In this document: positions 1-64,000 of the stretch, piece after piece
Numbering within the stretch: position 1 is the stretch's first letter
Layout of the letters: each line of letters begins with the position of its first letter
Origin: Rhodococcus pyridinivorans
Lineage (GTDB): Bacteria > Actinomycetota > Actinomycetes > Mycobacteriales > Mycobacteriaceae
DNA: 64,000 nt
Direction: 5' to 3'
Assembly (NCBI RefSeq): GCF_900105195.1
Contig: NZ_FNRX01000002.1
Span: forward strand, 1,984,001-2,048,000
Made by a program: the position numbers and the translations under genes
The notes under the pieces: model-generated
What the model saw: the letters and a program-made list of their open reading frames with translations, nothing else
The model's database searches: none
Told to the model about the DNA's origin: nothing

Positions 1-446
1 AGGACCAGTACGGTCTGTCCGTTCAACCCGTCATCGTCGGTGACGTCGCGCCGGATGACAGCGATCTGACCCCCGAGGCCGCGACCGCCGTGCTCGGCGC
101 GACCCGCGAGGCTCTCGTCAACGCCGCCAAGCACGCCGGGGTGGACAGCGTCGACCTCTTCGCGGAGGTGGAACCGCATCAGGTGAGCGTGTTCGTGCGC
201 GATCGCGGCGTCGGATTCGATCCCGACGAGGTGCCGGCCGATCGGCAGGGTCTGGCCAAGTCGATCCGGGCGCGCATCGAACGTCGCGGCGGCCGGACGG
301 TCGTGAAGTCGAGTCCCGGAAAGGGAACCGAGGTGCGCATCCATGCACCGCGCGCCGGCCGGACGGAGACCGAACGCGAACAGGACACCGAGTCGACCTT
401 AGAGTGGGGGGTGAACGACCCCCACCCCGAGGAGCAGACACAGTGA
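1..446 (+). CDS. sensor histidine kinase, C-terminal part (5' end outside window)
   Basis: The reading frame is open from base 3, so the gene begins upstream; 147 residues are visible. They form the ATP-binding half of a NarL/LuxR-type sensor kinase: an N-box-like TREALVNAAKHAG segment, then a G1-box-like DRGVGFDP, then a GKGTEV segment. Membrane and dimerisation domains are not in the window. The TGA overlaps the GTG of the next gene (GTGA at 443-446), so kinase and regulator are translationally coupled. Actinobacterial kinases of this kind often carry an N-terminal PspC domain, but that cannot be seen here. A short Arg/Glu-rich tail follows the ATPase fold. Confidence 0.85.
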   Translation, partial: DQYGLSVQPVIVGDVAPDDSDLTPEAATAVLGATREALVNAAKHAGVDSVDLFAEVEPHQVSVFVRDRGVGFDPDEVPADRQGLAKSIRARIERRGGRTVVKSSPGKGTEVRIHAPRAGRTETEREQDTESTLEWGVNDPHPEEQTQ

Positions 447-1129
447 CTTCGATTCCGGCGACATCGTCCGATGCCACCGAGAACAACCGTCCCTATCGTG
501 TCTTCCTGGTGGACGACCATGCGGTCTTCCGCTCCGGAGTGCGCGCCGAACTGGGGCGCGAGGCCGACATGGAGATCGTCGGCGAGGCCGGGGGAGTCGC
601 CGAGGCCGTCGCCGGGATCGAGGCGACCAAGCCGGATGTCGTGCTCCTCGACGTCCACATGCCCGACGGCGGCGGCGTCGCCGTCCTCCAGCGGATCCCG
701 GACGGGCCGGTCTGCCTGGCGCTCAGCGTGTCCGACGCGGCCGAGGACGTCATTGCCGTCATCCGCGCCGGCGCCCGCGGGTACGTGACGAAGACGATTT
801 CCGGTCCGGATCTGGCCGACGCCGTCCGGCGGGTCGCAGGGGGAGACGCCGTGTTCAGTCCGCGTCTGGCCGGTTTCGTGCTCGACTCGTTCACCGGCCG
901 GTCGGCCGCGCCGGAACCGCCCCTCGATCCCGAGCTCGACTCGCTGACGCCGCGGGAACTCGAGGTGCTGCGCCTGCTCGCTCGCGGCTACACCTACCGT
1001 GAGATCGCCGAGGAACTCGTGATCTCGGTGAAGACCGTCGAGACGCACGCGTCGAACGTGTTGCGCAAGACGCAGCAGTCGAACCGCAACGCGCTGACCC
1101 GTTGGGCACACCGCCGCCGCATCGACTGA
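443..1129 (+). CDS. LuxR/NarL-family response regulator
   Basis: 228 residues. The receiver domain has the acidic pair DD at residues 24-25, the phosphoacceptor Asp70 (in VVLLDVHMPDG) and a conserved Lys in GYVTK. The C-terminal LuxR helix-turn-helix starts at about residue 163 (LTPRELEVLRLLARG, then VKTVETH). The GTG at 443 was chosen because it overlaps the kinase stop and follows a GAGGAG Shine-Dalgarno; an in-frame start at 404 would add 13 residues lying inside the kinase gene. It is presumably phosphorylated by the upstream kinase and acts as a DNA-binding transcription factor. The regulon is not evident from the sequence. Confidence 0.9.
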   Translation: MTSIPATSSDATENNRPYRVFLVDDHAVFRSGVRAELGREADMEIVGEAGGVAEAVAGIEATKPDVVLLDVHMPDGGGVAVLQRIPDGPVCLALSVSDAAEDVIAVIRAGARGYVTKTISGPDLADAVRRVAGGDAVFSPRLAGFVLDSFTGRSAAPEPPLDPELDSLTPRELEVLRLLARGYTYREIAEELVISVKTVETHASNVLRKTQQSNRNALTRWAHRRRID

Positions 1130-1223
1130 GCGTGACCGGTGCTCGTCGTGCCGATGCCGGCGGCGTGCAGTTCTCGTCGCTCGCGAGCGAAATCATCGAC
1201 GAGGACTGCGCAGCCGGCGCAGA

Positions 1224-2420
1224 TCAGACGACCAGCGCGATGATGACGGCGACGAGCAACGCCACCAGGATCACCGCGATCATCGCCGCCATCGCCAGGG
1301 GTGCATAGGCGACGATGCGGTCCTGCGGGTTGTCGGGCACGGGGCCCTTCGGGAGCAGGCGGTCGAGCAGATCCGCCGGGGCGAAACCCTTCGCCGACTT
1401 CTTCGGACCACCGGTGGCCTGCGTCGCGGCACCGAGGGGGCGGTCGACGAAGGAACCACGGGGGCGTGCGGGTTCGGCGAAGTGCGCGGAACGCTGTGCC
1501 CACGACGGGATCGTGCCGTCCTCGTTCTGGATGGGACGGCCGCGCAGGGCCGCCGCCGATCCGCTCGGTCCGAGGACCACGCGGGCGAGGAGATCGCGCG
1601 CCTGCGCCATCGTCGGGCGTCGCGCCGGATCGGGCTGGAGCATCTCGAGCAGGGGCTCGGTGAGCGGACCGGTGTGCGTGGGCATGATGATCTCCGCCCG
1701 CGCGACCCGGTGCAGCAACGCGATCGAGTCGGTCTCGAAGCCGAAGGGCGGTTGCCCCTCCACCGCGGTGTAGAGGGTGGCGCCGAGCGAGAAGACGTCG
1801 CTGGCCTCGGTGGGATCGTTGCCGCGCGCGACCTCGGGTGCGAAATAGGCGGGGGTGCCGATGATCACGCCGTCGGGGTCGTTGTCGCCCTTCGCGCGAG
1901 CGATGCCGAAGTCGCTGATCTTCACGATGCCGGCGTCGCGGCCGCGTTCAGCGATGAGGATGTTGCCGGGCTTGACGTCGCGGTGGACGATCCCGGCGGC
2001 GTGCGCGGCGGTGAGGGCGTCGGCGACGTTCGCGCCGATCTGCGCCACCACGTACGGCGGGAGAGTGTCGACGACGTTCATCACCTGCGCCAGGCTGCGG
2101 GACGGCAAGTGCTCCATGACGAGCCACGGTTCGCCGTAGTGCAGAGCCATGTCGTACATCGAGATGGCGTGCTCGTGGGCGAGTTGGGCGGCGGCCCGGC
2201 CCTCTCGGAGCGCGCGGCGGCGAAGATCCTCGGCCTCGTCGGGATCGAGGTCTGCGGTGGAGATCACCTGCTTGACGGCGACGTCGCGGCCCAGACGGTT
2301 GTCGCGGGCGAGCCAGACGGCACCCATGCCGCCACCGCCGAGCTTGGAGTCGAGCCGATATCGACCGGCCACCAAGTGATCCGGTCCTACGGCCCGTCCT
2401 GCCCATGCCTGCTCCGCCAC
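1224..2420 (-). CDS. membrane-anchored Ser/Thr protein kinase (Hanks type)
   Basis: 398 residues from a GTG at 2420; the open frame continues upstream but looks non-coding. The kinase motifs are complete: glycine loop GGGGMGAV (28-35), invariant Lys50 in VAVK, HRD at 146-148 with D148, DFG at 170-172, and GTPAYFAPE in the activation segment. A Pro/Arg-rich linker leads to one C-terminal transmembrane helix (about residues 370-398) with nothing substantial outside, so the kinase is tethered to the inner face of the membrane and lacks a PASTA-type sensor. It converges on the response regulator gene, with 94 bp between that contain a short palindrome (TCGCTCGCGAGCGA). Its substrate is unknown. 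Confidence 0.88.
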   Translation of the reverse strand: MAEQAWAGRAVGPDHLVAGRYRLDSKLGGGGMGAVWLARDNRLGRDVAVKQVISTADLDPDEAEDLRRRALREGRAAAQLAHEHAISMYDMALHYGEPWLVMEHLPSRSLAQVMNVVDTLPPYVVAQIGANVADALTAAHAAGIVHRDVKPGNILIAERGRDAGIVKISDFGIARAKGDNDPDGVIIGTPAYFAPEVARGNDPTEASDVFSLGATLYTAVEGQPPFGFETDSIALLHRVARAEIIMPTHTGPLTEPLLEMLQPDPARRPTMAQARDLLARVVLGPSGSAAALRGRPIQNEDGTIPSWAQRSAHFAEPARPRGSFVDRPLGAATQATGGPKKSAKGFAPADLLDRLLPKGPVPDNPQDRIVAYAPLAMAAMIAVILVALLVAVIIALVV

Positions 2421-2549
2421 TCGATCGAGAGTAGTCGATCGGAGGTGTTCGCCCCGGCCGAAAAACGTGTGAGCTGCACTGTAGTCACCGTCGGGGGCGG
2501 TGCTCCCGGCTTGACGGGAAGGATTCGGGTCGGTTCTACTTGATGGGGA

Positions 2550-2565
2550 TCGAAAGTATGTTCGA
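2550..2565. promoter_or_regulatory. LexA (SOS) box upstream of imuA'-imuB
   Basis: TCGAAAGTATGTTCGA is a 16-bp inverted repeat matching the actinobacterial/Bacillus-type SOS box (TCGAAC-N4-GTTCGA) at 11 of the 12 defined positions. It lies about 67 bp before the chosen imuA' start and 130 bp from the divergent kinase gene. In mycobacteria, LexA controls the imuA'-imuB operon through a site of this type. Confidence 0.82.
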
Positions 2566-2631
2566 ATAAAGTGCGAGCCGGGCCACGACTTCCCCGTGGT
2601 CGGCCGGTCGTGTGTGTCAGGCGGCAGGCGG

Positions 2632-3408
2632 ATGACAGGGGTGACAGTGGGCGAGGTGGCCGAATTTCCGGTGGACGACGAGGAAGCGGGTCGCGCGGAG
2701 CGGATCGAAGCGTTGCGACGTCGGATCGCGGCAGTGCCGGCGCGGGGCGAGGTCCAGTCCGTCGCGCGAGGCCGGGTCGAGGCCCCCTCCGACCGCATCC
2801 TGCCCGTCCCGGCTCCGCTCGCGGAACTGTTGCCCCAGGGCGGATTGGTGCGTGGCAGCGTCGTCTCGGTCTCGGGGGCCACCTCCCTTCTCCTCGGGAT
2901 GCTCGCGTCCGTGACTGCCTCGGGCGGATACGCCGCCGTGATCGGTCAGCGCCGGCTGGGTCTGCTCGCCGCCGCGGAGATGGGAGCCCGTCTGCACCGG
3001 TTGGCTGTGATCCCCGATCCCGGACCGGATCCCGTGGAGATCGCCGCGGTGCTGCTCGACGGGATCGACCTGGTGGTGTTGGGGCTCGGTGGGGCATCGG
3101 TGCCGCCGTCCCGCGCTCGTGCGGTCGCCGCCCGGGCGCGGAGCAAGCAGTCCGTCCTCGTGGTCACGGACGGTCGCTGGGAGGGTGCACACGTGCGACT
3201 GGAGGCGCGGGTCGACGGTTATCGGGGTGTGGACGGTCCCGGCCGGGACCGGCTGTGCGCGACCCGCTTGTCGGTCCGGGCGCACGGGCGTGCGTTTCCT
3301 CCGCGCGCCACCCGCGTGGAGGTGTGCGCCGGCCGCAGTGCCGTCGAATGGGTGAGTGAGGAGCGAAATCGGCTGGAGGACGGGCATTTCCGTAAAGCGG
3401 TCCGGTGA
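2632..3408 (+). CDS. imuA': ImuA'-like mutasome protein
   Basis: 258 residues. This is a RecA/SulA-like protein of the type encoded before imuB in mycobacteria and rhodococci (Rv3395c-like), a member of the DnaE2/ImuB translesion synthesis complex. The fold appears as SVVSVSGATSLLLGML, where a RecA-type Walker A would lie but without a GKT/GKS, then hydrophobic strands (GIDLVVLGLGG, QSVLVVTDG). The start is uncertain: ATG 2632 is preferred, while GTG 2596 would add 12 residues. Its stop overlaps the imuB GTG (GTGA). A LexA box lies upstream, so it should be damage-induced. Confidence 0.85.
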   Translation: MTGVTVGEVAEFPVDDEEAGRAERIEALRRRIAAVPARGEVQSVARGRVEAPSDRILPVPAPLAELLPQGGLVRGSVVSVSGATSLLLGMLASVTASGGYAAVIGQRRLGLLAAAEMGARLHRLAVIPDPGPDPVEIAAVLLDGIDLVVLGLGGASVPPSRARAVAARARSKQSVLVVTDGRWEGAHVRLEARVDGYRGVDGPGRDRLCATRLSVRAHGRAFPPRATRVEVCAGRSAVEWVSEERNRLEDGHFRKAVR

Positions 3409-4985
3409 ACGACTCGTCCTCTCGACGGGCGCCCGCGCGGGTCGTGGCCCTCTGGTGCCCCGACTGGCCCGCCGTCGCCGCCGCCACCGCCGCGGAGTTG
3501 CCCGCGACCGTCCCGGTGGCGGTGGTCTCGGCGAATCGTGTCGTCGCCTGCTCGGCCTCGGCGCGGGCCGCGGGTGTCCGGCGCGGCCTGAGACGACGTG
3601 AGGCGCAGGCACGCTGCCCGGAACTGCATGTGGCCCGCTCGGATCCCGACCTGGAAGCGCGGACGTTCGAGGCGGTGGTGGCCGCAATCGATGCGGTGGC
3701 CCCGGGCGTGGAGGTGCTGCGCCCGGGGCTGGTGGTCCTCGCCGCGCGCGGTGCAGTCCGGTGGTTCGGTTCGGAGGAGGCCGCCGCGGAGGCCCTGATC
3801 GACGCGGTCGCGGCGACCGGCGTGGAATGCCAGGTCGGTGTCGCCGACGAGTTGTCCACAGCGGTCCTCGCCGCGCGCCGGAACGCGCTGGTCCCGACGG
3901 GGAGGGGCGCCGAGTTCCTGGCGCCGCTGCCGGTCTCGTATCTCGCGGTGGAACCGGCGCTGGCGGCTCCTCGGCGGGCCGACACGGTGGATCTGTTGCG
4001 CCGTCTCGGTATCCGCACCATCGGAGCGTTCGCCGCGTTGTCCCCGATCGATGTTGCGTCACGCTTCGACGCGGACGTCGTCGCTGCGCACCGGAGCGCA
4101 CGGGGCCTGCCGGAACGTCCCCCGTCGGGGCGGCCGATCCCTCCGGACCTGACGGTCGAGCAGCCCTGCGACCCGCCGGTGGAGCGGGTCGACGCCGCGG
4201 CCTTCGCCGGTCGCGCACTGGCCGAACTGCTCCACACCAGGCTCGCGGCAGCGGGAGTCGCATGCACGCGACTGCTCGTGACGGCACGCACCGGGGCCGG
4301 GGAGGAACTCGCGCGCACCTGGCGCTGCGCCGAGCCGCTCACCCCCGAGGGTACGGCCGATCGTGTGCGATGGCAGCTCGACGGATGGCTCACCGGCCGC
4401 AACACGAACCGGCCCACGGCGGGAATCGTGCTGCTACGTCTCGAACCGGTCGAGGTCGTGGCCGCCGGCGCGCTGCAGCTCGGGCTCTGGGGCGGTGTCG
4501 GCGACGAGGACGAACGCGCACGTCGGGCGCTCGTCCGAGTGCAGGGCCTGCTCGGTGGGGACGCCGTCCGGATCGGAGTGCTCGGCGGCGGCCGGGGACC
4601 CACCGAACGGATCGTCCTCGTGCCCGTCGGCGACGAGGCGATACCGCACTCCGACCCGGACGCACCGTGGCCGGGCCGGCTCCCGCCCCCGGCTCCCGCG
4701 CTGGTGTTGCACACACCTCCCGCGATCCGGCTGGACGACGACGTGGGGAATCCGGTCTCGGTGACCGAGCGCGGACTGCTCAGCGGGGCACCTGCTCGGC
4801 TGCGATGGGGAAGTCGCAGCTGGACGGTGATCGGATGGGCCGGTCCGTGGCCGGTGGACGAGTACTGGTGGGATCCGGCCGCCGCCCGGTGCGCCGCCCG
4901 TCTGCAGGTGCTGCTCGAGGAATCACGGGCCCTGCTGGTGTTCTTCGGTGCCGACGGCTGGCGGGTGGAGGGCGTCTACGACTGA
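3405..4985 (+). CDS. imuB: ImuB, catalytically inactive Y-family polymerase homologue
   Basis: 526 residues. The N-terminal half resembles the UmuC/DinB palm and fingers (VVALWCPDWP, SANRVVACSASARAAGV, LRRREAQARCP). The usual S-[IV]-D-E metal-binding motif is absent: the corresponding stretch reads GLVVLAARGAVRW. This fits the family's role as an adaptor rather than an enzyme. A beta-clamp-binding motif QLGLWG sits at residues 358-363, where mycobacterial ImuB has QLPLWG. The protein would bridge the sliding clamp, ImuA' and DnaE2, which is encoded 12 kb downstream. It is co-transcribed with imuA' under the LexA box at 2550. Confidence 0.9.
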   Translation: MNDSSSRRAPARVVALWCPDWPAVAAATAAELPATVPVAVVSANRVVACSASARAAGVRRGLRRREAQARCPELHVARSDPDLEARTFEAVVAAIDAVAPGVEVLRPGLVVLAARGAVRWFGSEEAAAEALIDAVAATGVECQVGVADELSTAVLAARRNALVPTGRGAEFLAPLPVSYLAVEPALAAPRRADTVDLLRRLGIRTIGAFAALSPIDVASRFDADVVAAHRSARGLPERPPSGRPIPPDLTVEQPCDPPVERVDAAAFAGRALAELLHTRLAAAGVACTRLLVTARTGAGEELARTWRCAEPLTPEGTADRVRWQLDGWLTGRNTNRPTAGIVLLRLEPVEVVAAGALQLGLWGGVGDEDERARRALVRVQGLLGGDAVRIGVLGGGRGPTERIVLVPVGDEAIPHSDPDAPWPGRLPPPAPALVLHTPPAIRLDDDVGNPVSVTERGLLSGAPARLRWGSRSWTVIGWAGPWPVDEYWWDPAAARCAARLQVLLEESRALLVFFGADGWRVEGVYD

Positions 4986-5000
4986 GTAGGCTCGAGCATC

Positions 5001-5789
5001 ATGAGATCTCCGGTCCTCACCGTCGCGCCGAACGGGGTCGCCCTGGCGTATCGCGAATACGCTGCGTCCCGCGAATCCGCGGGGTCCGCCGCCCGTTCCG
5101 TGCCCGTACTGCTTGTGCACGGGATGGGGGGTGACGGGCGCACATGGACCCGGTTCGCCGGAAACCTGGTGAAGGCGGGCCGACGGGTGATCACCGTCGA
5201 CCTGCGCGGGCACGGACGCAGCGGCCGGGCCCCCTCGTACCGTTTCGACGAGTTCGCCGCCGACGTCGCCGGCCTGTGCGCCCACCTGGGTGTCGAGGCC
5301 GTCGATCTCGTCGGGCACTCGCTCGGCGGTCATGTGGGATCGCTGGTCGCGCAACAGAATCCCGGCCTCGTCCGGCGACTTGTCCTCGAGGAGACACCTC
5401 TGCCGTTGCGGGAGGGGGATCCGGTTCCGGAGGTGCCGGCCCACCGCCCGACTCCCGCGGAGTTGTGGCACGCCGCGACCAGCATGGCGCTCAACCCGCG
5501 CGCGGTCACCGCCTTCGACCGCTCGATGACGCCGTCGGTCGTCGCCCAGTTCCACACGCCGAATCCGGTGTGGTGGAAGCATCTTCCGTCCCTCGACGCT
5601 CCGACCCTGCTGTTGCGCGGAGCGCGCCGCGGCAGCATGGTCGACCCGCGCCTGCTGACGGCGGCAGTCGACGCGCTGCCTTCGGCCTCAGTGCGGGAGA
5701 TCGGCTGCGGGCACAGCATCCACCGCGACCGTGCCCGCGATTTCGCAGCGGCCGTCGTCCCGTTCCTCACGGATCGAACGGTTGCCTAG
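5001..5789 (+). CDS. alpha/beta hydrolase
   Basis: 262 residues, 15 bp after imuB. The fold is a typical single-domain hydrolase: oxyanion region HGMGGDG (40-46), nucleophile elbow GHSLGG with Ser107, and probable catalytic His238 in GCGHSIH. There is no signal peptide, so it should be cytosolic. The substrate cannot be deduced; a lipolytic esterase, epoxide-hydrolase-like or C-C hydrolase role are all possible. Close spacing to imuB suggests co-transcription, but nothing links it to DNA repair. Confidence 0.82.
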   Translation: MRSPVLTVAPNGVALAYREYAASRESAGSAARSVPVLLVHGMGGDGRTWTRFAGNLVKAGRRVITVDLRGHGRSGRAPSYRFDEFAADVAGLCAHLGVEAVDLVGHSLGGHVGSLVAQQNPGLVRRLVLEETPLPLREGDPVPEVPAHRPTPAELWHAATSMALNPRAVTAFDRSMTPSVVAQFHTPNPVWWKHLPSLDAPTLLLRGARRGSMVDPRLLTAAVDALPSASVREIGCGHSIHRDRARDFAAAVVPFLTDRTVA

Positions 5790-5800
5790 ACTGGACGATC

Positions 5801-6715
5801 GTGCGCATCGCGACCTTCAACATCAACGGAATCCGCGCCGCACAGCGCCGCGGATTCGAGGACTGGTTGCGTGAGCGCAACCCCGACGTGGTGGCCCTGC
5901 AGGAGGTACGCGCTCCGGCGGCTGCGATCCCGCAGGGAGTCTTCGGCAAGTACCACCTCGCCTACGACGAGGGCACCCTTCCCGGCCGCAACGGCGTCGG
6001 AATCCTGACCCTGCACGAACCTGCCGCCGTGCGCACCTGGAGCGGCACCGCACTGCTGCGACTTCCCGGTGAGGAACACGTCGACCGGATCGAGTTCGAT
6101 CGGGGAGCGCTGGCACGCGGACTGTCCGAATTCGCCCACGAGGGGCGGTACGTCGAGGTGGATCTCGCCGACGCACCGATCACCGTGGCGTCGCTGTACC
6201 TGCCGAAGGGCGGGCTCCCGGCGCACCTCCAGAAGCCCGGGCGCATGCGCGACGAACCGGACGGTGGGATGCGCTACCAACGCAAGATGCGGTTCCTGTC
6301 GGCCTTCGCCCGGCAGCTGACCCGTAGCCGACTCGCGGCGCGCGCCCAGGGGCGGGAGTTCCTGATCATGGGTGATTTCAACGTCGCCCACACGCGCTAC
6401 GACGTGCGCAACTGGCGGCGTCGCGGGCAGGCCGAGGGCTTCCTGCCCGAGGAACGCGCCTGGTTCGATTCACTGTTGTCGCCGCGCACGCTCGTCGACG
6501 TCGTCCGCCGGAATCATCCCGAGGTCGACGGTCCCTACTCGTGGTGGTCGTGGCTGGGGGAGTCGTTCGCCTCCGATTCCGGGTGGCGGATCGACTACCA
6601 CCTCGCCACGCCGCGACTGGCCCGGACCGCGATCTCCGCAGGGACCGACCGCGATCCGGCGCCGGACCGGAGGATCAGCGATCACGCGCCGGTCGTCGTG
6701 GACTACGACATCTGA
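5801..6715 (+). CDS. xthA: exodeoxyribonuclease III (AP endonuclease family)
   Basis: 304 residues from GTG 5801, 11 bp after the hydrolase. Endonuclease/exonuclease/phosphatase fold motifs are complete: FNINGIRAAQ, LQEVR, SLYLPKGG, GDFNVAHT (catalytic Asp and Asn) and SDHAPVVV (catalytic His). The enzyme would cut 5' of abasic sites and trim 3' blocking groups in base excision repair. A second, shorter homologue (267 residues) lies at 42943. This copy carries extra residues around 60-100. The last codons and stop are part of a tandem duplication that continues downstream (6695-6770). Confidence 0.9.
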   Translation: MRIATFNINGIRAAQRRGFEDWLRERNPDVVALQEVRAPAAAIPQGVFGKYHLAYDEGTLPGRNGVGILTLHEPAAVRTWSGTALLRLPGEEHVDRIEFDRGALARGLSEFAHEGRYVEVDLADAPITVASLYLPKGGLPAHLQKPGRMRDEPDGGMRYQRKMRFLSAFARQLTRSRLAARAQGREFLIMGDFNVAHTRYDVRNWRRRGQAEGFLPEERAWFDSLLSPRTLVDVVRRNHPEVDGPYSWWSWLGESFASDSGWRIDYHLATPRLARTAISAGTDRDPAPDRRISDHAPVVVDYDI

Positions 6716-6770
6716 GTGACTGTCGTGGACTACGACATCTGAGTGACTGTCGTGGACTACGACGTCTGAG
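6695..6770. repeat. 27-bp tandem repeat over the xthA stop codon (about 2.8 copies)
   Basis: GTCGTGGACTACGACATCTG plus AGTGACT is repeated at 6695, 6722 and 6749 with exactly 27 bp spacing. The third copy has one substitution (gacGtctgag) and is incomplete. The unit contains the last codons of xthA (V-D-Y-D-I) and its TGA, so each downstream copy carries its own in-frame stop. It was probably produced by replication slippage. Confidence 0.95.
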
Positions 6771-6791
6771 CTTGATATGTAGGGCTCGTGG

Positions 6792-7898
6792 TCAGTCCAT
6801 GGTGAGGATCTGACGGAGGGCGGTTCCGTCGGCCAGGGCGTCCATCGCCTCGTTGATCCGACCCAGCGGCAGACGGTCGGTGACGAGTCGCTCGACCGGC
6901 AGTCGCCCCTCGCGCCACATGTCCACGAAGCGGGGGATGTCGCGGGCCGGGACGGCGGATCCGAGGTAGCTGCCCACCAGTGAGCGGCCCTCGCCGACGA
7001 GAGCGGTGGGCGAGATCTCGAGCCGGGCGTCGGGGGCGGGCAGGCCGACAGTGATCGTAGTGCCTCCCGGTCCGGTGAGCGCGACCGCCGTGGCGAGCGC
7101 GGGCACGCTCCCCGCGGCCTCGATGACCAGCCGCGCCTTCACGCCCTGTTCGACGGCCTCGTCCGGTGAGAGGACGCGTTCGGCTCCCAGCGACCGGGCC
7201 GTATCGCGCTTGTCCGGGGAGGTGTCGACGGCGATCACGGTGACGTCGTCGTGGGCCAGCGCCACGAGCAGCGCGGCCATCCCCACTCCGCCGAGACCGA
7301 CGACGACCAGCGTGTCCCCGGCCTGAGGACGAGCAGTATTGACGACCGCCCCGCCACCGGTCAGCACGGCGCAACCCATCAGCGCGGCGACCTCGGCGGG
7401 GACGTCGTCGCCGACACCGACGAGCGACCGCGTGTCGACGACGGCGTGGGTCGCGAAGGCCGATGCTCCCAGATGGTGGTGGACGTCGTTCCCGTCGCGG
7501 TGCAGCCGCCGGGCGCCCGACAGCAGGGTTCCCGCCGCGTTCGCGGCCGATCCCGGGATGCAGGGGCGGATGCCGTTGCTCGCGCAGCCCTCGCACTCAC
7601 CGCAGCGGGGCATGAAGGTCATGACGACCCGCTCGCCGACGGAGAATCCCGTGGTGTCGTCGCCGAGTTCGACGATGCGTCCGGCCGCTTCGTGCCCGAG
7701 CAGCATGGGAACCGGACGAGGCCGGTTGCCGTCGACGACGGACAGATCGGAGTGGCACACACCGGCGCATTCGATCTCGACCAGCGCCTCACCCGGGCCC
7801 GGTGGGTCGAGTTCGAGAAGGTCCACGCTGAGCGGGGTGGACTCCTCGTACCGCCGTCGACGTCCGATCTCCTCCAGGACTGCTCCGGTGATCTGCAC
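6792..7898 (-). CDS. zinc-dependent alcohol dehydrogenase (MDR superfamily)
   Basis: 368 residues. Catalytic zinc ligands are visible at Cys48 (AGVCHSD) and His69-Glu70 (LGHEAAG). The structural zinc lobe has Cys99, Cys102, Cys105 and Cys113. The Rossmann segment VVVGLGGVGM binds the nicotinamide nucleotide, and the following VIAVDTS with an Asp suggests NAD(H) preference. It resembles the class III-like or acyl-alcohol dehydrogenases common in mycolate-making actinobacteria. It converges on xthA and its repeat. The substrate cannot be assigned. Confidence 0.87.
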   Translation of the reverse strand: MQITGAVLEEIGRRRRYEESTPLSVDLLELDPPGPGEALVEIECAGVCHSDLSVVDGNRPRPVPMLLGHEAAGRIVELGDDTTGFSVGERVVMTFMPRCGECEGCASNGIRPCIPGSAANAAGTLLSGARRLHRDGNDVHHHLGASAFATHAVVDTRSLVGVGDDVPAEVAALMGCAVLTGGGAVVNTARPQAGDTLVVVGLGGVGMAALLVALAHDDVTVIAVDTSPDKRDTARSLGAERVLSPDEAVEQGVKARLVIEAAGSVPALATAVALTGPGGTTITVGLPAPDARLEISPTALVGEGRSLVGSYLGSAVPARDIPRFVDMWREGRLPVERLVTDRLPLGRINEAMDALADGTALRQILTMD

Positions 7899-7948
7899 GA
7901 GTCTCCCTTCCGTAGAGTCGCGGATTCTCCGCCTCTAGCATCACGAGC

Positions 7949-8473
7949 ATGACACTCACCCGGGCCGACCGCTTCCTCATCGGTGCTACCGCAGTCTTCC
8001 TCGTGTCCCAGGCGAACATCGGTCGGGTTCTCGGCTCCACGGCCCCGACGGTGGGCACCCTCCAGACCACCTTCTCGGCCGCGAAGTACCGAAAGATCCT
8101 CGACAATCTCGGTCCTGAGGAGATCGAGCGCTACCGGCAGCACTACTACTGGGACATGGTCCATCCGGCGACCTTCGCGATCGCATTGCGGGCCGGTGCA
8201 CGATCGCTCGACGAACACCGCCCGCTGTCGCCGAGCACGCGTCGGATCCTGATGGCGGCGCCCGTCGTCGCCGCGGCGGGGGACTACGTCGAGAACGCCG
8301 TCGGCCTGTACCTGCTGGATCACCGCACCCGGATCGACGATCGGACGGTCCGGGCTGCCTCGACCGTCAGCGTCACCAAGTGGGTGCTGGCGCTGGGCAG
8401 TTTCGCGTACCTGTCGCAGGGATTCCTGCGGATGTGGGGCGGTGCGGCACAGCGGGTTCTTCGCCGCGGCTGA
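7949..8473 (+). CDS. small membrane protein of unknown function
   Basis: 174 residues, not assigned to a family. Hydrophobic segments occur at about 9-28, 103-122 and 140-160. Two predicted soluble stretches contain conserved-looking aromatic and charged residues (YRKILDNL, RYRQHYYWDMVHP). The HYYWDMVHP motif with its His pair might be a ligand or metal site. It is divergent from the alcohol dehydrogenase with 50 bp between starts, so the promoter region is shared. Confidence 0.6.
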   Translation: MTLTRADRFLIGATAVFLVSQANIGRVLGSTAPTVGTLQTTFSAAKYRKILDNLGPEEIERYRQHYYWDMVHPATFAIALRAGARSLDEHRPLSPSTRRILMAAPVVAAAGDYVENAVGLYLLDHRTRIDDRTVRAASTVSVTKWVLALGSFAYLSQGFLRMWGGAAQRVLRRG

Positions 8474-8528
8474 CCGGTCACCGCGGGGTGCCGGGCCATC
8501 ACGAGGGTGTCCGGGCCACAATGTCCGC

Positions 8529-9407
8529 GTGACCACCATCTCCGCCCCCACCTGTTCCGCACTGTCCGCGCTCGACGAGCCGCTGCCCGGTACGGCGGCC
8601 ACCGCGCCCGGCTACGTGTGCCTCGAGGTGCCGACGGGCTGGGGCCGCGACGTGCTCGACGGCACCGCCCTCGGCGCCGAGTTGTCGGACGAATTGTCCG
8701 CCCGGGCGAAGGCCGCGGACGTGCGGATCCTGTTCATCCGGAGACCCGGCCGCGACGTGGTGCGGGAGACCCGGACCGTCCTGCTGGCCCGCACCGAACC
8801 GGAGAACACCTGGTGCGAGCGGCTCGAGATCACCGAGCCGGCGGAGCTGCTCGACATCGTCCCCCGTGTGGTCGCAGGTCCGGCCCCCGGTTTCGGCACG
8901 GCCGTGCAGGACCCGATCGCCCTGGTGTGCGCTCACGGAAAGCGGGACCGGTGCTGCGCTGTGCTGGGGCGCCCGATCGCGGCCGCTCTGACCGCCGAGT
9001 TCGGGCAGGACGTGTGGGAGTGCTCGCACACCGGCGGACACCGTTTCGCGCCGTCGATGATCATGCTGCCCACCGGTTACACCTACGGGCGGCTCGACGA
9101 GGACGACAGTCTCGCCGCCGTCCGCGACGCCGGGAAGGGCAAGGTCCACGCGGCCGGTCTGCGGGGTCGCAGCACCTGGGGTGCGGCCGGGCAGGCCGCC
9201 GAGATCGCGGTGCGCGAGGCGATCGACGAGTTCGCGATCGACGCCGTGACGGTCGAGGACGGGGACGAGCCGATCGTGCGTCATCGCGACGGCCGGGCAT
9301 GGCAGGTCGGGGTGGAGACCTCGGAACTACCGGCCCGGCCGGCGAGCTGCGGTGCCGCGGCCAAGCCGGCGCGTCCCGTCGTCGCGACGACGATCACGCC
9401 GCTGTAG
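8529..9407 (+). CDS. sucrase/ferredoxin-like (Suc/Fer-like) protein
   Basis: 292 residues from GTG 8529; an upstream in-frame start at 8442 would overlap the preceding gene. The diagnostic motifs are CAHGKRDRCC, then CSHTGGHRFAPS and LPTGYTYGRL, which place it in the sucrase/ferredoxin-like family with a thioredoxin-like [2Fe-2S] ferredoxin fold. An additional Cys pair is present near the N-terminus (TCSAL) and at the C-terminus (SCGAA). The function of actinobacterial members is not established; a redox or electron-carrier role is inferred. Confidence 0.8.
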   Translation: MTTISAPTCSALSALDEPLPGTAATAPGYVCLEVPTGWGRDVLDGTALGAELSDELSARAKAADVRILFIRRPGRDVVRETRTVLLARTEPENTWCERLEITEPAELLDIVPRVVAGPAPGFGTAVQDPIALVCAHGKRDRCCAVLGRPIAAALTAEFGQDVWECSHTGGHRFAPSMIMLPTGYTYGRLDEDDSLAAVRDAGKGKVHAAGLRGRSTWGAAGQAAEIAVREAIDEFAIDAVTVEDGDEPIVRHRDGRAWQVGVETSELPARPASCGAAAKPARPVVATTITPL

Positions 9408-9426
9408 CGACACCCCGACCACCCGG

Positions 9427-9474
9427 CCGCTCTGCGGTCTAGTGATCCCGCCGCTCTGCGGTCTAGTGACCCAG
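9427..9474. repeat. 24-bp tandem duplication over the MMPL transporter stop codon
   Basis: CCGCTCTGCGGTCTAGTGA recurs at 9427 and 9451 (24 bp apart), differing only near the right end. The minus-strand stop codon of the transporter (TAG, 9465-9463) lies in the second copy, so the first copy is a downstream duplicate carrying another CTAG. Confidence 0.85.
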
Positions 9475-11586
9475 TCCGACCTTCGCGTGCACGCGCTTCA
9501 TCCACGCCGGTGCCCACCAGTTGGCCTCGCCCATGAGCTTGACCAGTGACGGCACGAGCAGCATGCGCACGATTGTTGCGTCGATGATCAGCGCGACGAT
9601 CATGCCGACGCCGAGGAACCGCATGATCGACAGGCCGGAGATGGTGAAGGCCCCGGTGACCACGATCAGCAGCAGTGCAGCGGCGGTGACGACACGTCCG
9701 GTGCGGGCAATGCCGTACTCGACGGCTTCTACCGTCGTCGCTCCGGCCGCGCGGGCCTCCATCATGCGCGACATGAGGAACACCTCGTAGTCGGTCGACA
9801 GGCCGAACACCACGGCGAGGATGAGGACGACGAAGGTCGGCTCCATCGCCGCGGGAACGACGTGCAGCCATGAAGCACCGTGGCCCAGCTGGAACACCCA
9901 GGTCAGCACGCCGAAGGTCGCGGCGAGGCTCAGTGCCGCCATGAGCACCGCCTTGATCGGCAGTGCCACCGACCCGAATGCCAGGAACAGCAGCACCAGG
10001 GTCGAGAGCACCATGATCGTGATCATCCAGGGGAGCGAATCCGAGACGGCTTGGTTGGCGTCGTCGACGAGAGCCCGGCCGCCGCCGACGAGCAGGTCGG
10101 TGCCGTCCGGCACGTCCAGGGCGCGCAGTTCGCCGGTGATCTCGCTCGCCCGTGCGGTGCCGTCCACGCCCTGAGCGTAGAGGCCTTGCAGGACCACCAC
10201 GTCGGACTCCTGCCCGACGATGACGGTCTGCGAGATGCCGTCGACCTTGGCGACCTCGGTGGACACCGTGCGCACGGCAGTGCTGTCCGGGGCCTGTCCG
10301 TTCTCACCACGCAGGACGAGCGTGGCGCCGTTGCCGGTGCTCGGGAACTCGTCGAGCAAGGTCTGGGTGGCTGCGCGGGCCTGGCTGTCCTCGGGCAGGG
10401 CGGTGTATTCGATCTCCCCGAACCGTGCTTCGAACAGGGGCGACGCGAGTACGAGGAGACCGCCGGTGATCACCACCGCGATCAGGGCGGGACGGCGCAC
10501 GACCTTGCGGACGACCCCACCCCAGAAACGACGTGCCCGCGCTTCGGCGCGGGTGGAGGTCTCACGGTCCCAGGTCCACGCGTTGATGCGGTGGCCGAGC
10601 ATCGTCAGCAGGGCGGGAACCGCGGTCAGCGACAGGACGGCGGCACCGAGGACGGCGGCCATGGCACCGAGGCCGAGCGACCGCAGTACCGTCTGCGGGA
10701 AGACGAGCATGCCCGCGAACGCGCAGATCAGCAGGGCAGCGGAGAACATCACGGTGTGACCGGCGGTGGACATCGTCCGCTTGACCGCCGAGGTGACGTC
10801 CGAACCGGCCGCGAGTTCCTCGCGGTAGCGGCTGACGATGAACAGGCCGTAGTCGATCGCCAGGCCCAGACCGATCAGCGACGTGATGTTCAGCGCGTAC
10901 GACGACACCTCGGTGAAATTCGACAGCAGGCGCAGGGTGGCGAGGGACGAGAAGATCGCGAGCACACCCACGAAGACCGGGACCGCGGCGGCGATCACCC
11001 CGCCGAAGATGAACACCAGCAGCACCAGCGTGATGGGCACCGCGATGAGCTCGGACCGGACGAGATCGCTCTCCAGGGTGTCGGTGAACTCGATCGCGAC
11101 CACGGTGTTGCCGGCGAACTGCGATTCCACGCCGGGCACCTCGAGCAGGTCGAGGGCTTCGGGGAAGCTCGCGGCCGTGAGCCCGGAGTTCGCGCCGAGC
11201 GTGATCGAGGCAGCCACGCTGCGTTGGTCGGTCGACAGCAGCAGCTGGTTCATCGGCGGCGGAGCGGTCCAGTAGGTCTGGATCGACTCGGCGGGGACGG
11301 CGTCCTGGAACTCGGCGAGGGTTCTTTCGATGTCGGGACGGATGTCGTCGACCGTGCGTCCCTCGGGTGCGGTGTAGAGCGCGATGATGTCCGCGGCCTG
11401 CGACCCGAAGTTCTCGTAGATGATCTGCTCGACCTCGACGGCCTCGCTGTTCGGGTCGTAGTAGCCCGTGCCGGTCAGCTTGCCGAAGATCCCGACGCCC
11501 CAGGCGCCGGCGAAGAGCACGACGAGCAGCACGATCGCCAGTACCCATCGGCTCCTGGTGACGACGATCTCGGCCCAGCGACTCAT
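9463..11586 (-). CDS. MMPL/RND-family transporter
   Basis: 707 residues from ATG 11586 (GGGAG upstream; a GTG two codons earlier is possible). The layout is that of MmpL/HAE3-type exporters: one N-terminal helix, a periplasmic domain (about 40-180), five helices, a cytosolic linker with WDRETSTRAEARAR, then the same arrangement repeated. Members export lipids or other hydrophobic molecules using the proton gradient. The gene stands alone here, with no lipid synthesis genes or TetR beside it, so the cargo is unknown. The 285 bp upstream to the copper oxidase gene hold no recognisable gene. Confidence 0.88.
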   Translation of the reverse strand: MSRWAEIVVTRSRWVLAIVLLVVLFAGAWGVGIFGKLTGTGYYDPNSEAVEVEQIIYENFGSQAADIIALYTAPEGRTVDDIRPDIERTLAEFQDAVPAESIQTYWTAPPPMNQLLLSTDQRSVAASITLGANSGLTAASFPEALDLLEVPGVESQFAGNTVVAIEFTDTLESDLVRSELIAVPITLVLLVFIFGGVIAAAVPVFVGVLAIFSSLATLRLLSNFTEVSSYALNITSLIGLGLAIDYGLFIVSRYREELAAGSDVTSAVKRTMSTAGHTVMFSAALLICAFAGMLVFPQTVLRSLGLGAMAAVLGAAVLSLTAVPALLTMLGHRINAWTWDRETSTRAEARARRFWGGVVRKVVRRPALIAVVITGGLLVLASPLFEARFGEIEYTALPEDSQARAATQTLLDEFPSTGNGATLVLRGENGQAPDSTAVRTVSTEVAKVDGISQTVIVGQESDVVVLQGLYAQGVDGTARASEITGELRALDVPDGTDLLVGGGRALVDDANQAVSDSLPWMITIMVLSTLVLLFLAFGSVALPIKAVLMAALSLAATFGVLTWVFQLGHGASWLHVVPAAMEPTFVVLILAVVFGLSTDYEVFLMSRMMEARAAGATTVEAVEYGIARTGRVVTAAALLLIVVTGAFTISGLSIMRFLGVGMIVALIIDATIVRMLLVPSLVKLMGEANWWAPAWMKRVHAKVGLGH

Positions 11587-11871
11587 GCCCACTCCCGGTT
11601 CCGCTGACGATTGTGACGATCGGCAACTGTACTGGCGTGGAGTGGGAGGGCTTCACCCTGCTCGGCCGGAACGGCCGCGAGATCAGGGGAGGAAGAAGGT
11701 GGACCGACGCGCCGGATGCCTCACGGCACGTTGCGCAACGTGGCTCCAGCCGGACGGTATTCCACGAAGGCGGTTTCTCATTGGCTCCGGGGCGTACGCG
11801 ACGCGCCGATCCACACTCCTCAACAGGGGTGGGCAAGGATCCATTCCCGGCCCTGCCGGACGTGACCGGGT

Positions 11872-13401
11872 TCACCCGCCGTCGTGGGCATGGTGGGCGG
11901 TGCCGGCCGCCTGCGTCACGTCGTGCACCTCGTCGGCGCCGACCACCACGAACTGTCCCATCATGCCGCTGTCCTCGTGCTCGAGCAGGTGACAGTGGTA
12001 CATGTACGGCATCGCCGGATCGGTGTGGCTACCGAACGGAACGAGCAGCCGCACGGTCGCCGCCGGCGGGACGAAGACGGTGTCCTTGCGACCGGCCAGG
12101 GACGGATGGTCGGGACTCACCCCGGTCATGCCGAGGACCTCGAACTGCACGTCGTGGATGTGGAAGTTGTGGATCGTGCCGCTGACGTTGCGCACCTCCC
12201 ACAGTTCGGTGGTGCCGGCGACGACCACCTCGTCGATCCGGCCCATGTCCATCTCGCGATCGTTGATGGTCGTCGACGAGGTCAGGTCGATGCGGCGGGT
12301 GCTGCTCGGTTCCCCGAGCTCCGGAAGGGTGGTCAGCCTCTCCGGGATCGCGGCCGACGACCCGAGGACGGGTGCCGCCCGCAGCTCGAGGACGTCCATG
12401 CGGTCGTCGCCACCGGAGAAGCGGTCCTGCCAGAAGCCGGCCTTCAGCTCGGGCGGGGTGCTGCGCAGCACATGCCTCGAACCTGCTTCCGGCCGGACGA
12501 CGATCTCGGCGCGCTCGCCCGGCGACAGCTGGAGACTGCGGACGGCCCGCGGCTCCTCGAGCAGACCACCGTCGCTGCCGACGAGGAGGAACGGCATCCC
12601 GGTGTCGAACGAGAAGTTGTAGACGCGCGCGTTCGACGCGTTGAGCACCCGGAGCCGGACCGTCTCGGTGCCGACGTCCAGGAACGGCCGCGGTGTGCCG
12701 TTGACGAGGATCTCGTCGCCGAGCGTGCCGGCGTCGGCGAAGATCGCGTTGCTGTCGTCGAACTGGTCGCCGTCGAACTTCCGGTCCTGAACGATGAGGG
12801 GGATGTCGTCGACCCCGTAGTCGTGGGGGAGCGGCGACGTGCCGGGCTCGTCGATCAGGAACATGCCCGCGACGCCCCGGTACACGTGCGCGGCGGTGGA
12901 ACCGTGCAGGTGCGGGTGGTACCAGAGGGTCGCGGCCGGCTGATCGACGGTCCAGTACGGCGACCATGTCGTTCCCGGCTCGATCGGCTGGTGCGGTCCG
13001 CCGTCCATCGCCGCGGGCAGGTGCATGCCGTGCCAGTGCATCGTGCTCGTCTCGCCGAGTTCGTTCGTGACGTTCACGCGCACGTTCTCGCCGCGCACGG
13101 CGCGGAGAGTGGGTCCGAGATAGCTGCCGTTCACGCCCCACGTCCGGGTGTCGGGGCCGTGCCCGAGGTCGGTCGTGCCGCGCTGCATGGTCAGGTCGAA
13201 CACGCGCGTGCCGTCGGCGTCGACGGTGCCCGACTCGACGGGAGGGATGCGCAGGGCGGTGTCGAAGTCGACGCGTCCGGTGGTGTCGAGTGCGCGCGTG
13301 GTCCACGCGTGGACGGCCAGGCCACCGATGACCGCCACGAACCCGATGAAGAGCACGAAGGGTATGGCGAGCAGACGCACCAGGATTTTCACGACATCCA
13401 T
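11872..13401 (-). CDS. multicopper oxidase, membrane-anchored
   Basis: 509 residues from ATG 13401, with GGGAG nine bases upstream. One N-terminal hydrophobic helix (about 8-32) acts as an uncleaved anchor or Sec signal. Copper ligands are complete: HWHG at 122-125, HPHLH at 162-166, HNFHIHD near 413, and H469-C470-H471, H475 and M480 for the type 1 site. It is therefore a functional-looking three-cupredoxin oxidase of the CueO/laccase-like group acting outside the membrane. A role in copper tolerance or phenolic oxidation is plausible. No copper exporter or CsoR gene is adjacent. The C-terminus ends in a His-rich tail (HHAHDGG). Confidence 0.9.
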   Translation of the reverse strand: MDVVKILVRLLAIPFVLFIGFVAVIGGLAVHAWTTRALDTTGRVDFDTALRIPPVESGTVDADGTRVFDLTMQRGTTDLGHGPDTRTWGVNGSYLGPTLRAVRGENVRVNVTNELGETSTMHWHGMHLPAAMDGGPHQPIEPGTTWSPYWTVDQPAATLWYHPHLHGSTAAHVYRGVAGMFLIDEPGTSPLPHDYGVDDIPLIVQDRKFDGDQFDDSNAIFADAGTLGDEILVNGTPRPFLDVGTETVRLRVLNASNARVYNFSFDTGMPFLLVGSDGGLLEEPRAVRSLQLSPGERAEIVVRPEAGSRHVLRSTPPELKAGFWQDRFSGGDDRMDVLELRAAPVLGSSAAIPERLTTLPELGEPSSTRRIDLTSSTTINDREMDMGRIDEVVVAGTTELWEVRNVSGTIHNFHIHDVQFEVLGMTGVSPDHPSLAGRKDTVFVPPAATVRLLVPFGSHTDPAMPYMYHCHLLEHEDSGMMGQFVVVGADEVHDVTQAAGTAHHAHDGG

Positions 13402-13475
13402 GCTCGTTCTCCCACACCCTCGGCACATCCGGCGTGGCACCGGATTTCGTAATGGGGGAGAACCCTGACGGAACC

Positions 13476-14615
13476 TCAGGAAGCGCTGTGCAGTCGTGCT
13501 GCCTGCCGCACGAGATGGTCGCGTTCGGGCACGCTGGTCGCCAGGTGCGCGGCCTCCGCATAGAGCCGGGCCGCCGTCGCGGTGTCGCCGGCGCGTTCGT
13601 GGAGATACGCCGCGGCCGCCGTGTACCGGGGCAGGCTGGGGTCGAGCTCGGCCAGCGCTGCGAGACCGGCGTGGGGTCCGTCCGCCTCACCGACCGCGAC
13701 GGCACGGTTGAGGCGGACCACTGGGTTGTCGGTGAACTGCAGGAGCTCGTCGTACCACTCGACGATCTGCACCCAGTCGGTCTCCTCCGCGGTGCGTGCG
13801 TCGGCGTGCAGGGCGGCGACGGCGGCCTGCGCCTGGAACTCGCCGAGCCGGTCGCGGGCGAGTGCGGCCTGCAGGATCTCCACGCCCTCCCAGATCATGC
13901 GCGTGTCCCACAGGCTGCGGTCCTGTTCGGCGAGGGGGACGAGACTGCCGTCCGACCGGATGCGCGCCGCTCGCCGGGCGTGGTGGAGCAGCATCAGCGC
14001 GAGCAGACCCGACACCTCGGGGTGGTCGATCACCGCTGCCAGCCGGCGCGTGAGCCGGACGGCCTCGGTGGCCAGGTCGACGTCACCCGAATAGCCCTCG
14101 TTGAACACGAGATAGAGCACCCGCAGCACCGTCGCGACGTCGCCCGGCCGATCCAGCCGGACGTCCGCGATCGTGCGCTTGGCCCGGCTGATGCGTTGGG
14201 CCATCGTCGCCTCCGGGACGAGATAGGCCTGCGCGATCTGCCGGGTGGTCAACCCGCCGACGGCACGCAGCGTGAGCGCGACCGCCGACCCGGGCGTGAG
14301 CGACGGGTGGGCACACAGGAAGTACAACGCGAGCGTGTCGTCCACCGGTGTGCCCGGACCCGGCCGGGGCTCGGCGTCGACGAGGATCTCGCGGCGTCGA
14401 CGAGACGCGTCGGCGCGCACGGCGTCGAGGAATCTGCGCCACGCCACCGCGACCAGCCAGCCCTTCGGGTCGCGCGGCGGATCCTCCGGCCACACCCGCA
14501 GGGCTTCGACGAGCGCGTCCTGCACGGCATCCTCGGCCGACGCGAAATCCGCTCCGCGGCGGACGAGGATGCCGATCACGGTGGGGACGAGTGTGCGCAG
14601 TAGAGCCTCGTCCAC
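13476..14615 (-). CDS. ECF sigma factor with C-terminal TPR-like extension (ECF42 type)
   Basis: 379 residues from GTG 14615. The N-terminal half has sigma2 (FASAEDAVQDALVEAL, then GWLVAVAWRRFLD) and sigma4 (GGLTTRQIAQAYLVPEATMAQRISRAK) regions. A further 200 residues of helical repeats follow (LYLVFNEGYSG, LMLLHHARR, RYTAAAAYLHERAGD). This is the architecture of ECF42-group sigma factors, which lack an anti-sigma gene and are paired with DGPF/YCII proteins; just such a gene ends 27 bp upstream. The extension is thought to regulate activity. The target promoters are not apparent. Confidence 0.88.
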   Translation of the reverse strand: MDEALLRTLVPTVIGILVRRGADFASAEDAVQDALVEALRVWPEDPPRDPKGWLVAVAWRRFLDAVRADASRRRREILVDAEPRPGPGTPVDDTLALYFLCAHPSLTPGSAVALTLRAVGGLTTRQIAQAYLVPEATMAQRISRAKRTIADVRLDRPGDVATVLRVLYLVFNEGYSGDVDLATEAVRLTRRLAAVIDHPEVSGLLALMLLHHARRAARIRSDGSLVPLAEQDRSLWDTRMIWEGVEILQAALARDRLGEFQAQAAVAALHADARTAEETDWVQIVEWYDELLQFTDNPVVRLNRAVAVGEADGPHAGLAALAELDPSLPRYTAAAAYLHERAGDTATAARLYAEAAHLATSVPERDHLVRQAARLHSAS

Positions 14616-14658
14616 GTCTACTCCGTGACGGTGTCCACGGCGTCACTCCGTGACGGTC
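14611..14658. repeat. imperfect ~25-bp duplication between the YCII and sigma genes
   Basis: The block TCCACG...ACTCCGTGACGGT occurs at 14611-14633 and again at 14634-14658; the shared ACTCCGTGACGGT is 25 bp apart. The second copy contains the YCII gene's stop codon (TGA, 14645-14643). The first overlaps the GTG start of the sigma gene, so the whole 27-bp intergenic gap is made of this duplication. Confidence 0.7.
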
Positions 14659-15050
14659 GGCGGCTCGGACATGAACGGGCGCACCTCCAGCCATTCGTGG
14701 ATCGGCTTCCCGCCGGCTCCCGGCGCGGCCGACAGTTCGCCGGCCAGTTCCAGTGCCCGTTCGTAGCTGTCGACGTCGATCACCATCCACCCGGCGATGA
14801 GATCCTTCGTCTCCGGGAACGGCCCGTCGGTGACCGGGGGACGTCCCTCGCCGTCGTAGCGGACGAAGGCGCCTTCCGGGGAGAGCGCCTGCGCGTCCAC
14901 GAACTCACCCGTGCTCTCGAGACGGGCGGCGAAATCCTGCATGAAGCGGACGTGGGCCGACACCTCCTCCGGTTCCCACTGATCCATGGGTACGTCGTTC
15001 ACCGCTGCCGGGGCGCCGCGGTAGTGCTTGAGCAGCAGGTACTTGGCCAT
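14643..15050 (-). CDS. YCII/DGPF-domain protein
   Basis: 135 residues from ATG 15050 with a strong GGAGGAGAAC ribosome site. The signature DGPF is at residues 75-78 (VTDGPFPETKDLIAG), and KYLLLKHYRG is a typical start for the family. Proteins like this are the constant genomic partners of ECF42 sigma factors and have a ferredoxin-like dimeric fold; their activity is not firmly known. It is the first gene of the YCII-sigma operon. Confidence 0.88.
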   Translation of the reverse strand: MAKYLLLKHYRGAPAAVNDVPMDQWEPEEVSAHVRFMQDFAARLESTGEFVDAQALSPEGAFVRYDGEGRPPVTDGPFPETKDLIAGWMVIDVDSYERALELAGELSAAPGAGGKPIHEWLEVRPFMSEPPTVTE

Positions 15051-15162
15051 GATGTTCTCCTCCGTGCGGTACGGCCCATTGTGGCCGCGTTCATGGAGGA
15101 GACGGAGCCGCTTCCGGATTCTCGACATCCCTCCGCGAACGATTCGAGGTTAGGGTCGCGGC

Positions 15163-16068
15163 ATGCGTATTCATCTCGGACCCGGCCACGACGACCACCT
15201 CGCCGCAGCGATCGTCTCCGGCGGCGGAACCCTCTCCGAACTGCACGACGCCGATGCCCTGGTGTGGGACGGCAGCGCCGAGGAGTTCCCCGACCTGCCC
15301 GACACCGTGCGGTGGGTGCAGCTCACCTATGCCGGCATCGAACCGTTCTTCCGGGCCGGTCTGATCGACGACCGGCGGGTGTGGGCGAACGCGTCCGGTG
15401 TGTACGCCGACAACGTGGCCGAGTACGCGGTGGGAGCACTGCTCGTGGGGTTGCGCCAGTTCCACGCCTCGGTCGCCGCGAAGCGGTGGACCAAGGACGT
15501 TCTCGACCCGCGGGTGCAGACCCTCCACGGCTCGACCGTGGCCATCGTCGGATGCGGCGGTATCGGCCGGGCGATGATCCCGCGCCTGCACGCCCTCGGC
15601 GCGGACGTCGTCGCGGTCAATCGTTCGGGCCGTCCCGTCGACGGTGCGAAGGTCACGCTGCCGGCCGACCGCACGTCGGAGGTGTGGTCGATGGCCGATC
15701 ACTTCGTCGTCGCCGCACCTGCGACCGCCGAGACCGATCATCTCGTCGACGCTGCCGCGCTCGCGGCGATGCCCGGGTCGGCGTGGCTCGTGAACGTCGC
15801 GCGGGGCAACCTCGTCGACACCGACGCGCTGGTGAAGGCGCTCGGGGACGGTGCGATCGCCGGGGCGGTTCTCGACGTGACCGATCCCGAACCGTTGCCC
15901 GAGGGGCATCCGCTGTGGGATCTCGACAACGCCGTGATCACACCGCACATCGCCAATACACGTAGTCGGCTGACGCAGACGTTCGCGCCGACCCTCGAGG
16001 AGAACGTGCGCCGGTTCGTCGCGGGCGAGGAGTTGATCGCCCGGGTCGATCCGAACGCGGGTTACTGA
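15163..16068 (+). CDS. D-isomer-specific 2-hydroxyacid dehydrogenase
   Basis: 301 residues. The NAD(P)-binding segment AIVGCGGIGRAM and the catalytic triad are present: Arg in VNVARGNLVD, Glu in DPEPLPEGHPLW, His in ITPHIANT. The N-terminal substrate domain is short, as in glyoxylate/hydroxypyruvate reductase-like members. The residue after the second Rossmann strand is Asn-Arg-Ser (VNRSGRP), which favours NADPH. Its stop overlaps the convergent ArsR gene by 7 bp. The physiological substrate is unknown. Confidence 0.87.
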   Translation: MRIHLGPGHDDHLAAAIVSGGGTLSELHDADALVWDGSAEEFPDLPDTVRWVQLTYAGIEPFFRAGLIDDRRVWANASGVYADNVAEYAVGALLVGLRQFHASVAAKRWTKDVLDPRVQTLHGSTVAIVGCGGIGRAMIPRLHALGADVVAVNRSGRPVDGAKVTLPADRTSEVWSMADHFVVAAPATAETDHLVDAAALAAMPGSAWLVNVARGNLVDTDALVKALGDGAIAGAVLDVTDPEPLPEGHPLWDLDNAVITPHIANTRSRLTQTFAPTLEENVRRFVAGEELIARVDPNAGY

Positions 16069-16394
16069 GGCCGTTCGGCCGCCTTCTTGATCGCGGACAG
16101 GCGACGGTCCCAGCCTGTCCCCACGGCGTCGATCGCACGCCCGACCGCGCTCAGCCGCGATCCGAGGGCGGAGAAGCGGATCTCCCGTCCGGCGCGCTCG
16201 GAGGTCACGAGACCGCACTGTTCGAGCACCGCCAGATGCTTGGCGATGGCCTGACGGGAGACCGTGAACTCGGCCGCGAGTCCGGACGCCGACGCCGGAG
16301 ACCGGCCCAGTCGCTGCAGGATGCGCCATCGGGTGTCGTCGGCCAGGGCCGCGAAAACGGGATGCAGATCGGCGGAGAACTCAGCGTCGGGCAA
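16062..16394 (-). CDS. ArsR-family transcriptional regulator
   Basis: 110 residues with a winged helix-turn-helix: ALADDTRWRILQRLG, then FTVSRQAIAKHLAVLEQCGLVTSERAGRE. There is no Cys-containing metal site, so it belongs to the metal-independent ArsR group that is paired with AHSA1 proteins. Its start lies inside the preceding AHSA1 gene (14-bp overlap), so the two are translated together. It probably represses its own operon through the two palindromes at 16861-16912. Confidence 0.88.
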   Translation of the reverse strand: MPDAEFSADLHPVFAALADDTRWRILQRLGRSPASASGLAAEFTVSRQAIAKHLAVLEQCGLVTSERAGREIRFSALGSRLSAVGRAIDAVGTGWDRRLSAIKKAAERPQ

Positions 16395-16839
16395 CGCTTT
16401 CGTCCTTCTCGAGATGGTGCTTGGCGATTTCCAGTTCGGCCGTCCAGCCGCGGGAGTTCTCCTCGAAGCGGGTGCGGCGTTCGCTCGCGTCGCCGGGCAG
16501 GGAGTCGAATCCGGTTTCCGTGACTCGTAATTCGGTTGTGCCGGTGTCGAGCGCGGTGAGCCGGAACTCGACGAGGGTCGACGGACTGTCGGGATCGGTG
16601 TGGTCGGCGAGCCAGCGGAAGGCCGCGTAATGCGGTTCGTCGAGGGTCACGGTGCGGAAGACGAAGGCGCCGTGGACCGGATCGTGCACGGTGGTGAGAT
16701 CTCCGTCGTGTTCGAGGCGGTGCTCGGTCCACTCGTTGTCGTTGATGTACCAGCCGGGTTCGGCCACGAGTGTCCATACCCGGTCCACGGGGGCGTCGAT
16801 GGTGATGTCGCGTTCGATGCGGTCGAGTTCGTCGGTCAT
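16381..16839 (-). CDS. AHSA1/SRPBCC-domain protein
   Basis: 152 residues from ATG 16839, behind a GGAGGAGAC site. The START-like fold is recognisable from the N-terminal ITIDAPVDRVWTLVAEP and the C-terminal RVTETGFDSLP, then NSRGWTAELEIAKHHLE. The family binds hydrophobic ligands in a deep cavity; what this member binds is unknown. First gene of a two-gene operon with arsR. Confidence 0.85.
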   Translation of the reverse strand: MTDELDRIERDITIDAPVDRVWTLVAEPGWYINDNEWTEHRLEHDGDLTTVHDPVHGAFVFRTVTLDEPHYAAFRWLADHTDPDSPSTLVEFRLTALDTGTTELRVTETGFDSLPGDASERRTRFEENSRGWTAELEIAKHHLEKDESVARR

Positions 16840-16860
16840 GACTGTCTCCTCCGATGGGAA

Positions 16861-16878
16861 TGCAACTCCAGGGTTGCA
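16861..16878. promoter_or_regulatory. palindromic operator 1 of the AHSA1-ArsR operon
   Basis: TGCAACTCCAGGGTTGCA is an inverted repeat of TGCAAC around a 6-bp centre, 22 bp upstream of the AHSA1 start. An identical-arm palindrome lies 34 bp further away, which suggests two ArsR dimers bound side by side. Confidence 0.7.
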
Positions 16879-16894
16879 CCCCTATCGCCCATGG

Positions 16895-16912
16895 TGCAAC
16901 CCCCTGGTTGCA
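16895..16912. promoter_or_regulatory. palindromic operator 2 of the AHSA1-ArsR operon
   Basis: TGCAACCCCCTGGTTGCA has the same TGCAAC/GTTGCA arms and the same 6-bp spacing as the copy at 16861. The 34-bp centre-to-centre distance is close to three helical turns, so both sites face roughly the same side of the DNA. Confidence 0.7.
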
Positions 16913-16982
16913 GTCGATTGTGCAGTTCTCGTCGACATGCCTGGATGCATCGACGAGATCTGCACGCGTTCGAGCATCGAAC

Positions 16983-16998
16983 TCGAACACATGTGCGA
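16983..16998. promoter_or_regulatory. LexA (SOS) box upstream of dnaE2
   Basis: TCGAACACATGTGCGA matches TCGAAC-N4-GTTCGA with one mismatch (GTGCGA). It lies 28 bp before the dnaE2 start. Immediately to its left is a second inverted repeat, GTTCGAGCATCGAAC (16968-16982), made of the same half-sites in reverse order. With the box at 2550 this places both mutasome loci under SOS control. Confidence 0.82.
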
Positions 16999-17025
16999 TA
17001 CTGAATCGGTCGAGGAGGTGCCGGA

Positions 17026-20000
17026 GTGGGATGGGGAAACGGTCCGCCGACCTGGTCGGAGATGGAGCGCGTGCTCTCGGGACGACCCGGCACTTCCCGT
17101 CGCGATACCGAACATCCCGGCGACGGGAGCGACAGCCCGGCGTGGTCGCGCACCCGCGCCGAGTACGAGGCGCGGGTCCGACGTCCCGAGGGGCCGGTCG
17201 TGCCCTACGCCGAACTGCACACCCACTCCGCGTTCAGCTTCCTCGACGGTGCCTCCACGCCGGAGGAACTCGCCGAGGAGGCGGCACGACTCGGACTCGA
17301 GGCCCTCGCGGTGACCGACCACGACGGACTGTACGGAGCGGTGCGATTCGCCGAAGCCGCACGCGAACTCGACATCCGCACCGTCTTCGGAGCCGAGCTG
17401 GGCCTCGACGATGCGCACCTGCTCGTCCTCGCCCGCGGTCAGGAGGGCTATCGACGCCTGTCGCGGCAGATCGCCGACGCCCACCTCGCAGGAGGGGAGA
17501 AGAACAACCCGACGTACGACTACGACGCGCTCACCGACGCCGCCTGTGGGCACTGGCAGATCCTCACCGGTTGTCGTCGGGGGCACCTGCGACAAGCGTT
17601 CGCCACGGGCGGGATCCCCGCCGCCGAAGCGGCATTGCTCGATCTCGTCGACCGGTTCGGTGCCGACCGCGTGACCGTCGAACTCACCCGTCACGGATAT
17701 CCCGACGACCACGAACGCAACGCAGCCCTCTTCGAACTTGCCGGGCGACACGGAATTCCGTGCATCGCGAGCACGGCAGCGCACTTCGCGCACCCCCGTC
17801 GGCGACGCCTGGCAATGGCCGTGGCGGCGATCTCCGACCGGCAGAGCCTCGACGACGCCGTCGGCCGGATCCCGCCGACCGGAGGCGGACACCTGCGGTC
17901 GGGGGAGGAGATGGCGTGGCTGTTCGAGGCCTTTCCGGGTGTCGTGCACCGTGCCGCCGAACTCGGCCGTGAATGCGCCTTCGACCTGCGTCTCGTCGCC
18001 CCGAAACTGCCGCCCTTCGATGTTCCCGACGGGCACACCGAGTTCACCTGGCTGCGCGAACTCACCTACGACGGGGCGCATCGCCGCTACGGTCCGGTCG
18101 AGCGCCGCCCCGACGCCTATCGGCAGATCGAACACGAACTCGATGTCGTCGGCCGGCTGGGATTTCCGGGATACTTCCTCGTCGTCCACGACATCGTCGA
18201 CTTCTGCAAGCGAAACGACATCCTGTGCCAGGGAAGAGGATCAGCCGCCAACTCGGCGGTCTGCTACGCGATCGGCATCACCAACGTCGATCCCGTCGGC
18301 AACAAGCTGCTGTTCGAACGCTTCCTGTCGCCCGAACGCGACGGCCCACCCGACATCGACCTCGACATCGAATCCGACCGGCGCGAGGAGGCGATCCAGT
18401 ACGTCTACCGCAAGTACGGGCGGATCAATGCCGCGCAGGTCGCGAACGTCATCACCTACCGCGGTCGCTCCGCCGTCCGCGACATGGCCCGTGCCCTCGG
18501 ATACTCGCAGGGACAGCAGGACGCGTGGAGCAAGCTCATCGGCCGGTGGGGTGGGGTGCGGGTCGAGACCGACGAACGGATCCCGGAGACGGTTCTCGAT
18601 CTCGCCGAACAGATCGAAGGTCTCCCACGGCATCTCGGCATCCACTCGGGCGGAATGGTGATCTGCGACCGGGCCGTCGCCGACGTGTGCCCCGTCGAAT
18701 GGGCGCGGATGGAAGGGCGCACCGTCCTGCAGTGGGACAAGGACGACTGTGCTGCAGCGGGTCTCGTGAAGTTCGATCTGCTCGGCCTCGGCATGCTCTC
18801 CGCGTTGCATTACATGATCGACCTCGTCGACGAACACGAAGGCGTCCGAGTCGACCTCGCACACCTCGATCTCTCCGAGCCGGGGGTCTACGAGATGTTG
18901 TGCCGCGCCGACTCGGTGGGGGTCTTCCAGGTGGAGTCGCGGGCGCAGATGGCCACTCTGCCGCGGTTGAAGCCGCGATGCTTCTACGATCTGGTCATCG
19001 AGGTGGCCATCATCCGGCCCGGCCCCATCCAGGGCGGTTCGGTGCACCCCTACATCCGGCGGCGCAACGGTCTCGAACCCGTCACCTACGACCATCCCTG
19101 CCTCGAGAAGGCCCTCGAACGCACCCTCGGCGTTCCGCTCTTCCAGGAGCAACTCATGCAGATGGCCGTCGACGCCGCGGGATTCACCGCGGCGGAGGCC
19201 GATCGATTACGTCGCGCCATGGGATCGAAACGCTCGACGGAGAAGATGGAACGTCTGCGCGGACGCCTCTATCAGGGCATGCGGGACCTGCACGGCATCA
19301 CGGGGGACGTCGCCGACCGCATCTACGAGAAGCTCTACGCCTTCGCGAATTTCGGTTTTCCCGAGAGTCATTCGCAGAGCTTCGCCTCGCTGGTGTTCTA
19401 TTCGGCATGGTTCAAACTGCACCATCCCGCAGCGTTCTGTGCGGGCCTGCTGCGTGCTCAGCCGATGGGTTTCTACTCGCCGCAATCGCTGGTCGCCGAT
19501 GCCCGCCGTCATGGTGTGGTCGTCCACGGCCCCGACATCGCGGCGAGTCTCGCGCACGCCACCCTCGAGAACGAAGGGAAGGAGGTCCGGCTCGGCCTGG
19601 CCACGGTGCGGCACATCGGCGACGACCTCGCCGAACGCATCGTGACCGAACGCAGTGCCCACGGCCCGTACACCTCGCCCGCCGACCTCGCCGCCCGCGT
19701 CGGTCTCATCACCACGCAGGTCGAGGCGCTGGCCACCGCAGGAGCTTTCTCCTCGTTCGGCGTCACCCGCCGCGAAGCCCTCTGGGGTGCGGCCCCGGCC
19801 GCGGCACAACGCCCCGGGCGGCTCCCCGGGATCGGGACGGTGCCGACTCCGGCCCTGCCGGGGATGAGCGCTCTCGAACTTGCCGCCGCCGACGTCTGGG
19901 CCACGGGAATCTCGCCCGACAGCTATCCGACGCAGTTTCTGCGCGAGCGGCTCGACGAACTCGGGGTGATCCCGGCCGCGGAGTTGTGGCAGGTCCCCGA

Positions 20001-20277
20001 CGGGACGCGCATCCTCGTCGGCGGGGCCGTGACACACCGGCAGCGACCTGCAACAGCCGCCGGTGTCACCTTCCTCAACCTCGAGGACGAGACCGGAATG
20101 GTGAACGTGGTGTGCTCGGTCGGTCTGTGGGCGCGCTACCGGACCGTGGCCCACACGGCTCCCGCCCTGCTCGTCCGCGGCCGGCTCCAGAACGCCGAGG
20201 GCGTGGTCACGCTCCTCGCCGACCATCTCGAAGCCATGGATCTGCGAATGCCGAGCAGATCACGCGACTTTCGCTAA
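17026..20277 (+). CDS. dnaE2: error-prone DNA polymerase III alpha subunit DnaE2
   Basis: 1083 residues from GTG 17026, with GAGGAGG nearby; the N-terminus MGWGNGPP is typical of actinobacterial DnaE2. Domains in order: PHP (YAELHTHSAFSFLDGAS, His65/His67), polymerase palm with the acidic cluster PDIDLDIES near residue 445, a helix-hairpin-helix/clamp-contact region, and a C-terminal OB fold (VTFLNLEDETGMVNVV). It is the catalytic subunit of the damage-induced mutasome that works with ImuA' and ImuB (2632-4985). Unlike DnaE1 it is short after the OB fold. SOS box at 16983. Confidence 0.95.
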   Translation: MGWGNGPPTWSEMERVLSGRPGTSRRDTEHPGDGSDSPAWSRTRAEYEARVRRPEGPVVPYAELHTHSAFSFLDGASTPEELAEEAARLGLEALAVTDHDGLYGAVRFAEAARELDIRTVFGAELGLDDAHLLVLARGQEGYRRLSRQIADAHLAGGEKNNPTYDYDALTDAACGHWQILTGCRRGHLRQAFATGGIPAAEAALLDLVDRFGADRVTVELTRHGYPDDHERNAALFELAGRHGIPCIASTAAHFAHPRRRRLAMAVAAISDRQSLDDAVGRIPPTGGGHLRSGEEMAWLFEAFPGVVHRAAELGRECAFDLRLVAPKLPPFDVPDGHTEFTWLRELTYDGAHRRYGPVERRPDAYRQIEHELDVVGRLGFPGYFLVVHDIVDFCKRNDILCQGRGSAANSAVCYAIGITNVDPVGNKLLFERFLSPERDGPPDIDLDIESDRREEAIQYVYRKYGRINAAQVANVITYRGRSAVRDMARALGYSQGQQDAWSKLIGRWGGVRVETDERIPETVLDLAEQIEGLPRHLGIHSGGMVICDRAVADVCPVEWARMEGRTVLQWDKDDCAAAGLVKFDLLGLGMLSALHYMIDLVDEHEGVRVDLAHLDLSEPGVYEMLCRADSVGVFQVESRAQMATLPRLKPRCFYDLVIEVAIIRPGPIQGGSVHPYIRRRNGLEPVTYDHPCLEKALERTLGVPLFQEQLMQMAVDAAGFTAAEADRLRRAMGSKRSTEKMERLRGRLYQGMRDLHGITGDVADRIYEKLYAFANFGFPESHSQSFASLVFYSAWFKLHHPAAFCAGLLRAQPMGFYSPQSLVADARRHGVVVHGPDIAASLAHATLENEGKEVRLGLATVRHIGDDLAERIVTERSAHGPYTSPADLAARVGLITTQVEALATAGAFSSFGVTRREALWGAAPAAAQRPGRLPGIGTVPTPALPGMSALELAAADVWATGISPDSYPTQFLRERLDELGVIPAAELWQVPDGTRILVGGAVTHRQRPATAAGVTFLNLEDETGMVNVVCSVGLWARYRTVAHTAPALLVRGRLQNAEGVVTLLADHLEAMDLRMPSRSRDFR

Positions 20278-20288
20278 CATCGCCGAGT

Positions 20289-21143
20289 GTGAAACGCCTG
20301 TGGCCGGTCTCGTTGGCTCTGTTCGCTCTGGTCGTCACCGGCTGCGACGAGGGTGGTGGAGGCGAGGGCTCCTCGGCGTCCGCGCCTGCGATCTCGGCAC
20401 CGGCGATCGTCGACGGCGGTCTCCGCGAGTCGCAACCCGAAGAGGCCGACCGCAAGGAGGTTGTCACCGGCTACCTCGAGATGGATGCCGGCGATCCCGT
20501 CACGACGGGCCGCCGGGTCGTGACGGTCGTCGAGGAAGCCGGTGGACGCGTCGACTCGCTCACCGAACAACCCGAGGCGAGCAGCGTGCTCACGGTGCGG
20601 GTGCCCGCCGACCGGCTCGACGAGGTCGTCGACGAGATCCGCACACTCGGCCGTGTCACCAGCCTGAGCACCACCCGCGACGACGTGACGATGCAGTACA
20701 CCGACCTCGAAGCCCGGGTGGGTGCGTTGCGGGCCTCGGTGGACCGCCTGCGGGCACTGCTCGAGTCGTCGGCCGACGTCGAGGCGCTGATCGCTGCAGA
20801 GACCGCGCTGGCCGAACGACAGGCCGAACTCGACAGCCTCGAGGCGCAGCGACGGCAGCTGGGCGACCGGATCGAACTGTCCACGCTCACCGTCGACATC
20901 ACCACCGACCGCCTTCCCTCCGAACAGGACAGTTTCTGGGACGGGCTGGTCGCAGGATGGAACAGCCTGTGGGCCGCGCTGGGGGCAGCGGTGGTCGGTA
21001 TCGGCGCCGCGCTACCGTGGGTGGCGTTCCTGTTCGTGTGTGCAGGTGTCCTCTACCTGGTCATCCGGCTCATCACCCGACGGGGACGTTCGTCCGGAAC
21101 CACCGGGACGCCCGATACCGAGAGGACCGACAGCGATGCGTGA
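20289..21143 (+). CDS. DUF4349-domain lipoprotein
   Basis: 284 residues from GTG 20289. The signal peptide ends in a lipobox (VVTGC) with the lipidated Cys19. A Ser/Ala/Glu-rich linker follows, then the DUF4349 domain: two alpha/beta strands (LTVRVPADRLDEVVDEI), a long coiled coil (TDLEARVGALRASVDRL, AETALAERQAELDSLEAQ) and a C-terminal transmembrane helix (about 235-260) with a short basic tail. It would sit in the envelope anchored at both ends. The function of the family is unknown. It is 11 bp after dnaE2 and overlaps the next gene. Confidence 0.82.
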   Translation: MKRLWPVSLALFALVVTGCDEGGGGEGSSASAPAISAPAIVDGGLRESQPEEADRKEVVTGYLEMDAGDPVTTGRRVVTVVEEAGGRVDSLTEQPEASSVLTVRVPADRLDEVVDEIRTLGRVTSLSTTRDDVTMQYTDLEARVGALRASVDRLRALLESSADVEALIAAETALAERQAELDSLEAQRRQLGDRIELSTLTVDITTDRLPSEQDSFWDGLVAGWNSLWAALGAAVVGIGAALPWVAFLFVCAGVLYLVIRLITRRGRSSGTTGTPDTERTDSDA

Positions 21144-21444
21144 GGTCGACCTGGCCGCACTCGAATCCGCGCTCACCGACGGGGCGACCGTCATCGACGT
21201 GCGTGAACGCGACGAATACGCCCAGGTGCGCGTACCCGGCGTCACGAACATCCCGCTCAGCGAGTTCGTCGCGCGGATCGACGAGATCCCCACCGAGGGC
21301 ACCGTCTACGTCGTCTGCGCCGTGGGTGGCCGCAGCCTGCAGGCCGCGCAGTATCTCGCCGGTCGCGGTGTCGACGCCGTGTCCGTCGCGGGTGGCACCG
21401 ACGGATGGGCCCGCTCGGGTCGTCCGGTGGAGAGCGGCGCCTAA
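21136..21444 (+). CDS. rhodanese-like sulfurtransferase
   Basis: 102 residues, a single rhodanese domain. The active-site Cys61 is in YVVCAVGGRS, and the conserved VIDVRERDEYAQVRVPG precedes it. ATG 21136 lies within the lipoprotein gene (8-bp overlap), so translation is coupled. Single-domain rhodaneses carry persulfide sulfur, but the acceptor is not indicated. The stop overlaps that of convergent trmL. Confidence 0.87.
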   Translation: MREVDLAALESALTDGATVIDVRERDEYAQVRVPGVTNIPLSEFVARIDEIPTEGTVYVVCAVGGRSLQAAQYLAGRGVDAVSVAGGTDGWARSGRPVESGA

Positions 21445-21905
21445 ACCCCTCCGGGGAAACCGTGCTGCCGCCACGCCTCGTAGCAGGCGACGGCTGCGGC
21501 GTTCGACAGATTCAGCGAACGCCGCCCGGGCAGCATGGGGATACGGATCTGCTCGGTGATGTGCGGGTCGGAGAGCACCTCTGGCGACAGCCCTGTCGGT
21601 TCGGGTCCGAACAGCAGCACGTCGCCGGCCCGGTACTCGATCTCCGCATAACTCGACGTGCCGTGCGCGGTGAACGCGAGCACCCGCTCGGGGACCAGCG
21701 CCACCCACGCCGCCTCGAGGCTGCTGTGCACGGTGACCGACGCGAGATCGTGGTAGTCCAGGCCTGCGCGGCGCAGCTTCGGCTCGGACAGGTCGAAACC
21801 GAGGGGTTCCACCAGGTGCAGTTCCGCGCCGGTCGCGGCGACCATGCGTATGGCATTGCCGGTGTTGGGGGGAATGCGCGGCTCGTGGAACATCACTCTG
21901 AACAC
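21441..21905 (-). CDS. trmL: tRNA (cytidine(34)-2'-O)-methyltransferase TrmL
   Basis: 154 residues from GTG 21905, the normal size for TrmL. SPOUT/trefoil-knot motifs are clear: FHEPRIPPNTGNAIRM at the N-terminus, LLFGPEPTGLS in the middle and the knot IPMLPGRRSLNLSNAAAVACYEAWRQ-type end. The enzyme methylates the wobble ribose of tRNA-Leu species. In M. tuberculosis the equivalent gene (spoU, Rv3366) lies near dnaE2, as here. Confidence 0.9.
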   Translation of the reverse strand: MFRVMFHEPRIPPNTGNAIRMVAATGAELHLVEPLGFDLSEPKLRRAGLDYHDLASVTVHSSLEAAWVALVPERVLAFTAHGTSSYAEIEYRAGDVLLFGPEPTGLSPEVLSDPHITEQIRIPMLPGRRSLNLSNAAAVACYEAWRQHGFPGGV

Positions 21906-22110
21906 GATGCAGGTTAACAAGTCGGCACTGTGTGTCCCGGCTCGCATACCTCTCCGAGCAGCCATCCGGGGTTCGCAAGAGCCACGCGACGTCCTGCAAA
22001 CGAAGGTGCATTGTGCGCAGCCTGAGCGGAACCGGTGACAGTCCGGAAGTGCCCGTGATCGAGTGGCGTGGACCCGAATTCCGCTGGAACCGAAAGGCGA
22101 ATCCCGCCCG

Positions 22111-23142
22111 ATGTCGCACAGCACCGTCGAAACCCCGTACACCGCATCCGAGAACCGTTACGAGACGATTCCCTACCGTCGCTCGGGGCGGTCCGGGCTC
22201 GATCTTCCCGCCTTCTCGTTCGGGCTGTGGCAGAAATTCGGCACCGACTACCCCTTCGAGGCACAGCGGGAGATCATCCTCCACGCCTTCGACCTCGGAA
22301 TCACCCACTTCGACAACGCCGACCGGTACGGTCCGCCGCACCGCGCCGCGCAGAAGAACTTCGGCCGGATCCTCGGCAGGGACCTCGCGCCCTACCGGGA
22401 CGAAATCATCCTGTCGACGAAGGCCGGCAACCCGATCGGTCCCGGTCCCTACCAGAAGGGCGGGTCGCGCAAGTCGCTGCTGGGCTCGCTCGAGCACAGC
22501 CTGCGTGACCTCGGCACCGACTACGTCGACATCTTCTACAGTCACAGTCCCGACCTGACGGCCCCGCTCGAGGAGACCGTCGGGGCACTCGTCTCCGCCG
22601 TCGAGTAGGGGAAGGCGCTCTACGTCGGCATCTCGAACTACCAACCGGATCGTGCGCATGAGGCCGCGACACTTCTGCGGGAAGCCGGTGTCCCACGGCT
22701 CGTCCACCAGCCGCGCTACTCGATCTTCGACCGCAGCGTCGAGCAGAACGGTCTGCTCGACGCGGCCGAGCAGGACGGCTTCGGACTCGTCGTGTATTCG
22801 CCGCTCGCACAGGGACTTCTGACGGACAAGTATCTCGAGACCATCCCGGACGGTGCGCGAGCGGTAAACAGTGCGTTCCTGTCTCCGGACGTGATCGACG
22901 AGACCTACCGGCAGCGCGTCACCGAACTCGACAAGCTCGCCCGGTCGCGTGGGCAGTCGCTGGCCCAGCTGGCACTGCCGTGGGTGCTCCGGCAGCCCGC
23001 CGCGACCTCGGCGCTCGTCGGCGCGAGCTCGACCTGGCAGCTCGACCACAACGTCGAGACACTGAGCTTCCCGCCGCTCACCGACGACGAGCTCGCGGTC
23101 ATCGACGAGTACGGTGTCCACGGCACCGGCCTCGGTCTCTGA
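22111..23142 (+). pseudogene. aldo/keto reductase interrupted by an in-frame TAG
   Basis: The frame is continuous over 344 codons except for TAG at 22606-22608; without it the product would be 343 residues, normal for YghZ/AKR14-type reductases. Before the stop: FGLWQKFG, catalytic Tyr in DNADRYGPP, Lys in STKAG, His in FYSHSPD. After it: GKALYVGISNY, VYSPLAQGLLTDKY, ALVGASS. The stop falls at a position normally filled by Gln or Ser (A-V-x-x-G-K), one substitution from CAG or TCG. No other damage is visible, so it is either a very recent pseudogene or a sequencing error. ATG 22111 follows AAAGGCG. Confidence 0.85.
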
Positions 23143-23143
23143 C

Positions 23144-23230
23144 ATGACCGCCATCCGGCTCTACGAGAAGCTGGGATTCACGTTGCGCGAGCGATCCGTG
23201 CCGACCCGCGTGCGCACACCGACGGTGTAG
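23144..23230 (+). pseudogene. GNAT acetyltransferase C-terminal remnant
   Basis: A 28-codon frame reading AIRLYEKLGFTLRERSV has the characteristic C-terminal motif of GNAT N-acetyltransferases (A-x-x-L-Y-E-K-x-G-F). The rest of the domain, including the acetyl-CoA loop, is missing; the aldo/keto reductase stop lies immediately upstream. It looks like the tail left after a deletion. Confidence 0.55.
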
Positions 23231-23291
23231 CCGGGAGACGCGTGCTTTCATTCTCGTGTCGGGTTCGATCCGGTCGGCCGCGGGAGATGTC

Positions 23292-23906
23292 ATGGAATCG
23301 CCGGTAGCGACGTATGTCTCGGCGGTACGCAGCTTCGCGGAGTTGGTCCGTGCCGTGCCGGAGGGCCGCTGGGACGGTCCGGGCCTGGGTGAGTGGGACC
23401 TCCGAGCACTGATCGGACACACCTCACGCTCGTTGACGACCGTCATGACCTATCTGGACAGTCCCGCCGACACCGAGGACCTCGCGAGCGCGGAGCAGTA
23501 CTACGTCCACGTCAAGGAACTCACCTCGGTTCTCGGCGCGGAGGACATCGTCGAACGCGGACGTCGTGCCGGTGCCGACCTCGGCGACGATCCGGTGGCC
23601 ACGATCGATGCTCTGTCGACCGCGGTGATCGACCGGCTCGGTGCCGGCGAGGACCGTCTGATCCGGGTGATCGGAGACAAGGGGATCCGTCTGCACTCCT
23701 ACCTCCCGACACGCACCTTCGAACTCGCCGTCCACGGTCTCGACATCGCCGCCGCCGCGGATGTTCCCTACGAACCTCCCGCCGAGGTTCTCGAGCAGTC
23801 CGCCCTGTTGGCGGCGAGAATCGCTCTGGCACTCGGCGACGGCACGACCGTGCTGCGGGCATTGACCGGTCGGATGGCGTTGCCGAACGGCTATTCCGTC
23901 GTGTGA
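23292..23906 (+). CDS. maleylpyruvate isomerase-family protein (DinB-like, mycothiol-dependent type)
   Basis: 204 residues from ATG 23292, behind GGGAGATGTC. The MDMPI N-terminal helical bundle is indicated by WDGPGLGEWDLRALIGHTSRS with its His, and a second His in the ELAVHGLDIAA motif (E-x-x-x-H type metal site). The family contains mycothiol-dependent isomerases and transferases. The reaction catalysed here is unknown. Confidence 0.8.
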   Translation: MESPVATYVSAVRSFAELVRAVPEGRWDGPGLGEWDLRALIGHTSRSLTTVMTYLDSPADTEDLASAEQYYVHVKELTSVLGAEDIVERGRRAGADLGDDPVATIDALSTAVIDRLGAGEDRLIRVIGDKGIRLHSYLPTRTFELAVHGLDIAAAADVPYEPPAEVLEQSALLAARIALALGDGTTVLRALTGRMALPNGYSVV

Positions 23907-23916
23907 GCGGAGAGGT

Positions 23917-25131
23917 TCAGCGCAGCCGGGACCGGAACATCCGATCCTCGAGCAGCGCGAGCACGGATGCCGGGGGAGGCAATCGTGAGATCTCGTCGCG
24001 CAATTGCTCGGCCCCACGGCGGAGAGAGCGCGAGGACAGCGCGTCGAGGGTGATCCCTCCGATCTCCGCCGAGGTTACGGTGACGGGATCGACCGTGGTC
24101 CCTGCGCCCAGCGCGACCAGCCGTCGGGCGTTGAGTTCCTGGTCCGCGCCCATCGGAAGCGCGACGACCGGAACGCCGTGGGTGAGCGCACCGATGACGC
24201 TGCCCGATCCGCCGTGGTTTACGACGACATCGACGTGCGGGAGCACGGCCGACTGGGGCACGAACCGCACGATGCGGACGTTGCCGCCCGGTGACGGCAG
24301 GGTGGCCGGGTCGATGTCCCGGCCGACGGTGACGAGCACGCGCGCAGGTAGTCGGTGCAGCCCCCGGAGGAGACGGACGATGAGATCACCGGACTCGGTG
24401 TTGAAGACGGTACCCAGCGTGACGTACACGCGGTGGGGCTTCTCGCCGCTACGAAGCCAGTCGATCGCAGGGTGTTCGCGGGATGCGAGCGACGGGCCCG
24501 GCCCTGTCGAGACGGCTGTGGGAGGCAACGGGACATCAGGATCACGGAACGACGGTGGGAACGGTGAGATGACCAAATCCTGTGTCAGGAAAGAGCACTC
24601 GTGATCGGAAGGGAGGTCGTGGGCGGCCCGTAGTCGTCCCAGTGGCTCACGGATGCGGTCGATCCGGGTGAGTGCTCCGGACGCGATGACGGCGACCACC
24701 ACGCGGGGAACGGCGGCGTGCTCGGCCGCCGTCATCGCACCGAAGTCCATCTCGTCGCAGATCACCAGATCCGGATACCAGCGGTCGATGACATCGCGGA
24801 CCAGGTCGAATCGTCGCGCCGCGAGCACACCGGCGAAGTGGGTGCCGATCACCGAGTACTCGTGGTCGAGGTCGGGAGGAGCGAGCGTGCCCGTGGACCG
24901 ACCGGAAGGAGATGTCGTCTCCCCCTCGGGGAAGTGTGCGTCGAAGCCTTCGGTGCCTGCGAGGACGTCCGCCTCCCCGCACACGCCGAGACGGTGGCCG
25001 GCCCCGCGCAGGACGTCGGCGATCGGGAGCATCGGTGCGAGATGGCCGAGGCCGCCTGCGAACGAGAACAGGACGCGACGCACGGCCCGGCCTCGTGTAC
25101 TGCCGGTCGTCGATCCGACTCGGTGCGCCAT
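23917..25131 (-). CDS. MGT-type (GT1) glycosyltransferase
   Basis: 404 residues if started at ATG 25131; GTG 25083 (VRRVLFSFAGG) is an equally good start. The N-terminal acceptor domain begins with LFSFAGGLGHLAPMLPIA. The C-terminal donor domain carries VYVTLGTVFN and NHGGSGSVIGALTHG, then PMGADQELNA, the nucleotide-sugar-binding signature of macrolide- and sterol-type glycosyltransferases. It may glycosylate a lipid or a secondary metabolite. It is divergent from the WS/DGAT gene, a pairing that hints at lipid metabolism but does not prove it. Confidence 0.87.
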   Translation of the reverse strand: MAHRVGSTTGSTRGRAVRRVLFSFAGGLGHLAPMLPIADVLRGAGHRLGVCGEADVLAGTEGFDAHFPEGETTSPSGRSTGTLAPPDLDHEYSVIGTHFAGVLAARRFDLVRDVIDRWYPDLVICDEMDFGAMTAAEHAAVPRVVVAVIASGALTRIDRIREPLGRLRAAHDLPSDHECSFLTQDLVISPFPPSFRDPDVPLPPTAVSTGPGPSLASREHPAIDWLRSGEKPHRVYVTLGTVFNTESGDLIVRLLRGLHRLPARVLVTVGRDIDPATLPSPGGNVRIVRFVPQSAVLPHVDVVVNHGGSGSVIGALTHGVPVVALPMGADQELNARRLVALGAGTTVDPVTVTSAEIGGITLDALSSRSLRRGAEQLRDEISRLPPPASVLALLEDRMFRSRLR

Positions 25132-25250
25132 GGCCGAATTACACCGCTCCGCGCTCGTGTACGCGAATCGTCGACCGGGTGTGGCCCCGAGCGGTAACTG
25201 GTTCAATCGAGAGGCACGAGCAGCGGGCGACCCGGGAGAGAACCATCGCG

Positions 25251-26726
25251 ATGACACGCCGACGCGGGATCAGACTGGCCGCGCGGGACGCGCTCCACGT
25301 CTTCGTGGAGGACACGGACCCCGAGGCTCCGCCGTCGACCATGGTGAGCTTCTACGTGTTCGACGCCCGGGGAGGCGAGGCTCCCATCCGCACACGTGGG
25401 GACGCCGTCACCTGGATCGGGGAGCGCCTGCATCGCACACCGGCGCTCACCCGACGCCTGCACCGCGTGCCGGCGAACCTCGACTTCCCGTACTGGGTCG
25501 AGACCGGCGTCGATCCGGACGATCACGTCCGGTACGAGACGATCGGACCGACCTCGCGCAGCGGGTTGCATCGGCTGCTCGCGTCGATGAAGGAACGCTG
25601 CCTCGATCTGTCCGCACCGCCGTGGGAAGTGCACGTCCTGACCGACATCCGCGGTGTCGAGGACCTTCCCGAGGGCGCCACCATCGTCGCGTTGCTCCTG
25701 CACCACTCGGTGACCGACGGGCTCGGAGCCGTCGAGATCGCTCGTGCACTGCTCGACGATCCGGCTGCCGCCCCTTCGACGGGAGGACGCGTCGTCGCCG
25801 TGCCGGGACCGGTCCGCGCGGCGGTCTCGCTGCCCTTCCGGTACGCGAGGATGCTCCCGGCTCTGGTCGCAGCACGTCGCGCTCGACGAGCACTGGGTGG
25901 TCTCACCGCATCGGGGGAGATCACCGCCCCCCGGCCGCAGCGTCCCCGCACCCGCTTCGACACCGACGCCGGCAGCGCCTGGCAGCTCGGCGTCGTCCGT
26001 ATGCCGTTGCCGGAGGTGCGTGCCGTCGCGCGCGCCACGGATACCTCGGTGAACGACGTGATCCTGACGGTCGTCTCGGGCGGACTACGCGCCTACCTCG
26101 CGTCCTACGAGGAAATTCCCACCGATTCACCGGCGGCGATCGTTCCGGGATCCCTCCGGGACGGAGCGGGAGCGGAGTCGGAGAACAAGGTCACGCTCAT
26201 GTATGTCGACCTGCACCTCGATCGGGCTGATCCGCGCGAGCGACTCCGCCGAGTCCACGAGTCGGCTGCTCTCGAGAAACAGCGCATCCGGCGTCCGGAG
26301 TCGGCTGCCTCCGTTGCGGCGGTGGATGCATCGCCCGCGTTCGACCTGGCGATGACGATCCGGAGAGCGCACCGCGGGCGGGTGGGGCCCACGGGAGACG
26401 TGGTGCCGCTGGCCAACACCACCGTGACGAATGTGCCGCGCGGGCCGGTCGAGGGCCTCCGATTCGGTGGCAGTCCCGCCGTCGAGGCGATCGGTACTCC
26501 GATGCTCAACCGGAACTACGGTCTCGTCCACTCCGTGACCTCGCTCGGCGAGGTTCTCACCTTGTCCTTTCTGGCCTCGGACTCTTGCATGCCCGACCCC
26601 GAGCAGTACGAGCGGCACCTCGCCGAAGCCTTCGCGGAACTATCCCGGGACTGCCTGCCTCCCGGCGCGCGGACGGTTTCCGGTACCGGCCGCGATTCGA
26701 CGCCGGACGGGCGCCTGGAAGAATGA
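25251..26726 (+). CDS. wax ester synthase/acyl-CoA:diacylglycerol acyltransferase (WS/DGAT)
   Basis: 491 residues from ATG 25251, preceded by GGGAGAG. The catalytic motif HHSVTDG is at residues 151-157 (consensus HHxxxDG), and the C-terminal DUF1298 region is present ([11 protein letters not shown], then [21 protein letters not shown]). The enzyme makes triacylglycerol or wax esters as storage lipid at the membrane/lipid-body surface; Rhodococcus genomes carry many paralogues. In M. tuberculosis, Rv3371 near dnaE2 is the positional counterpart. The stop overlaps folD (ATGA). Confidence 0.92.
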
Positions 26727-27586
26727 ACGACGTGACTGCGACGATCCTGGACGGCAAAGCAACCCGCGACGAAATCTTCGAGGACCTGAAGGTCCGCGTG
26801 GATGCGCTGAAGGCCAAGGGCGTCACGCCCGGTCTCGGCACGATCCTCGTCGGCGACGATCCGGGATCCGCGGCCTATGTGCGCGGTAAGCACAACGACT
26901 GCGCGAAGGTCGGCATCACGTCGATCCGCAAGGATCTGCCCGCCGACATCACCCAGGAACAGCTGTTCGAGGCGATCGACGAGCTCAACGCCGACCCTGC
27001 CTGCACCGGCTACATAGTCCAGCTCCCGCTGCCGAAGCATCTCGACGAGAACGCGGCGCTCGAGCGCATGGATCCGGGCAAGGACGCCGACGGATTGCAC
27101 CCGGTCAACCTCGGCCGGCTCGTGCTCGGCAAGGAGGCTCCGCTGCCCTGCACGCCGCGCGGCATCATCCACCTGCTGCGCCGCTACGACGTGGAGATCG
27201 CCGGCGCGCACGTGGTGGTGGTCGGTCGTGGCGTCACCGTCGGCCGCCCGATCGGTCTGCTGCTGACCCGTCGTTCGGAGAACGCGACGGTCACCCTCTG
27301 CCACACCGGCACTCGTGATCTCGCTGCAGAGGTGCGTCGCGCCGACATCATCGTCGCCGCCGCAGGTGTTCCCGGGCTGGTGACGGCGGACATGGTCAAG
27401 CCCGGCGCCGCTGTGCTGGACGTGGGTGTCTCCCGCACCGAGGACGGACTGCGCGGCGACGTCGCCGCGGACGTGCGCGAGGTCGCGGGCTTCGTGTCCC
27501 CGAACCCGGGTGGCGTCGGACCGCTCACCCGCGCCTTCCTGCTGACCAACGTCGTGGAGCGGGCCGAGCTGCTCGCGACCCGATAA
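26723..27586 (+). CDS. folD: bifunctional methylenetetrahydrofolate dehydrogenase/cyclohydrolase FolD
   Basis: 287 residues from ATG 26723, overlapping the WS/DGAT stop. Motifs: [18 protein letters not shown] with the catalytic Lys, [26 protein letters not shown], the NADP loop [14 protein letters not shown], and the C-terminal [14 protein letters not shown]. It interconverts 5,10-methylene-, 5,10-methenyl- and 10-formyl-THF in one-carbon metabolism. It is followed by the DUF3017 gene, as in M. tuberculosis (Rv3356c-Rv3355c). Confidence 0.96.
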
Positions 27587-27612
27587 GCGGGTCGACGACC
27601 CCGGGAGACGAG

Positions 27613-27897
27613 ATGGCTCAGGCTATGCGATTCACGCGTCTGAACCTGCCGCTGCTCGCGGTCACCCTGGTGATCGCGGCAGCGGTGATCTTGGTGATCG
27701 CCGATCGGTGGCGACGCGGAGCGTTCGTCTTCGGCGGCGCCACCATCCTCGCCGGCCTGTTCCGCTGGGCTCTCGACGAGGACAAGGTCGGTGTCCTCGC
27801 GGTACGCGGCAAGGCGTTCGACGTCGCCTCGATGATGGTCGTCGGCGGAATCGTGGTGGCGCTCGCCGCGTCGATCGACCCGCTGGGAACCGACTAG
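27613..27897 (+). CDS. DUF3017 small membrane protein
   Basis: 94 residues, with three hydrophobic stretches (about 13-30, 38-52, 68-86) and the family's central [18 protein letters not shown]. It lies 26 bp after folD, the conserved position of DUF3017 genes in mycolic-acid bacteria. Function unknown. Its TAG and the TAG of convergent metX share the palindrome CTAG (27894-27897), leaving no spacer. Confidence 0.85.
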
Positions 27898-29021
27898 CCC
27901 TCGGCGAGCTTCATCAGTTCGACGAGGAGCTTCGCGACCTCGTCGGCCTCGGTGAGGAATCCGTCGTGTCCGTCGCGGGAGACGAGCACACGCAGGTCGC
28001 CCGATCCCGGGAGCAGATCGGCGATCTCCTGCTGCAGGCGCAGCGGGTACAGGCGGTCGGAGTCGACGCCGGCGACGATCGTCGGGACCGGGGTGGACGC
28101 GAGTGCGGCCTCGACGCCGCCGCGTCCGCGCCCGACGTCGTGCCGGTTCATCACGTCGGACAACACCACGTAGGTACCGGGATCGAAACGCGCGACGAGC
28201 TTGCGCGCCTGGTGCTCGAGATAGCTCTGCACGGCGTACCGGCCGCCGCGCCACGGGTCCTCGTCGTCCTGGGGTAGATTCCCGAAGCGCGTGTCGAGTT
28301 CGAGTTCGGTCCGGTAGGTGAGGTGCGCGATGGTCCGGGCGATGGCGAGTCCGGCTTCGGGACGCCGCCCCGTGCCGTAGTAGTCGCCGCCCTGCCAGTC
28401 GGGGTCGGCCGTGATGGCAGCCATCTGCGCGGTCTGGGTGCCGATCTGGTCGGCGGTCGCGCGGGCACCGGTGGCGAGGACGAGCGACGCTCGCACCCGC
28501 TCCGGGTACGCGATGATCCACTCGAGGGTGCGCATGCCACCCATCGATCCGCCGGTCACGGCGGCGAGGACGTCGATGCCGAGCCTGTCGAGCAGCGCCA
28601 CCTCGGCCGCCACCTGGTCGCGCACGGTGATCAGCGGGAAGCGGGATCCCCAGGCCTTGCCGTCGGGTGCGGTGCTGCCGGGGCCGGTGGTGCCGCGGCA
28701 CCCGCCGAGAATGTTCGTCGAAACCACGCACCAGCGGTCGGTGTCGATCGGAGCACCGGGGCCGACCATGCCCGACCACCAGCCGGGGGACGGATGGTCC
28801 GGTCCGGCGGGGCCGGTGACGTGCGAGTCGCCGGTGAGGGCGTGTTCGACGAGCACCACGTTGTCGCGGGCGGGGGACAGTTCGCCCCACCTCTGCACGG
28901 CGACGGTGACGTTCGGCAGCGTCTCGCCGCTCTCGAGCGCGAGATCGCCGATGTCGATGGTGTCGAGGCGTCCGTCTGCCGGGGGCAGTTCGACGCGACG
29001 CCGCTCGGTGCCCGCCGTCAA
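27894..29021 (-). CDS. metX: homoserine O-acetyltransferase
   Basis: 375 residues from TTG 29021. Alpha/beta-hydrolase-type Met[16 protein letters not shown], nucleophile Ser159 in TGGSMGGM, catalytic Asp in [11 protein letters not shown] and His in SRDGHDGFL. It transfers acetyl from acetyl-CoA to homoserine, the committed step of methionine synthesis. The TTG start overlaps the stop of a 20-codon frame (TTGA), so translation probably depends on ribosomes arriving from the leader. A SAM-IV riboswitch lies further upstream. The usual neighbour metY/metC is not next to it in this window. Confidence 0.95.
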
Positions 29022-29080
29022 GAGATGACCGCCTCGAGGCTCGCGGTGGGCTGGCAGCGCCGGCTGCGGATGTCGGTCAT
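29018..29080 (-). CDS. 20-residue leader ORF coupled to metX
   Basis: ATG 29080 to TGA 29018, beginning [11 protein letters not shown] and ending AVIS. A GGAAGGA site sits 5 bases before the ATG. Its start overlaps the stop of the preceding 21-residue frame (ATGA), and its stop overlaps the metX TTG (TTGA), with no untranslated gap. The peptide has one Cys and an Arg-rich centre. It is either a translational relay or a leader whose translation is sensed. Confidence 0.6.
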
Positions 29081-29142
29081 CGTGTCCTTCCGGCGGTGAT
29101 GGGAGGTGTGATCGTGGCTTGGGTGCGACAGCACATCATCAT
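29077..29142 (-). CDS. 21-residue leader ORF beginning Met-Met-Met-Cys-Cys
   Basis: Three consecutive ATG codons (29142-29134) followed by two Cys codons; the Shine-Dalgarno GGGAGGA ends 5 bases before the first ATG. This is the first ribosome site after the SAM-IV riboswitch. The run of five sulfur-amino-acid codons at the start of a leader for a methionine gene resembles attenuator or sulfur-sensing leader peptides. The stop overlaps the start of the next leader ORF. Confidence 0.6.
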
Positions 29143-29154
29143 CTCAGTCCTCCC

Positions 29155-29270
29155 GACAACAGGCTTGTCGGTGGGGTTCCACCGACCGTGTCATCACCCG
29201 GAGCACCCCACCCCGGTCGGAGGGTTGCCGGCCAGCAAGCCGGGGCTTGACGCTGGCACTCATGACTTTC
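29155..29270 (-). ncRNA. SAM-IV riboswitch upstream of metX
   Basis: On the minus strand the RNA reads GTCATGAGTGCCAGCG, then AAGCCCCGGCTTGCTGGC, CGGCAACCCTCC, GGGGTGGGGTGC and finally GGGTGATGAC (29190), whose end pairs with the initial GTCAT to close P1. These blocks and their order match the actinobacterial SAM-IV class. After the aptamer comes a strong hairpin (GTCGGTGG/CCACCGAC) and then the GGGAGG ribosome site. CCCTCC inside the aptamer (29224-29219) is an exact complement of that site, suggesting SD masking. Elevated SAM would be expected to reduce metX. Confidence 0.88.
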
Positions 29271-29275
29271 CCGGC

Positions 29276-29281
29276 AGTCTA
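29276..29281 (-). promoter_or_regulatory. possible -10 element of the metX leader
   Basis: TAGACT on the minus strand lies about 10 bp before the first conserved base of the riboswitch (29266), where a -10 box would be expected. No good -35 hexamer is visible 16-19 bp further up. Confidence 0.35.
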
Positions 29282-29378
29282 GCGACTCTCCGTTGCAGGG
29301 TCTTTATGCACCCTCTGAACATCCCTGACCAGCAGGAAAGTTACCGGTCGGTAGGGCGTGAGGGTGGAACGAGGCGCT

Positions 29379-29406
29379 TTGCGGTCGTCGGTAATAGCAG
29401 TACGCT
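29379..29406 (+). promoter_or_regulatory. possible sigma-70-type promoter for icd
   Basis: TTGCGG (29379-29384), a 16-bp spacer and TACGCT (29401-29406) resemble actinobacterial -35/-10 elements. They would give a 5' UTR of about 120 nt before icd. It diverges from the metX leader promoter. Confidence 0.4.
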
Positions 29407-29537
29407 TGTCATGTTTGGCCGCGGTTCAGGACGTGGACACGGCCATGCTCGCTGCTCGCGAGCCGACGGCGACCGCACCCACAAAGTGCGGTCGATTGGG
29501 GACCTACAGAAACGTCCTAGGAGGACACGAAACGCAT

Positions 29538-30755
29538 ATGTCCAAGATCAAGGTTGAAGGTAAGGTCGTCGAACTCGACGGCGACGAGATGACCCGCATC
29601 ATCTGGCAGTTCATCAAGGACAAGCTGATCCACCCGTACCTGGACGTGGATCTCGAGTACTACGACCTCGGCGTGGAGAACCGCGACGCCACCGACGACC
29701 AGGTGACGGTCGATGCGGCGAACGCCATCAAGAAGCACAACGTCGGCGTCAAGTGCGCCACCATCACCCCCGACGAAGCGCGTGTCGAGGAGTTCGGCCT
29801 GAAGAAGATGTGGCGGTCGCCCAACGGCACCATCCGTAACATCCTCGGCGGCACCATCTTCCGCGCGCCCATCATCATCTCGAACGTGCCGCGTCTGGTT
29901 CCGGGCTGGACCAAGCCCGTCATCGTCGGCCGCCACGCGTTCGGCGACCAGTACCGCGCCACCGACTTCAAGGTCGACCGCCCGGGCACCGTCACCATCA
30001 CCTTCACGCCCGAGGACGGCAGCGAGCCGATCCAGCACGAGGTCTGCCGGATCCCCGAGGACGGCGGCGTCGTCATGGGTATGTACAACTACAAGAAGTC
30101 CATCCAGGACTTCGCGCGCGCCTCGCTCTCGTACGGCCTGCAGCGCAACTACCCGGTCTACCTGTCGACCAAGAACACGATCCTGAAGGCCTACGACGGC
30201 ATGTTCAAGGACGAGTTCCAGCGGATCTACGAGGAAGAGTTCAAGGCGGAGTTCGACGCCGCCGGTCTCACCTACGAGCACCGCCTCATCGACGACATGG
30301 TCGCATCGTCCCTCAAGTGGGAGGGCGGCTACGTCTGGGCCTGCAAGAACTACGACGGCGACGTCCAGTCCGACACCGTTGCCCAGGGCTACGGCTCGCT
30401 GGGGCTGATGACCTCCGTCCTGATGACCCCGGATGGCAAGACCGTCGAGGCGGAGGCCGCACACGGCACCGTCACGCGGCACTACCGCCAGCATCAGCAG
30501 GGCAAGCCGACGTCGACCAACCCGATCGCGTCGATCTTCGCCTGGACCCGCGGCCTCGAGCACCGCGGCAAGCTGGACAACACCCCCGAGGTCATCGAGT
30601 TCGCGCAGCAGCTCGAGGACGTCGTCATCAAGACCGTCGAAGCCGGTCAGATGACCAAGGACCTCGCACTGCTCGTCGGCCCGGAGCAGGGCTGGCTGAC
30701 CACCGAGGAGTTCCTCGGCGCACTCGACGAGAACCTGCAGAAGGCTCGCGCCTGA
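29538..30755 (+). CDS. icd: NADP-dependent isocitrate dehydrogenase
   Basis: 405 residues from ATG 29538, with AGGAGGACAC upstream. It is of the dimeric, eukaryotic-like type: [15 protein letters not shown] at the N-terminus, GGTIFRAPI, the substrate/metal region [20 protein letters not shown], then [15 protein letters not shown] and [10 protein letters not shown] with [12 protein letters not shown]. It catalyses oxidative decarboxylation of isocitrate in the TCA cycle, supplying NADPH. Followed by an intrinsic-type terminator. Confidence 0.97.
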
Positions 30756-30782
30756 CCTTCGGCTCGTTTCTCGGCAGCACGA

Positions 30783-30820
30783 ACACGGGACGCCCGCACC
30801 GGGCGTCCCGTGTCGTGTTT
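30783..30820 (+). terminator. terminator after icd
   Basis: A perfect 14-bp stem (ACACGGGACGCCCG, 30783-30796, pairing with 30800-30813) around a CAC loop, followed by CGTGTTT. It lies 27 bp after the icd stop. Confidence 0.85.
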
Positions 30821-30903
30821 CCCGAGCACTCCGGGCACGGGCTACCGTTCCGTGTACCACTGTCAGTCGCATCACCGCCGTAGTGCCCGGGAGGAGGACG
30901 GCC

Positions 30904-32118
30904 GTGACCACCACTGGTGCCGACTCCGAAGGTCGCGGCGGGGCGCATGCCCGCCGGCGCTTCTGGACCCGGGTGTGGGCGCTGATGTTCGGCTCGGCGC
31001 TGGCCTACCTGCCCGTCGCGCTCGCGCCGAATCTGATCCACGCGATCGCCCGCCGCACCGACGAACTGGCCTACGACCGGTCCACGCCGGTGCGCAGCGG
31101 CGTGCTCACCACCCTCACGATGGGTGAGGCCGCCGCCGTCCTCGGGGTGCTCGCCGCCCTCGTCATCGCGCTCAATCTCATCGCGTGGTCGCTCGGACCG
31201 GTCATCGCCGCCGAGGGTTCGTCCCGATCGACCGAGGCGTTGCGCCTCGAGCACCTCGAACTGTGCGGGTCGGTCTTCGGAGTGGGAGCGACGATGACCT
31301 TCGTCGCAGCGCTGCTCGACGGTCTCCCGCACTCCGTGGATCTGGCGGCGCTGCTGCTGTTCCCGGCGGTCTTCGTGATCGTGGTACTCAGCCAGGACCT
31401 GTTCCTCGCGACCCAACGCGGCGTCGGTGCCCGCCGTCGTCTGCGCCGGGAGGCGTCGCTGCTGCGCCGACGTGAACTGCTCGCCACGGCGGCGAGGCTG
31501 CGACCGGGCGACCCGCGGGTCGCCGGCCACCCCTTCGCGGCGCTCGCCGTCGAACTCGCGGTCCTGGCCGTCGTCACGGTGGTGACGGGGCTCCTCATGA
31601 TCGTGGTGTTCGACGACGAGTCGGGCTCCGGGCCCTTCCTGGATTCCTCGGACATGGTCTTCGTGGTGGTCACGTCCGCGATCACGATGTTCACGGCCGT
31701 CGTCCTCGTGCTGTGGACGGTCCGCTGCTGGTTGCTCCGCCGATACGTCGGCGCGGTCCTGGCCGCGGCGTTGGGTGGCACCCTCTACGTCGTGGTCGGT
31801 GCGGGAATCGTGTGGGCGGCACTCGACGAGGACGCCGTCGCCGAGGCGATCGCCTCCGCCGCCGTCCTGTACGCCTGGATAGTCCTGCCGGCCGCCGTCC
31901 TGCTCCTCGGCACCGTCGGGGTGGGCCGTCGGGGTCGCTTTCCGGGTGTCACTGCCGCCCTGCGCGCCGCGGTGCTGCGCGAGCGGTACCGGGTGCGGCG
32001 CGCCGAGCTCGACGGTGGTCGGAGAAACGGTCGAGCGGAGGGTTCCGTCCCGCCGCTCCGTCATCTGATCGTGCGGGCGCGCACCGTCGCCCGTGTCGCT
32101 CCGGCGGACCGGACATGA
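30904..32118 (+). CDS. polytopic membrane protein of unknown function
   Basis: 404 residues from GTG 30904, directly after GGGAGGAGGAC; a GTG at 30883 would precede the ribosome site and is unlikely. About seven or eight hydrophobic helices (near 25, 70, 120, 145, 220, 255, 290, 325) are separated by short loops, with an Arg-rich cytoplasmic stretch (QRGVGARRRLRREASLLRRRELL) in the middle and a basic tail. I recognise no family and no catalytic motif. It begins a new transcription unit after the icd terminator and is the last intact gene before the decayed region. Confidence 0.65.
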   Translation: MTTTGADSEGRGGAHARRRFWTRVWALMFGSALAYLPVALAPNLIHAIARRTDELAYDRSTPVRSGVLTTLTMGEAAAVLGVLAALVIALNLIAWSLGPVIAAEGSSRSTEALRLEHLELCGSVFGVGATMTFVAALLDGLPHSVDLAALLLFPAVFVIVVLSQDLFLATQRGVGARRRLRREASLLRRRELLATAARLRPGDPRVAGHPFAALAVELAVLAVVTVVTGLLMIVVFDDESGSGPFLDSSDMVFVVVTSAITMFTAVVLVLWTVRCWLLRRYVGAVLAAALGGTLYVVVGAGIVWAALDEDAVAEAIASAAVLYAWIVLPAAVLLLGTVGVGRRGRFPGVTAALRAAVLRERYRVRRAELDGGRRNGRAEGSVPPLRHLIVRARTVARVAPADRT

Positions 32119-32373
32119 CGACGGGGACGTCCTCCTCGGAGGACGGTCCCGTCGATCCACTCGTCTACCGGTGCGCGCCCACCGGATCGCGGTGCGTAGC
32201 GCGCTGCCGCTCCGTCTGCTCGGTCAGCAGGTGGCCGAACAGACCCCCGGCGCGCAGCCATTCCCACTCGAGGGGAGTGTCGATCCGGGAGAGCGCCGTG
32301 CCCTCCCACACGATCTCGCCTGCACGGCGGACCCGGACGGTGATCTCGGTGGTCGATCCGAGAGCGGCCAGTC
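32119..32373. other. degenerate sequence beside an IclR fragment
   Basis: No intact gene. The minus strand is open from 32380 to 32165, reading STTEITVRVRRAGEI then WEWLRAGGLFGHLLTEQ, a frame different from the IclR fragment upstream. It could be the 3' part of another gene joined to the IclR 5' part by a deletion. I do not recognise it with confidence. Confidence 0.35.
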
Positions 32374-32526
32374 CACCACCGTCGACTTGGGGAGCCCGGT
32401 GATCCCGACGAGTTCGCGCAGCGTCCGGATCGGGTGCTCGGCGTCGAATGCGTTGAGCAGATCGAACGCGCGGGCGACGCTCCGCACGCCGCCGTCGGCT
32501 CCAGCGACCGTCGATGCCTGTGTCAT
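32374..32526 (-). pseudogene. IclR-family regulator, N-terminal fragment
   Basis: From ATG 32526 the minus strand encodes 51 residues of a typical IclR winged-helix domain: GGVRSVARAFDLLNAF, then IRTLRELVGITGLPKSTVV. Directly after the recognition helix the frame loses all similarity, and the ligand-binding domain is missing. About 140 bp of non-coding sequence lies between it and the YhgE gene. Confidence 0.7.
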
Positions 32527-32668
32527 GCGAGTCACTCCAGGCCCACAGAACAGTCCGAACAATCCGCAGAATGGAACACATGAGTGTTTCCCCAGTAGAT
32601 TTAACCGTGCAGTCGCCATCTCTGATGAGGTGGCTGATCTCCTGAAGCAGTAGTCGGGTGCTGAGCGC

Positions 32669-34858
32669 TCACACGCTCAGGAGCTTGGTCCCCTCCAACG
32701 ACGAATTCAGATCATCGTTGAAATTCTTCACCGCCAGGCGCAAGACCAAACCGATCAGCAGGACCGGCAGAGTGAACAGCAGCAGGAAGCCTAGCGCCTT
32801 CCAGTAGTCGGCATCGTAAATTCCCGCGATAGCCGCGCGCACCGCTGTCGTGGCATGGGAGACCGGGACGAACGGGCTGATGTTCTGGAACCACTCCGGC
32901 AGGACCGCCAACGGATACGCACCCCCACCCGCGGAGATCTGCACGACCAGCAGGAGCACCCCTATTGCCTTACCCGCCTCGCCAAATGCAAGCACAAGCG
33001 TGTACGTGATGAGCGAGAAGACGAACGACATCACCCACCCGGCGAGGATCAACAGGAACGGGTGCGCCGGACGAACCCCGACGAAGCCGATAAGGCCCAC
33101 GAAGAGGATCGTGCTCTGCAGAAGAGCCATCCCGCCGAAGATCGCGTAGTGGCCGAAATACTCCTGCCACGGCTTGAGCGGCTTATCGAGCGGTGGAAGC
33201 AACTCGCGCGAGACCTCGGTGCGGATGAGCACCGCGAGCAGCAGCGAACCCACCCAGAGCCCGAGGACCGTGTACAGCGGCGCCATCTGCGAACCGAAGT
33301 TGTCGACCTTGAACACCGGGATTTCCTTGAGGTTCACCGGAGAGGCGAGCTGGGAGGCGAACGTCGCCGGGTTCGAGCCGATGATCTCGGTCACCTTGCT
33401 GAGGTCACCGGTGTTCTCGGCACGCGCGAGGGCCGCCTCGAGATCGGCAAAGATATCCGAGGTCCCACGGAGATCGCTCGCGAGCAGCCGGACCGCGGTC
33501 TCCGCGTCGGAGAGGCCGGCACTCAGCGAACCCGCCCCGGAGGACAGCGACTGCTCCGCTGCTCGCAGATCCTGACCGATACCCGCGAAGTTCCCCTCCA
33601 ATGTGGAGAGGTCGCCTGCGAGTCGGTCGAGCTTCGGCCGCAGGCTGTTGGTGTACTGGTCCCGCGCCCCGACGATCGCTGCCTGTACGGCATCCACGTC
33701 CCGCAGGATTGCGCTGCGCGCCGCGGCAACGTCACCCGTCGACTGGGGACCGGCCGCCGCCGCGTCGAGGCGCTGCTCGAGAGCCTCCTGACGGTCGACG
33801 ATGCCAGCGACTCGATTGGCGAGAAGATTCACAGCGTCCCGGGTCACAGGGTCCAGACCTGCCGCCGATGCCTGGTCCCGCAACCGATCACGAAGCTGGG
33901 CGTACGACTCGGCCTGCTGCCCGACTATCCAGGAGGCCTGCGACAGCGTCGCCACGGACTGCGGCGACGGCGAGTTGCCCAAGATCCGGTCGACCTCGGC
34001 ACGAAGAGCCTCGAAGCTTCCGGCGCTGGCGCTGAAGGCCTGCGAGAGTCGCTCGGACGTCGATGCGAGGACGTCCCGGGCGGAGGTGACGGCGCCGGCA
34101 CCCTGTCCGATTGCTCCGGAGGTGTCCCGCACGGCATCGGACGATGCGGTGGCGAGCGAACCGGCGCTGGAGAGCAGACTGTCGGCAGACGAGAGCACCA
34201 CTGCGAAGATGTCGGCAGTGCCGGCTGCCGAATTCAGCTGGGTGGAGATCCCGCCCACCGAAGCCTGCAGCCGGTCCAGAGTCTGCTGCGTCTCGGAGCC
34301 CTCGAGATAGGTGGCCAATGACGACACCAGCGCCAGGCCGACCTCGTTGAGGGTCTTGGTAAAGCTGGTGTTGATCTGCGTCGATACCTCCGTCGCGGCC
34401 TCGCCGGTGATCAGCGAGGAGAGTGCGTTCTTCTTCTCGTTGACGTAGAGGTCGATCTCCGCCGGCGAGGCGCCGGGGGCGATGAAGGTCAGCATCTTCT
34501 GGCTGAGGTCCTTCGGCAGCACGATCGCTGCGTAGTACTCCTCGGACTTGGTGCCCTCGATCGCTTCTTCCTCCGAGACGAACTGCCAGTCGATGTCGCT
34601 GTTGGCGCGCAGCTGCGAGACCACCTGGTCGCCCACGTTCACGCGCATCGGGAACAGGTCGCTCTCGAAACCCTCGTCGGCGCTGGCGACCGCAACCTTG
34701 AGGTTATTGACGTTGTCGAACGGGTCCCAGCTCGACAACACGTTGAACCACGCGAAGAAGGAGGGGATCAGTATGACGCCGACGAGCACCACCGCCGCGA
34801 CCACGTTGCTGGTGGCCTGACGGAAGTCATGACGGATCAGGGTGATGATGTTGTTCAC
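32669..34858 (-). CDS. YhgE/Pip-domain membrane protein (second of a pair)
   Basis: 729 residues from GTG 34858. One N-terminal helix (about 19-40) is followed by WDPFDNVNNLKVAVASADEG and an extracytoplasmic region of some 470 residues rich in Ser/Ala coiled coil. It ends with the Pip C-terminal domain: five helices (starting LYTVLGLWVGSLLLAVL) and GGGAYPLAVLPEWFQNISPFVPVSHATTAVR. The family is related to the lactococcal phage infection protein and ABC-2-type exporters; its job in actinobacteria is not established. The GTG overlaps the stop of the preceding homologue (GTGA). Confidence 0.87.
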   Translation of the reverse strand: MNNIITLIRHDFRQATSNVVAAVVLVGVILIPSFFAWFNVLSSWDPFDNVNNLKVAVASADEGFESDLFPMRVNVGDQVVSQLRANSDIDWQFVSEEEAIEGTKSEEYYAAIVLPKDLSQKMLTFIAPGASPAEIDLYVNEKKNALSSLITGEAATEVSTQINTSFTKTLNEVGLALVSSLATYLEGSETQQTLDRLQASVGGISTQLNSAAGTADIFAVVLSSADSLLSSAGSLATASSDAVRDTSGAIGQGAGAVTSARDVLASTSERLSQAFSASAGSFEALRAEVDRILGNSPSPQSVATLSQASWIVGQQAESYAQLRDRLRDQASAAGLDPVTRDAVNLLANRVAGIVDRQEALEQRLDAAAAGPQSTGDVAAARSAILRDVDAVQAAIVGARDQYTNSLRPKLDRLAGDLSTLEGNFAGIGQDLRAAEQSLSSGAGSLSAGLSDAETAVRLLASDLRGTSDIFADLEAALARAENTGDLSKVTEIIGSNPATFASQLASPVNLKEIPVFKVDNFGSQMAPLYTVLGLWVGSLLLAVLIRTEVSRELLPPLDKPLKPWQEYFGHYAIFGGMALLQSTILFVGLIGFVGVRPAHPFLLILAGWVMSFVFSLITYTLVLAFGEAGKAIGVLLLVVQISAGGGAYPLAVLPEWFQNISPFVPVSHATTAVRAAIAGIYDADYWKALGFLLLFTLPVLLIGLVLRLAVKNFNDDLNSSLEGTKLLSV

Positions 34859-37431
34859 GCGTTCTGTCCCTGCTTCTCAAGCTGGTCGAGTCGGGCGTCC
34901 GACCTGATCGCGATATCTTCCTGTGCCAGAGCTCGCTTCAACGCATCGTCTGGAAGATCGCTGACCTCTGCGCCGTACAGGACGTTCTGGTTGATGTACT
35001 CGACCACCACGATCGAACCCATAACGAGAAGGCACAGGAGCCCCCACAGTCCGAGGACTGTGGCCTTCTCATCGGGGAAGACGGACCCGATCACGAAGAG
35101 AACCACGGCCCCGATCAGGCCGGCGAACAGTGCGGCGCGCTGCGCGGCCTTGTGGTTGGTGTCCAGCCAACGACGCTTGCGGGCGTTGTCCTCCCGGAAC
35201 TTGTCCCGATCGGTCAGGGCCTGCACCAACTGGGTGAGCCTGTGACGGGAGCCGAGGATCTGCACGTCCTCGCTCAGGAACAGACCGGTATCGGCCAACT
35301 TGCTGTTGAACAATCGAGCGAAGTTGCCCAGCCGCTGGCGGAGGAACAGCCCGAGGATGAAGGCCAGCGCGGCCAAGAGTACGAGTACGGCCATGTACCG
35401 GAGGTAGTGCAAGCCGTAAAAGCCGCCGATGGTCTCGCGCAGCGCGTCGATCCCGTACGTGAACGGGAAGAACGGGAACAACGCCCGGAAGAAGTCCGGC
35501 ATCATCTCGATCGGATAGATTCCTGAGGCGCCGGGAATCTGCATGATCACCAGCAACACGGCTATGCCCTTACCGATGTAGCCGAAGGACACCGAGAGCG
35601 CATAGATGATGGACATGTAGACGAGGCCGATGAACACCGCCGTGGCGACGAACACGACGGGGTTGACCGTCTGGACGCCGATCACCACATTGCCGATGCT
35701 CACCAGCAGCGCCTGGATGACGTTCATCACCGCGAACAGCAGCCAGCGCCCGAAGTACGCCTGCCGCACCGTCAGGCCCTCGACATCCTCGTCGTCGACC
35801 TCGAGCTTGAACAGCACCATCAACACGAACCCGGCGATCCACAGCGACAGGTTGGTGAACAGGGGCGCCATCGACGAGCCGTAGGCCGGCACCGGGAACA
35901 GGTCGTTCTCGTGGACCACCACGGGCCCCGCCATGAATTCGGCGATCGTGTCCGGGTCGAGCGAGGTCAGTGTGCTCACCTGGTTGAGGAGGTCCGTGGC
36001 ACTGATCGCACTGAGGTCGGTCTGCAGGGCGATGAGATCCGATTGCACGTCCGCGAGGTTCCCGTCCAGCGACGACACTGCGGTGCCGGTCTCATCCATG
36101 ACCGATTCCAGTTCGGTGAGCATGCCAACGGCCTCGCCCACGAGCACACGCTGCGAATCGAGCGCCGAGGAGAACGCCCCGACGGTCGCGGACAGCGACG
36201 ACATGGACTGGTTGAGCCCCGGGAAGGTCCCCGACAACACACTCTGCAGCGCGCCGGAGGAACGCTGGGCGGCGGCCATGGCCTCCGACGCGGCGGCCGT
36301 CTGATCGGCCACCGTGGACACACCAGCCTGCGCGGCCTCCAGGGTCGCCAGGAGCTCCTGATCGCGGACCGTCTGCGCTTCGAGCGCGCCGATCACCTGG
36401 TTCAGCTGGTTCTTGAGCGGCAGCCCGTCAGGGGTGGCGGCGACGAGAGGAAGCATGGTGGCGAGTAGCGCCTGATTTGCGGTGATCACCGCCTGCACAT
36501 CACGCTGAGCTGTGCTGAGAGCCGACCGGGCCGCGTCGGCGCCGACCGCGACCTGCCCGACGCTCTCGTTGAGGCGGGTGGTGGCGCCCGTGAGGTTCGC
36601 CGTGCCGGAGACGTAGGCGCCGGTCAGGGTGTCGGAGAACTTGACCAGGTCGCCCTGGACCTCGTTGACGAGGCCCTGCGCGTCGGAGACCGCTGCGGTG
36701 ACGTCCCCGATGGCCGCGTCCACCCGCTCCAGGGCTCGCCTGGCATCGGTGAGCGCCGCCGCCCCGGGCTCGAGCGTGCCGTTCAACTCGGTCAGGGTCG
36801 TGCGGGTGGCCTGGACCGTCGCGAGGGCCTGGTCCAACGCGGTCAGCGTCTGGCTGCGCGAATCGACCAGCCAGTCTCCCGCATCGACCCCGGCCTGCTC
36901 GGCTTCCTTAGCGATGGTCTGTGCGACGGTGGAGACGAAGTTCGAGTTGATCTGCGTGTCGAGCGTGGACGCACCGACCTCGGTGATCTTCGGGGCGATC
37001 GCGTTGGCCTTCTCGTTGGTGTAGTACTCGAGTTCCGGCCGGACGAAGTCGCCGGTGACGATGGTGAGGAGGTTCTTGCTGAAATCGGGGGGCATGACGA
37101 TCGCGGCGTAGCTCTCGCCGGACCTGACCGATTCCATGGCCGCGTCCTCATCCATGAACTGCCAGCCGAGCTGGTCGTTCGACTTGAGCTGGGCCACCAC
37201 CTGCTCGCCGACGTTCACTTCACCGGTCAGCTCGGTACTGGCTCCCTCGTCCTGGTTGACGACGGCGACCTTGATGTGGTCCGCGTTCCCATACGGATCC
37301 CAGAACGCGATGATGTTGACCCAGGCGTAGAGCGAGGGCAGCACCAGCAGTCCGATGATGATCGCCCACGACTTCGGAGCCCGACGGATACGCGTGAGGT
37401 CACGACGAAGCACCTTGTAGGCGTTGCGCAT
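34855..37431 (-). CDS. YhgE/Pip-domain membrane protein (first of a pair)
   Basis: 858 residues from ATG 37431, with GGGGAAAG just upstream. Same plan as its partner: N-terminal helix, WDPYGNADHIKVAVVNQDEG, a long coiled-coil ectodomain, then LFTNLSLWIAGFVLMVL and SGIYPIEMMPDFFRALFPFFPFTYGIDALRE-type C-terminal domain. It carries an extra C-terminal stretch with two further helices and an acidic/basic cytosolic tail (LEKQGQNA end) missing from the partner. Translational coupling suggests the two form a heteromeric complex. A related ABC ATPase survives only as a fusion remnant at 39764. Confidence 0.87.
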   Translation of the reverse strand: MRNAYKVLRRDLTRIRRAPKSWAIIIGLLVLPSLYAWVNIIAFWDPYGNADHIKVAVVNQDEGASTELTGEVNVGEQVVAQLKSNDQLGWQFMDEDAAMESVRSGESYAAIVMPPDFSKNLLTIVTGDFVRPELEYYTNEKANAIAPKITEVGASTLDTQINSNFVSTVAQTIAKEAEQAGVDAGDWLVDSRSQTLTALDQALATVQATRTTLTELNGTLEPGAAALTDARRALERVDAAIGDVTAAVSDAQGLVNEVQGDLVKFSDTLTGAYVSGTANLTGATTRLNESVGQVAVGADAARSALSTAQRDVQAVITANQALLATMLPLVAATPDGLPLKNQLNQVIGALEAQTVRDQELLATLEAAQAGVSTVADQTAAASEAMAAAQRSSGALQSVLSGTFPGLNQSMSSLSATVGAFSSALDSQRVLVGEAVGMLTELESVMDETGTAVSSLDGNLADVQSDLIALQTDLSAISATDLLNQVSTLTSLDPDTIAEFMAGPVVVHENDLFPVPAYGSSMAPLFTNLSLWIAGFVLMVLFKLEVDDEDVEGLTVRQAYFGRWLLFAVMNVIQALLVSIGNVVIGVQTVNPVVFVATAVFIGLVYMSIIYALSVSFGYIGKGIAVLLVIMQIPGASGIYPIEMMPDFFRALFPFFPFTYGIDALRETIGGFYGLHYLRYMAVLVLLAALAFILGLFLRQRLGNFARLFNSKLADTGLFLSEDVQILGSRHRLTQLVQALTDRDKFREDNARKRRWLDTNHKAAQRAALFAGLIGAVVLFVIGSVFPDEKATVLGLWGLLCLLVMGSIVVVEYINQNVLYGAEVSDLPDDALKRALAQEDIAIRSDARLDQLEKQGQNA

Positions 37432-37645
37432 GCACTTTCCCCGCTTAGCTGTATGGGCATTCATGGATCGCACCGTGGATAAGGGACTTCCCCCACTTCA
37501 GTTGACTCGTGGGGTTGAGCGGTTCAGGCCGCGTGTGCGGCCTGATTGGTTGTCTCGAACGGGTACTTGCCGGGCACGTCTGCGGTCGCCTCGATGATCG
37601 CTCGGCGAACACTGTCGCGGCGGAAGCGGGATGGACACCGCGGAA

Positions 37646-38294
37646 TCACGACACCGGGAGCGGCTCCGGCGCCGATTTCCTGCGACCGAGGAAGACTGCA
37701 GACGCCAGGAGGAAGCACACTGCGCCGACGAACGTGCCCACGTTGGCCAAGTTGGGGTCGAGCGAGGTCCCGTGGTGCAGGACGAATGCTCCGACTGCGG
37801 AGATGCCGAACGCGATCGAACCGAGGGTGTTGAGCCAGACGCTCTGCCAGTCCCTCGACTTCGGTGCCCAGTAGGTTCCGGCTCTGAACAGAATGAGTAC
37901 GGCGAGGGCGCTTGAAACGAGGAAGGCGATGGAGCCTTCCGCGTTCGGATTCCAGACCAGGTGCATCTCCCCTTTCACGGTGTGGGCGTGGAGTGCGGAG
38001 CCGGTGCTGATGTTGAACAGGATCGTCCCGAGTAGCTGGACTGCGGCAGCCAGCCACAGCGCGCGGACCGCGGGACGGCCGGCGTCGACGACGGTGGCCG
38101 GTTGACTCAACGTTAGCTGTAGGAACGCGGCTGCGGTGAAGAACCAGGATCCCGCGAAGAAGAAGACGTTCGCGAGCATGACCCCCGAAGACAGCAGACA
38201 GATACGGCGCCGAACCGAGCGCGAAGAGGGCGGAGCCGATCACGAAGCCCCAGGACTGCATTCGCAGTGTCCGGTGAATCAACATGCGCCGCAT
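37646..38294 (-). pseudogene. YrhK-like membrane protein, frameshifted at a C5/G5 run
   Basis: The N-terminal part (from ATG 38294: MLIHRTLRMQSWGFVIGSALFALGS) and the C-terminal part (MLANVFFFAGSWFFTAAAFLQL to LGRRKSAPEP, ending 37646) are in frames offset by one base. They meet at a run of five G/C at 38182-38186. Joined, they give about 215 residues with several helices and the YrhK-type segment VWLNTLGSIAFGISAVGAFVL. A one-base slip in the homopolymer, real or a sequencing error, explains the break. Confidence 0.65.
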
Positions 38295-38452
38295 GATAGT
38301 TAGAATCCCAGATACTTTCAGCACGACACTCGGTCCATTTGTCGACACGACAACCTCGTGTGATTCGACGAATCGCGCCCCTCGGGTCGACACGGAACGG
38401 GTTGCCCGCGCCGTGGCGAGCAGGACGGCTTCCTCGGTGTTACGGTCGGCCC

Positions 38453-39736
38453 ATGCCACCCAAATCGGACGCTGGTACTCGTTTGCTGTTCCGTAACGTT
38501 CGTGTATACGACGGCGTGTCGCCGTCACTCGTCACCGGTGACGTCCTGATCGACGGGGCGACCATCGCGGGGGTGTCCAGCTCCCCTGTCGGCGAAGATC
38601 CGAGCCGGGATACCATCGTCATCGACGGTGGAAATCGTGTCCTGATGCCGGGCATGAGTGACGCCCACGTGCATCTGGTCGGAAATGCCAACTCCTACGT
38701 CGACATGGTGGCGGGAACCGAATCCCACATCGCACTCAACGGTCTCGCCGAAGCCAAGAACATGCTGCACCGCGGATTCACCGCGGTGTGCGACATGGCC
38801 GGCGACACCGGGAGTATCAAGTCGGTGATCGACCGCGGACTCTTCGAGGGACCTCGCATCTATCCGTCGCAGGCCGCGATCTCCTAGACCGGCGGGCACG
38901 GCGACTTCGGATTCGTCTACGAGTGTCCGACAGCGCTCGGCGGAAATCAAAGTCGCGCAGAGGAAATCGGGTTCATGCGGGTGGCTGACGGGCCGGATCG
39001 CGTCCTCGCCGCCGTCCGTGAGCAGCTCAAGAAGGGCGCATCCCAGATCAAGGTGATGGTCGGCGGTGGTGCCGCGTCCATGTACGACCCGCTCTACACC
39101 GTCCAGTTCACCGATCCCGAACTTCGTGCGGCTGTGCACGCCGCCACCGACTACGGAACCTACGTCGCCACGCACGTCTACAACGTCACGGGCATCCGCC
39201 GGGCGGTCGCGGCAGGGGTGAAGTCGATCGAGCATGGCCACCTCGCCGACGAGGAGACCATCGCCCTGCTGGCGGAGAAGGATGTCTGGCTGTCGATGCA
39301 GCCGTTCGCGTTGGGAGATCACCACTACCCGGATCCGAACCGAGCCGACAAGGACAAGGAGATCTGCTCGGGAACGGACAACGTATACGAGTGGGCGCGC
39401 AAGCACGGCGTCAAGACCGCATGGGGCACTGATCTCCTGCTCGAACCTCAGCTTGCGCACCGGCAGAGTGAGATGGCAGCACGCCTCGGCGATCACTACA
39501 GCAACGCCGACGCCCTCCGGATGCTCACCTCGGGCAACGCCGAATTGTTCCGGCTCGCCGGCGAGCGAGATCCGTACCGGCAGGCCCCGTTCGGGGTGAT
39601 CGCCGAGGGCGCGTGGGCGGACGTCCTGCTGGTCGACGGCAATCCACTCGAAGATCTCAGCTTGCTGGCCGACCCCGCGAAACACCTCTCCGTCATCGTC
39701 AAGAACGGCAACGTGGTCAAGAACCTTCTCCAGTAG
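38453..39736 (+). pseudogene. amidohydrolase interrupted by an in-frame TAG
   Basis: The frame is open for 427 codons except for codon 145 (TAG, 38885-38887). Metal-dependent amidohydrolase features flank it: DAHVHL (first metal His pair), then I-S-stop-T-G-G-H-G-D-F, HVYNVTG, SIEHGHLAD and AWGTDLLLEPQ (metal Asp), with the composite-domain ending ADVLLVDGNPLEDL. Homologues (imidazolonepropionase/prolidase-like) have I-S-Q-T at the stop position, so CAG to TAG is the likely change. Otherwise intact, so the loss is recent or an artefact. Confidence 0.85.
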
Positions 39737-39763
39737 CGCACGTTAACAGACATCCGATTCCGG

Positions 39764-40474
39764 GTGACGTGGCCGGAATCGGTCAGTGCGTTGTACCCGA
39801 ATCCGGAGGTCGAGTTGGTCGACATGCAGTCCGAGAGTTGGCAGCCACCGCCGCCAATCGTCACGAACACCGCAGGAACCCTGGTATCAGCCCGCAGCAT
39901 CGAACTGCACGGGCCGTGGGGGCACGTGTTCGGCCCACTCGACCTCGACATCGACCTCGGCGGGGTCAGCGTCATCGCCGCCCAGGCCGGTGCAGTCCGA
40001 ACCGCACTGCTGATGGCACTGTGCGGCCGGATGCGACTCAATGCCGGTTCGTTGACCGTCCTCGGCAACGACAAGCAGACGACGGTGTTCGCGCAGTCGT
40101 CGATCGCGTGCGTGAACGAACTCGAAGAAGTACAGCCGTCCGTCACCGTCCGCTACCTGGTCACAGAACAGCTGCGCTGGGGATTCCCCGTGGTACCGGA
40201 TGGTGCCCCGGGTGAAGGAATCCGGGCCGGCGGCATCTATCCGGTGCCGACCACCGCGAAACCATTCCAGTGCATCCACCCGTTCGACCCGATGACCTAC
40301 ACGGTGAACGGGCTCCGGCAGCCCACCGTCGCCGGTCACGTCGACTCCAGGCTGCGGATCGCGATCGCGGTACTCACCGGCATCCTCCTCGTCACGCTCA
40401 CGGCCAGCGCCGTGTCCGTGCGACGCAACCGCCGCTACACGATGGAACGCCTCTACCCCCCGATCGAGGTCTGA
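39764..40474 (+). CDS. apparent fusion of ABC-ATPase N-terminus to YhgE/Pip C-terminus
   Basis: 236 residues in one open frame. Residues about 40-130 resemble the nucleotide-binding proteins found with actinobacterial YhgE genes (SIELHGPWGHVFGPLDLDI, then ALLMALCGRMRLNAGSLTVLG), but the Walker A Lys is absent and the ATPase ends before the signature and Walker B. From about residue 165 the sequence becomes the last part of a YhgE/Pip domain (HPFDPMTYTVNGLRQ, one helix, VRRNRRYTMERL). This looks like an in-frame deletion joining two adjacent genes. A functional product is doubtful. Confidence 0.6.
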   Translation: MTWPESVSALYPNPEVELVDMQSESWQPPPPIVTNTAGTLVSARSIELHGPWGHVFGPLDLDIDLGGVSVIAAQAGAVRTALLMALCGRMRLNAGSLTVLGNDKQTTVFAQSSIACVNELEEVQPSVTVRYLVTEQLRWGFPVVPDGAPGEGIRAGGIYPVPTTAKPFQCIHPFDPMTYTVNGLRQPTVAGHVDSRLRIAIAVLTGILLVTLTASAVSVRRNRRYTMERLYPPIEV

Positions 40475-40549
40475 TCCACCCCGAACCGGCCACCCCCCGC
40501 TCGACCCGTACACGCCAAGGATCGTCCGTTCGACCCGGTGGAGGAACAG

Positions 40550-41929
40550 ATGTCAGAACGCAACTCGGCCCCCGCGGAGACTCTCGCCCCGGCATACACC
40601 GGACGGCTCGGGACCGACCCGGTCCCCGCGCTCCGCCTTCCGAAGTCCGAAACCGACCCCGAGGCGGCCTACCGGTTCATTCACGACGAGCTGATGCTCG
40701 ACGGCAGTTCACGGCTGAACCTGGCCACGTTCGTCACCACCTGGATGGACCCGCAGGCCGATCGTCTGATGGCCGAGACCTTCGACAAGAACATGATCGA
40801 CAAGGACGAGTACCCGGCCACCGCGGAGATCGAGACCCGCTGCGTGAACATGGTGGCCGACCTGTTCCACGCGGAGAACCTCACCGCCGATCCCGCGTCG
40901 GCAACCGGTGTGTCGACCGTGGGATCGTCCGAGGCGGTGATGCTCGCAGGTCTGGCCCTGAAGTGGCAGTGGCGGCAGAAGCGTCAGGAGGCGGGAGAGG
41001 ACGCCACCCGTCCGAACCTCATCCTCGGCAGCAACGTACAGGTCGTGTGGGAGAAGTTCTGCCGCTACTTCGACGTCGAACCGAAGTACCTGCCCATGGA
41101 GAAGGGGCGCTACGTCATCACCCCGGAACAGGTCCGGGATGCAGTCGACGAGAACACCATCGGTGTCGTCGCGATCCTCGGCACCACCTTCACCGGGGAG
41201 CTCGAACCCGTCGCCGAGATCGCCGAGGCGCTGGACGAGATCGCCGCCGCAGGCGGGCCCGACGTCCCGGTGCACGTGGACGCGGCGAGTGGTGGCTTTG
41301 TGGTTCCGTTCCTGCACCCGGAACTGCAGTGGGACTTCCGGATTCCCCGTGTGGTGTCGATCAACGTCAGCGGCCACAAGTACGGCATGACCTACCCGGG
41401 CATCGGATTCGTCGTCTGGCGCTCGAAGGAGCACCTGCCCGAGGACCTGGTGTTCCGGGTCAACTACCTCGGCGGAGACATGCCGACGTTCACCCTCAAC
41501 TTCTCGCGCCCCGGAAACCAGGTCGTCGGCCAGTACTACAACTTCATCCGACTCGGTGTCGCCGGCTACACCGCGATCATGGAGTCCCTGCGCGACACCG
41601 CACTGATGCTCTCCGAACGGATCTCCAAGATCGACAACATGCATGTCATCACCGACGGCACCGCCATTCCCGTTCTGTCTTTCGAAATCGTCGACGACCC
41701 GGGATTCACCGTCTTCGACGTCTCACACGAACTGCGCGCCCGCGGATTCCAGGTCCCGGCCTACACGATGCCCGCGGATGCCGAGGACGTCGCGGTTCTG
41801 CGGATCGTGCTGCGCGAAGGCTTCAGTCGCGACCTGGCCGCCAAGCTGGCGGACGCCCTCGACAGCGTGACCGGGGAGCTGCGAGGCAAGAACACCGATC
41901 GACCGGCGAAGACGCACTTCGCCCACTGA
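40550..41929 (+). CDS. gadB: glutamate decarboxylase
   Basis: 459 residues from ATG 40550, directly behind GGAGGAACAG. PLP-dependent group II decarboxylase: TVGSSEAVMLAG, VHVDAASGGFVVPFLHP, and the PLP Lys277 in NVSGHKYGM. The size and the end of the protein match bacterial GadB. It converts glutamate to GABA, consuming a proton. No GadC antiporter or GABA transaminase gene is adjacent, so the role here (acid resistance or GABA metabolism) is open. It is the only clearly intact enzyme gene in the decayed region. Confidence 0.92.
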   Translation: MSERNSAPAETLAPAYTGRLGTDPVPALRLPKSETDPEAAYRFIHDELMLDGSSRLNLATFVTTWMDPQADRLMAETFDKNMIDKDEYPATAEIETRCVNMVADLFHAENLTADPASATGVSTVGSSEAVMLAGLALKWQWRQKRQEAGEDATRPNLILGSNVQVVWEKFCRYFDVEPKYLPMEKGRYVITPEQVRDAVDENTIGVVAILGTTFTGELEPVAEIAEALDEIAAAGGPDVPVHVDAASGGFVVPFLHPELQWDFRIPRVVSINVSGHKYGMTYPGIGFVVWRSKEHLPEDLVFRVNYLGGDMPTFTLNFSRPGNQVVGQYYNFIRLGVAGYTAIMESLRDTALMLSERISKIDNMHVITDGTAIPVLSFEIVDDPGFTVFDVSHELRARGFQVPAYTMPADAEDVAVLRIVLREGFSRDLAAKLADALDSVTGELRGKNTDRPAKTHFAH

Positions 41930-41995
41930 CCGTCGTGGGGGAAGCCGCGGTCCCGGCTTCCCCACGACCGATCCCGACAGATTGCGAGACGCAAC

Positions 41996-42436
41996 GTGAA
42001 ACGCGCCGCCGGCGAACTCATCGTGATAGACGGCCTGCCGAATCTCCGCGACATCGGTGGATGGCCGGTCTCCGACGGCAGCCACGTTCGTCGGGGTGCC
42101 CTGTACCGCTCGGTCGAACTCAACCGCCTCAGCGACGTCGGTGTCGCCGCGTCGCTGCGCTCGGCGTGCACACCGTGTTCGACCTGCGCACGGAGATGGA
42201 GCGGGCGGCGCAGCCGGACCGACTTCCCGAGGGCACCGCTCACGTGGTGGTCGACGTGCTCGCCGACGCCCCGACGGACGGGCGGAACAGCTACTCGCCG
42301 AAAGTTACCGCGACATAGTCGGATCCGACAGCGCACTGGCCGCATACCGGCATCTGTACACCGCGCTCGCCGACCCCGAGGTACGGCCGGCGCTCATCCA
42401 CTGCACGACGGGCAAGGACCGGACCGGTTGGGCGGC
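41996..42436 (+). pseudogene. tyrosine/lipid phosphatase (PTP-SIP2-like), frameshifted and truncated
   Basis: Pieces of one protein occur in three frames: IDGLPNLRDIGGWPVSDGSHVRRGALYRSVE from GTG 41996, then ALGVHTVFDLRTEMER after about 42160, then SALAAYRHLYTALAD and the P-loop HCTTGKDRTGW after about 42295. Two frameshifts are therefore needed. The gene stops just after its catalytic P-loop, where transposase sequence begins. The catalytic CX5R is intact, but the reading frame is not. Confidence 0.8.
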
Positions 42437-42792
42437 AGCGGCCCGTCAAGGTCGCCCCACGCACGTACCGGAACTGGAAAACCGCTCCGCCGTCGGAACG
42501 GACCGTCGCCGACGCGCATGTCACGAATGCATTGCTCGGCACCGTCGGCGCCGCGGAGGGGCTGTACGGGCGCCGCAAGATGACCGTGCACCTGCGCAAC
42601 CAGGGCCACGAGGTCGGCAAGCACACGGTGGATCGGTTGATGCGCGACGAGGGCCTGTCCGGTGTGACTCGTGGGCGCCGGGATCGGACTACGATCCCCG
42701 GCGGCCGGAAGGCAGATCGGGCGCCTGACCTGGTCGATCGTGACTTCACCGCCGAGGTGCCGAACCGGAAGTGGGTCACCGACTTCACCTAG
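42437..42792 (+). mobile_element. IS3-family transposase (OrfB) remnant
   Basis: The frame reads VAPRTYRNWKTAPPSER, LLGTVGAAEGLYGRRKM, HEVGKHTVDRLMRDEGLSG, then NRKWVTDFT followed by TAG. This is the helix-turn-helix and the first residues of the DDE integrase core of IS3-type OrfB; only the first catalytic Asp (VTDF) is retained. Neither OrfA nor clear terminal inverted repeats are present. The left junction is with the phosphatase fragment; the right end fades into AT-richer sequence (TAGTTTAATACT). Confidence 0.85.
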
Positions 42793-42942
42793 TTTAATAC
42801 TCTCGGGACGTTCCGCTGAATGAGAGAAATTGGTGAATGTGTTCCGTCTTGTGGAACTCGCGGTCGTGGGGTGAGCCACTCTCACGGCAGGCTCCTTCCA
42901 CGGTGGAGCAGTGGCATCGCCGGCGTCGGCTACGGTGACCCG

Positions 42943-43746
42943 GTGCCTCTCGTGATCACCACCGTGAACGTCAACGGCGTGCGCGCAGCCGCAGCCAAGG
43001 GTCTCGTCGACTGGCTCGCCTCGTCGGCCGCCGACATCGTGTGCCTGCAGGAGGTGCGGGCCACCGAGAAGCAGTTCCACGCCGCGATCGCCCCGGCGCT
43101 GGAGGCCGGATGGCACTGTGTCGGCGCAGAGTCCTCGGCCAAGGGCCGCGCCGGGGTGGCGATCCTCTCGCGTGTCCCGGCGGACGCCGTCCGCGTCGGA
43201 TTCGACGTCGACGAGTTCGCCTCGGCCGGCCGCTACATCGAGGCCGACTTCGGCGACGTCACGGTGGGAAGCCTCTACCTGCCGACCGGTGAAGCACAGA
43301 CGCCGAAGCAGGACGAGAAGGAACACTTCATGAAGAGCTTCGCGACCTACCTCGCCGAACGGTACGCCGCGGTGACGGCCGCAGGTCGCGACATGGTGGT
43401 GTGCGGCGACTGGAACATCGCCCCTACCGAGCGAGACATCAAGAACTGGAAGGGCAACGTCAAGAAGTCCGGCTTCCTGCCCGAGGAGCGCGCGTGGGTC
43501 GGCGACCTCCTCGAGACCGGCTGGCGCGACGTGGTGCGCGACCTCCACGGCGACGTCGCGGGCCCCTATTCGTGGTGGTCGTACCGCGGCAAGGCATTCG
43601 ACACCGACGCAGGCTGGCGCATCGACTACCACCTCGTGACCCCGGGCCTGGCGGCCCGCGCGAGCGAGGCCCGCGTCGAACGCGCAGCGAGCTACGACCA
43701 GCGCTGGTCCGACCATGCACCGGTGACCGTGACCTTCGATCGCTGA
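42943..43746 (+). CDS. exodeoxyribonuclease III family protein (second copy)
   Basis: 267 residues from GTG 42943. Catalytic motifs are complete: NVNGVRAAAAKG, CLQEVRA, SLYLPTGE, GDWNIAPTERD, WWSYRGKAFDTDAGWRIDYHL and SDHAPVTVTF. It is closer to classic ExoIII in length than the copy at 5801. It is likely the main AP endonuclease/3'-repair enzyme. It precedes trpS by 75 bp and marks the return to conserved gene order after the decayed block. Confidence 0.92.
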   Translation: MPLVITTVNVNGVRAAAAKGLVDWLASSAADIVCLQEVRATEKQFHAAIAPALEAGWHCVGAESSAKGRAGVAILSRVPADAVRVGFDVDEFASAGRYIEADFGDVTVGSLYLPTGEAQTPKQDEKEHFMKSFATYLAERYAAVTAAGRDMVVCGDWNIAPTERDIKNWKGNVKKSGFLPEERAWVGDLLETGWRDVVRDLHGDVAGPYSWWSYRGKAFDTDAGWRIDYHLVTPGLAARASEARVERAASYDQRWSDHAPVTVTFDR

Positions 43747-44862
<1,116 letters not shown>

Positions 44863-44878
44863 ACGAAGGAGCACCCGG

Positions 44879-45907
44879 ATGGCCGGCGAACCCGACGAGA
44901 AGCCGGGGTTTCTCGAACGTCAACGCGCGGCCCATCCGGTGCTCGACCGCGTCCTTCGGGCCGGGGTGCGGTACCAGGAGAACAAGGGCGACTACTACGC
45001 GGCCGGCCTGACCTACTTCACGGTGCTGGCGATCGTCCCGATCATCATGGTCGTGTTCTCTCTGGCCGGTTTCGTGCTCGCCGGGCGACCCGAACTGCTC
45101 GACCAGATCCGGCAGATCATCTCCGAGAACATTCCCGGTCAGCTCGGCGGCACCGTGCAGAGCCTGATCGACTCGGCGATCGAATCCCGCGGCGCGGTCG
45201 GCCTCATCGGCCTGCTCACCGCCTCGTATGCCGGTCTGGGCTGGATCACGAATCTTCGCGAAGCCCTCACCGCCATGTGGGAGCACCCGCGCGACAAGGG
45301 CAACTTCCTCGTAGTGAAGTTGCGCGACGGGGGCGCACTTCTCAGTCTCGGACTCGCGATGACCGTGTCGTTGGGGCTCTCGGCGCTGAGCAGCGGGCCG
45401 ATCGCGCGCAGGATCGTCGAGCTGCTCAACATGGAGAATCTCGTCGGCATCGGCGTGGGTCTGCGAATTCTGGCTCTGGTGGCGGCCACTGCCGCCACCG
45501 GTCTGGTGTTCACCTGGGTGATCGCTCGCCTGCCCCGCGAACCCGTTCCGTTCCGCAGCGCGCTCGTCGCGGGTGCGATCGCCGGGATCGGTTTCGAACT
45601 GCTCAAGCAGACGGGTTCGATCTACCTCGAACGTGTGCTCAACGGCCCGGCGGGCGTCGCCTTCGGCCCGATCCTCGGCATCCTCGTGTTCGGTAACCTC
45701 ACGGCCCGCCTGGTGCTCTTCTGCACCGCGTTCGCAGCGACGTCCCGAGCGAGCCTCGCACTCGCACACCATCCCGCGCCCACAGGGGCGGTCATCACGC
45801 CTCGCCTCGAGGTGCACGAGGGTCTCGACGCGCGCCGCGGCGCCGCAATCCTCGGTGCGGGCCTGGTCGGTGGACTCCTCGCCGGGCTGCGCTTCCGGAG
45901 GAAATGA
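44879..45907 (+). CDS. YihY/BrkB-family inner membrane protein
   Basis: 342 residues from ATG 44879, behind AAGGAG. The family hallmark is the N-terminal ENKGDYYAAGLTYFTVLAIVPIIMVVFS, followed by about five more helices and AGAIAGIGFELLKQTGSIYLE with FGPILGILVFGNLTARLVLF. Once misnamed RNase BN, these proteins have no proven activity. A short C-terminal helix (AAILGAGLVGGLLAGLRFR) is extra. Probably co-transcribed with trpS. Confidence 0.9.
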   Translation: MAGEPDEKPGFLERQRAAHPVLDRVLRAGVRYQENKGDYYAAGLTYFTVLAIVPIIMVVFSLAGFVLAGRPELLDQIRQIISENIPGQLGGTVQSLIDSAIESRGAVGLIGLLTASYAGLGWITNLREALTAMWEHPRDKGNFLVVKLRDGGALLSLGLAMTVSLGLSALSSGPIARRIVELLNMENLVGIGVGLRILALVAATAATGLVFTWVIARLPREPVPFRSALVAGAIAGIGFELLKQTGSIYLERVLNGPAGVAFGPILGILVFGNLTARLVLFCTAFAATSRASLALAHHPAPTGAVITPRLEVHEGLDARRGAAILGAGLVGGLLAGLRFRRK

Positions 45908-45975
45908 GCGAACTCCCGGGGTGAAAACTCGGTTCGGGGGTGCCGATCGTGCCGCGGACGGGCGACGATGGAGGC

Positions 45976-46206
45976 GTGGCAAAACAGACGCGATCCGCCG
46001 CGCCCCAACGCGCGTTCCGGGTGACTCCGCGCAGAGCGCTCGCGGCCGTCCTGGTCCTGCTCGCTGCGCTGTTCGTTCTCCAGAACCGCAACAGTACGAG
46101 CATCGACCTCTTCTGGATCTCGCTGCAGGCACCGCTGTGGCTGGTGCTCGTCATCATCTTCGCGGTCGGGTGGGTCGCGGGCTTCCTGTTCGCACGCGGA
46201 CGCTGA
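45976..46206 (+). CDS. small LapA-domain-like membrane protein
   Basis: 76 residues from GTG 45976, with a GGAGG-like site close by. Two hydrophobic helices (about 22-36 and 53-70) flank the motif LQNRNSTSIDLFWISLQAPLW, as in LapA/YciS proteins. In enterobacteria LapA helps control LPS synthesis; actinobacterial versions have unknown function. Basic cytosolic ends. A terminator follows. Confidence 0.8.
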   Translation: MAKQTRSAAPQRAFRVTPRRALAAVLVLLAALFVLQNRNSTSIDLFWISLQAPLWLVLVIIFAVGWVAGFLFARGR

Positions 46207-46270
46207 TCCGCATCGGTGCGGCCACCGGCAACGGAGCACAGGGGAGTGGGCACAGCGGAGTGGGCACCGA

Positions 46271-46310
46271 CGACAGCAGGCCCGTCCCCGAAGGGACGGA
46301 CCTGCTGTCG
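46271..46310. terminator. bidirectional terminator between lapA-like gene and sdhB
   Basis: CGACAGCAGG-CCCGTCCC, a CGAA loop, GGGACGG-CCTGCTGTCG form a nearly perfect 18-bp stem with one mismatch. It lies between two converging genes (stops at 46206 and 46321) and can serve both. Just before it is a short direct repeat of GGAGTGGGCAC (14-bp period). Confidence 0.85.
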
Positions 46311-46320
46311 TGCGAGGTGA

Positions 46321-47097
46321 TCAGCGAGCGAACATGAGCGCGCGCTTGACCTCCTGGATCGCCTTCGTCACCTGGATGCCACGGGGGCACGCGTCGGTGC
46401 AGTTGAAGGTGGTGCGGCAGCGCCACACGCCTTCCTTGTCGTTGAGGATGTCCAGCCGCTCGGAGGCACCCTCGTCACGCGAATCGAAGATGAACCGGTG
46501 CGCGTTGACGATCGCGGCGGGACCGAAGTAGCTGCCGTCGCTCCAATACACCGGGCACGAGGTGGTGCAGCACGCGCACAGGATGCACTTGGTGGTGTCG
46601 TCGAACCGGGCACGGTCGGCCTGCGACTGGATACGCTCGCGGGTCGGCTCGTTGCCGGAGGCGATGAGGAACGGCTTCACGGCGCGGTAGGCGTCGAAGA
46701 AGGGCTCCATGTCGACGACGAGGTCCTTCTCGACCGGAAGGCCACGGATCGGCTCGATCGTGATCGTGACGTCCTTGCCGTTCTTGTCCAGCATGTCCTT
46801 CATGAGGATCTTGCAGGCGAGACGGTTGACGCCGTTGACACGCATCGCGTCCGAGCCGCACACGCCGTGGGCGCAGCTGCGACGGAAAGTGAGCGTGCCG
46901 TCGAGGTAACCCTTGACGTAGCCCAACAGGTTGAGCAGACGGTCGGACGGCAGCGCCGGCACCTGGAACGAATCCCAGTGCTGACCCTTGTCGTCCTCCG
47001 GGTTGAACCGGGCGATCTTGAGGGTGACCATCGTCGCGCCCTCGGGCACGGGTGGCAGTGTCGACGCGCCCGTGTCGGTCTTCTCGATGGTTGTCAT
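46321..47097 (-). CDS. sdhB: succinate dehydrogenase iron-sulfur subunit
   Basis: 258 residues. The ferredoxin domain has SCAHGVCGSDAM with a further Cys for [2Fe-2S]. The C-terminal domain has CILCACCTTSCP and CRTTFNCTDACPRG for the [4Fe-4S] and [3Fe-4S] clusters. It passes electrons from the SdhA flavin to the membrane quinone site. Last gene of the sdhCDAB operon; its ATG shares one base with the sdhA stop (TGATG). Confidence 0.97.
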   Translation of the reverse strand: MTTIEKTDTGASTLPPVPEGATMVTLKIARFNPEDDKGQHWDSFQVPALPSDRLLNLLGYVKGYLDGTLTFRRSCAHGVCGSDAMRVNGVNRLACKILMKDMLDKNGKDVTITIEPIRGLPVEKDLVVDMEPFFDAYRAVKPFLIASGNEPTRERIQSQADRARFDDTTKCILCACCTTSCPVYWSDGSYFGPAAIVNAHRFIFDSRDEGASERLDILNDKEGVWRCRTTFNCTDACPRGIQVTKAIQEVKRALMFAR

Positions 47098-48848
47098 CAG
47101 TACTTACGCTCCATGGGCTCGTACCGGGTCTGGACCACCGGCTTGTAGTCCAGGCGAATGTCGGAGATCAGTTCCTCGCCCACCTTGTACGCCATGGTGT
47201 GCTTGAGGAAGTTCTCGTCGTCGCGCTTCGGGTAGTCCTCGCGGGCGTGTCCGCCACGCGATTCCTTGCGGTTCAGCGCGCCGACGACGGTGACCTCGGC
47301 CATCTCGAGGAGGAAGCCGAGCTCCAGAGCCTCGAGCAGGTCGCTGTTGTAGCGCTTGCCCTTGTCGTGGACCGTGATCTCCTTGTAGCGCTTCTTCAGC
47401 TCGTGGATGTCGTTGAGCGCCTGCGTCAACGTCTCCTCGGTGCGGAACACCGACGCGTTGTTGTCCATCGTCTGCTGCAGCTCGGTGCGGATGTCGGCCA
47501 CCCGCTCCTTGCCGCCCTGGTGCAGGATCAGATCGAGCCAGTCGTCGACGTACTTCGTCGGCTGCTCGGGCATCTCGACGTGCTTCGTGCTGTTGGCGTA
47601 CTCCGCGGCGGCGATGCCGGCGCGACGACCGAAGACGTTGATGTCGAGCAGCGAGTTGGTGCCGAGACGGTTGGCGCCGTGGACGGACACGCACGCGCAC
47701 TCGCCGGCCGCGTACAGGCCGGGCACGACGTTCTCGTTGTCGCGGAGGACCTCGCCGTCGACGTTGGTCGGGATACCGCCCATGACGTAGTGGCAGGTCG
47801 GGAACACGGGCACGAGCTCGGTGACGGGGTCGACACCGAGGTAGGTGCGGGAGAACTCGGTGATGTCGGGGAGCTTCTCCTCGAGGACGTCCTCGCCGAG
47901 GTGGGTCACGTCGATGTAGACGTAATCCTTGTTCGGTCCGGCGCCGCGACCCTCGAGCACCTCGAGCACCATCGAGCGGGCGACGATGTCGCGGGGCGCG
48001 AGGTCCTTGATGGTGGGGGCGTAGCGCTCCATGAACCGCTCGCCGTCGGCGTTGCGGAGGATGCCGCCCTCACCGCGCACGGCCTCCGAGATGAGGATGC
48101 CGAGACCGGCCAGGCCCGTCGGATGGAACTGGTGGAACTCCATGTCCTCGAGCGGGAGGCCCTTGCGGAAGATGATGCCGAGGCCGTCACCGGTGAGGGT
48201 GTGGGCGTTCGACGTCGTCTTGTACATACGGCCCGAGCCGCCCGTCGCGAAGACGATGGCCTTGGCGTGGAAGACGTGGATCTCGCCGGTCGCGAGCTCG
48301 TACGCGACGACACCCGTCGCGACGGGACCGTTCTCGGTCTCGGTGAGGGTGATGTCGAGTGCGTAGAACTCGTTGAAGAACTCGACGTCGTGCTTGACGC
48401 AGTTCTGGTACAGCGTCTGCAGAATCATGTGGCCGGTGCGGTCGGCGGCGTAGCACGCGCGACGGACCGGGGCCTTACCGTGGTCGCGGGTGTGACCACC
48501 GAAGCGACGCTGGTCGATCTTGCCCTCGGGCGTCCGGTTGAACGGAAGACCCATCTTCTCGAGGTCGAGAACGGCGTCGATGGCCTCCTTGGCCATGATC
48601 TCCGCAGCGTCCTGGTCGACCAGGTAGTCGCCACCCTTGACGGTGTCGAAGGTGTGCCACTCCCAGTTGTCCTCTTCGACGTTCGCGAGGGCGGCGCACA
48701 TGCCACCCTGAGCGGCGCCGGTGTGGCTGCGGGTGGGGTAGAGCTTCGTGAGCACTGCGGTGCGCGCACGCGGGCCGGCTTCGATGGCCGCACGCATGCC
48801 GGCGCCGCCGGCGCCGACGATGACTACGTCGTAACGATGTTCCTGCAT
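47097..48848 (-). CDS. sdhA: succinate dehydrogenase flavoprotein subunit
   Basis: 583 residues. The FAD-binding VVIVGAGGAGMRA is at the N-terminus and the covalent FAD His42 lies in RSHTGAAQGGM. Substrate-site residues are in HQFHPTG-like FHQFHPTGLAG, RGEGGILRN and ARRACYAADRTGH. It oxidises succinate to fumarate on the cytoplasmic face. sdhD ends 15 bp upstream. Confidence 0.97.
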   Translation of the reverse strand: MQEHRYDVVIVGAGGAGMRAAIEAGPRARTAVLTKLYPTRSHTGAAQGGMCAALANVEEDNWEWHTFDTVKGGDYLVDQDAAEIMAKEAIDAVLDLEKMGLPFNRTPEGKIDQRRFGGHTRDHGKAPVRRACYAADRTGHMILQTLYQNCVKHDVEFFNEFYALDITLTETENGPVATGVVAYELATGEIHVFHAKAIVFATGGSGRMYKTTSNAHTLTGDGLGIIFRKGLPLEDMEFHQFHPTGLAGLGILISEAVRGEGGILRNADGERFMERYAPTIKDLAPRDIVARSMVLEVLEGRGAGPNKDYVYIDVTHLGEDVLEEKLPDITEFSRTYLGVDPVTELVPVFPTCHYVMGGIPTNVDGEVLRDNENVVPGLYAAGECACVSVHGANRLGTNSLLDINVFGRRAGIAAAEYANSTKHVEMPEQPTKYVDDWLDLILHQGGKERVADIRTELQQTMDNNASVFRTEETLTQALNDIHELKKRYKEITVHDKGKRYNSDLLEALELGFLLEMAEVTVVGALNRKESRGGHAREDYPKRDDENFLKHTMAYKVGEELISDIRLDYKPVVQTRYEPMERKY

Positions 48849-48863
48849 GAAGGTTCGGCTCCC

Positions 48864-49304
48864 CTAGCTCGCCGTGATGTTCGGGTCGAAGGTGAAGATC
48901 ACGTAGGTGCCCAGGCCCATGATCAGGATCATCGACACGACGAGGATCGTGTTGAGCCAGAACCGGGTGGAGTCCTTACGTGCGTAGTCCGCGATGACGG
49001 TGCGCAGACCGTTACCGCCGTGGAGCTGTGCGAGCCACAGCATCGACAGGTCCCAGAACTGCCAGAACGGGCTGGACCAGCGGCCTGCGACGAACGCGAA
49101 GTTGATGCGGTGCACGCCGTCATCGAGCATCAGCATGATGAAGAGGTGACCGAGGACCAGGATGATCAGGGCCAGGCCGGACAGGCGCATGAACAACCAG
49201 GCGTAGAGCTCGAAGTTGTTCTTCGCGGCACGCCGCGGCGTGCGCGGGTTGTCGAGGCCTGCGGGCCGGTCGTATTCCTTACCCAGAGTCTTCGCTTCGG
49301 TCAT
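48864..49304 (-). CDS. sdhD: succinate dehydrogenase membrane anchor subunit
   Basis: 146 residues from ATG 49304. Three transmembrane helices: around 29-52 (LFMRLSGLALIILVLGHLFIM), 80-97 and 115-137. RLSG and the His in LGHLFIM lie where quinone/haem contacts are made in Sdh anchors. With SdhC it forms the membrane domain that reduces menaquinone. Separated from sdhC by 1 bp. Confidence 0.93.
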   Translation of the reverse strand: MTEAKTLGKEYDRPAGLDNPRTPRRAAKNNFELYAWLFMRLSGLALIILVLGHLFIMLMLDDGVHRINFAFVAGRWSSPFWQFWDLSMLWLAQLHGGNGLRTVIADYARKDSTRFWLNTILVVSMILIMGLGTYVIFTFDPNITAS

Positions 49305-49305
49305 G

Positions 49306-49713
49306 TCAGTGCCCCGCAAACGTGTTGAAGAGGATGCGAACGGCCGCGGGGATCATCACCACGAACCAGATCGCGAGGATCGTCCAGAGCATCACGCGCT
49401 GGTACTTCGGGCCCTTCGACCAGAAGTCCACGAGCATGACCCGCAGGCCGTTGAGTGCGTGGTACAGGACCATCGCGACCAGGCCGAGCTCCATGAGGCC
49501 GACGATCGGGTTCTTGTACGTATCGATCACCGCGTCGTAGGTCTCGGGGTTGACCCGGACGAGTGCGGTGTCGAGGACGTGGACGAAAAGGAAGAAGAAT
49601 GTCGCCACGCCCGTGATCCGGTGCAATACCCAGGACCACATGCCGGGATCTCCCCGGTAAAGCGACCGTGTGCGCCCCGCCTTTGCGGGGGCGGCTTCAG
49701 TCGTGCTGCTCAT
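49306..49713 (-). CDS. sdhC: succinate dehydrogenase cytochrome b556 subunit
   Basis: 135 residues from ATG 49713, with GGAGG 11 bases upstream; the open frame extends further but without plausibility. Three helices, with HRITG (quinone/haem region) in the first and LYHALNGLRVMLVDF containing the haem-ligand His in the second. First gene of sdhCDAB. The 253-bp divergent region to cdd holds a possible IdeR-like site. Confidence 0.94.
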   Translation of the reverse strand: MSSTTEAAPAKAGRTRSLYRGDPGMWSWVLHRITGVATFFFLFVHVLDTALVRVNPETYDAVIDTYKNPIVGLMELGLVAMVLYHALNGLRVMLVDFWSKGPKYQRVMLWTILAIWFVVMIPAAVRILFNTFAGH

Positions 49714-49884
49714 CGAGTGCTGTGCCTCCAACGTCAATGGTGGACGCGTCGAGCTGCTCCTACCTGTGGGGGATTCCGCAGTACGGGCCCGACGTGAACC
49801 TGAACCGACTTGGATCGACTCTAGACCCATCCCAAACTCGGGAACCAATCTCCTGCGCCATTCGTACAGGCCCCAAAAGCGAAG

Positions 49885-49903
49885 TTAGGTTTGCCTTTCC
49901 AAC
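49885..49903. promoter_or_regulatory. weak IdeR/DtxR-like site between sdhC and cdd
   Basis: TTAGGTTTGCCTTTCCAAC matches the iron-box consensus TTAGGTTAGGCTAACCTAA at about 13 of 19 positions, mostly in the left arm. It lies 172 bp from sdhC and 64 bp from cdd. Iron-sulfur-rich Sdh is iron-regulated in related genera, so the location is sensible, but the match is poor. Confidence 0.3.
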
Positions 49904-49966
49904 TGTGATCTGGCGCAGTGGGGGTCGCCTATCGTCGTCCACGCCACCGTGACAGGATGGGGAACC

Positions 49967-50386
49967 ATGCCGGACATCGACTGGAAAATGTTGCGCGCCA
50001 AAGCACATGAGGTGATGGGTCGAGCCTACGCCCCCTACTCCGGGTTCCCGGTGGGGGCTGCCGGCCTCACCGTCGATGGTCGGATGGTCCTTGGGTGCAA
50101 TGTGGAAAATGTCTCACACGGACTGGGGCTGTGTGCCGAATGTGTACTCGTCGGTAACTTGTTCGCCCAGGGTGGAGGGCGTCTGCGGGCCGTCGCCGTC
50201 TGCGACTCCCGAGGCCACGTCCTGACCCCGTGCGGCCGGTGTCGGCAGGTGCTCCTCGAACACGGCGGTCCCGATCTCGAGGTCGACGCCCAGGGTGGCC
50301 CGCGTCGCCTCTGCGAGCTCCTCCCCGACGCGTTCGGCCCCGACGATCTGGCGGCCGTGCGGGAGAACGAGGACCGCCGTGCCTGA
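49967..50386 (+). CDS. cdd: cytidine deaminase
   Basis: 139 residues from ATG 49967, behind GGATGGGGA. Zinc-site motifs CAEC (with catalytic Glu) and PCGRCRQ are present, and NVENVSHGLGLCAE is the substrate-binding loop. It deaminates cytidine and deoxycytidine to uridine and deoxyuridine. First gene of the cdd-deoA-add salvage run; the last 8 bp overlap deoA. Confidence 0.96.
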   Translation: MPDIDWKMLRAKAHEVMGRAYAPYSGFPVGAAGLTVDGRMVLGCNVENVSHGLGLCAECVLVGNLFAQGGGRLRAVAVCDSRGHVLTPCGRCRQVLLEHGGPDLEVDAQGGPRRLCELLPDAFGPDDLAAVRENEDRRA

Positions 50387-51662
50387 CATCGTCACCGTCA
50401 TCCGCCGCAAGCGCGACGGACACGAGCTCTCCGGCGCCGAGATCGACTGGGTCATCGAGGCGTTCACCCACGGGATCGTCTCCGACGCCCAGATGTCGGC
50501 CCTGGCGATGGCAGTCTGGTTCCGCGGCATGAGTCGGGCCGAGACAGCACGCTGGACCACCGCCATGATCGACTCCGGTCGTCGTCTCGATTTCTCCGCT
50601 CTCGGCCTGCGCACCGTCGACAAACACTCGACAGGCGGTGTGGGGGACAAGATCACACTGCCGCTCGCACCGCTCGTCGCGGCCTGCGGCGTCGCGGTCC
50701 CGCAATTGTCGGGCCGCGGTCTCGGTCACACCGGCGGCACCCTGGACAAGCTCGAGGCGATCCCCGGCTGGAAGGCCGATCTGACCACCGCGGAGATCGC
50801 CGAGATCCTCAGCGACCCGGCCGTCGGTGCGGTCGTGTGCGCGGCGAGTGCCGATCTCGCCCCCGCCGACCGCAAGCTCTACGCGCTGCGCGACGTCACC
50901 GGGACCGTCGAGTCGATCCCGCTCATCGCCAGCTCGATCATGAGCAAGAAGATCGCCGAGGGCACCGGAGCCCTCGTCCTCGATGTGAAGGTCGGCAGCG
51001 GCGCCTTCATGAAGGAACTCGGCGAGGCCCGCGAGCTGGCGCGCACCATGGTCGAACTCGGCACCGACGAAGGGCTGCCCACGACGGCCCTGCTCACCCG
51101 CATGGACAGCCCGCTCGGGCGCACGGCGGGCAACGCGCTCGAGGTCCGGGAGGCCGTCGAGGTGCTCGCCGGCGGCGGACCCGACGACGTCGTCGAGCTG
51201 ACCCTGGCCCTGGCCTGCGAGATGCTCGCCGCCGCCGGTGTCGACGATGTCGATCCCGCCGACCGACTGCGCGACGGCACCGCAATGGACCGGTGGAACG
51301 CGATGATCGTCGCCCAGGGCGGCGACCCCGCGGCGCCGTTGCCGGTCGCGACCCACACCGAGACCTTCCACGCCGACGCGGACGGGGTGGTCTCCGAACT
51401 CGACGCGTACAAGGTCGGTATCGCCGCCTGGCGGCTCGGAGCCGGTCGCGAACGGCAGGGTCAGGACGTGCAGCCCGGGGCCGGTATCGAACTGCACGCG
51501 GTCCTCGGTGATCGCGTCCGCGCGGGGCAGCCGATCGCGACGCTGCACACCGACACCCCGGGACGTATCCCCGACGCGCTCGCCGCCCTCCGCGGCGGTG
51601 TCCGAATCTCCGACACGGCCCCCGTTCGGCAGCCGCTCGTGATCGAACGGATCCGGGCGTAG
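50379..51662 (+). CDS. deoA: thymidine/pyrimidine-nucleoside phosphorylase
   Basis: 427 residues from GTG 50379. Family signature [23 protein letters not shown], then [20 protein letters not shown] and the phosphate/pyrimidine contacts [12 protein letters not shown] and [12 protein letters not shown]. The C-terminal barrel-sandwich domain is complete. It cleaves thymidine and deoxyuridine to free base and deoxyribose-1-phosphate. It acts after cdd and feeds uracil to upp (56479). Confidence 0.96.
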
Positions 51663-51718
51663 GGGCTCGGTGGCCGGAGACCGAGCGGAACCGGCCGCCG
51701 CCGACTACCGTCCCGATC

Positions 51719-52804
51719 ATGAACGGCCGTCTGACTCCCGAACTCGTTCGCACCGCACCCAAAGTGGTCCTACACGATCACCTGGACGGCGGACTCCGTC
51801 CCCGGACGGTCCTCGAACTCGCGGACGCGTGCGGGTGGTCGTTGCCCGCGGACACCGAAGCGGATCTCGCCCGCTGGTTCCGCGAATCCGCCGACAGTGG
51901 GTCGCTCGAGCGCTATCTCGAGACCTTCGAGCACACCGTCGCCGTGATGCAGACGGCAGAAGGACTCGAACGCGTCGCACGCGAGTGCGTCCTCGACCTC
52001 GCCGACGACGGCGTGGTGTACGCCGAGGTGCGGTTCGCGCCCGAGCAGCACCTGGAGAAGGGACTGTCTCTGGACGAGGTCGTCGAGCGCGTCCTCGAAG
52101 GCTTCCGAGCCGGGGAATCGGAGGTGGCCGCCGGTGGTCGTCGCATCCGGGTGCGCTGCCTGCTCACTGCGATGCGGCACGCTGCACGCTCGTTGGAGAT
52201 CGCCGAACTCGCCGTGCGCTTCCGGGACCGCGGCGTGGCGGGATTCGACATCGCCGGCGCCGAAGCGGGCAACCCGCCCAGCCGTCATCTCGACGCCTTC
52301 GAGTACACCCGCGCGGCCAACGCGCACTTCACGATCCACGCCGGTGAGGCGTTCGGGCTCCCGTCCATCCACGAAGCGGTCGCCTTCTGCGGCACCGACA
52401 GACTCGGCCACGGTGTGCGCATCGTCGACGACATCGAAGTGCACGACGACGGAACCGCCACTCTGGGCCGGCTCGCGAACTACATCCGCGACAAGCGCAT
52501 CCCCCTCGAACTGTGCCCGTCGTCGAACGTGCAAACCGGCGCGGTGCGCACGCTCGCCGAGCATCCCTTCGACCTGCTGGCCCGCCTGCGCTTCCGCGTC
52601 ACCGTCAACACCGACAACCGGTTGATGAGCGACACCACGATGACGCAGGAGATGGTGCGGCTCGTCGAGACCTTCGACTACAGCTGGGTCGACCTCGAAC
52701 GGTTCACGATCAACGCGATGAAGTCGGCCTTCCTCCCGTTCGACCAGCGACTGGAACTGATCGACGACGTCATCAAGCCTGGATACGCCGTCCTCGTCGG
52801 GTAG
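51719..52804 (+). CDS. add: adenosine deaminase
   Basis: 361 residues from ATG 51719, 56 bp after deoA. Zinc ligands: HDHLDGG at the N-terminus, HAGE in the middle with catalytic Glu, [12 protein letters not shown], and the C-terminal [13 protein letters not shown] with the metal Asp. It converts adenosine/deoxyadenosine to inosine forms, which PunA (59520) can phosphorolyse. A strong hairpin follows. Confidence 0.96.
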
Positions 52805-52850
52805 AGACCGCGACCCGCAGATACCTCTATGGGTGCGCGGGGCGGGAAAT

Positions 52851-52886
52851 GGTCATCGGAGCGCGTTACAACGCGCTCTTGTGACC
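52851..52886 (+). terminator. hairpin downstream of add
   Basis: Nested stems: GGTCA (52851) with TGACC (52886) outside, and GAGCGCGTT/AACGCGCTC around a 2-nt loop inside. It is 46 bp after the add stop. No T-run follows, so termination is inferred from the stem strength and position. Confidence 0.6.
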
Positions 52887-52920
52887 ACTTCGCGCGCCGG
52901 AGTGCCCAAGTGGAGCTGCC

Positions 52921-53010
52921 GTCAGTGCCGACCCGACGCGACGCGCGTCAGTGCCGACCCGACGCGACGCGCGTCAGTGCCGACCCGACGCGACGCGCGT
53001 CAGTGCCGAC
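52921..53010. repeat. 26-bp tandem repeat (about 3.5 copies) over the stop codon of the Rv3311-like gene
   Basis: GTCAGTGCCGACCCGACGCG plus ACGCGC is repeated without change at 52921, 52947 and 52973, with a partial fourth copy (GTCAGTGCCGAC) at 52999. The fourth copy is the genuine 3' end of the minus-strand gene (TGA at 53002-53000); the other three are perfect duplicates downstream of it, each with a TGA. Confidence 0.95.
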
Positions 53011-54238
53011 GCAGTCGCGCTTCGAACTCGCGCTCGAGCTCGCGCCAGGCGAGGGATTCGGTGTCGAACGGCGGCTTGGGTGCCGTTCGTCCCGAGTCGG
53101 GTTCGATCACGTGGTTGACGAACCAGCCGAGTTCCGTGGACGCGGCGAGCGCGGCCTCCGTCGAGTCGTCGTCCGCGAAGTTCGCTGCGTCGACGAACAA
53201 CTCGACCGCGAGTTCGAGCTGGTCGGGGTCGACGGCCGCAACACCCTGAGCGATGTCGTCGGCGATCCCGGTGAGCACATAGACGTTGTCGTCGGTGACC
53301 GTCACGTCGAGCGATCCGTCGACGGCGGCGAGCTGGATCTCCGTGTACGGCTCGAGCGTCGCGAGGTCGTGGTCGTGGTTGTCGGCGAGGTGGCGGGCCA
53401 GCGCGCGCTCGGACGGGAAGACGTCGATCGTGCCGTCGTGGCCGAGGAAGACGGCGTCGTCGTTCACGTAGCACCGCAGCGAGTACCAGGTGCCGTCGGT
53501 CGTGATGATCCGGATGGGATCGATGCCGACCCGGGCCCAGAACTTGTAGCCGTCGTCCTCGTCATCGGTGTCGATGAACTCGTACTCGTCGTCGGCGTCG
53601 ACGTCCTCGACCGTGTCGTCGGCCTCGACCTCGTTCTCGTCGACCGCGACGAGCTCGGATTCGATCTCGGCGACCACGGCAGCATCGACGTCGGGAGTGG
53701 AGATCACGGCGTCGAGCGCGTCGATCACGCCGTCCCAGTCCTGCGCGACCGCGGTTCCGACGCGATTCCACAGGTCGAGGCCCTCACGCGTGCGGAAGGC
53801 CGAGACACCGTGCTGCAACAGGAGGTCGATCTCCTCGCGTTCGAAGAACTTCGTCACGACGTCGAGATCGCAGACGTCGCCGAGGATGCTCACGATGTCG
53901 AAGGTGTCCTGCAGCTCGGACACCGACACGGGATCCGGATCGTCGGCCACGAGTTCGGGGACGCCGACGAGGTCGTAGGTGTGCGGTTCGTCGGGTTCGA
54001 ACTCCGAGGCCGCAAGCTTGGACACGATCGGCCACGCCTCGTGCTCGACGAGGTCGTTGTCGGCACCCGAACGCACGAACGCGACGAGCTCGGGGACCGA
54101 CGGGAAGGCGTACAGATCGTCGCCGTGGCCGAGGAATGCCTCCCACTCGTCGTCGCCTTCGCGCCAGCGCGGCGCCCAGAGCGTCACGAGGTTGCCGTCG
54201 GTGAGACCGAGCTCGATCGGGACGATGTCTCCAGCCAT
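53000..54238 (-). CDS. acidic conserved protein, Rv3311-like
   Basis: 412 residues from ATG 54238, where homologues begin (MxxDIVPI-L). Strongly acidic, with a Glu/Asp-only central linker (around 200-225: DDTVEDVDADDEYEF). Two related halves are visible: DDLYAFPSVPELVAFVR near the N-terminus and GTIDVFPSERALARHLAD in the second half, suggesting an internal duplication of a primosome/SUKH-like small domain. I know no function. In M. tuberculosis the counterpart lies between upp and add, as here. Its stop is inside the tandem repeat at 52921. Confidence 0.8.
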   Translation of the reverse strand: MAGDIVPIELGLTDGNLVTLWAPRWREGDDEWEAFLGHGDDLYAFPSVPELVAFVRSGADNDLVEHEAWPIVSKLAASEFEPDEPHTYDLVGVPELVADDPDPVSVSELQDTFDIVSILGDVCDLDVVTKFFEREEIDLLLQHGVSAFRTREGLDLWNRVGTAVAQDWDGVIDALDAVISTPDVDAAVVAEIESELVAVDENEVEADDTVEDVDADDEYEFIDTDDEDDGYKFWARVGIDPIRIITTDGTWYSLRCYVNDDAVFLGHDGTIDVFPSERALARHLADNHDHDLATLEPYTEIQLAAVDGSLDVTVTDDNVYVLTGIADDIAQGVAAVDPDQLELAVELFVDAANFADDDSTEAALAASTELGWFVNHVIEPDSGRTAPKPPFDTESLAWRELEREFEARLRRH

Positions 54239-54298
54239 GGCGCGAAGCCTAGCCATGTCGGCGCCGAGAATATAGCCGGGGGCGGCTCGCTATCGGTT

Positions 54299-54667
54299 TC
54301 ATCGCGTTACCGGACGGTCGCCGACGGTGACCGGGTGGTGACCGACGGCGACCGGACCGGCGTCGCTCGCGTCGAGGGCCGCGCGGAGCTCGTCCATCGC
54401 GGAGACGCGCGCGGCAGCGGCCTGCCGTGCGGCGTCGTGCACGGTCGCGAGAATCACCGCGGCCAGTTCGCGGGGGTCGGTGCCGCCGATCGGCTCGGCC
54501 AGCTCGAGTCCTTCGAGCGCTCCCGAACCGTCCACACGGGCGGTCACGCGTCCGTCGGGACTGCTCGCGGTGCCCCGGACCGCGCCGAGCCTCTCCACCG
54601 TGCGTTCGAGCGCATCGAGCCGGACGTGGGCTCGGTCGACGATCGCCTCCACCATCGGTTTGCTCAT
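54299..54667 (-). CDS. YbaB/EbfC-family-like protein
   Basis: 122 residues. Resembles the YbaB/EbfC nucleoid-associated fold as found beside type VII secretion genes in actinobacteria: a helical N-terminus (VDRAHVRLDALERTVERLG), two strands (ASSPDGRVTARVDGSGALEGLEL) and a C-terminal helix (ELAAVILATVHDAARQAAAARVSAM). Last gene of a four-gene minus-strand run; its ATG overlaps the preceding stop (ATGA). Confidence 0.72.
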   Translation of the reverse strand: MSKPMVEAIVDRAHVRLDALERTVERLGAVRGTASSPDGRVTARVDGSGALEGLELAEPIGGTDPRELAAVILATVHDAARQAAAARVSAMDELRAALDASDAGPVAVGHHPVTVGDRPVTR

Positions 54668-54978
54668 CGAACGAGACTTTCACGACGATCGGTCGGTCCG
54701 TCCGCCAGGTCGGCGCGGGACGGCAGCCGCATCCGGTCGAGGATCTCGCGGGGGACACCTTCGGCGGCGAGGCGTTCGCCGCGGACCACCGCGGCCTCGA
54801 GAGCGGCCTGCCGGTTCAGGGCGAGGATCTGATCGGCCAGTTGCCGTGCTCCGTAACGCAACTCGCGGGGGTCGATGCGAAGGTCCACGGGTAGTCCACC
54901 GTCCGTTGTGCGCACCGAGATCGTCCCGGCCCGGTTGTGGGCGGTGGCCGTGATCGGTTCCGTCGTCGTGCTGTCCAT
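54664..54978 (-). CDS. small conserved protein of the P60 operon
   Basis: 104 residues, family not recognised. A beta-rich N-terminal half (GTISVRTTDGGLPVDLRID) and a helical centre (YGARQLADQILALNRQAALEAAV) resemble the layout of YbaB-like proteins. It sits between the NlpC/P60 gene and the YbaB-like gene, with which it overlaps by 4 bp, so the two may form a heteromer. Confidence 0.6.
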   Translation of the reverse strand: MDSTTTEPITATAHNRAGTISVRTTDGGLPVDLRIDPRELRYGARQLADQILALNRQAALEAAVVRGERLAAEGVPREILDRMRLPSRADLADGPTDRRESLVR

Positions 54979-55038
54979 ATCGGGTTGGACGCAGCGCGAG
55001 CCCGGCCGGTTCCCTCCCGGTGCGGAGATTCTCCGGAA

Positions 55039-56034
55039 TCAGCCGGCGGTCGGGCGGTAGACACCGTGGAAGGCCATTCCACCGTTGCTGGTGCGCATCG
55101 GCGTCACGGAGACGGGGTCGCCCGCCTCGACCATGAGGCCGTTGCCCACCACCATCGCCACGTGCCCGTCCCACACGACGAGGTCTCCGGGCAGGGCGGC
55201 CGCAGGATCCACCCGTGTGCCGACGTCCTGTTCCTGGGCCAACCGCGGCAGTTCGACCCCGGCCTGCGCGTAGGCGTACTGCGTCAGTCCGCTGCAGTCG
55301 AGGCCGGAGCCGGGACTCGTGCCGCCCCACACGTACGGGGTGCCCTGCTGGGCGAGGGCGTGACGCACCGCTGCCGCAGCGGTCTCGTTCGGTGCCAGGC
55401 TGACGCTGCCGTCCGGAAGCCGCACCTCCACGCCCGTCGAGAGCCCTCCACCGAAGGTGTGGAGCGAACGTGGCTCGTCGCCGGCCGGGTCGGGGCCGGG
55501 ATGGTGACCGGAGTCGATCGGGGGAGCGGAGGGCTCGGGTGGAAGGAGTGCGGACGCCCGATCGGTCAGCTCCGCGAGCGTTCCGGTCACCTGTGTCAGC
55601 ACGTCCAGCCCGGCGACGAGGTGGTCGATCGCCACTGCGAGGAGCGCGAGCTGCCCCTGTGGAAGCGACGTCGCGGGTGCGGCCTGCTCGGCGAAGGTGA
55701 CGAACGAGTCGACGAGACGAGCGATCTCGGCCGCACCGGTGACCACCGTGACGGTCGCCTCGAGCGCGATCCCGGCCAGTGCCGACCCACGATCGGCCGC
55801 CGCGAGGACGTCGGCGAGGACCTGCTCGGCACTCGCGATCGCCTGCGAGGCGGCCGGGCCACCCCAGGCCCAGGCGAGCTCGGCGACGGCGTCGCGCCCG
55901 GTCGCATGTACCTCCTCGGCCCACTGCGCACCGATGCGCACCATCTCGCCCGGATCGACGCCGGGTGGCAGCGCGGTGCCGAACGCGTCGAGCAGGCCGG
56001 TCAGCGGAGCGACGAGCAGATCCCCTCCGATCAC
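55039..56034 (-). CDS. NlpC/P60 peptidoglycan hydrolase with WXG100-like N-terminus
   Basis: 331 residues from GTG 56034. The N-terminal 200 residues are helical and contain AWAWGGPAASQAIASAEQVL, a W-x-G turn like those of type VII secretion partners; no Sec signal peptide is evident. The C-terminal NlpC/P60 domain has catalytic Cys247 (GLDCSGLTQ) and His291 (DGHVAMVVG). It presumably cleaves peptide stems of peptidoglycan after export, possibly by a type VII route. The GTG overlaps the stop of the EspC-like gene (GTGA). Confidence 0.85.
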   Translation of the reverse strand: MIGGDLLVAPLTGLLDAFGTALPPGVDPGEMVRIGAQWAEEVHATGRDAVAELAWAWGGPAASQAIASAEQVLADVLAAADRGSALAGIALEATVTVVTGAAEIARLVDSFVTFAEQAAPATSLPQGQLALLAVAIDHLVAGLDVLTQVTGTLAELTDRASALLPPEPSAPPIDSGHHPGPDPAGDEPRSLHTFGGGLSTGVEVRLPDGSVSLAPNETAAAAVRHALAQQGTPYVWGGTSPGSGLDCSGLTQYAYAQAGVELPRLAQEQDVGTRVDPAAALPGDLVVWDGHVAMVVGNGLMVEAGDPVSVTPMRTSNGGMAFHGVYRPTAG

Positions 56035-56366
56035 AGTGACTCCACGACGGAGTCGAGTCGTGCGGCGGTGTCGTCGGTGGTGTGCTCGTAGGCGGCCACG
56101 GAGGCCTTCGCGGCGTCTCCCATTCCGCCGAGCAGGTCGCCGAGCCGGCCGAGATCGCGCACGTGCGCGGAGTGGGTCGCGGTGAGAGCGGCGAGCACGG
56201 GTGCCCCGATCGGACCCAGTGCGGCGCTCAGCGCCGAGGGGTCGCCGTGCCGTGTCCGTTCGGCGGCCTCGTGCAGGCGCGCGGCGAGTTCGACAGCGTC
56301 GTCGCCGAACCTCCCGACGGCACTCGTGTCGATCCGTATCGCGTCCCTACCGGAGTTCTCGGTCAC
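56031..56366 (-). CDS. type VII secretion target / EspC-like small protein
   Basis: 111 residues from GTG 56366. Nearly all helical: [25 protein letters not shown], then [18 protein letters not shown] and a C-terminal [21 protein letters not shown]. This fits the EspC/DUF2580 group of type VII-associated proteins, with a Y-E-H-T-T-D-D segment resembling the YxxxD/E export motif near the C-terminus. First gene of the EspC-like/P60/small protein/YbaB operon. No EccC ATPase gene is in the window. Confidence 0.72.
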
Positions 56367-56478
56367 CTCGTCGCCTCTCGCGTCGTTGATGTGGGATTCG
56401 GCACCTTCGGAGGGTTCCGTCCCTGCCTGGTTCGACGCACCCGACTGCCGATCGGTTCCGTCGTTCTATCCTTCGGAC

Positions 56479-57102
56479 ATGGATTCGCTCGTCGTCGACC
56501 ATCCGCTCGCTGCTTCGCTCCTGACCATCCTTCGCGACGAACGCAGCGACAACGCTGCCTTCCGGCACGCGTTGAGGCGGCTCACCCAGATGCTCGTCTA
56601 CGAGGCGGTGCGCGATGCGCCCACCGAGACGTTCGACGTCAAGACGCCGGTCGCGGTGACGACGGGGGTACGGTTGCAGCAGCCTCCGCTGCTCGTCCCG
56701 GTTCTTCGCGCCGGCCTCGGCATGGTCGAACAGGCCCACGCCCTGATTCCCCAGGCGCAGGTCGGTTTCGTCGGTCTCGCTCGTGACGAGAAGACCTTCG
56801 AGCCGGTGCCCTATCTGGAGTCGTTGCCGGAGGACCTGTCGGGTCTTCCCGTCTTCGTGCTCGACCCGATGCTCGCGACCGGGGGGTCGATGGTGCACAC
56901 CCTCGACATCCTCGCCCAGCGCGGTGCCACGGATATCACCGCGATCTGTGTGGTCGCGGCGCCGCAGGGCGTCGAGGCCCTTGCTGCCTCGGGTCATCCG
57001 GTCCGGTTGGTCACGGCGTCGGTCGATGAAGGTCTCAACGAGAACAAGTACATCGTGCCGGGTCTCGGCGATGCGGGGGACAGGCAGTTCGGGCCGCGAT
57101 AA
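56479..57102 (+). CDS. upp: uracil phosphoribosyltransferase
   Basis: 207 residues from ATG 56479. The PRPP loop [20 protein letters not shown] and the C-terminal uracil site [15 protein letters not shown] are diagnostic; [15 protein letters not shown] is also conserved. It makes UMP from uracil and PRPP, completing the salvage path begun by cdd and deoA. It diverges from the EspC-like gene. Confidence 0.97.
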
Positions 57103-57267
57103 ACCGCACGTCGTGTGTTACTCGTGTGACTGACGGTACGGATGTGACACCCGACCGCAGTCATCTCGTTATCGAAAAACAACCCGCAGGTCTCGATTTC
57201 TTCTTACGCTCGGTGTGCTCCGTGTGAAGTCCACTGCGTAGGTACAGCCAGAGATGGGGTCGGCGGA

Positions 57268-57969
57268 ATGGCAAGAATCTTCTCCCGCAATCTGATTCGT
57301 GGAAGTGTCAGAGCGGCTTCGGTGGGCGCGGTCGCCGTCCTCGCCGCAGTGACGAGTCACGGCACGGCTGCGGCTGCTGTCGACAACTCGCGTATCCTCC
57401 CGTTGGACGGAGGGCACGCGATCGAAGTGATCCAGGCCGACACCTCGACACAGTCGGTGCCGCCGCTCGACAGCTCACCGCTGAGTGTCGAGTTCTTCCA
57501 CGACGAGATTGCTACCGTTCGGATCACCGGTCCGAATGCGGCGAACTTCGTCGGGACGGCGGTGGAGGTCGGTTTCCAGGTCGGCTACCCGGTCGCGCTG
57601 CCGGGGGCGACGGTCACCGTCATCACTCCGAGCCTGTCCTGGGGTGTGGACAACGGTGCGGCCATCGGCCTCTCGCTCGACAACGAAGGTGGTGCCTCGC
57701 TCGATCTCGGCCTGGAGGCGGGTGGTTCGCTCAGCGGCGACATCATCCCGTCCCAGGAGGTCGAGATCCCGCTCGAGCCGGGCGGCATCACGTCCGTCCC
57801 GATCGTCGAGGGCTTCGAGTTCGACGGCAGCTCGACGACCATCCGGATCGCCGGCGTGCATGGCTCGGTCTCGGGAGCCATCGGGCCGGTGATGATCCGT
57901 CCGTACCTGAAGGCTGTCACCGCCGACCGGAACACCGTCGTCACTTACGGTGTGCCGCAGCAGGTTTGA
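57268..57969 (+). CDS. MspA-family outer membrane porin
   Basis: 233 residues from ATG 57268. A Sec signal peptide (cleavage after about residue 37, GTAAAA-VDN) is followed by a beta-rich mature protein with MspA-family blocks: ITGPNAANFVGTAVEVGFQVGYP, then IAGVHGSVSGAIGPVMIRPYLK and the C-terminal VTTYG-like VVTYGVPQ. It would form an octameric pore in the mycolate outer membrane, like MspA and rhodococcal PorA. The constriction residues are not assignable by eye. Monocistronic, with a terminator downstream and an 18-bp duplication over its stop. Confidence 0.87.
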   Translation: MARIFSRNLIRGSVRAASVGAVAVLAAVTSHGTAAAAVDNSRILPLDGGHAIEVIQADTSTQSVPPLDSSPLSVEFFHDEIATVRITGPNAANFVGTAVEVGFQVGYPVALPGATVTVITPSLSWGVDNGAAIGLSLDNEGGASLDLGLEAGGSLSGDIIPSQEVEIPLEPGGITSVPIVEGFEFDGSSTTIRIAGVHGSVSGAIGPVMIRPYLKAVTADRNTVVTYGVPQQV

Positions 57970-57988
57970 TTGCAGCAGCAGGTCTGAT
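57957..57988. repeat. 18-bp duplication over the porin stop codon
   Basis: GCAGCAGGTTTGAT at 57957 recurs as GCAGCAGGTCTGAT at 57975, 18 bp later, one base different. The first copy contains the TGA stop of the porin gene; the second repeats the last codons and stop downstream. Confidence 0.75.
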
Positions 57989-57998
57989 CGAATCGGGT

Positions 57999-58028
57999 CC
58001 TGGCCCGGCCGGATCCGGCCGGGTCAGG
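57999..58028. terminator. bidirectional terminator between porin and phosphohexomutase genes
   Basis: CCTGGCCCGGCCGGA/TCCGGCCGGGTCAGG is a 30-bp near-perfect palindrome (one G-T mismatch). It lies between converging genes and its right end includes the phosphohexomutase stop codon (58026-58024). Confidence 0.75.
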
Positions 58029-59523
58029 GGTTCTCGTCACCGAGCGAGGCCGCCCATCCGCGCAGGGCGTCGAGTATCGCTTCCGCCGCCGGGCGGTCCC
58101 GATCCGTGACCACCTCCAGGTAGACCTTGAGCTTCGGTTCGGTGCCCGAGGGGCGCACCACCACGCGCACCCTCGGCCCGCCCGCGACGTCCTCGCGACT
58201 CTCGAAGACGAGAGCGTCGGTGTGCATCGGTCCCGGGCTCTCGGCGAGATCGGTCGCGGTCACCTCCAGACCCGCGAGGGTCGTCGGCGGCTCCGCACGC
58301 AGTCGCGTCATCACGGTGCCGATGCGCTGCAGGTCGTCGACGCGGGTCGACACCTGATCGCCGACGTGGACACCGAGTTCGCGATGCAGGTCGTCGAGTG
58401 CGTCGAGCAGTGTCCGGCCGGCCTGCTTCAAATCGGCCGCGTAGTCGGCGACCATTACGGCGGTCGCGATGCCGTCCTTGTCGCGCACAGCGTCCGGATC
58501 GACGCAGTGCCCGATCGCCTCCTCGTACGCGTAGACGAGGCCGTCACCGGCGCGGGCGAGCCACTTGAAACCCGTGAGCGTCTGCGCATATCGCGCGCCG
58601 CGTGCGGTCGCGAGTCGCCCCAGCATGGTCGACGAGACAATGGTGGTCGCGACCAGTGAGCCGGGCGGTGACGACGCGAGGATCCGGTCGCCGAGCAGGA
58701 CCCCGGTCTCGTCGCCGCGCAGCATCGTCCATCCCCGCGGGCCCGGGACACCGACGGCGCAACGATCGGCATCGGGATCGAGCGCCAGGGCGATGTCGGC
58801 GTCGACCTCGGCCGCCAGCGCGAGCAGAGCCTCTGTTGCGCCCGGTTCCTCGGGGTTGGGGAAGGCGACGGTGGGAAACGCCGGGTCGGGTGCGAACTGG
58901 GACGCCACGACGTGGATGTCGTCGAATCCCGCGGAACGCAGGGCCGCGACTGCCGTCTCGCCGCCGACACCGTGCAGTGCCGTCAGGGCGATGCGCATGC
59001 CTCGGTGCGGTGAGCGGGGGAGCGACGCGACCCGGGCGAGATAGCGGTCGACGAGGTCGTCACCCGACGGCGCGACCGGCATCCGGGGCACGTCCGCGGC
59101 GGAACCGACGGCGTCGATCGCCGTTTCGATCTCCCGATCGGCGGGTGCGGCCAGTTGCGCTCCGTCGGCGAGATAGACCTTGTACCCGTTGTCGGCGGCG
59201 GGATTGTGCGATGCCGTGATCTGCACGCCCGCAACGGCGCCCAGCGCCCGTACCGCGAAGGCGGTCACCGGGGTGGGGAGCGGCTCTCCGAAGGCGACGA
59301 CCTCGAAGCCGGCCGCGGCGAGAACCTCTGCCGCGGCGGTGTGGAATTCCGCCGAGCCCGTACGGGCGTCGCGGCCGACGACGACGGTGCCGTCGCCCTG
59401 CCCGTTCGCCTCGAGCCACGCCGCGAGTCCGGCGGTGGTGCGGACGACGACGGGTACGTTCATGCAGTCCGGTCCGTCGCCGACCGGGCCGCGCAACCCC
59501 GCGGTGCCGAATCGCAGCGTCAC
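58024..59523 (-). CDS. pmmB: phosphomannomutase/phosphoglucomutase
   Basis: 499 residues from GTG 59523. Alpha-D-phosphohexomutase motifs: phosphoserine loop [16 protein letters not shown] with Ser105, metal loop [11 protein letters not shown], sugar loop YEEAIGH and phosphate-binding [13 protein letters not shown]. It interconverts hexose-1- and -6-phosphates; a phosphopentomutase role would also fit the nucleoside context. It overlaps punA (GTGA), the same order as Rv3307-Rv3308, and deoxyribose/ribose-1-phosphate from PunA/DeoA could be its substrate. Confidence 0.92.
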
Positions 59524-60332
59524 AGCCGGGCCGCCAGATCGCGCAGAAGATCGCCCATCCGGGTCGCGGCCGCACGACCCGCGGCCAGTACCTCGGTGTG
59601 GTCGAGGGGAGCGCCGGTGATGCCGGCCGCGGCGTTGGTCACCAGCGAGACCGCGAGCACGCGCGCTCCGGCCGCGCGCGCCGCGATGGTCTCGTGGACC
59701 GTGGACATGCCGACGAGGTCGGCGCCGAGGGTGCGCAGCATCCGGATCTCCGCCGGGGTCTCGTAGTGCGGCCCGGGCAGACCGGCGTAGACCCCTTCGC
59801 GCAGCGACGGATCGATCTCGCAGGCGAGTGCACGAAGATCCGGCGAGTAGGCGTCGACGAGGTCGACGAACTGGGCACCCACCAGCGGCGAGCGACCGGT
59901 GAGATTGAGGTGGTCCGAGATGAGAACCGGTTGTCCCACGGAGAACTCGGGATCGATGCCGCCCGCCGCATTGGTGAGGACGACGGTGCGGGCACCCGCT
60001 GCGACTGCCGTGCGCACGGGATGGACGACGCGGGCGAGGTCGTGCCCCTCGTAGGCGTGGATGCGGCCGGCGAGGACGAGGACGGCGTTGTCACCGGCGC
60101 GCACGGAGTGGATGTTCCCGGCATGCCCTGCCGCCGTCGGCGGTGCGAAGCCGGGTAGCTCGCTCATCGGGATCGTGGCGACGGGGATGCCGAAACTCTC
60201 GACTGCGGCCCGCCAGCCGGACCCGAGGACGACGGCGACGGAGTGTTCGGCGACCCCCGTCCGTTCGGCGAGAGCGGCGGCTGCGGCGTCGGCGGCCGCG
60301 GTGGGGTCGAAGACGTGATCGGGTTCTCCCAT
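59520..60332 (-). CDS. punA: purine-nucleoside phosphorylase
   Basis: 270 residues from ATG 60332; upstream in-frame sequence is antisense to the enoyl-CoA hydratase gene. Trimeric PNP class: [13 protein letters not shown], phosphate-binding Arg/His in [45 protein letters not shown] and SLVTNAAAG. It phosphorolyses inosine and guanosine to the free base and ribose-1-phosphate. First gene of the punA-pmmB operon. Confidence 0.95.
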
Positions 60333-60398
60333 GGCATCGGACCCTAATCGCTCACAGCTTGTTACTCGTGGGTAAGTAGGCGCGGTATGCTGACGCGC

Positions 60399-61097
60399 AT
60401 GCCTTACCTCGAACGTGACGGCGACGTCTTCGTCCTGCATCTCGGTGACCGTGACGCGGAGGTCTCCGAGAACCGGTTCCACCCCGATCGTCTCGCCGCG
60501 ATCCACTCCCTCCTCGACGAGGTGGAAGCGCACGACGGACCCGCCGCCCTCGTGACCGCGGCGACCGGAAAGTTCTGGAGCAACGGACTCGACATCGACT
60601 GGGTCGGCGCGAACCTGCCGGATCTGCCGGGCTATCTGGACTCCGTCCACGCCCTCTATGTGCGGCTGCTCACCTTCCCGGCGGCGACGGTCGCGGCCGT
60701 GCAGGGGCACGCCTTCGGTGCCGGCGCGATGCTCGCGCTCGTGCACGACTTCCGGGTGATGCGCGGCGACCGCGGCTACTGGTGTCTGCCCGAGGTGCAG
60801 CTGAACATGCCGTTCACCGTCGGGATGTCCGCGCTGATCCGTTCCCGCCTGCCGATCCAGACGGCGGTCGAGGCCATCACCACCGGCCGTCGCTACGGCG
60901 GTGAGGACGCCGTGGCCGCGGGCATCGCCGAGCAGGCCGTCACCGGTGACGCCGTGCTCTCAACGGCGGTCGAGCGCGCAGCGGCGCTCACCGCAACCCG
61001 CGGGCCGAATCTGTCGGGCATCAAGCGCGGTCTGCACGCGCCGCTGATCTCGGCACTGGAGATCCGGACCGACGCGTCGAACTTCCGGTTCGGCTGA
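60399..61097 (+). CDS. enoyl-CoA hydratase/isomerase-family protein
   Basis: 232 residues from ATG 60399 (an ATG at 60387 would add four). Crotonase fold: oxyanion-hole segments [16 protein letters not shown] and [22 protein letters not shown]. The two Glu residues of a classical hydratase are not both present ([20 protein letters not shown] contains one), and the protein is shorter than usual, so an isomerase or other crotonase activity is possible. It diverges from punA with a 66-bp gap. Confidence 0.82.
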
Positions 61098-61175
61098 TCG
61101 CCCCGCCGCGAAGTCGACGAACCGGTCGTACGCGCCGATCGATCGGGACGCGGTGAGCATGACAGACTGGACCCC

Positions 61176-62336
61176 GTGACGACCGACTACGCCACGGCGA
61201 TCGAGGCTGCTTCCGACACCCTCGTCGGCCTGTCGCATTCCATCCATGCCGAACCGGAACTCGCGTTCGAGGAACACCGGAGCGCCGCGAAGATCGTCGA
61301 GGTGCTGCGCGACCACGATTTCGAGGTCACCACCGGCATCGCCGACCTGCCCACCGCCTTCGATGCGCGGTTCGGCAGCGGCGAACTCGTCCTCGCGTTC
61401 TGCGCCGAGTACGACGCACTGCCGGGCATCGGGCACGCGTGCGGCCACAACATCATCGCGGCGTCGGCCGTGGGCGCCGGGATCGGTCTCGCTGCGCTCG
61501 CCGACGAACTCGACGTGACCGTCCGCGTCGTCGGAACCCCCGCGGAGGAAACCGGCGGCGGCAAGGTCCTCATGCTCGAACGCGGCGTCTTCGACGGCGT
61601 CGGTGCGGCGATGATGGTGCATCCCGGCCCGTTCGACATCACCGGGGCGACGTCGCTCGCCCTCGCCGACATCGCCGTCGAGTACGACGGCCGCGAGGCG
61701 CACGCCTCCGCGGCCCCCGAATACGGGCTCAACGCTGCCGACGCTGCGACCGTCGCCCAGGTCGCGGTCGGACTGCTGCGGCAGCACCTGCATCCCGGGC
61801 AACAGATCCACGGCATCGTCGCGCAGGGCGGGACGGCACCGAACATCGTGCCCAGCCACACCGAACTGCTGTACTACCTGCGGGCCGGGACGAGCGAACT
61901 CCTCGACGACCTCGTCGACCGCGCACGCAACTGCTTCGCCGCCGGGGCGCTGGCCACCGGATGCAACCACCGGATCCGGACGGTCTCGCCGACCTATACC
62001 GAACTCACTCCCGATCCGTGGCTGGTGCAGGCATATCGTGAGGAGATCATCGATCTCGGGCGCCGACCGCTGCCCGTCGAGGAGGAAGGAGCGCGCCCCC
62101 TGGGCAGTACCGACATGGGAAACGTGACGAACGTGGTGCCGGGAATCCATCCGGTCATCGGACTCGACTCCGGTGGCGCGGTGACACATCAGGCTGCATT
62201 CGCGGCCGCGTGTGTCACCGAGTCGGCCGATCGGGCAGTACTCGACGGAGCGCGTGCGCTCGCAGCGACCGCCGTACGCGCGGCGACCGATCCGGTCCAC
62301 CGGGCACGGCTCCTCGAACAGGCCGGCCGTCGATGA
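61176..62336 (+). CDS. amiB1: M20-family amidohydrolase (AmiB1-like)
   Basis: 386 residues from GTG 61176. Metallopeptidase features: CAEYDALPGIGHACGHNIIAA (metal Cys/His motif), GTPAEETGGGKVLML with catalytic Glu pair, a dimerisation lid domain, and DSGGAVTHQAAFAAA near the end. The family includes aminoacylases, IAA-amino-acid hydrolases and p-aminobenzoyl-glutamate hydrolases. The stop overlaps the start of a second M20 gene (ATGA). The substrate is not known. Confidence 0.9.
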   Translation: MTTDYATAIEAASDTLVGLSHSIHAEPELAFEEHRSAAKIVEVLRDHDFEVTTGIADLPTAFDARFGSGELVLAFCAEYDALPGIGHACGHNIIAASAVGAGIGLAALADELDVTVRVVGTPAEETGGGKVLMLERGVFDGVGAAMMVHPGPFDITGATSLALADIAVEYDGREAHASAAPEYGLNAADAATVAQVAVGLLRQHLHPGQQIHGIVAQGGTAPNIVPSHTELLYYLRAGTSELLDDLVDRARNCFAAGALATGCNHRIRTVSPTYTELTPDPWLVQAYREEIIDLGRRPLPVEEEGARPLGSTDMGNVTNVVPGIHPVIGLDSGGAVTHQAAFAAACVTESADRAVLDGARALAATAVRAATDPVHRARLLEQAGRR

Positions 62337-63490
62337 ACCCCTACGTCGAGAAGTGGTTGGACCGCCACACCGAGGACCTCTCGCTCTGGCGCCGTCACAT
62401 CCATGCGAATCCCGAGCTCGCCCGGCAGGAGTACGCCACCACCGAGTTCGTCGCGAAGCACCTGCGCGCGGCCGGACTGGAGCCGAAGGTCCTGCCTCGC
62501 GGCACCGGCCTGATCTGCGATCTCGGTCCGACCGGCGGACCGCGCATCGCCCTGCGTGCAGACATGGACGCCCTGCCGATGCAGGAGGCCACCGGCCTGC
62601 CGTTCGAATCCACCGTCCCCGGTGTCTCGCACGTGTGTGGGCACGACGCCCACACCACCGTCGTGCTCGGTGCAGGTCTGGCGCTGGCCTCGATGCCCGA
62701 ATTGCCGATCGGTGTCCGGCTGGTCTTCCAGCCCGCGGAGGAGGTCATGCCGGGCGGGGCGCTCGACGTCGTCGCGGCGGGCGGACTCGACGGGGTCGCG
62801 CGAATCTTCGCCTTGCACTGCGACCCGCGTCTCGAGGCGGGCAAGGTCGGTATGCGGGTCGGGGCGATCACCTCGGCGGCCGACACTGTCGAACTCGTCC
62901 TCGACTCACCCGGTGGGCACACCTCCCGGCCGCACCTGACCGGCGATCTCGTCTACGGCCTCGGTGCCGTCATCACGGGTCTTCCCGGCATGCTCAGCCG
63001 TCGCATCGATCCGCGCACCGGCACCGTCATGGTGTGGGGTGCGGTCAGCGCCGGCAAGGCACCGAACGCGATCCCGCGCACCGGCATGCTCGCGGGCACC
63101 GTCCGCACCGGCGACCACGACACCTGGCAGCTGCTCGAACCGATGGTCCGCGAGATCGTGCACGGTCTGCTCGCGCCCACCGGTGTCAGCTACGAACTGA
63201 ACTATCGCCGCGGCGTGCCGCCGGTGGTCAACGACGAAGTGTCGGCGCGCATGTTCGAGGACGCGATCCGCGCGACCGGCCCCGACGCCCTCGCGGACAC
63301 CCCACAATCCGGTGGGGGAGAAGACTTCTCGTGGTATCTCGAACACGTCCCCGGCGCCATGGGGCGGCTCGGGGTATGGCCGGGGGTCGGGCCCGAACTC
63401 GACATCCACCAGCCCACCTTCGATCTCGACGAGCGGGCGCTGGCCGTGGGTGTGCGGGTGATGACGAATCTGGTTCTCGGCGCTGCGTGA
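62333..63490 (+). CDS. amiA1: M20-family amidohydrolase (AmiA1-like)
   Basis: 385 residues from ATG 62333. RADMDALPMQE, VSHVCGHDAHTTVVLGAG (metal Cys-Gly-His-Asp), QPAEEVMPGGA and GGEDFSWYLEHVPGAM contain the canonical M20 metal and catalytic residues, as in hippurate hydrolase/IAA-amino-acid hydrolases. It is closer to the standard pattern than its upstream neighbour. The coupled tandem pair mirrors Rv3306c-Rv3305c. The next gene follows after 69 bp with an iron box between. Confidence 0.92.
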   Translation: MNPYVEKWLDRHTEDLSLWRRHIHANPELARQEYATTEFVAKHLRAAGLEPKVLPRGTGLICDLGPTGGPRIALRADMDALPMQEATGLPFESTVPGVSHVCGHDAHTTVVLGAGLALASMPELPIGVRLVFQPAEEVMPGGALDVVAAGGLDGVARIFALHCDPRLEAGKVGMRVGAITSAADTVELVLDSPGGHTSRPHLTGDLVYGLGAVITGLPGMLSRRIDPRTGTVMVWGAVSAGKAPNAIPRTGMLAGTVRTGDHDTWQLLEPMVREIVHGLLAPTGVSYELNYRRGVPPVVNDEVSARMFEDAIRATGPDALADTPQSGGGEDFSWYLEHVPGAMGRLGVWPGVGPELDIHQPTFDLDERALAVGVRVMTNLVLGAA

Positions 63491-63502
63491 CGCAGTCCGA
63501 AG

Positions 63503-63521
63503 TAAGCTCAGGCTTACCTGA
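63503..63521. promoter_or_regulatory. IdeR/DtxR-type iron box
   Basis: TAAGCTCAGGCTTACCTGA matches TTAGGTTAGGCTAACCTAA at about 14 of 19 positions, with a good right arm (GGCTTACCT). It lies 39 bp before an iron-transporter lipoprotein gene, where IdeR-Fe2+ repression would be expected. Confidence 0.65.
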
Positions 63522-63559
63522 ACGGTAGGATGTGAGCTCACCCATACCAGGAGGAATCA

Positions 63560-64000
63560 ATGTCCCTTCGACACCGGATCGGCGCAGGGCTGACGGCAGC
63601 CACGCTCGTCGCCGTTCTCGCCGCGTGCAGCGACAGCGGCTCGGGCGACACCACCCCGGACGCTTCGAACGGGGAGGCGCTCACGCTCTATTCCGGGCGT
63701 AGCGAGAACCTGGTGGGCCCGCTCGTCGAACAACTCGAAGGCACTCTCGGTTTCCCGATCGACGTCGTCTACGGCGGCACGCCGGAGATCACGGGCAAGC
63801 TCGTCGAAGAAGGTGCCGCATCGCCCGCCGATGTGGTCTTCAGCCAGGATGCCGGCGCGCTCGGTCTGCTCGACCGTTCGGGTCTGCTCGAGCAGCTGCC
63901 CGCGAGTGTGACGAATCAGGTGCCCGAGAACTACCGCGCGGAGGACAGCACCTGGGTCGCCACCTCTGCACGGGCTCGCGTCCTGGTCTACAACGACGAC
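63560..64000 (+). CDS. iron ABC transporter substrate-binding lipoprotein (3' end outside window)
   Basis: 147 residues visible from ATG 63560, behind AGGAGGAATCA. A lipoprotein signal peptide ends at LAAC with lipidated Cys23. The mature part starts as a ferric-binding protein of the FbpA/FutA type: LTLYSGRSENLVGPLVEQLE, then DVVYGGTPEITGKLVEEG and ADVVFSQDAGALGLLD. Permease and ATPase genes would be expected to the right of the window. Likely repressed by IdeR. Confidence 0.88.
   Translation, partial: MSLRHRIGAGLTAATLVAVLAACSDSGSGDTTPDASNGEALTLYSGRSENLVGPLVEQLEGTLGFPIDVVYGGTPEITGKLVEEGAASPADVVFSQDAGALGLLDRSGLLEQLPASVTNQVPENYRAEDSTWVATSARARVLVYNDD

Follow-up and report, generated by a model that had tools for sequence, protein, structure and literature searches.

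The metX locus in the stretch of Rhodococcus pyridinivorans DNA analysed here (the window; 64,000 nt) appears to be the remains of an operon with the order SAM-IV riboswitch, short cysteine-containing upstream open reading frame (uORF), metY and metX, in which the shell of the lost metY relays ribosomes to metX; we put the probability of this reading at about three in four. The shell, a 20-codon frame (ORF2), seems to keep the first codons of metY with their ribosome site, its last codons and its 4-nt overlap with metX. The 21-codon frame before it (ORF1) appears to descend from the cysteine uORF that follows SAM-IV before metY in relatives. A first-pass annotation of the window had recognized the two small frames; that ORF2 is probably a metY shell, that ORF1 probably derives from a cysteine uORF and that ORF2 carries its own ribosome site had escaped it.

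Organization of the metX locus

On the minus strand of the window, the order given by the first-pass annotation (SAM-IV, GGGAGGA, ORF1, ATGA, ORF2, TTGA, metX) is exact (Table 1); icd lies on the plus strand, divergent from the metX locus. The aptamer, assigned to SAM-IV by its covariance-model score (gathering score, 38) and its full length, is the sole Rfam match in the 64-kb window at the gathering threshold, and the position of TAGACT suggests that the transcript may start at or near it. MetX is a full-length enzyme of its family (NF047917, 600.7 bits; cut-off, 475). ORF1 and ORF2 match no NCBIfam family, nor do the leader peptides of a second metY described below. Two additional in-frame ATGs, at 29139 and 29136, make the start of ORF1 ambiguous. 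The annotation took ORF1 as the point at which ribosomes load. ORF1 has the site GGGAGGA, but ORF2 has one of its own, GGAAGGA, so loading may not be confined to ORF1.

Table 1. Features of the metX locus in the window, in order of transcription
Feature	Position	Strand	Basis
TAGACT, -10-like hexamer just upstream of the aptamer	29276..29281	-	sequence
SAM-IV riboswitch aptamer, RF00634	29156..29267	-	99.6 bits, model 1-116 of 116
GGGAGGA, ORF1 ribosome site, a few nt past the aptamer 3' end	29148..29154	-	sequence
ORF1, 21 codons, Cys codons 4 and 5, putative cysteine uORF descendant	29077..29142	-	sequence and relatives
CCTCCC within ORF1, predicted GGGAGG partner	29101..29106	-	folding, pairing ~0.97 in the window leader; weak against shuffles
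GGAAGGA, ORF2's own ribosome site, apparently inherited from metY	29085..29091	-	sequence and relatives
ATGA, ORF1 stop/ORF2 start overlap	29077..29080	-	sequence
ORF2, 20 codons, putative in-frame metY relic, start MTD, tail LEAVIS*	29018..29080	-	sequence and relatives
TTGA, ORF2 stop/metX start overlap, apparently the ancestral metY-metX junction	29018..29021	-	relatives
metX, homoserine O-acetyltransferase, 375 codons, TTG start	27894..29021	-	NF047917

Gene neighbourhoods and the origin of ORF2

A SAM-IV core motif is present upstream of metX in 69 of the 80 metX loci scanned in named genomes (the best 80 of 154). In 57 of these 69, SAM-IV lies about 1.4-1.7 kb from metX, and metY, whose product is O-acetylhomoserine sulfhydrylase, fills the gap. 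The gap between SAM-IV and metX is 187-511 nt in the other 12, which belong to Rhodococcus gordoniae, R. phenolicus, R. coprophilus, R. zopfii, four further Rhodococcus species, Nocardia niwae, Nocardia sp. CY41, N. asiatica and Mycobacterium fragae. Aptamers were located with the motif GGCAACCCTCC, one mismatch being allowed, and ribosome sites as substrings of AGGAGG. Of the 18 genomes examined in the GTDB genus of the window, 15 have the short gap. The metY of R. yananensis is intact; the assemblies of R. ruber and R. aetherivorans are interrupted within metY or at its end, and the linked metY of these two species is taken as intact because its two ends could be read. The contig ends concerned (L145-L149), in or next to metY, fit the presence of two near-identical copies.

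The intact metY of R. yananensis starts with GAAGGACACCG-ATGACCGACACC and ends with GAGGCGGTCGCGTC-TTGA onto metX (...GFEAVAS*/TTGA), and that of R. aetherivorans ends with ...ITTGLEAVAS*/TTGA. ORF2 in the window starts with GGAAGGACACG-ATGACCGACATC and ends with GAGGCGGTCATCTC-TTGA; it has the start context of metY, the end of metY, the NTGA onto metX and metY's place in the locus. In the relic of Rhodococcus sp. SMB37, MTITTGLEAVAS*, the start codons of metY are joined to its last codons with nothing between. A tblastn search with the window's ORF2 gave no MetY match; ORF2 is too short to match MetY, so its origin is read through relatives. The Nocardia shells span 32-123 codons, and tblastn matches to MetY above 20 bits (over 22-163 residues) remain in 12 of the 26, in which pieces like VATIGDVRSLVIHPAS survive; eight of these 12 align over 65-163 residues. 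For these searches the metX start of the Nocardia stretches was set by arithmetic, because the 100 nt of metX are too short for a match. Relic starts were assigned manually from a list of candidate starts; the weakest relic is that of M. fragae, with no ribosome site at the chosen start and no MetY match. A metY-metX fusion in Nocardia, considered for its long open frames, was set aside: the metY stop lies in a different frame in those intact loci that were read.

Of 90 intact loci, 51 have an NTGA junction between metY and metX in the metX frame; these include 12 of the 13 Nocardia loci and that of R. yananensis. Coupling of metY and metX is not universal, because in the Mycobacterium sample, all 20 genomes of which have metY, the junction was scored in only six of 20 loci (two of the other 14 were mis-parsed). 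Among genomes with a match, 40 of 148 were sampled in Nocardia and 20 of 143 in Mycobacterium; closeness to N. niwae decided the choice for half of the Nocardia, and closeness to M. fragae for most of the Mycobacterium. The genus of part of the sampled genomes was assigned from their matches. A tandem pair of metX copies (G380:C37:36402-37481 and 37600-38679), probably from Mycobacterium, was also seen. In seven of 52 scored loci (L079, L089, L090, L091, L094, L099 and L104), all from Rhodococcus or Rhodococcoides and with MCC uORFs, the uORF stop lies on the start of an intact metY; thus, a complete relay from SAM-IV through a cysteine uORF and full-length metY to metX exists. Ten GTG-started frames ending on a metY start were left uncounted, being mostly out-of-frame GTGs and not the uORF frame.

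An unlinked metY is present in all 15 relic Rhodococcus genomes (in pieces in G004) and in 25 of 26 relic Nocardia genomes; the search of the remaining one (G214) found no metY at 1e-60. R. ruber has both metY copies, and R. yananensis has the linked copy alone. The second metY of Rhodococcus (L144, L146, L153 and L265-L268) stands behind a probably leaderless GTG-started ORF with a C-terminal Cys motif (VSKTYERASRSPHRRAQLSCIRGCLAR*, ...CMCGCPAG*). Most of these ORFs are preceded by a TATTGT-like box; at L144 (G000:C2:1017500-1022500) the GTG ORF lies about 0.24 kb upstream of the conserved metY start. No SAM-IV motif precedes the second Rhodococcus metY in the stretches read. Ten stretches upstream of relocated Nocardia metY genes (one of them the second copy of a two-copy genome; G163, truncated by the end of its contig, was left out) held no SAM-IV motif and no convincing cysteine uORF, the matches in G222 and G140 being chance-like.

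Conservation of the frame and not of the peptide

Relic loci were chosen by the presence of SAM-IV less than 700 nt from metX, without regard to frame. Removal of 12 duplicate records of the same genomes from 54 left 42 loci, one per genome: 15 from Rhodococcus, 26 from Nocardia (of 40 sampled) and that of M. fragae. All 42 are open from a metY-like start to an NTGA. The start within NTGA is in the metX frame in 40, and in two (L170 and L172) metX is reached via one more GTGA-linked mini-ORF. The extra mini-ORF of these two Nocardia loci, of 26 or 9 codons, lies between relic and metX with GTGA at both ends and makes them a natural double relay, as L176 possibly is too. In L176, an intact relative of the two, metY likewise stops outside the metX frame, so the extra step may predate the loss of metY.

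The first-pass annotation had read a frame kept between riboswitch and metX with 4-nt stop/start overlaps, and the comparison upholds it, the frame being conserved and the peptide not. Pooled pN/pS is 1.12 for the relics versus 0.12 for metX of the same genomes (37 of 42 loci in twelve near-relative groups; the pairs overlap and are non-independent, and the group L031-L036 gives 5.37 on about six synonymous changes). These values suggest that the relic peptides evolve almost neutrally. Because the frame is kept while the peptide is not, ORF2 looks like a pure ribosome conduit. The openness of the relics alone is weak evidence, because base-shuffled relics are open with a mean probability of 0.51; the joint fact is that frame and stop-on-start hold in 42 of 42 loci while the spacer between uORF and relic varies in Nocardia, where most relics stand 33-41 nt from the uORF.

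On a 76-row MetX tree (short search, SH-aLRT only; relic L049 left out and three rows set intact by hand), the relic state requires at least eight changes, five of them forced by well supported branches. Since a lost metY would hardly be regained in place, most of these changes should be separate losses, which implies that the relic state reflects several separate losses of metY.

The overlaps themselves, whose conservation the annotation had proposed to check, fare unequally. The ORF2 start, its ribosome site, the frame and the NTGA junction are shared by every relic locus of the genus (15 of 15, one with a TTG start), but the 4-nt overlap between ORF1 and ORF2 is found in only 10 of the 15; two have an in-frame fusion and three a gap of 39-40 nt. 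Those overlapping loci that were placed on the MetX tree form two separated groups. Two Nocardia loci (L185 and L186) have lost the uORF, and their relic begins right at the ribosome site that belongs to the riboswitch; in a third (L191) the cysteine uORF is fused in frame with the relic; these look like different routes to unbroken translation from riboswitch to metX.

Cysteine uORFs and the origin of ORF1

Relatives point to SAM-IV, tiny cysteine uORF, metY and metX as the ancestral order. The minute ORFs between SAM-IV and metY encode MCCCRR*, MSCCCG*, MCCCTG*, MCSCHE*, MCRCC* or MCMCQ*, mostly behind strong ribosome sites. A ribosome-site-led uORF with at least one Cys codon is present in 92 of 131 distinct metY/metX leaders, and one with at least two in 81 of 131, counts that take in a few chance-like uORFs or the relic itself; the 39 leaders without such a uORF include six Gordonia loci and 18 of the 20 sampled Mycobacterium loci. 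In a second SAM-IV set, which shares some genomes with the first and in which L015 was not scorable, a cysteine uORF follows the aptamer in 11 of 14 loci before metY and in 0 of 19 before other genes.

The uORF alternates Met and Cys codons (MCMCQ*, MCMCP*, MCMCR*) in six Mycobacterium or Mycolicibacterium loci (L105, L107, L108, L110, L113 and L115), as if both sulfur amino acids were sensed. A uORF peptide with one Cys codon, MSRCR*, is identical in L014, L017, L019 and L028, from two genera of the family, and its DNA in L019 differs by one base.

In the clade of the window the Cys run is TGC TGT after three ATGs, the early stop is lost and ORF1 reaches the ORF2 start. Most relics of this clade have two, one or no Cys codons, and L037 has three, spaced apart. 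ORF1 could nevertheless be an active cysteine attenuator, in which stalling at the Cys codons exposes downstream sites or blocks Rho and metX answers to cysteine as well as SAM; we regard this as a genuine but doubtful possibility. It would account for the runs of Cys codons (MCCC) in metY-bearing relatives and for the strong preference for TGT, which makes up 189 of 228 Cys codons in uORFs versus 59 of 292 in the metX stretches examined (related loci). The spacer between uORF and metY, moreover, is C-rich and G-poor (41% C and 22% G in 52 intact loci), and cysteine attenuators have been published for mycobacteria (Canestrari 2020, as cited in passages of PMC9094748 and PMC13236596). Against it, the run has shrunk to two Cys codons near the start of ORF1 in the window, and Nocardia relics have fewer Cys codons than intact loci (mean 1.95 in 22 leaders versus 2.92 in 13; p 0.014, uncorrected for kinship). 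Because ORF1 ends on ORF2, furthermore, no untranslated C-rich gap is left. Mycobacterial polycysteine uORF attenuators reportedly have a leaderless start, by the title of the 2020 study as cited, whereas ORF1 stands behind an aptamer and has GGGAGGA. With two Cys codons in the window and none in one relative, cysteine control via ORF1 is probably weakened.

Initiation at metX and action of the riboswitch

The first-pass annotation also held the metX start to be weak. The TTG bears this out, but a possible weak GAGG stands 10 nt before it, inside ORF2. Because this GAGG lies within the relic, the relic tail could be kept as a ribosome site in Rhodococcus, where the junction has a 4-nt ribosome-site match in 14 of 15 relics; metX might then initiate alone, with the mini-ORFs as passengers. 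Selection of this kind would preserve the tail but neither the start nor the frame of ORF2; all 15 Rhodococcus relics nevertheless retain both, together with the ribosome site of that start. The GAGG is missing in one of the 15 Rhodococcus relics and in the Nocardia relics, which score just 0-3 at the metX junction and keep the frame too, and TTG is a weak start for independent initiation. Initiation at metX alone is an unlikely explanation of the locus.

Action of SAM-IV on GGGAGG through CCCTCC of the aptamer, the switch suggested by the annotation, is highly improbable. The two hexamers are complementary, as the annotation stated, but in the Rfam structure CCCTCC belongs to helix P3, of which it forms one strand, and it is no special feature of the window locus. 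Pairing of the two was rejected: its mean predicted probability, as folded without pseudoknots or ligand, is 0.000 for the 15 Rhodococcus leaders, 0.095 for the 35 from Nocardia and 0.023 for the 43 others. Moreover, pairing of CCCTCC without SAM would switch the gene off at low SAM, the wrong direction for a biosynthetic gene. Among 144 scored SAM-IV leaders (duplicate records included), GGAGG lies 13-16 nt from the aptamer CAAGC in 66 and 31-100 nt away in 41, and was not found in 37. At 13-16 nt, by our reading, it would stand a few nucleotides past the 3' strand of PK-2, a pseudoknot described for SAM-IV in passages of PMC6890682. The simplest reading is that the SAM-bound fold would close the ribosome site sterically.

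A local partner of GGGAGG, CCUCCC, is predicted in 14 of 15 Rhodococcus leaders, at a site that differs among loci. Mean downstream pairing of GGGAGG is 0.85 in the full Rhodococcus leader, and 0.97 is paired locally; shuffled downstream sequence pairs with it at 0.76 (sd 0.15). The hairpin of GGGAGG with the CCUCCC inside ORF1, although strongly predicted in the window leader, stays a lead because it is only slightly above shuffles. A second SAM-IV of the genome, found in a search with strict filters (C2:4944843-4944960, L141), precedes another gene, with no cysteine uORF behind it. That gene, which has a DYAASAPA motif and a Cys-containing N-terminus, is presumably PLP-enzyme-like, going by this motif; similar genes follow SAM-IV at other loci.

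Small frames and NTGA overlaps are common in GC-rich DNA, and besides the openness of shuffled relics, frame +2 is open in 18 of 42 relics (frame +1 is open in 0 of 42 because the start overlap itself is a stop there), but chance is disfavoured and the least credible explanation, given 42 of 42 relics in frame on NTGA across several losses while Nocardia spacers vary freely.

Proposed history of the locus

In the favoured reading of a hollowed operon, the ancestral metX lacked a strong ribosome site and would have been translated by ribosomes finishing metY, via the NTGA overlap. A second metY would have arisen elsewhere in the genome first, in the order that we infer, and the linked metY would then have lost its interior. 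Because metX would need delivered ribosomes, only deletions that spared the start of metY, its reading frame and the stop codon overlapping metX would have survived. ORF2 would be the remaining shell, a conduit whose peptide is irrelevant, and ORF1, formerly a short cysteine-sensing leader, would have lost its early stop in this clade and come to end on the ORF2 start. A ribosome loaded beside the riboswitch would pass through ORF1, ORF2 and metX by translation and reinitiation. SAM on the aptamer would be expected to hinder loading at GGGAGGA and lower metX output, its direction and strength being our supposition. The parts of the locus, their ancestry, the conservation of frame and the near-neutral evolution of the peptides are supported by sequence comparison.

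Relation to known systems

Translation of PPE2 in Mycobacterium tuberculosis proceeds by termination-reinitiation from uPPE2, which follows a B12 riboswitch (Kipkorir 2024, PMC11260477). There too a riboswitch is followed by a small ORF whose stop overlaps the next start (AUGA), and the window likewise has a uORF with a ribosome site after the aptamer and a 4-nt stop/start overlap onto the next ORF. As for a downstream gene lacking its own Shine-Dalgarno sequence, the window has the weak GAGG and Nocardia relics the low junction scores given above. The systems differ in ligand (B12, not SAM) and in the number of mini-ORFs (one, not two), and dependence of PPE2 on uPPE2 translation is known by experiment, whereas the window relay is proposed from comparing genomes. 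The passages on uPPE2 do not describe the mini-ORF as the shell of a lost enzyme, which ORF2 appears to be. In the M. tuberculosis Mbox-rv1805A arrangement, a riboswitch controls a small ORF ahead of an operon (PMC12810186); the passages seen describe rv1805A as highly conserved, whereas relics of the ORF2 type are unconserved in sequence.

A 2005 study predicted cysteine leader peptides for cys operons (Seliverstov, PMC1262725), and such peptides were found in mycobacteria (Shell 2015, PMC4633059). As the passages seen describe them, polycysteine attenuators share with ORF1 a short leader ORF with a Cys run before genes of sulfur metabolism; unlike them, the window has a ribosome site and SAM-IV upstream, a reduced run and an ORF1 extended to overlap the next frame. 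Compared with RF00634, the window has the full SAM-IV aptamer, and first behind it stands a uORF, not an enzyme gene. In a literature search, mostly without subscription papers, neither a cysteine uORF following SAM-IV nor a gene shell retained in frame for coupling turned up. Nor did the combination of a riboswitch-uORF relay, a polycysteine attenuator and a hollowed cistron, of which the first two have each been described on their own.

We lean towards regarding these loci as recurring frame-only genes. On loss of the first enzyme gene of a coupled pair, its cistron would be hollowed to a shell whose product is no longer under selection but which stays open, in frame and stop-on-start, carrying ribosomes from a riboswitch/cysteine-leader double sensor to the remaining gene. 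Such shells would have arisen several times among Rhodococcus and Nocardia, with probably a single origin in Mycobacterium. Such loci would be a natural, replicated test of the strength of translational coupling, with the frame seemingly selected and the peptide drifting. They also join two candidate sensors, SAM-IV and the cysteine uORF, in one methionine-gene leader across several genera of Mycobacteriales, and they advise caution, as conservation of a small ORF's frame does not by itself mean that its peptide is useful.
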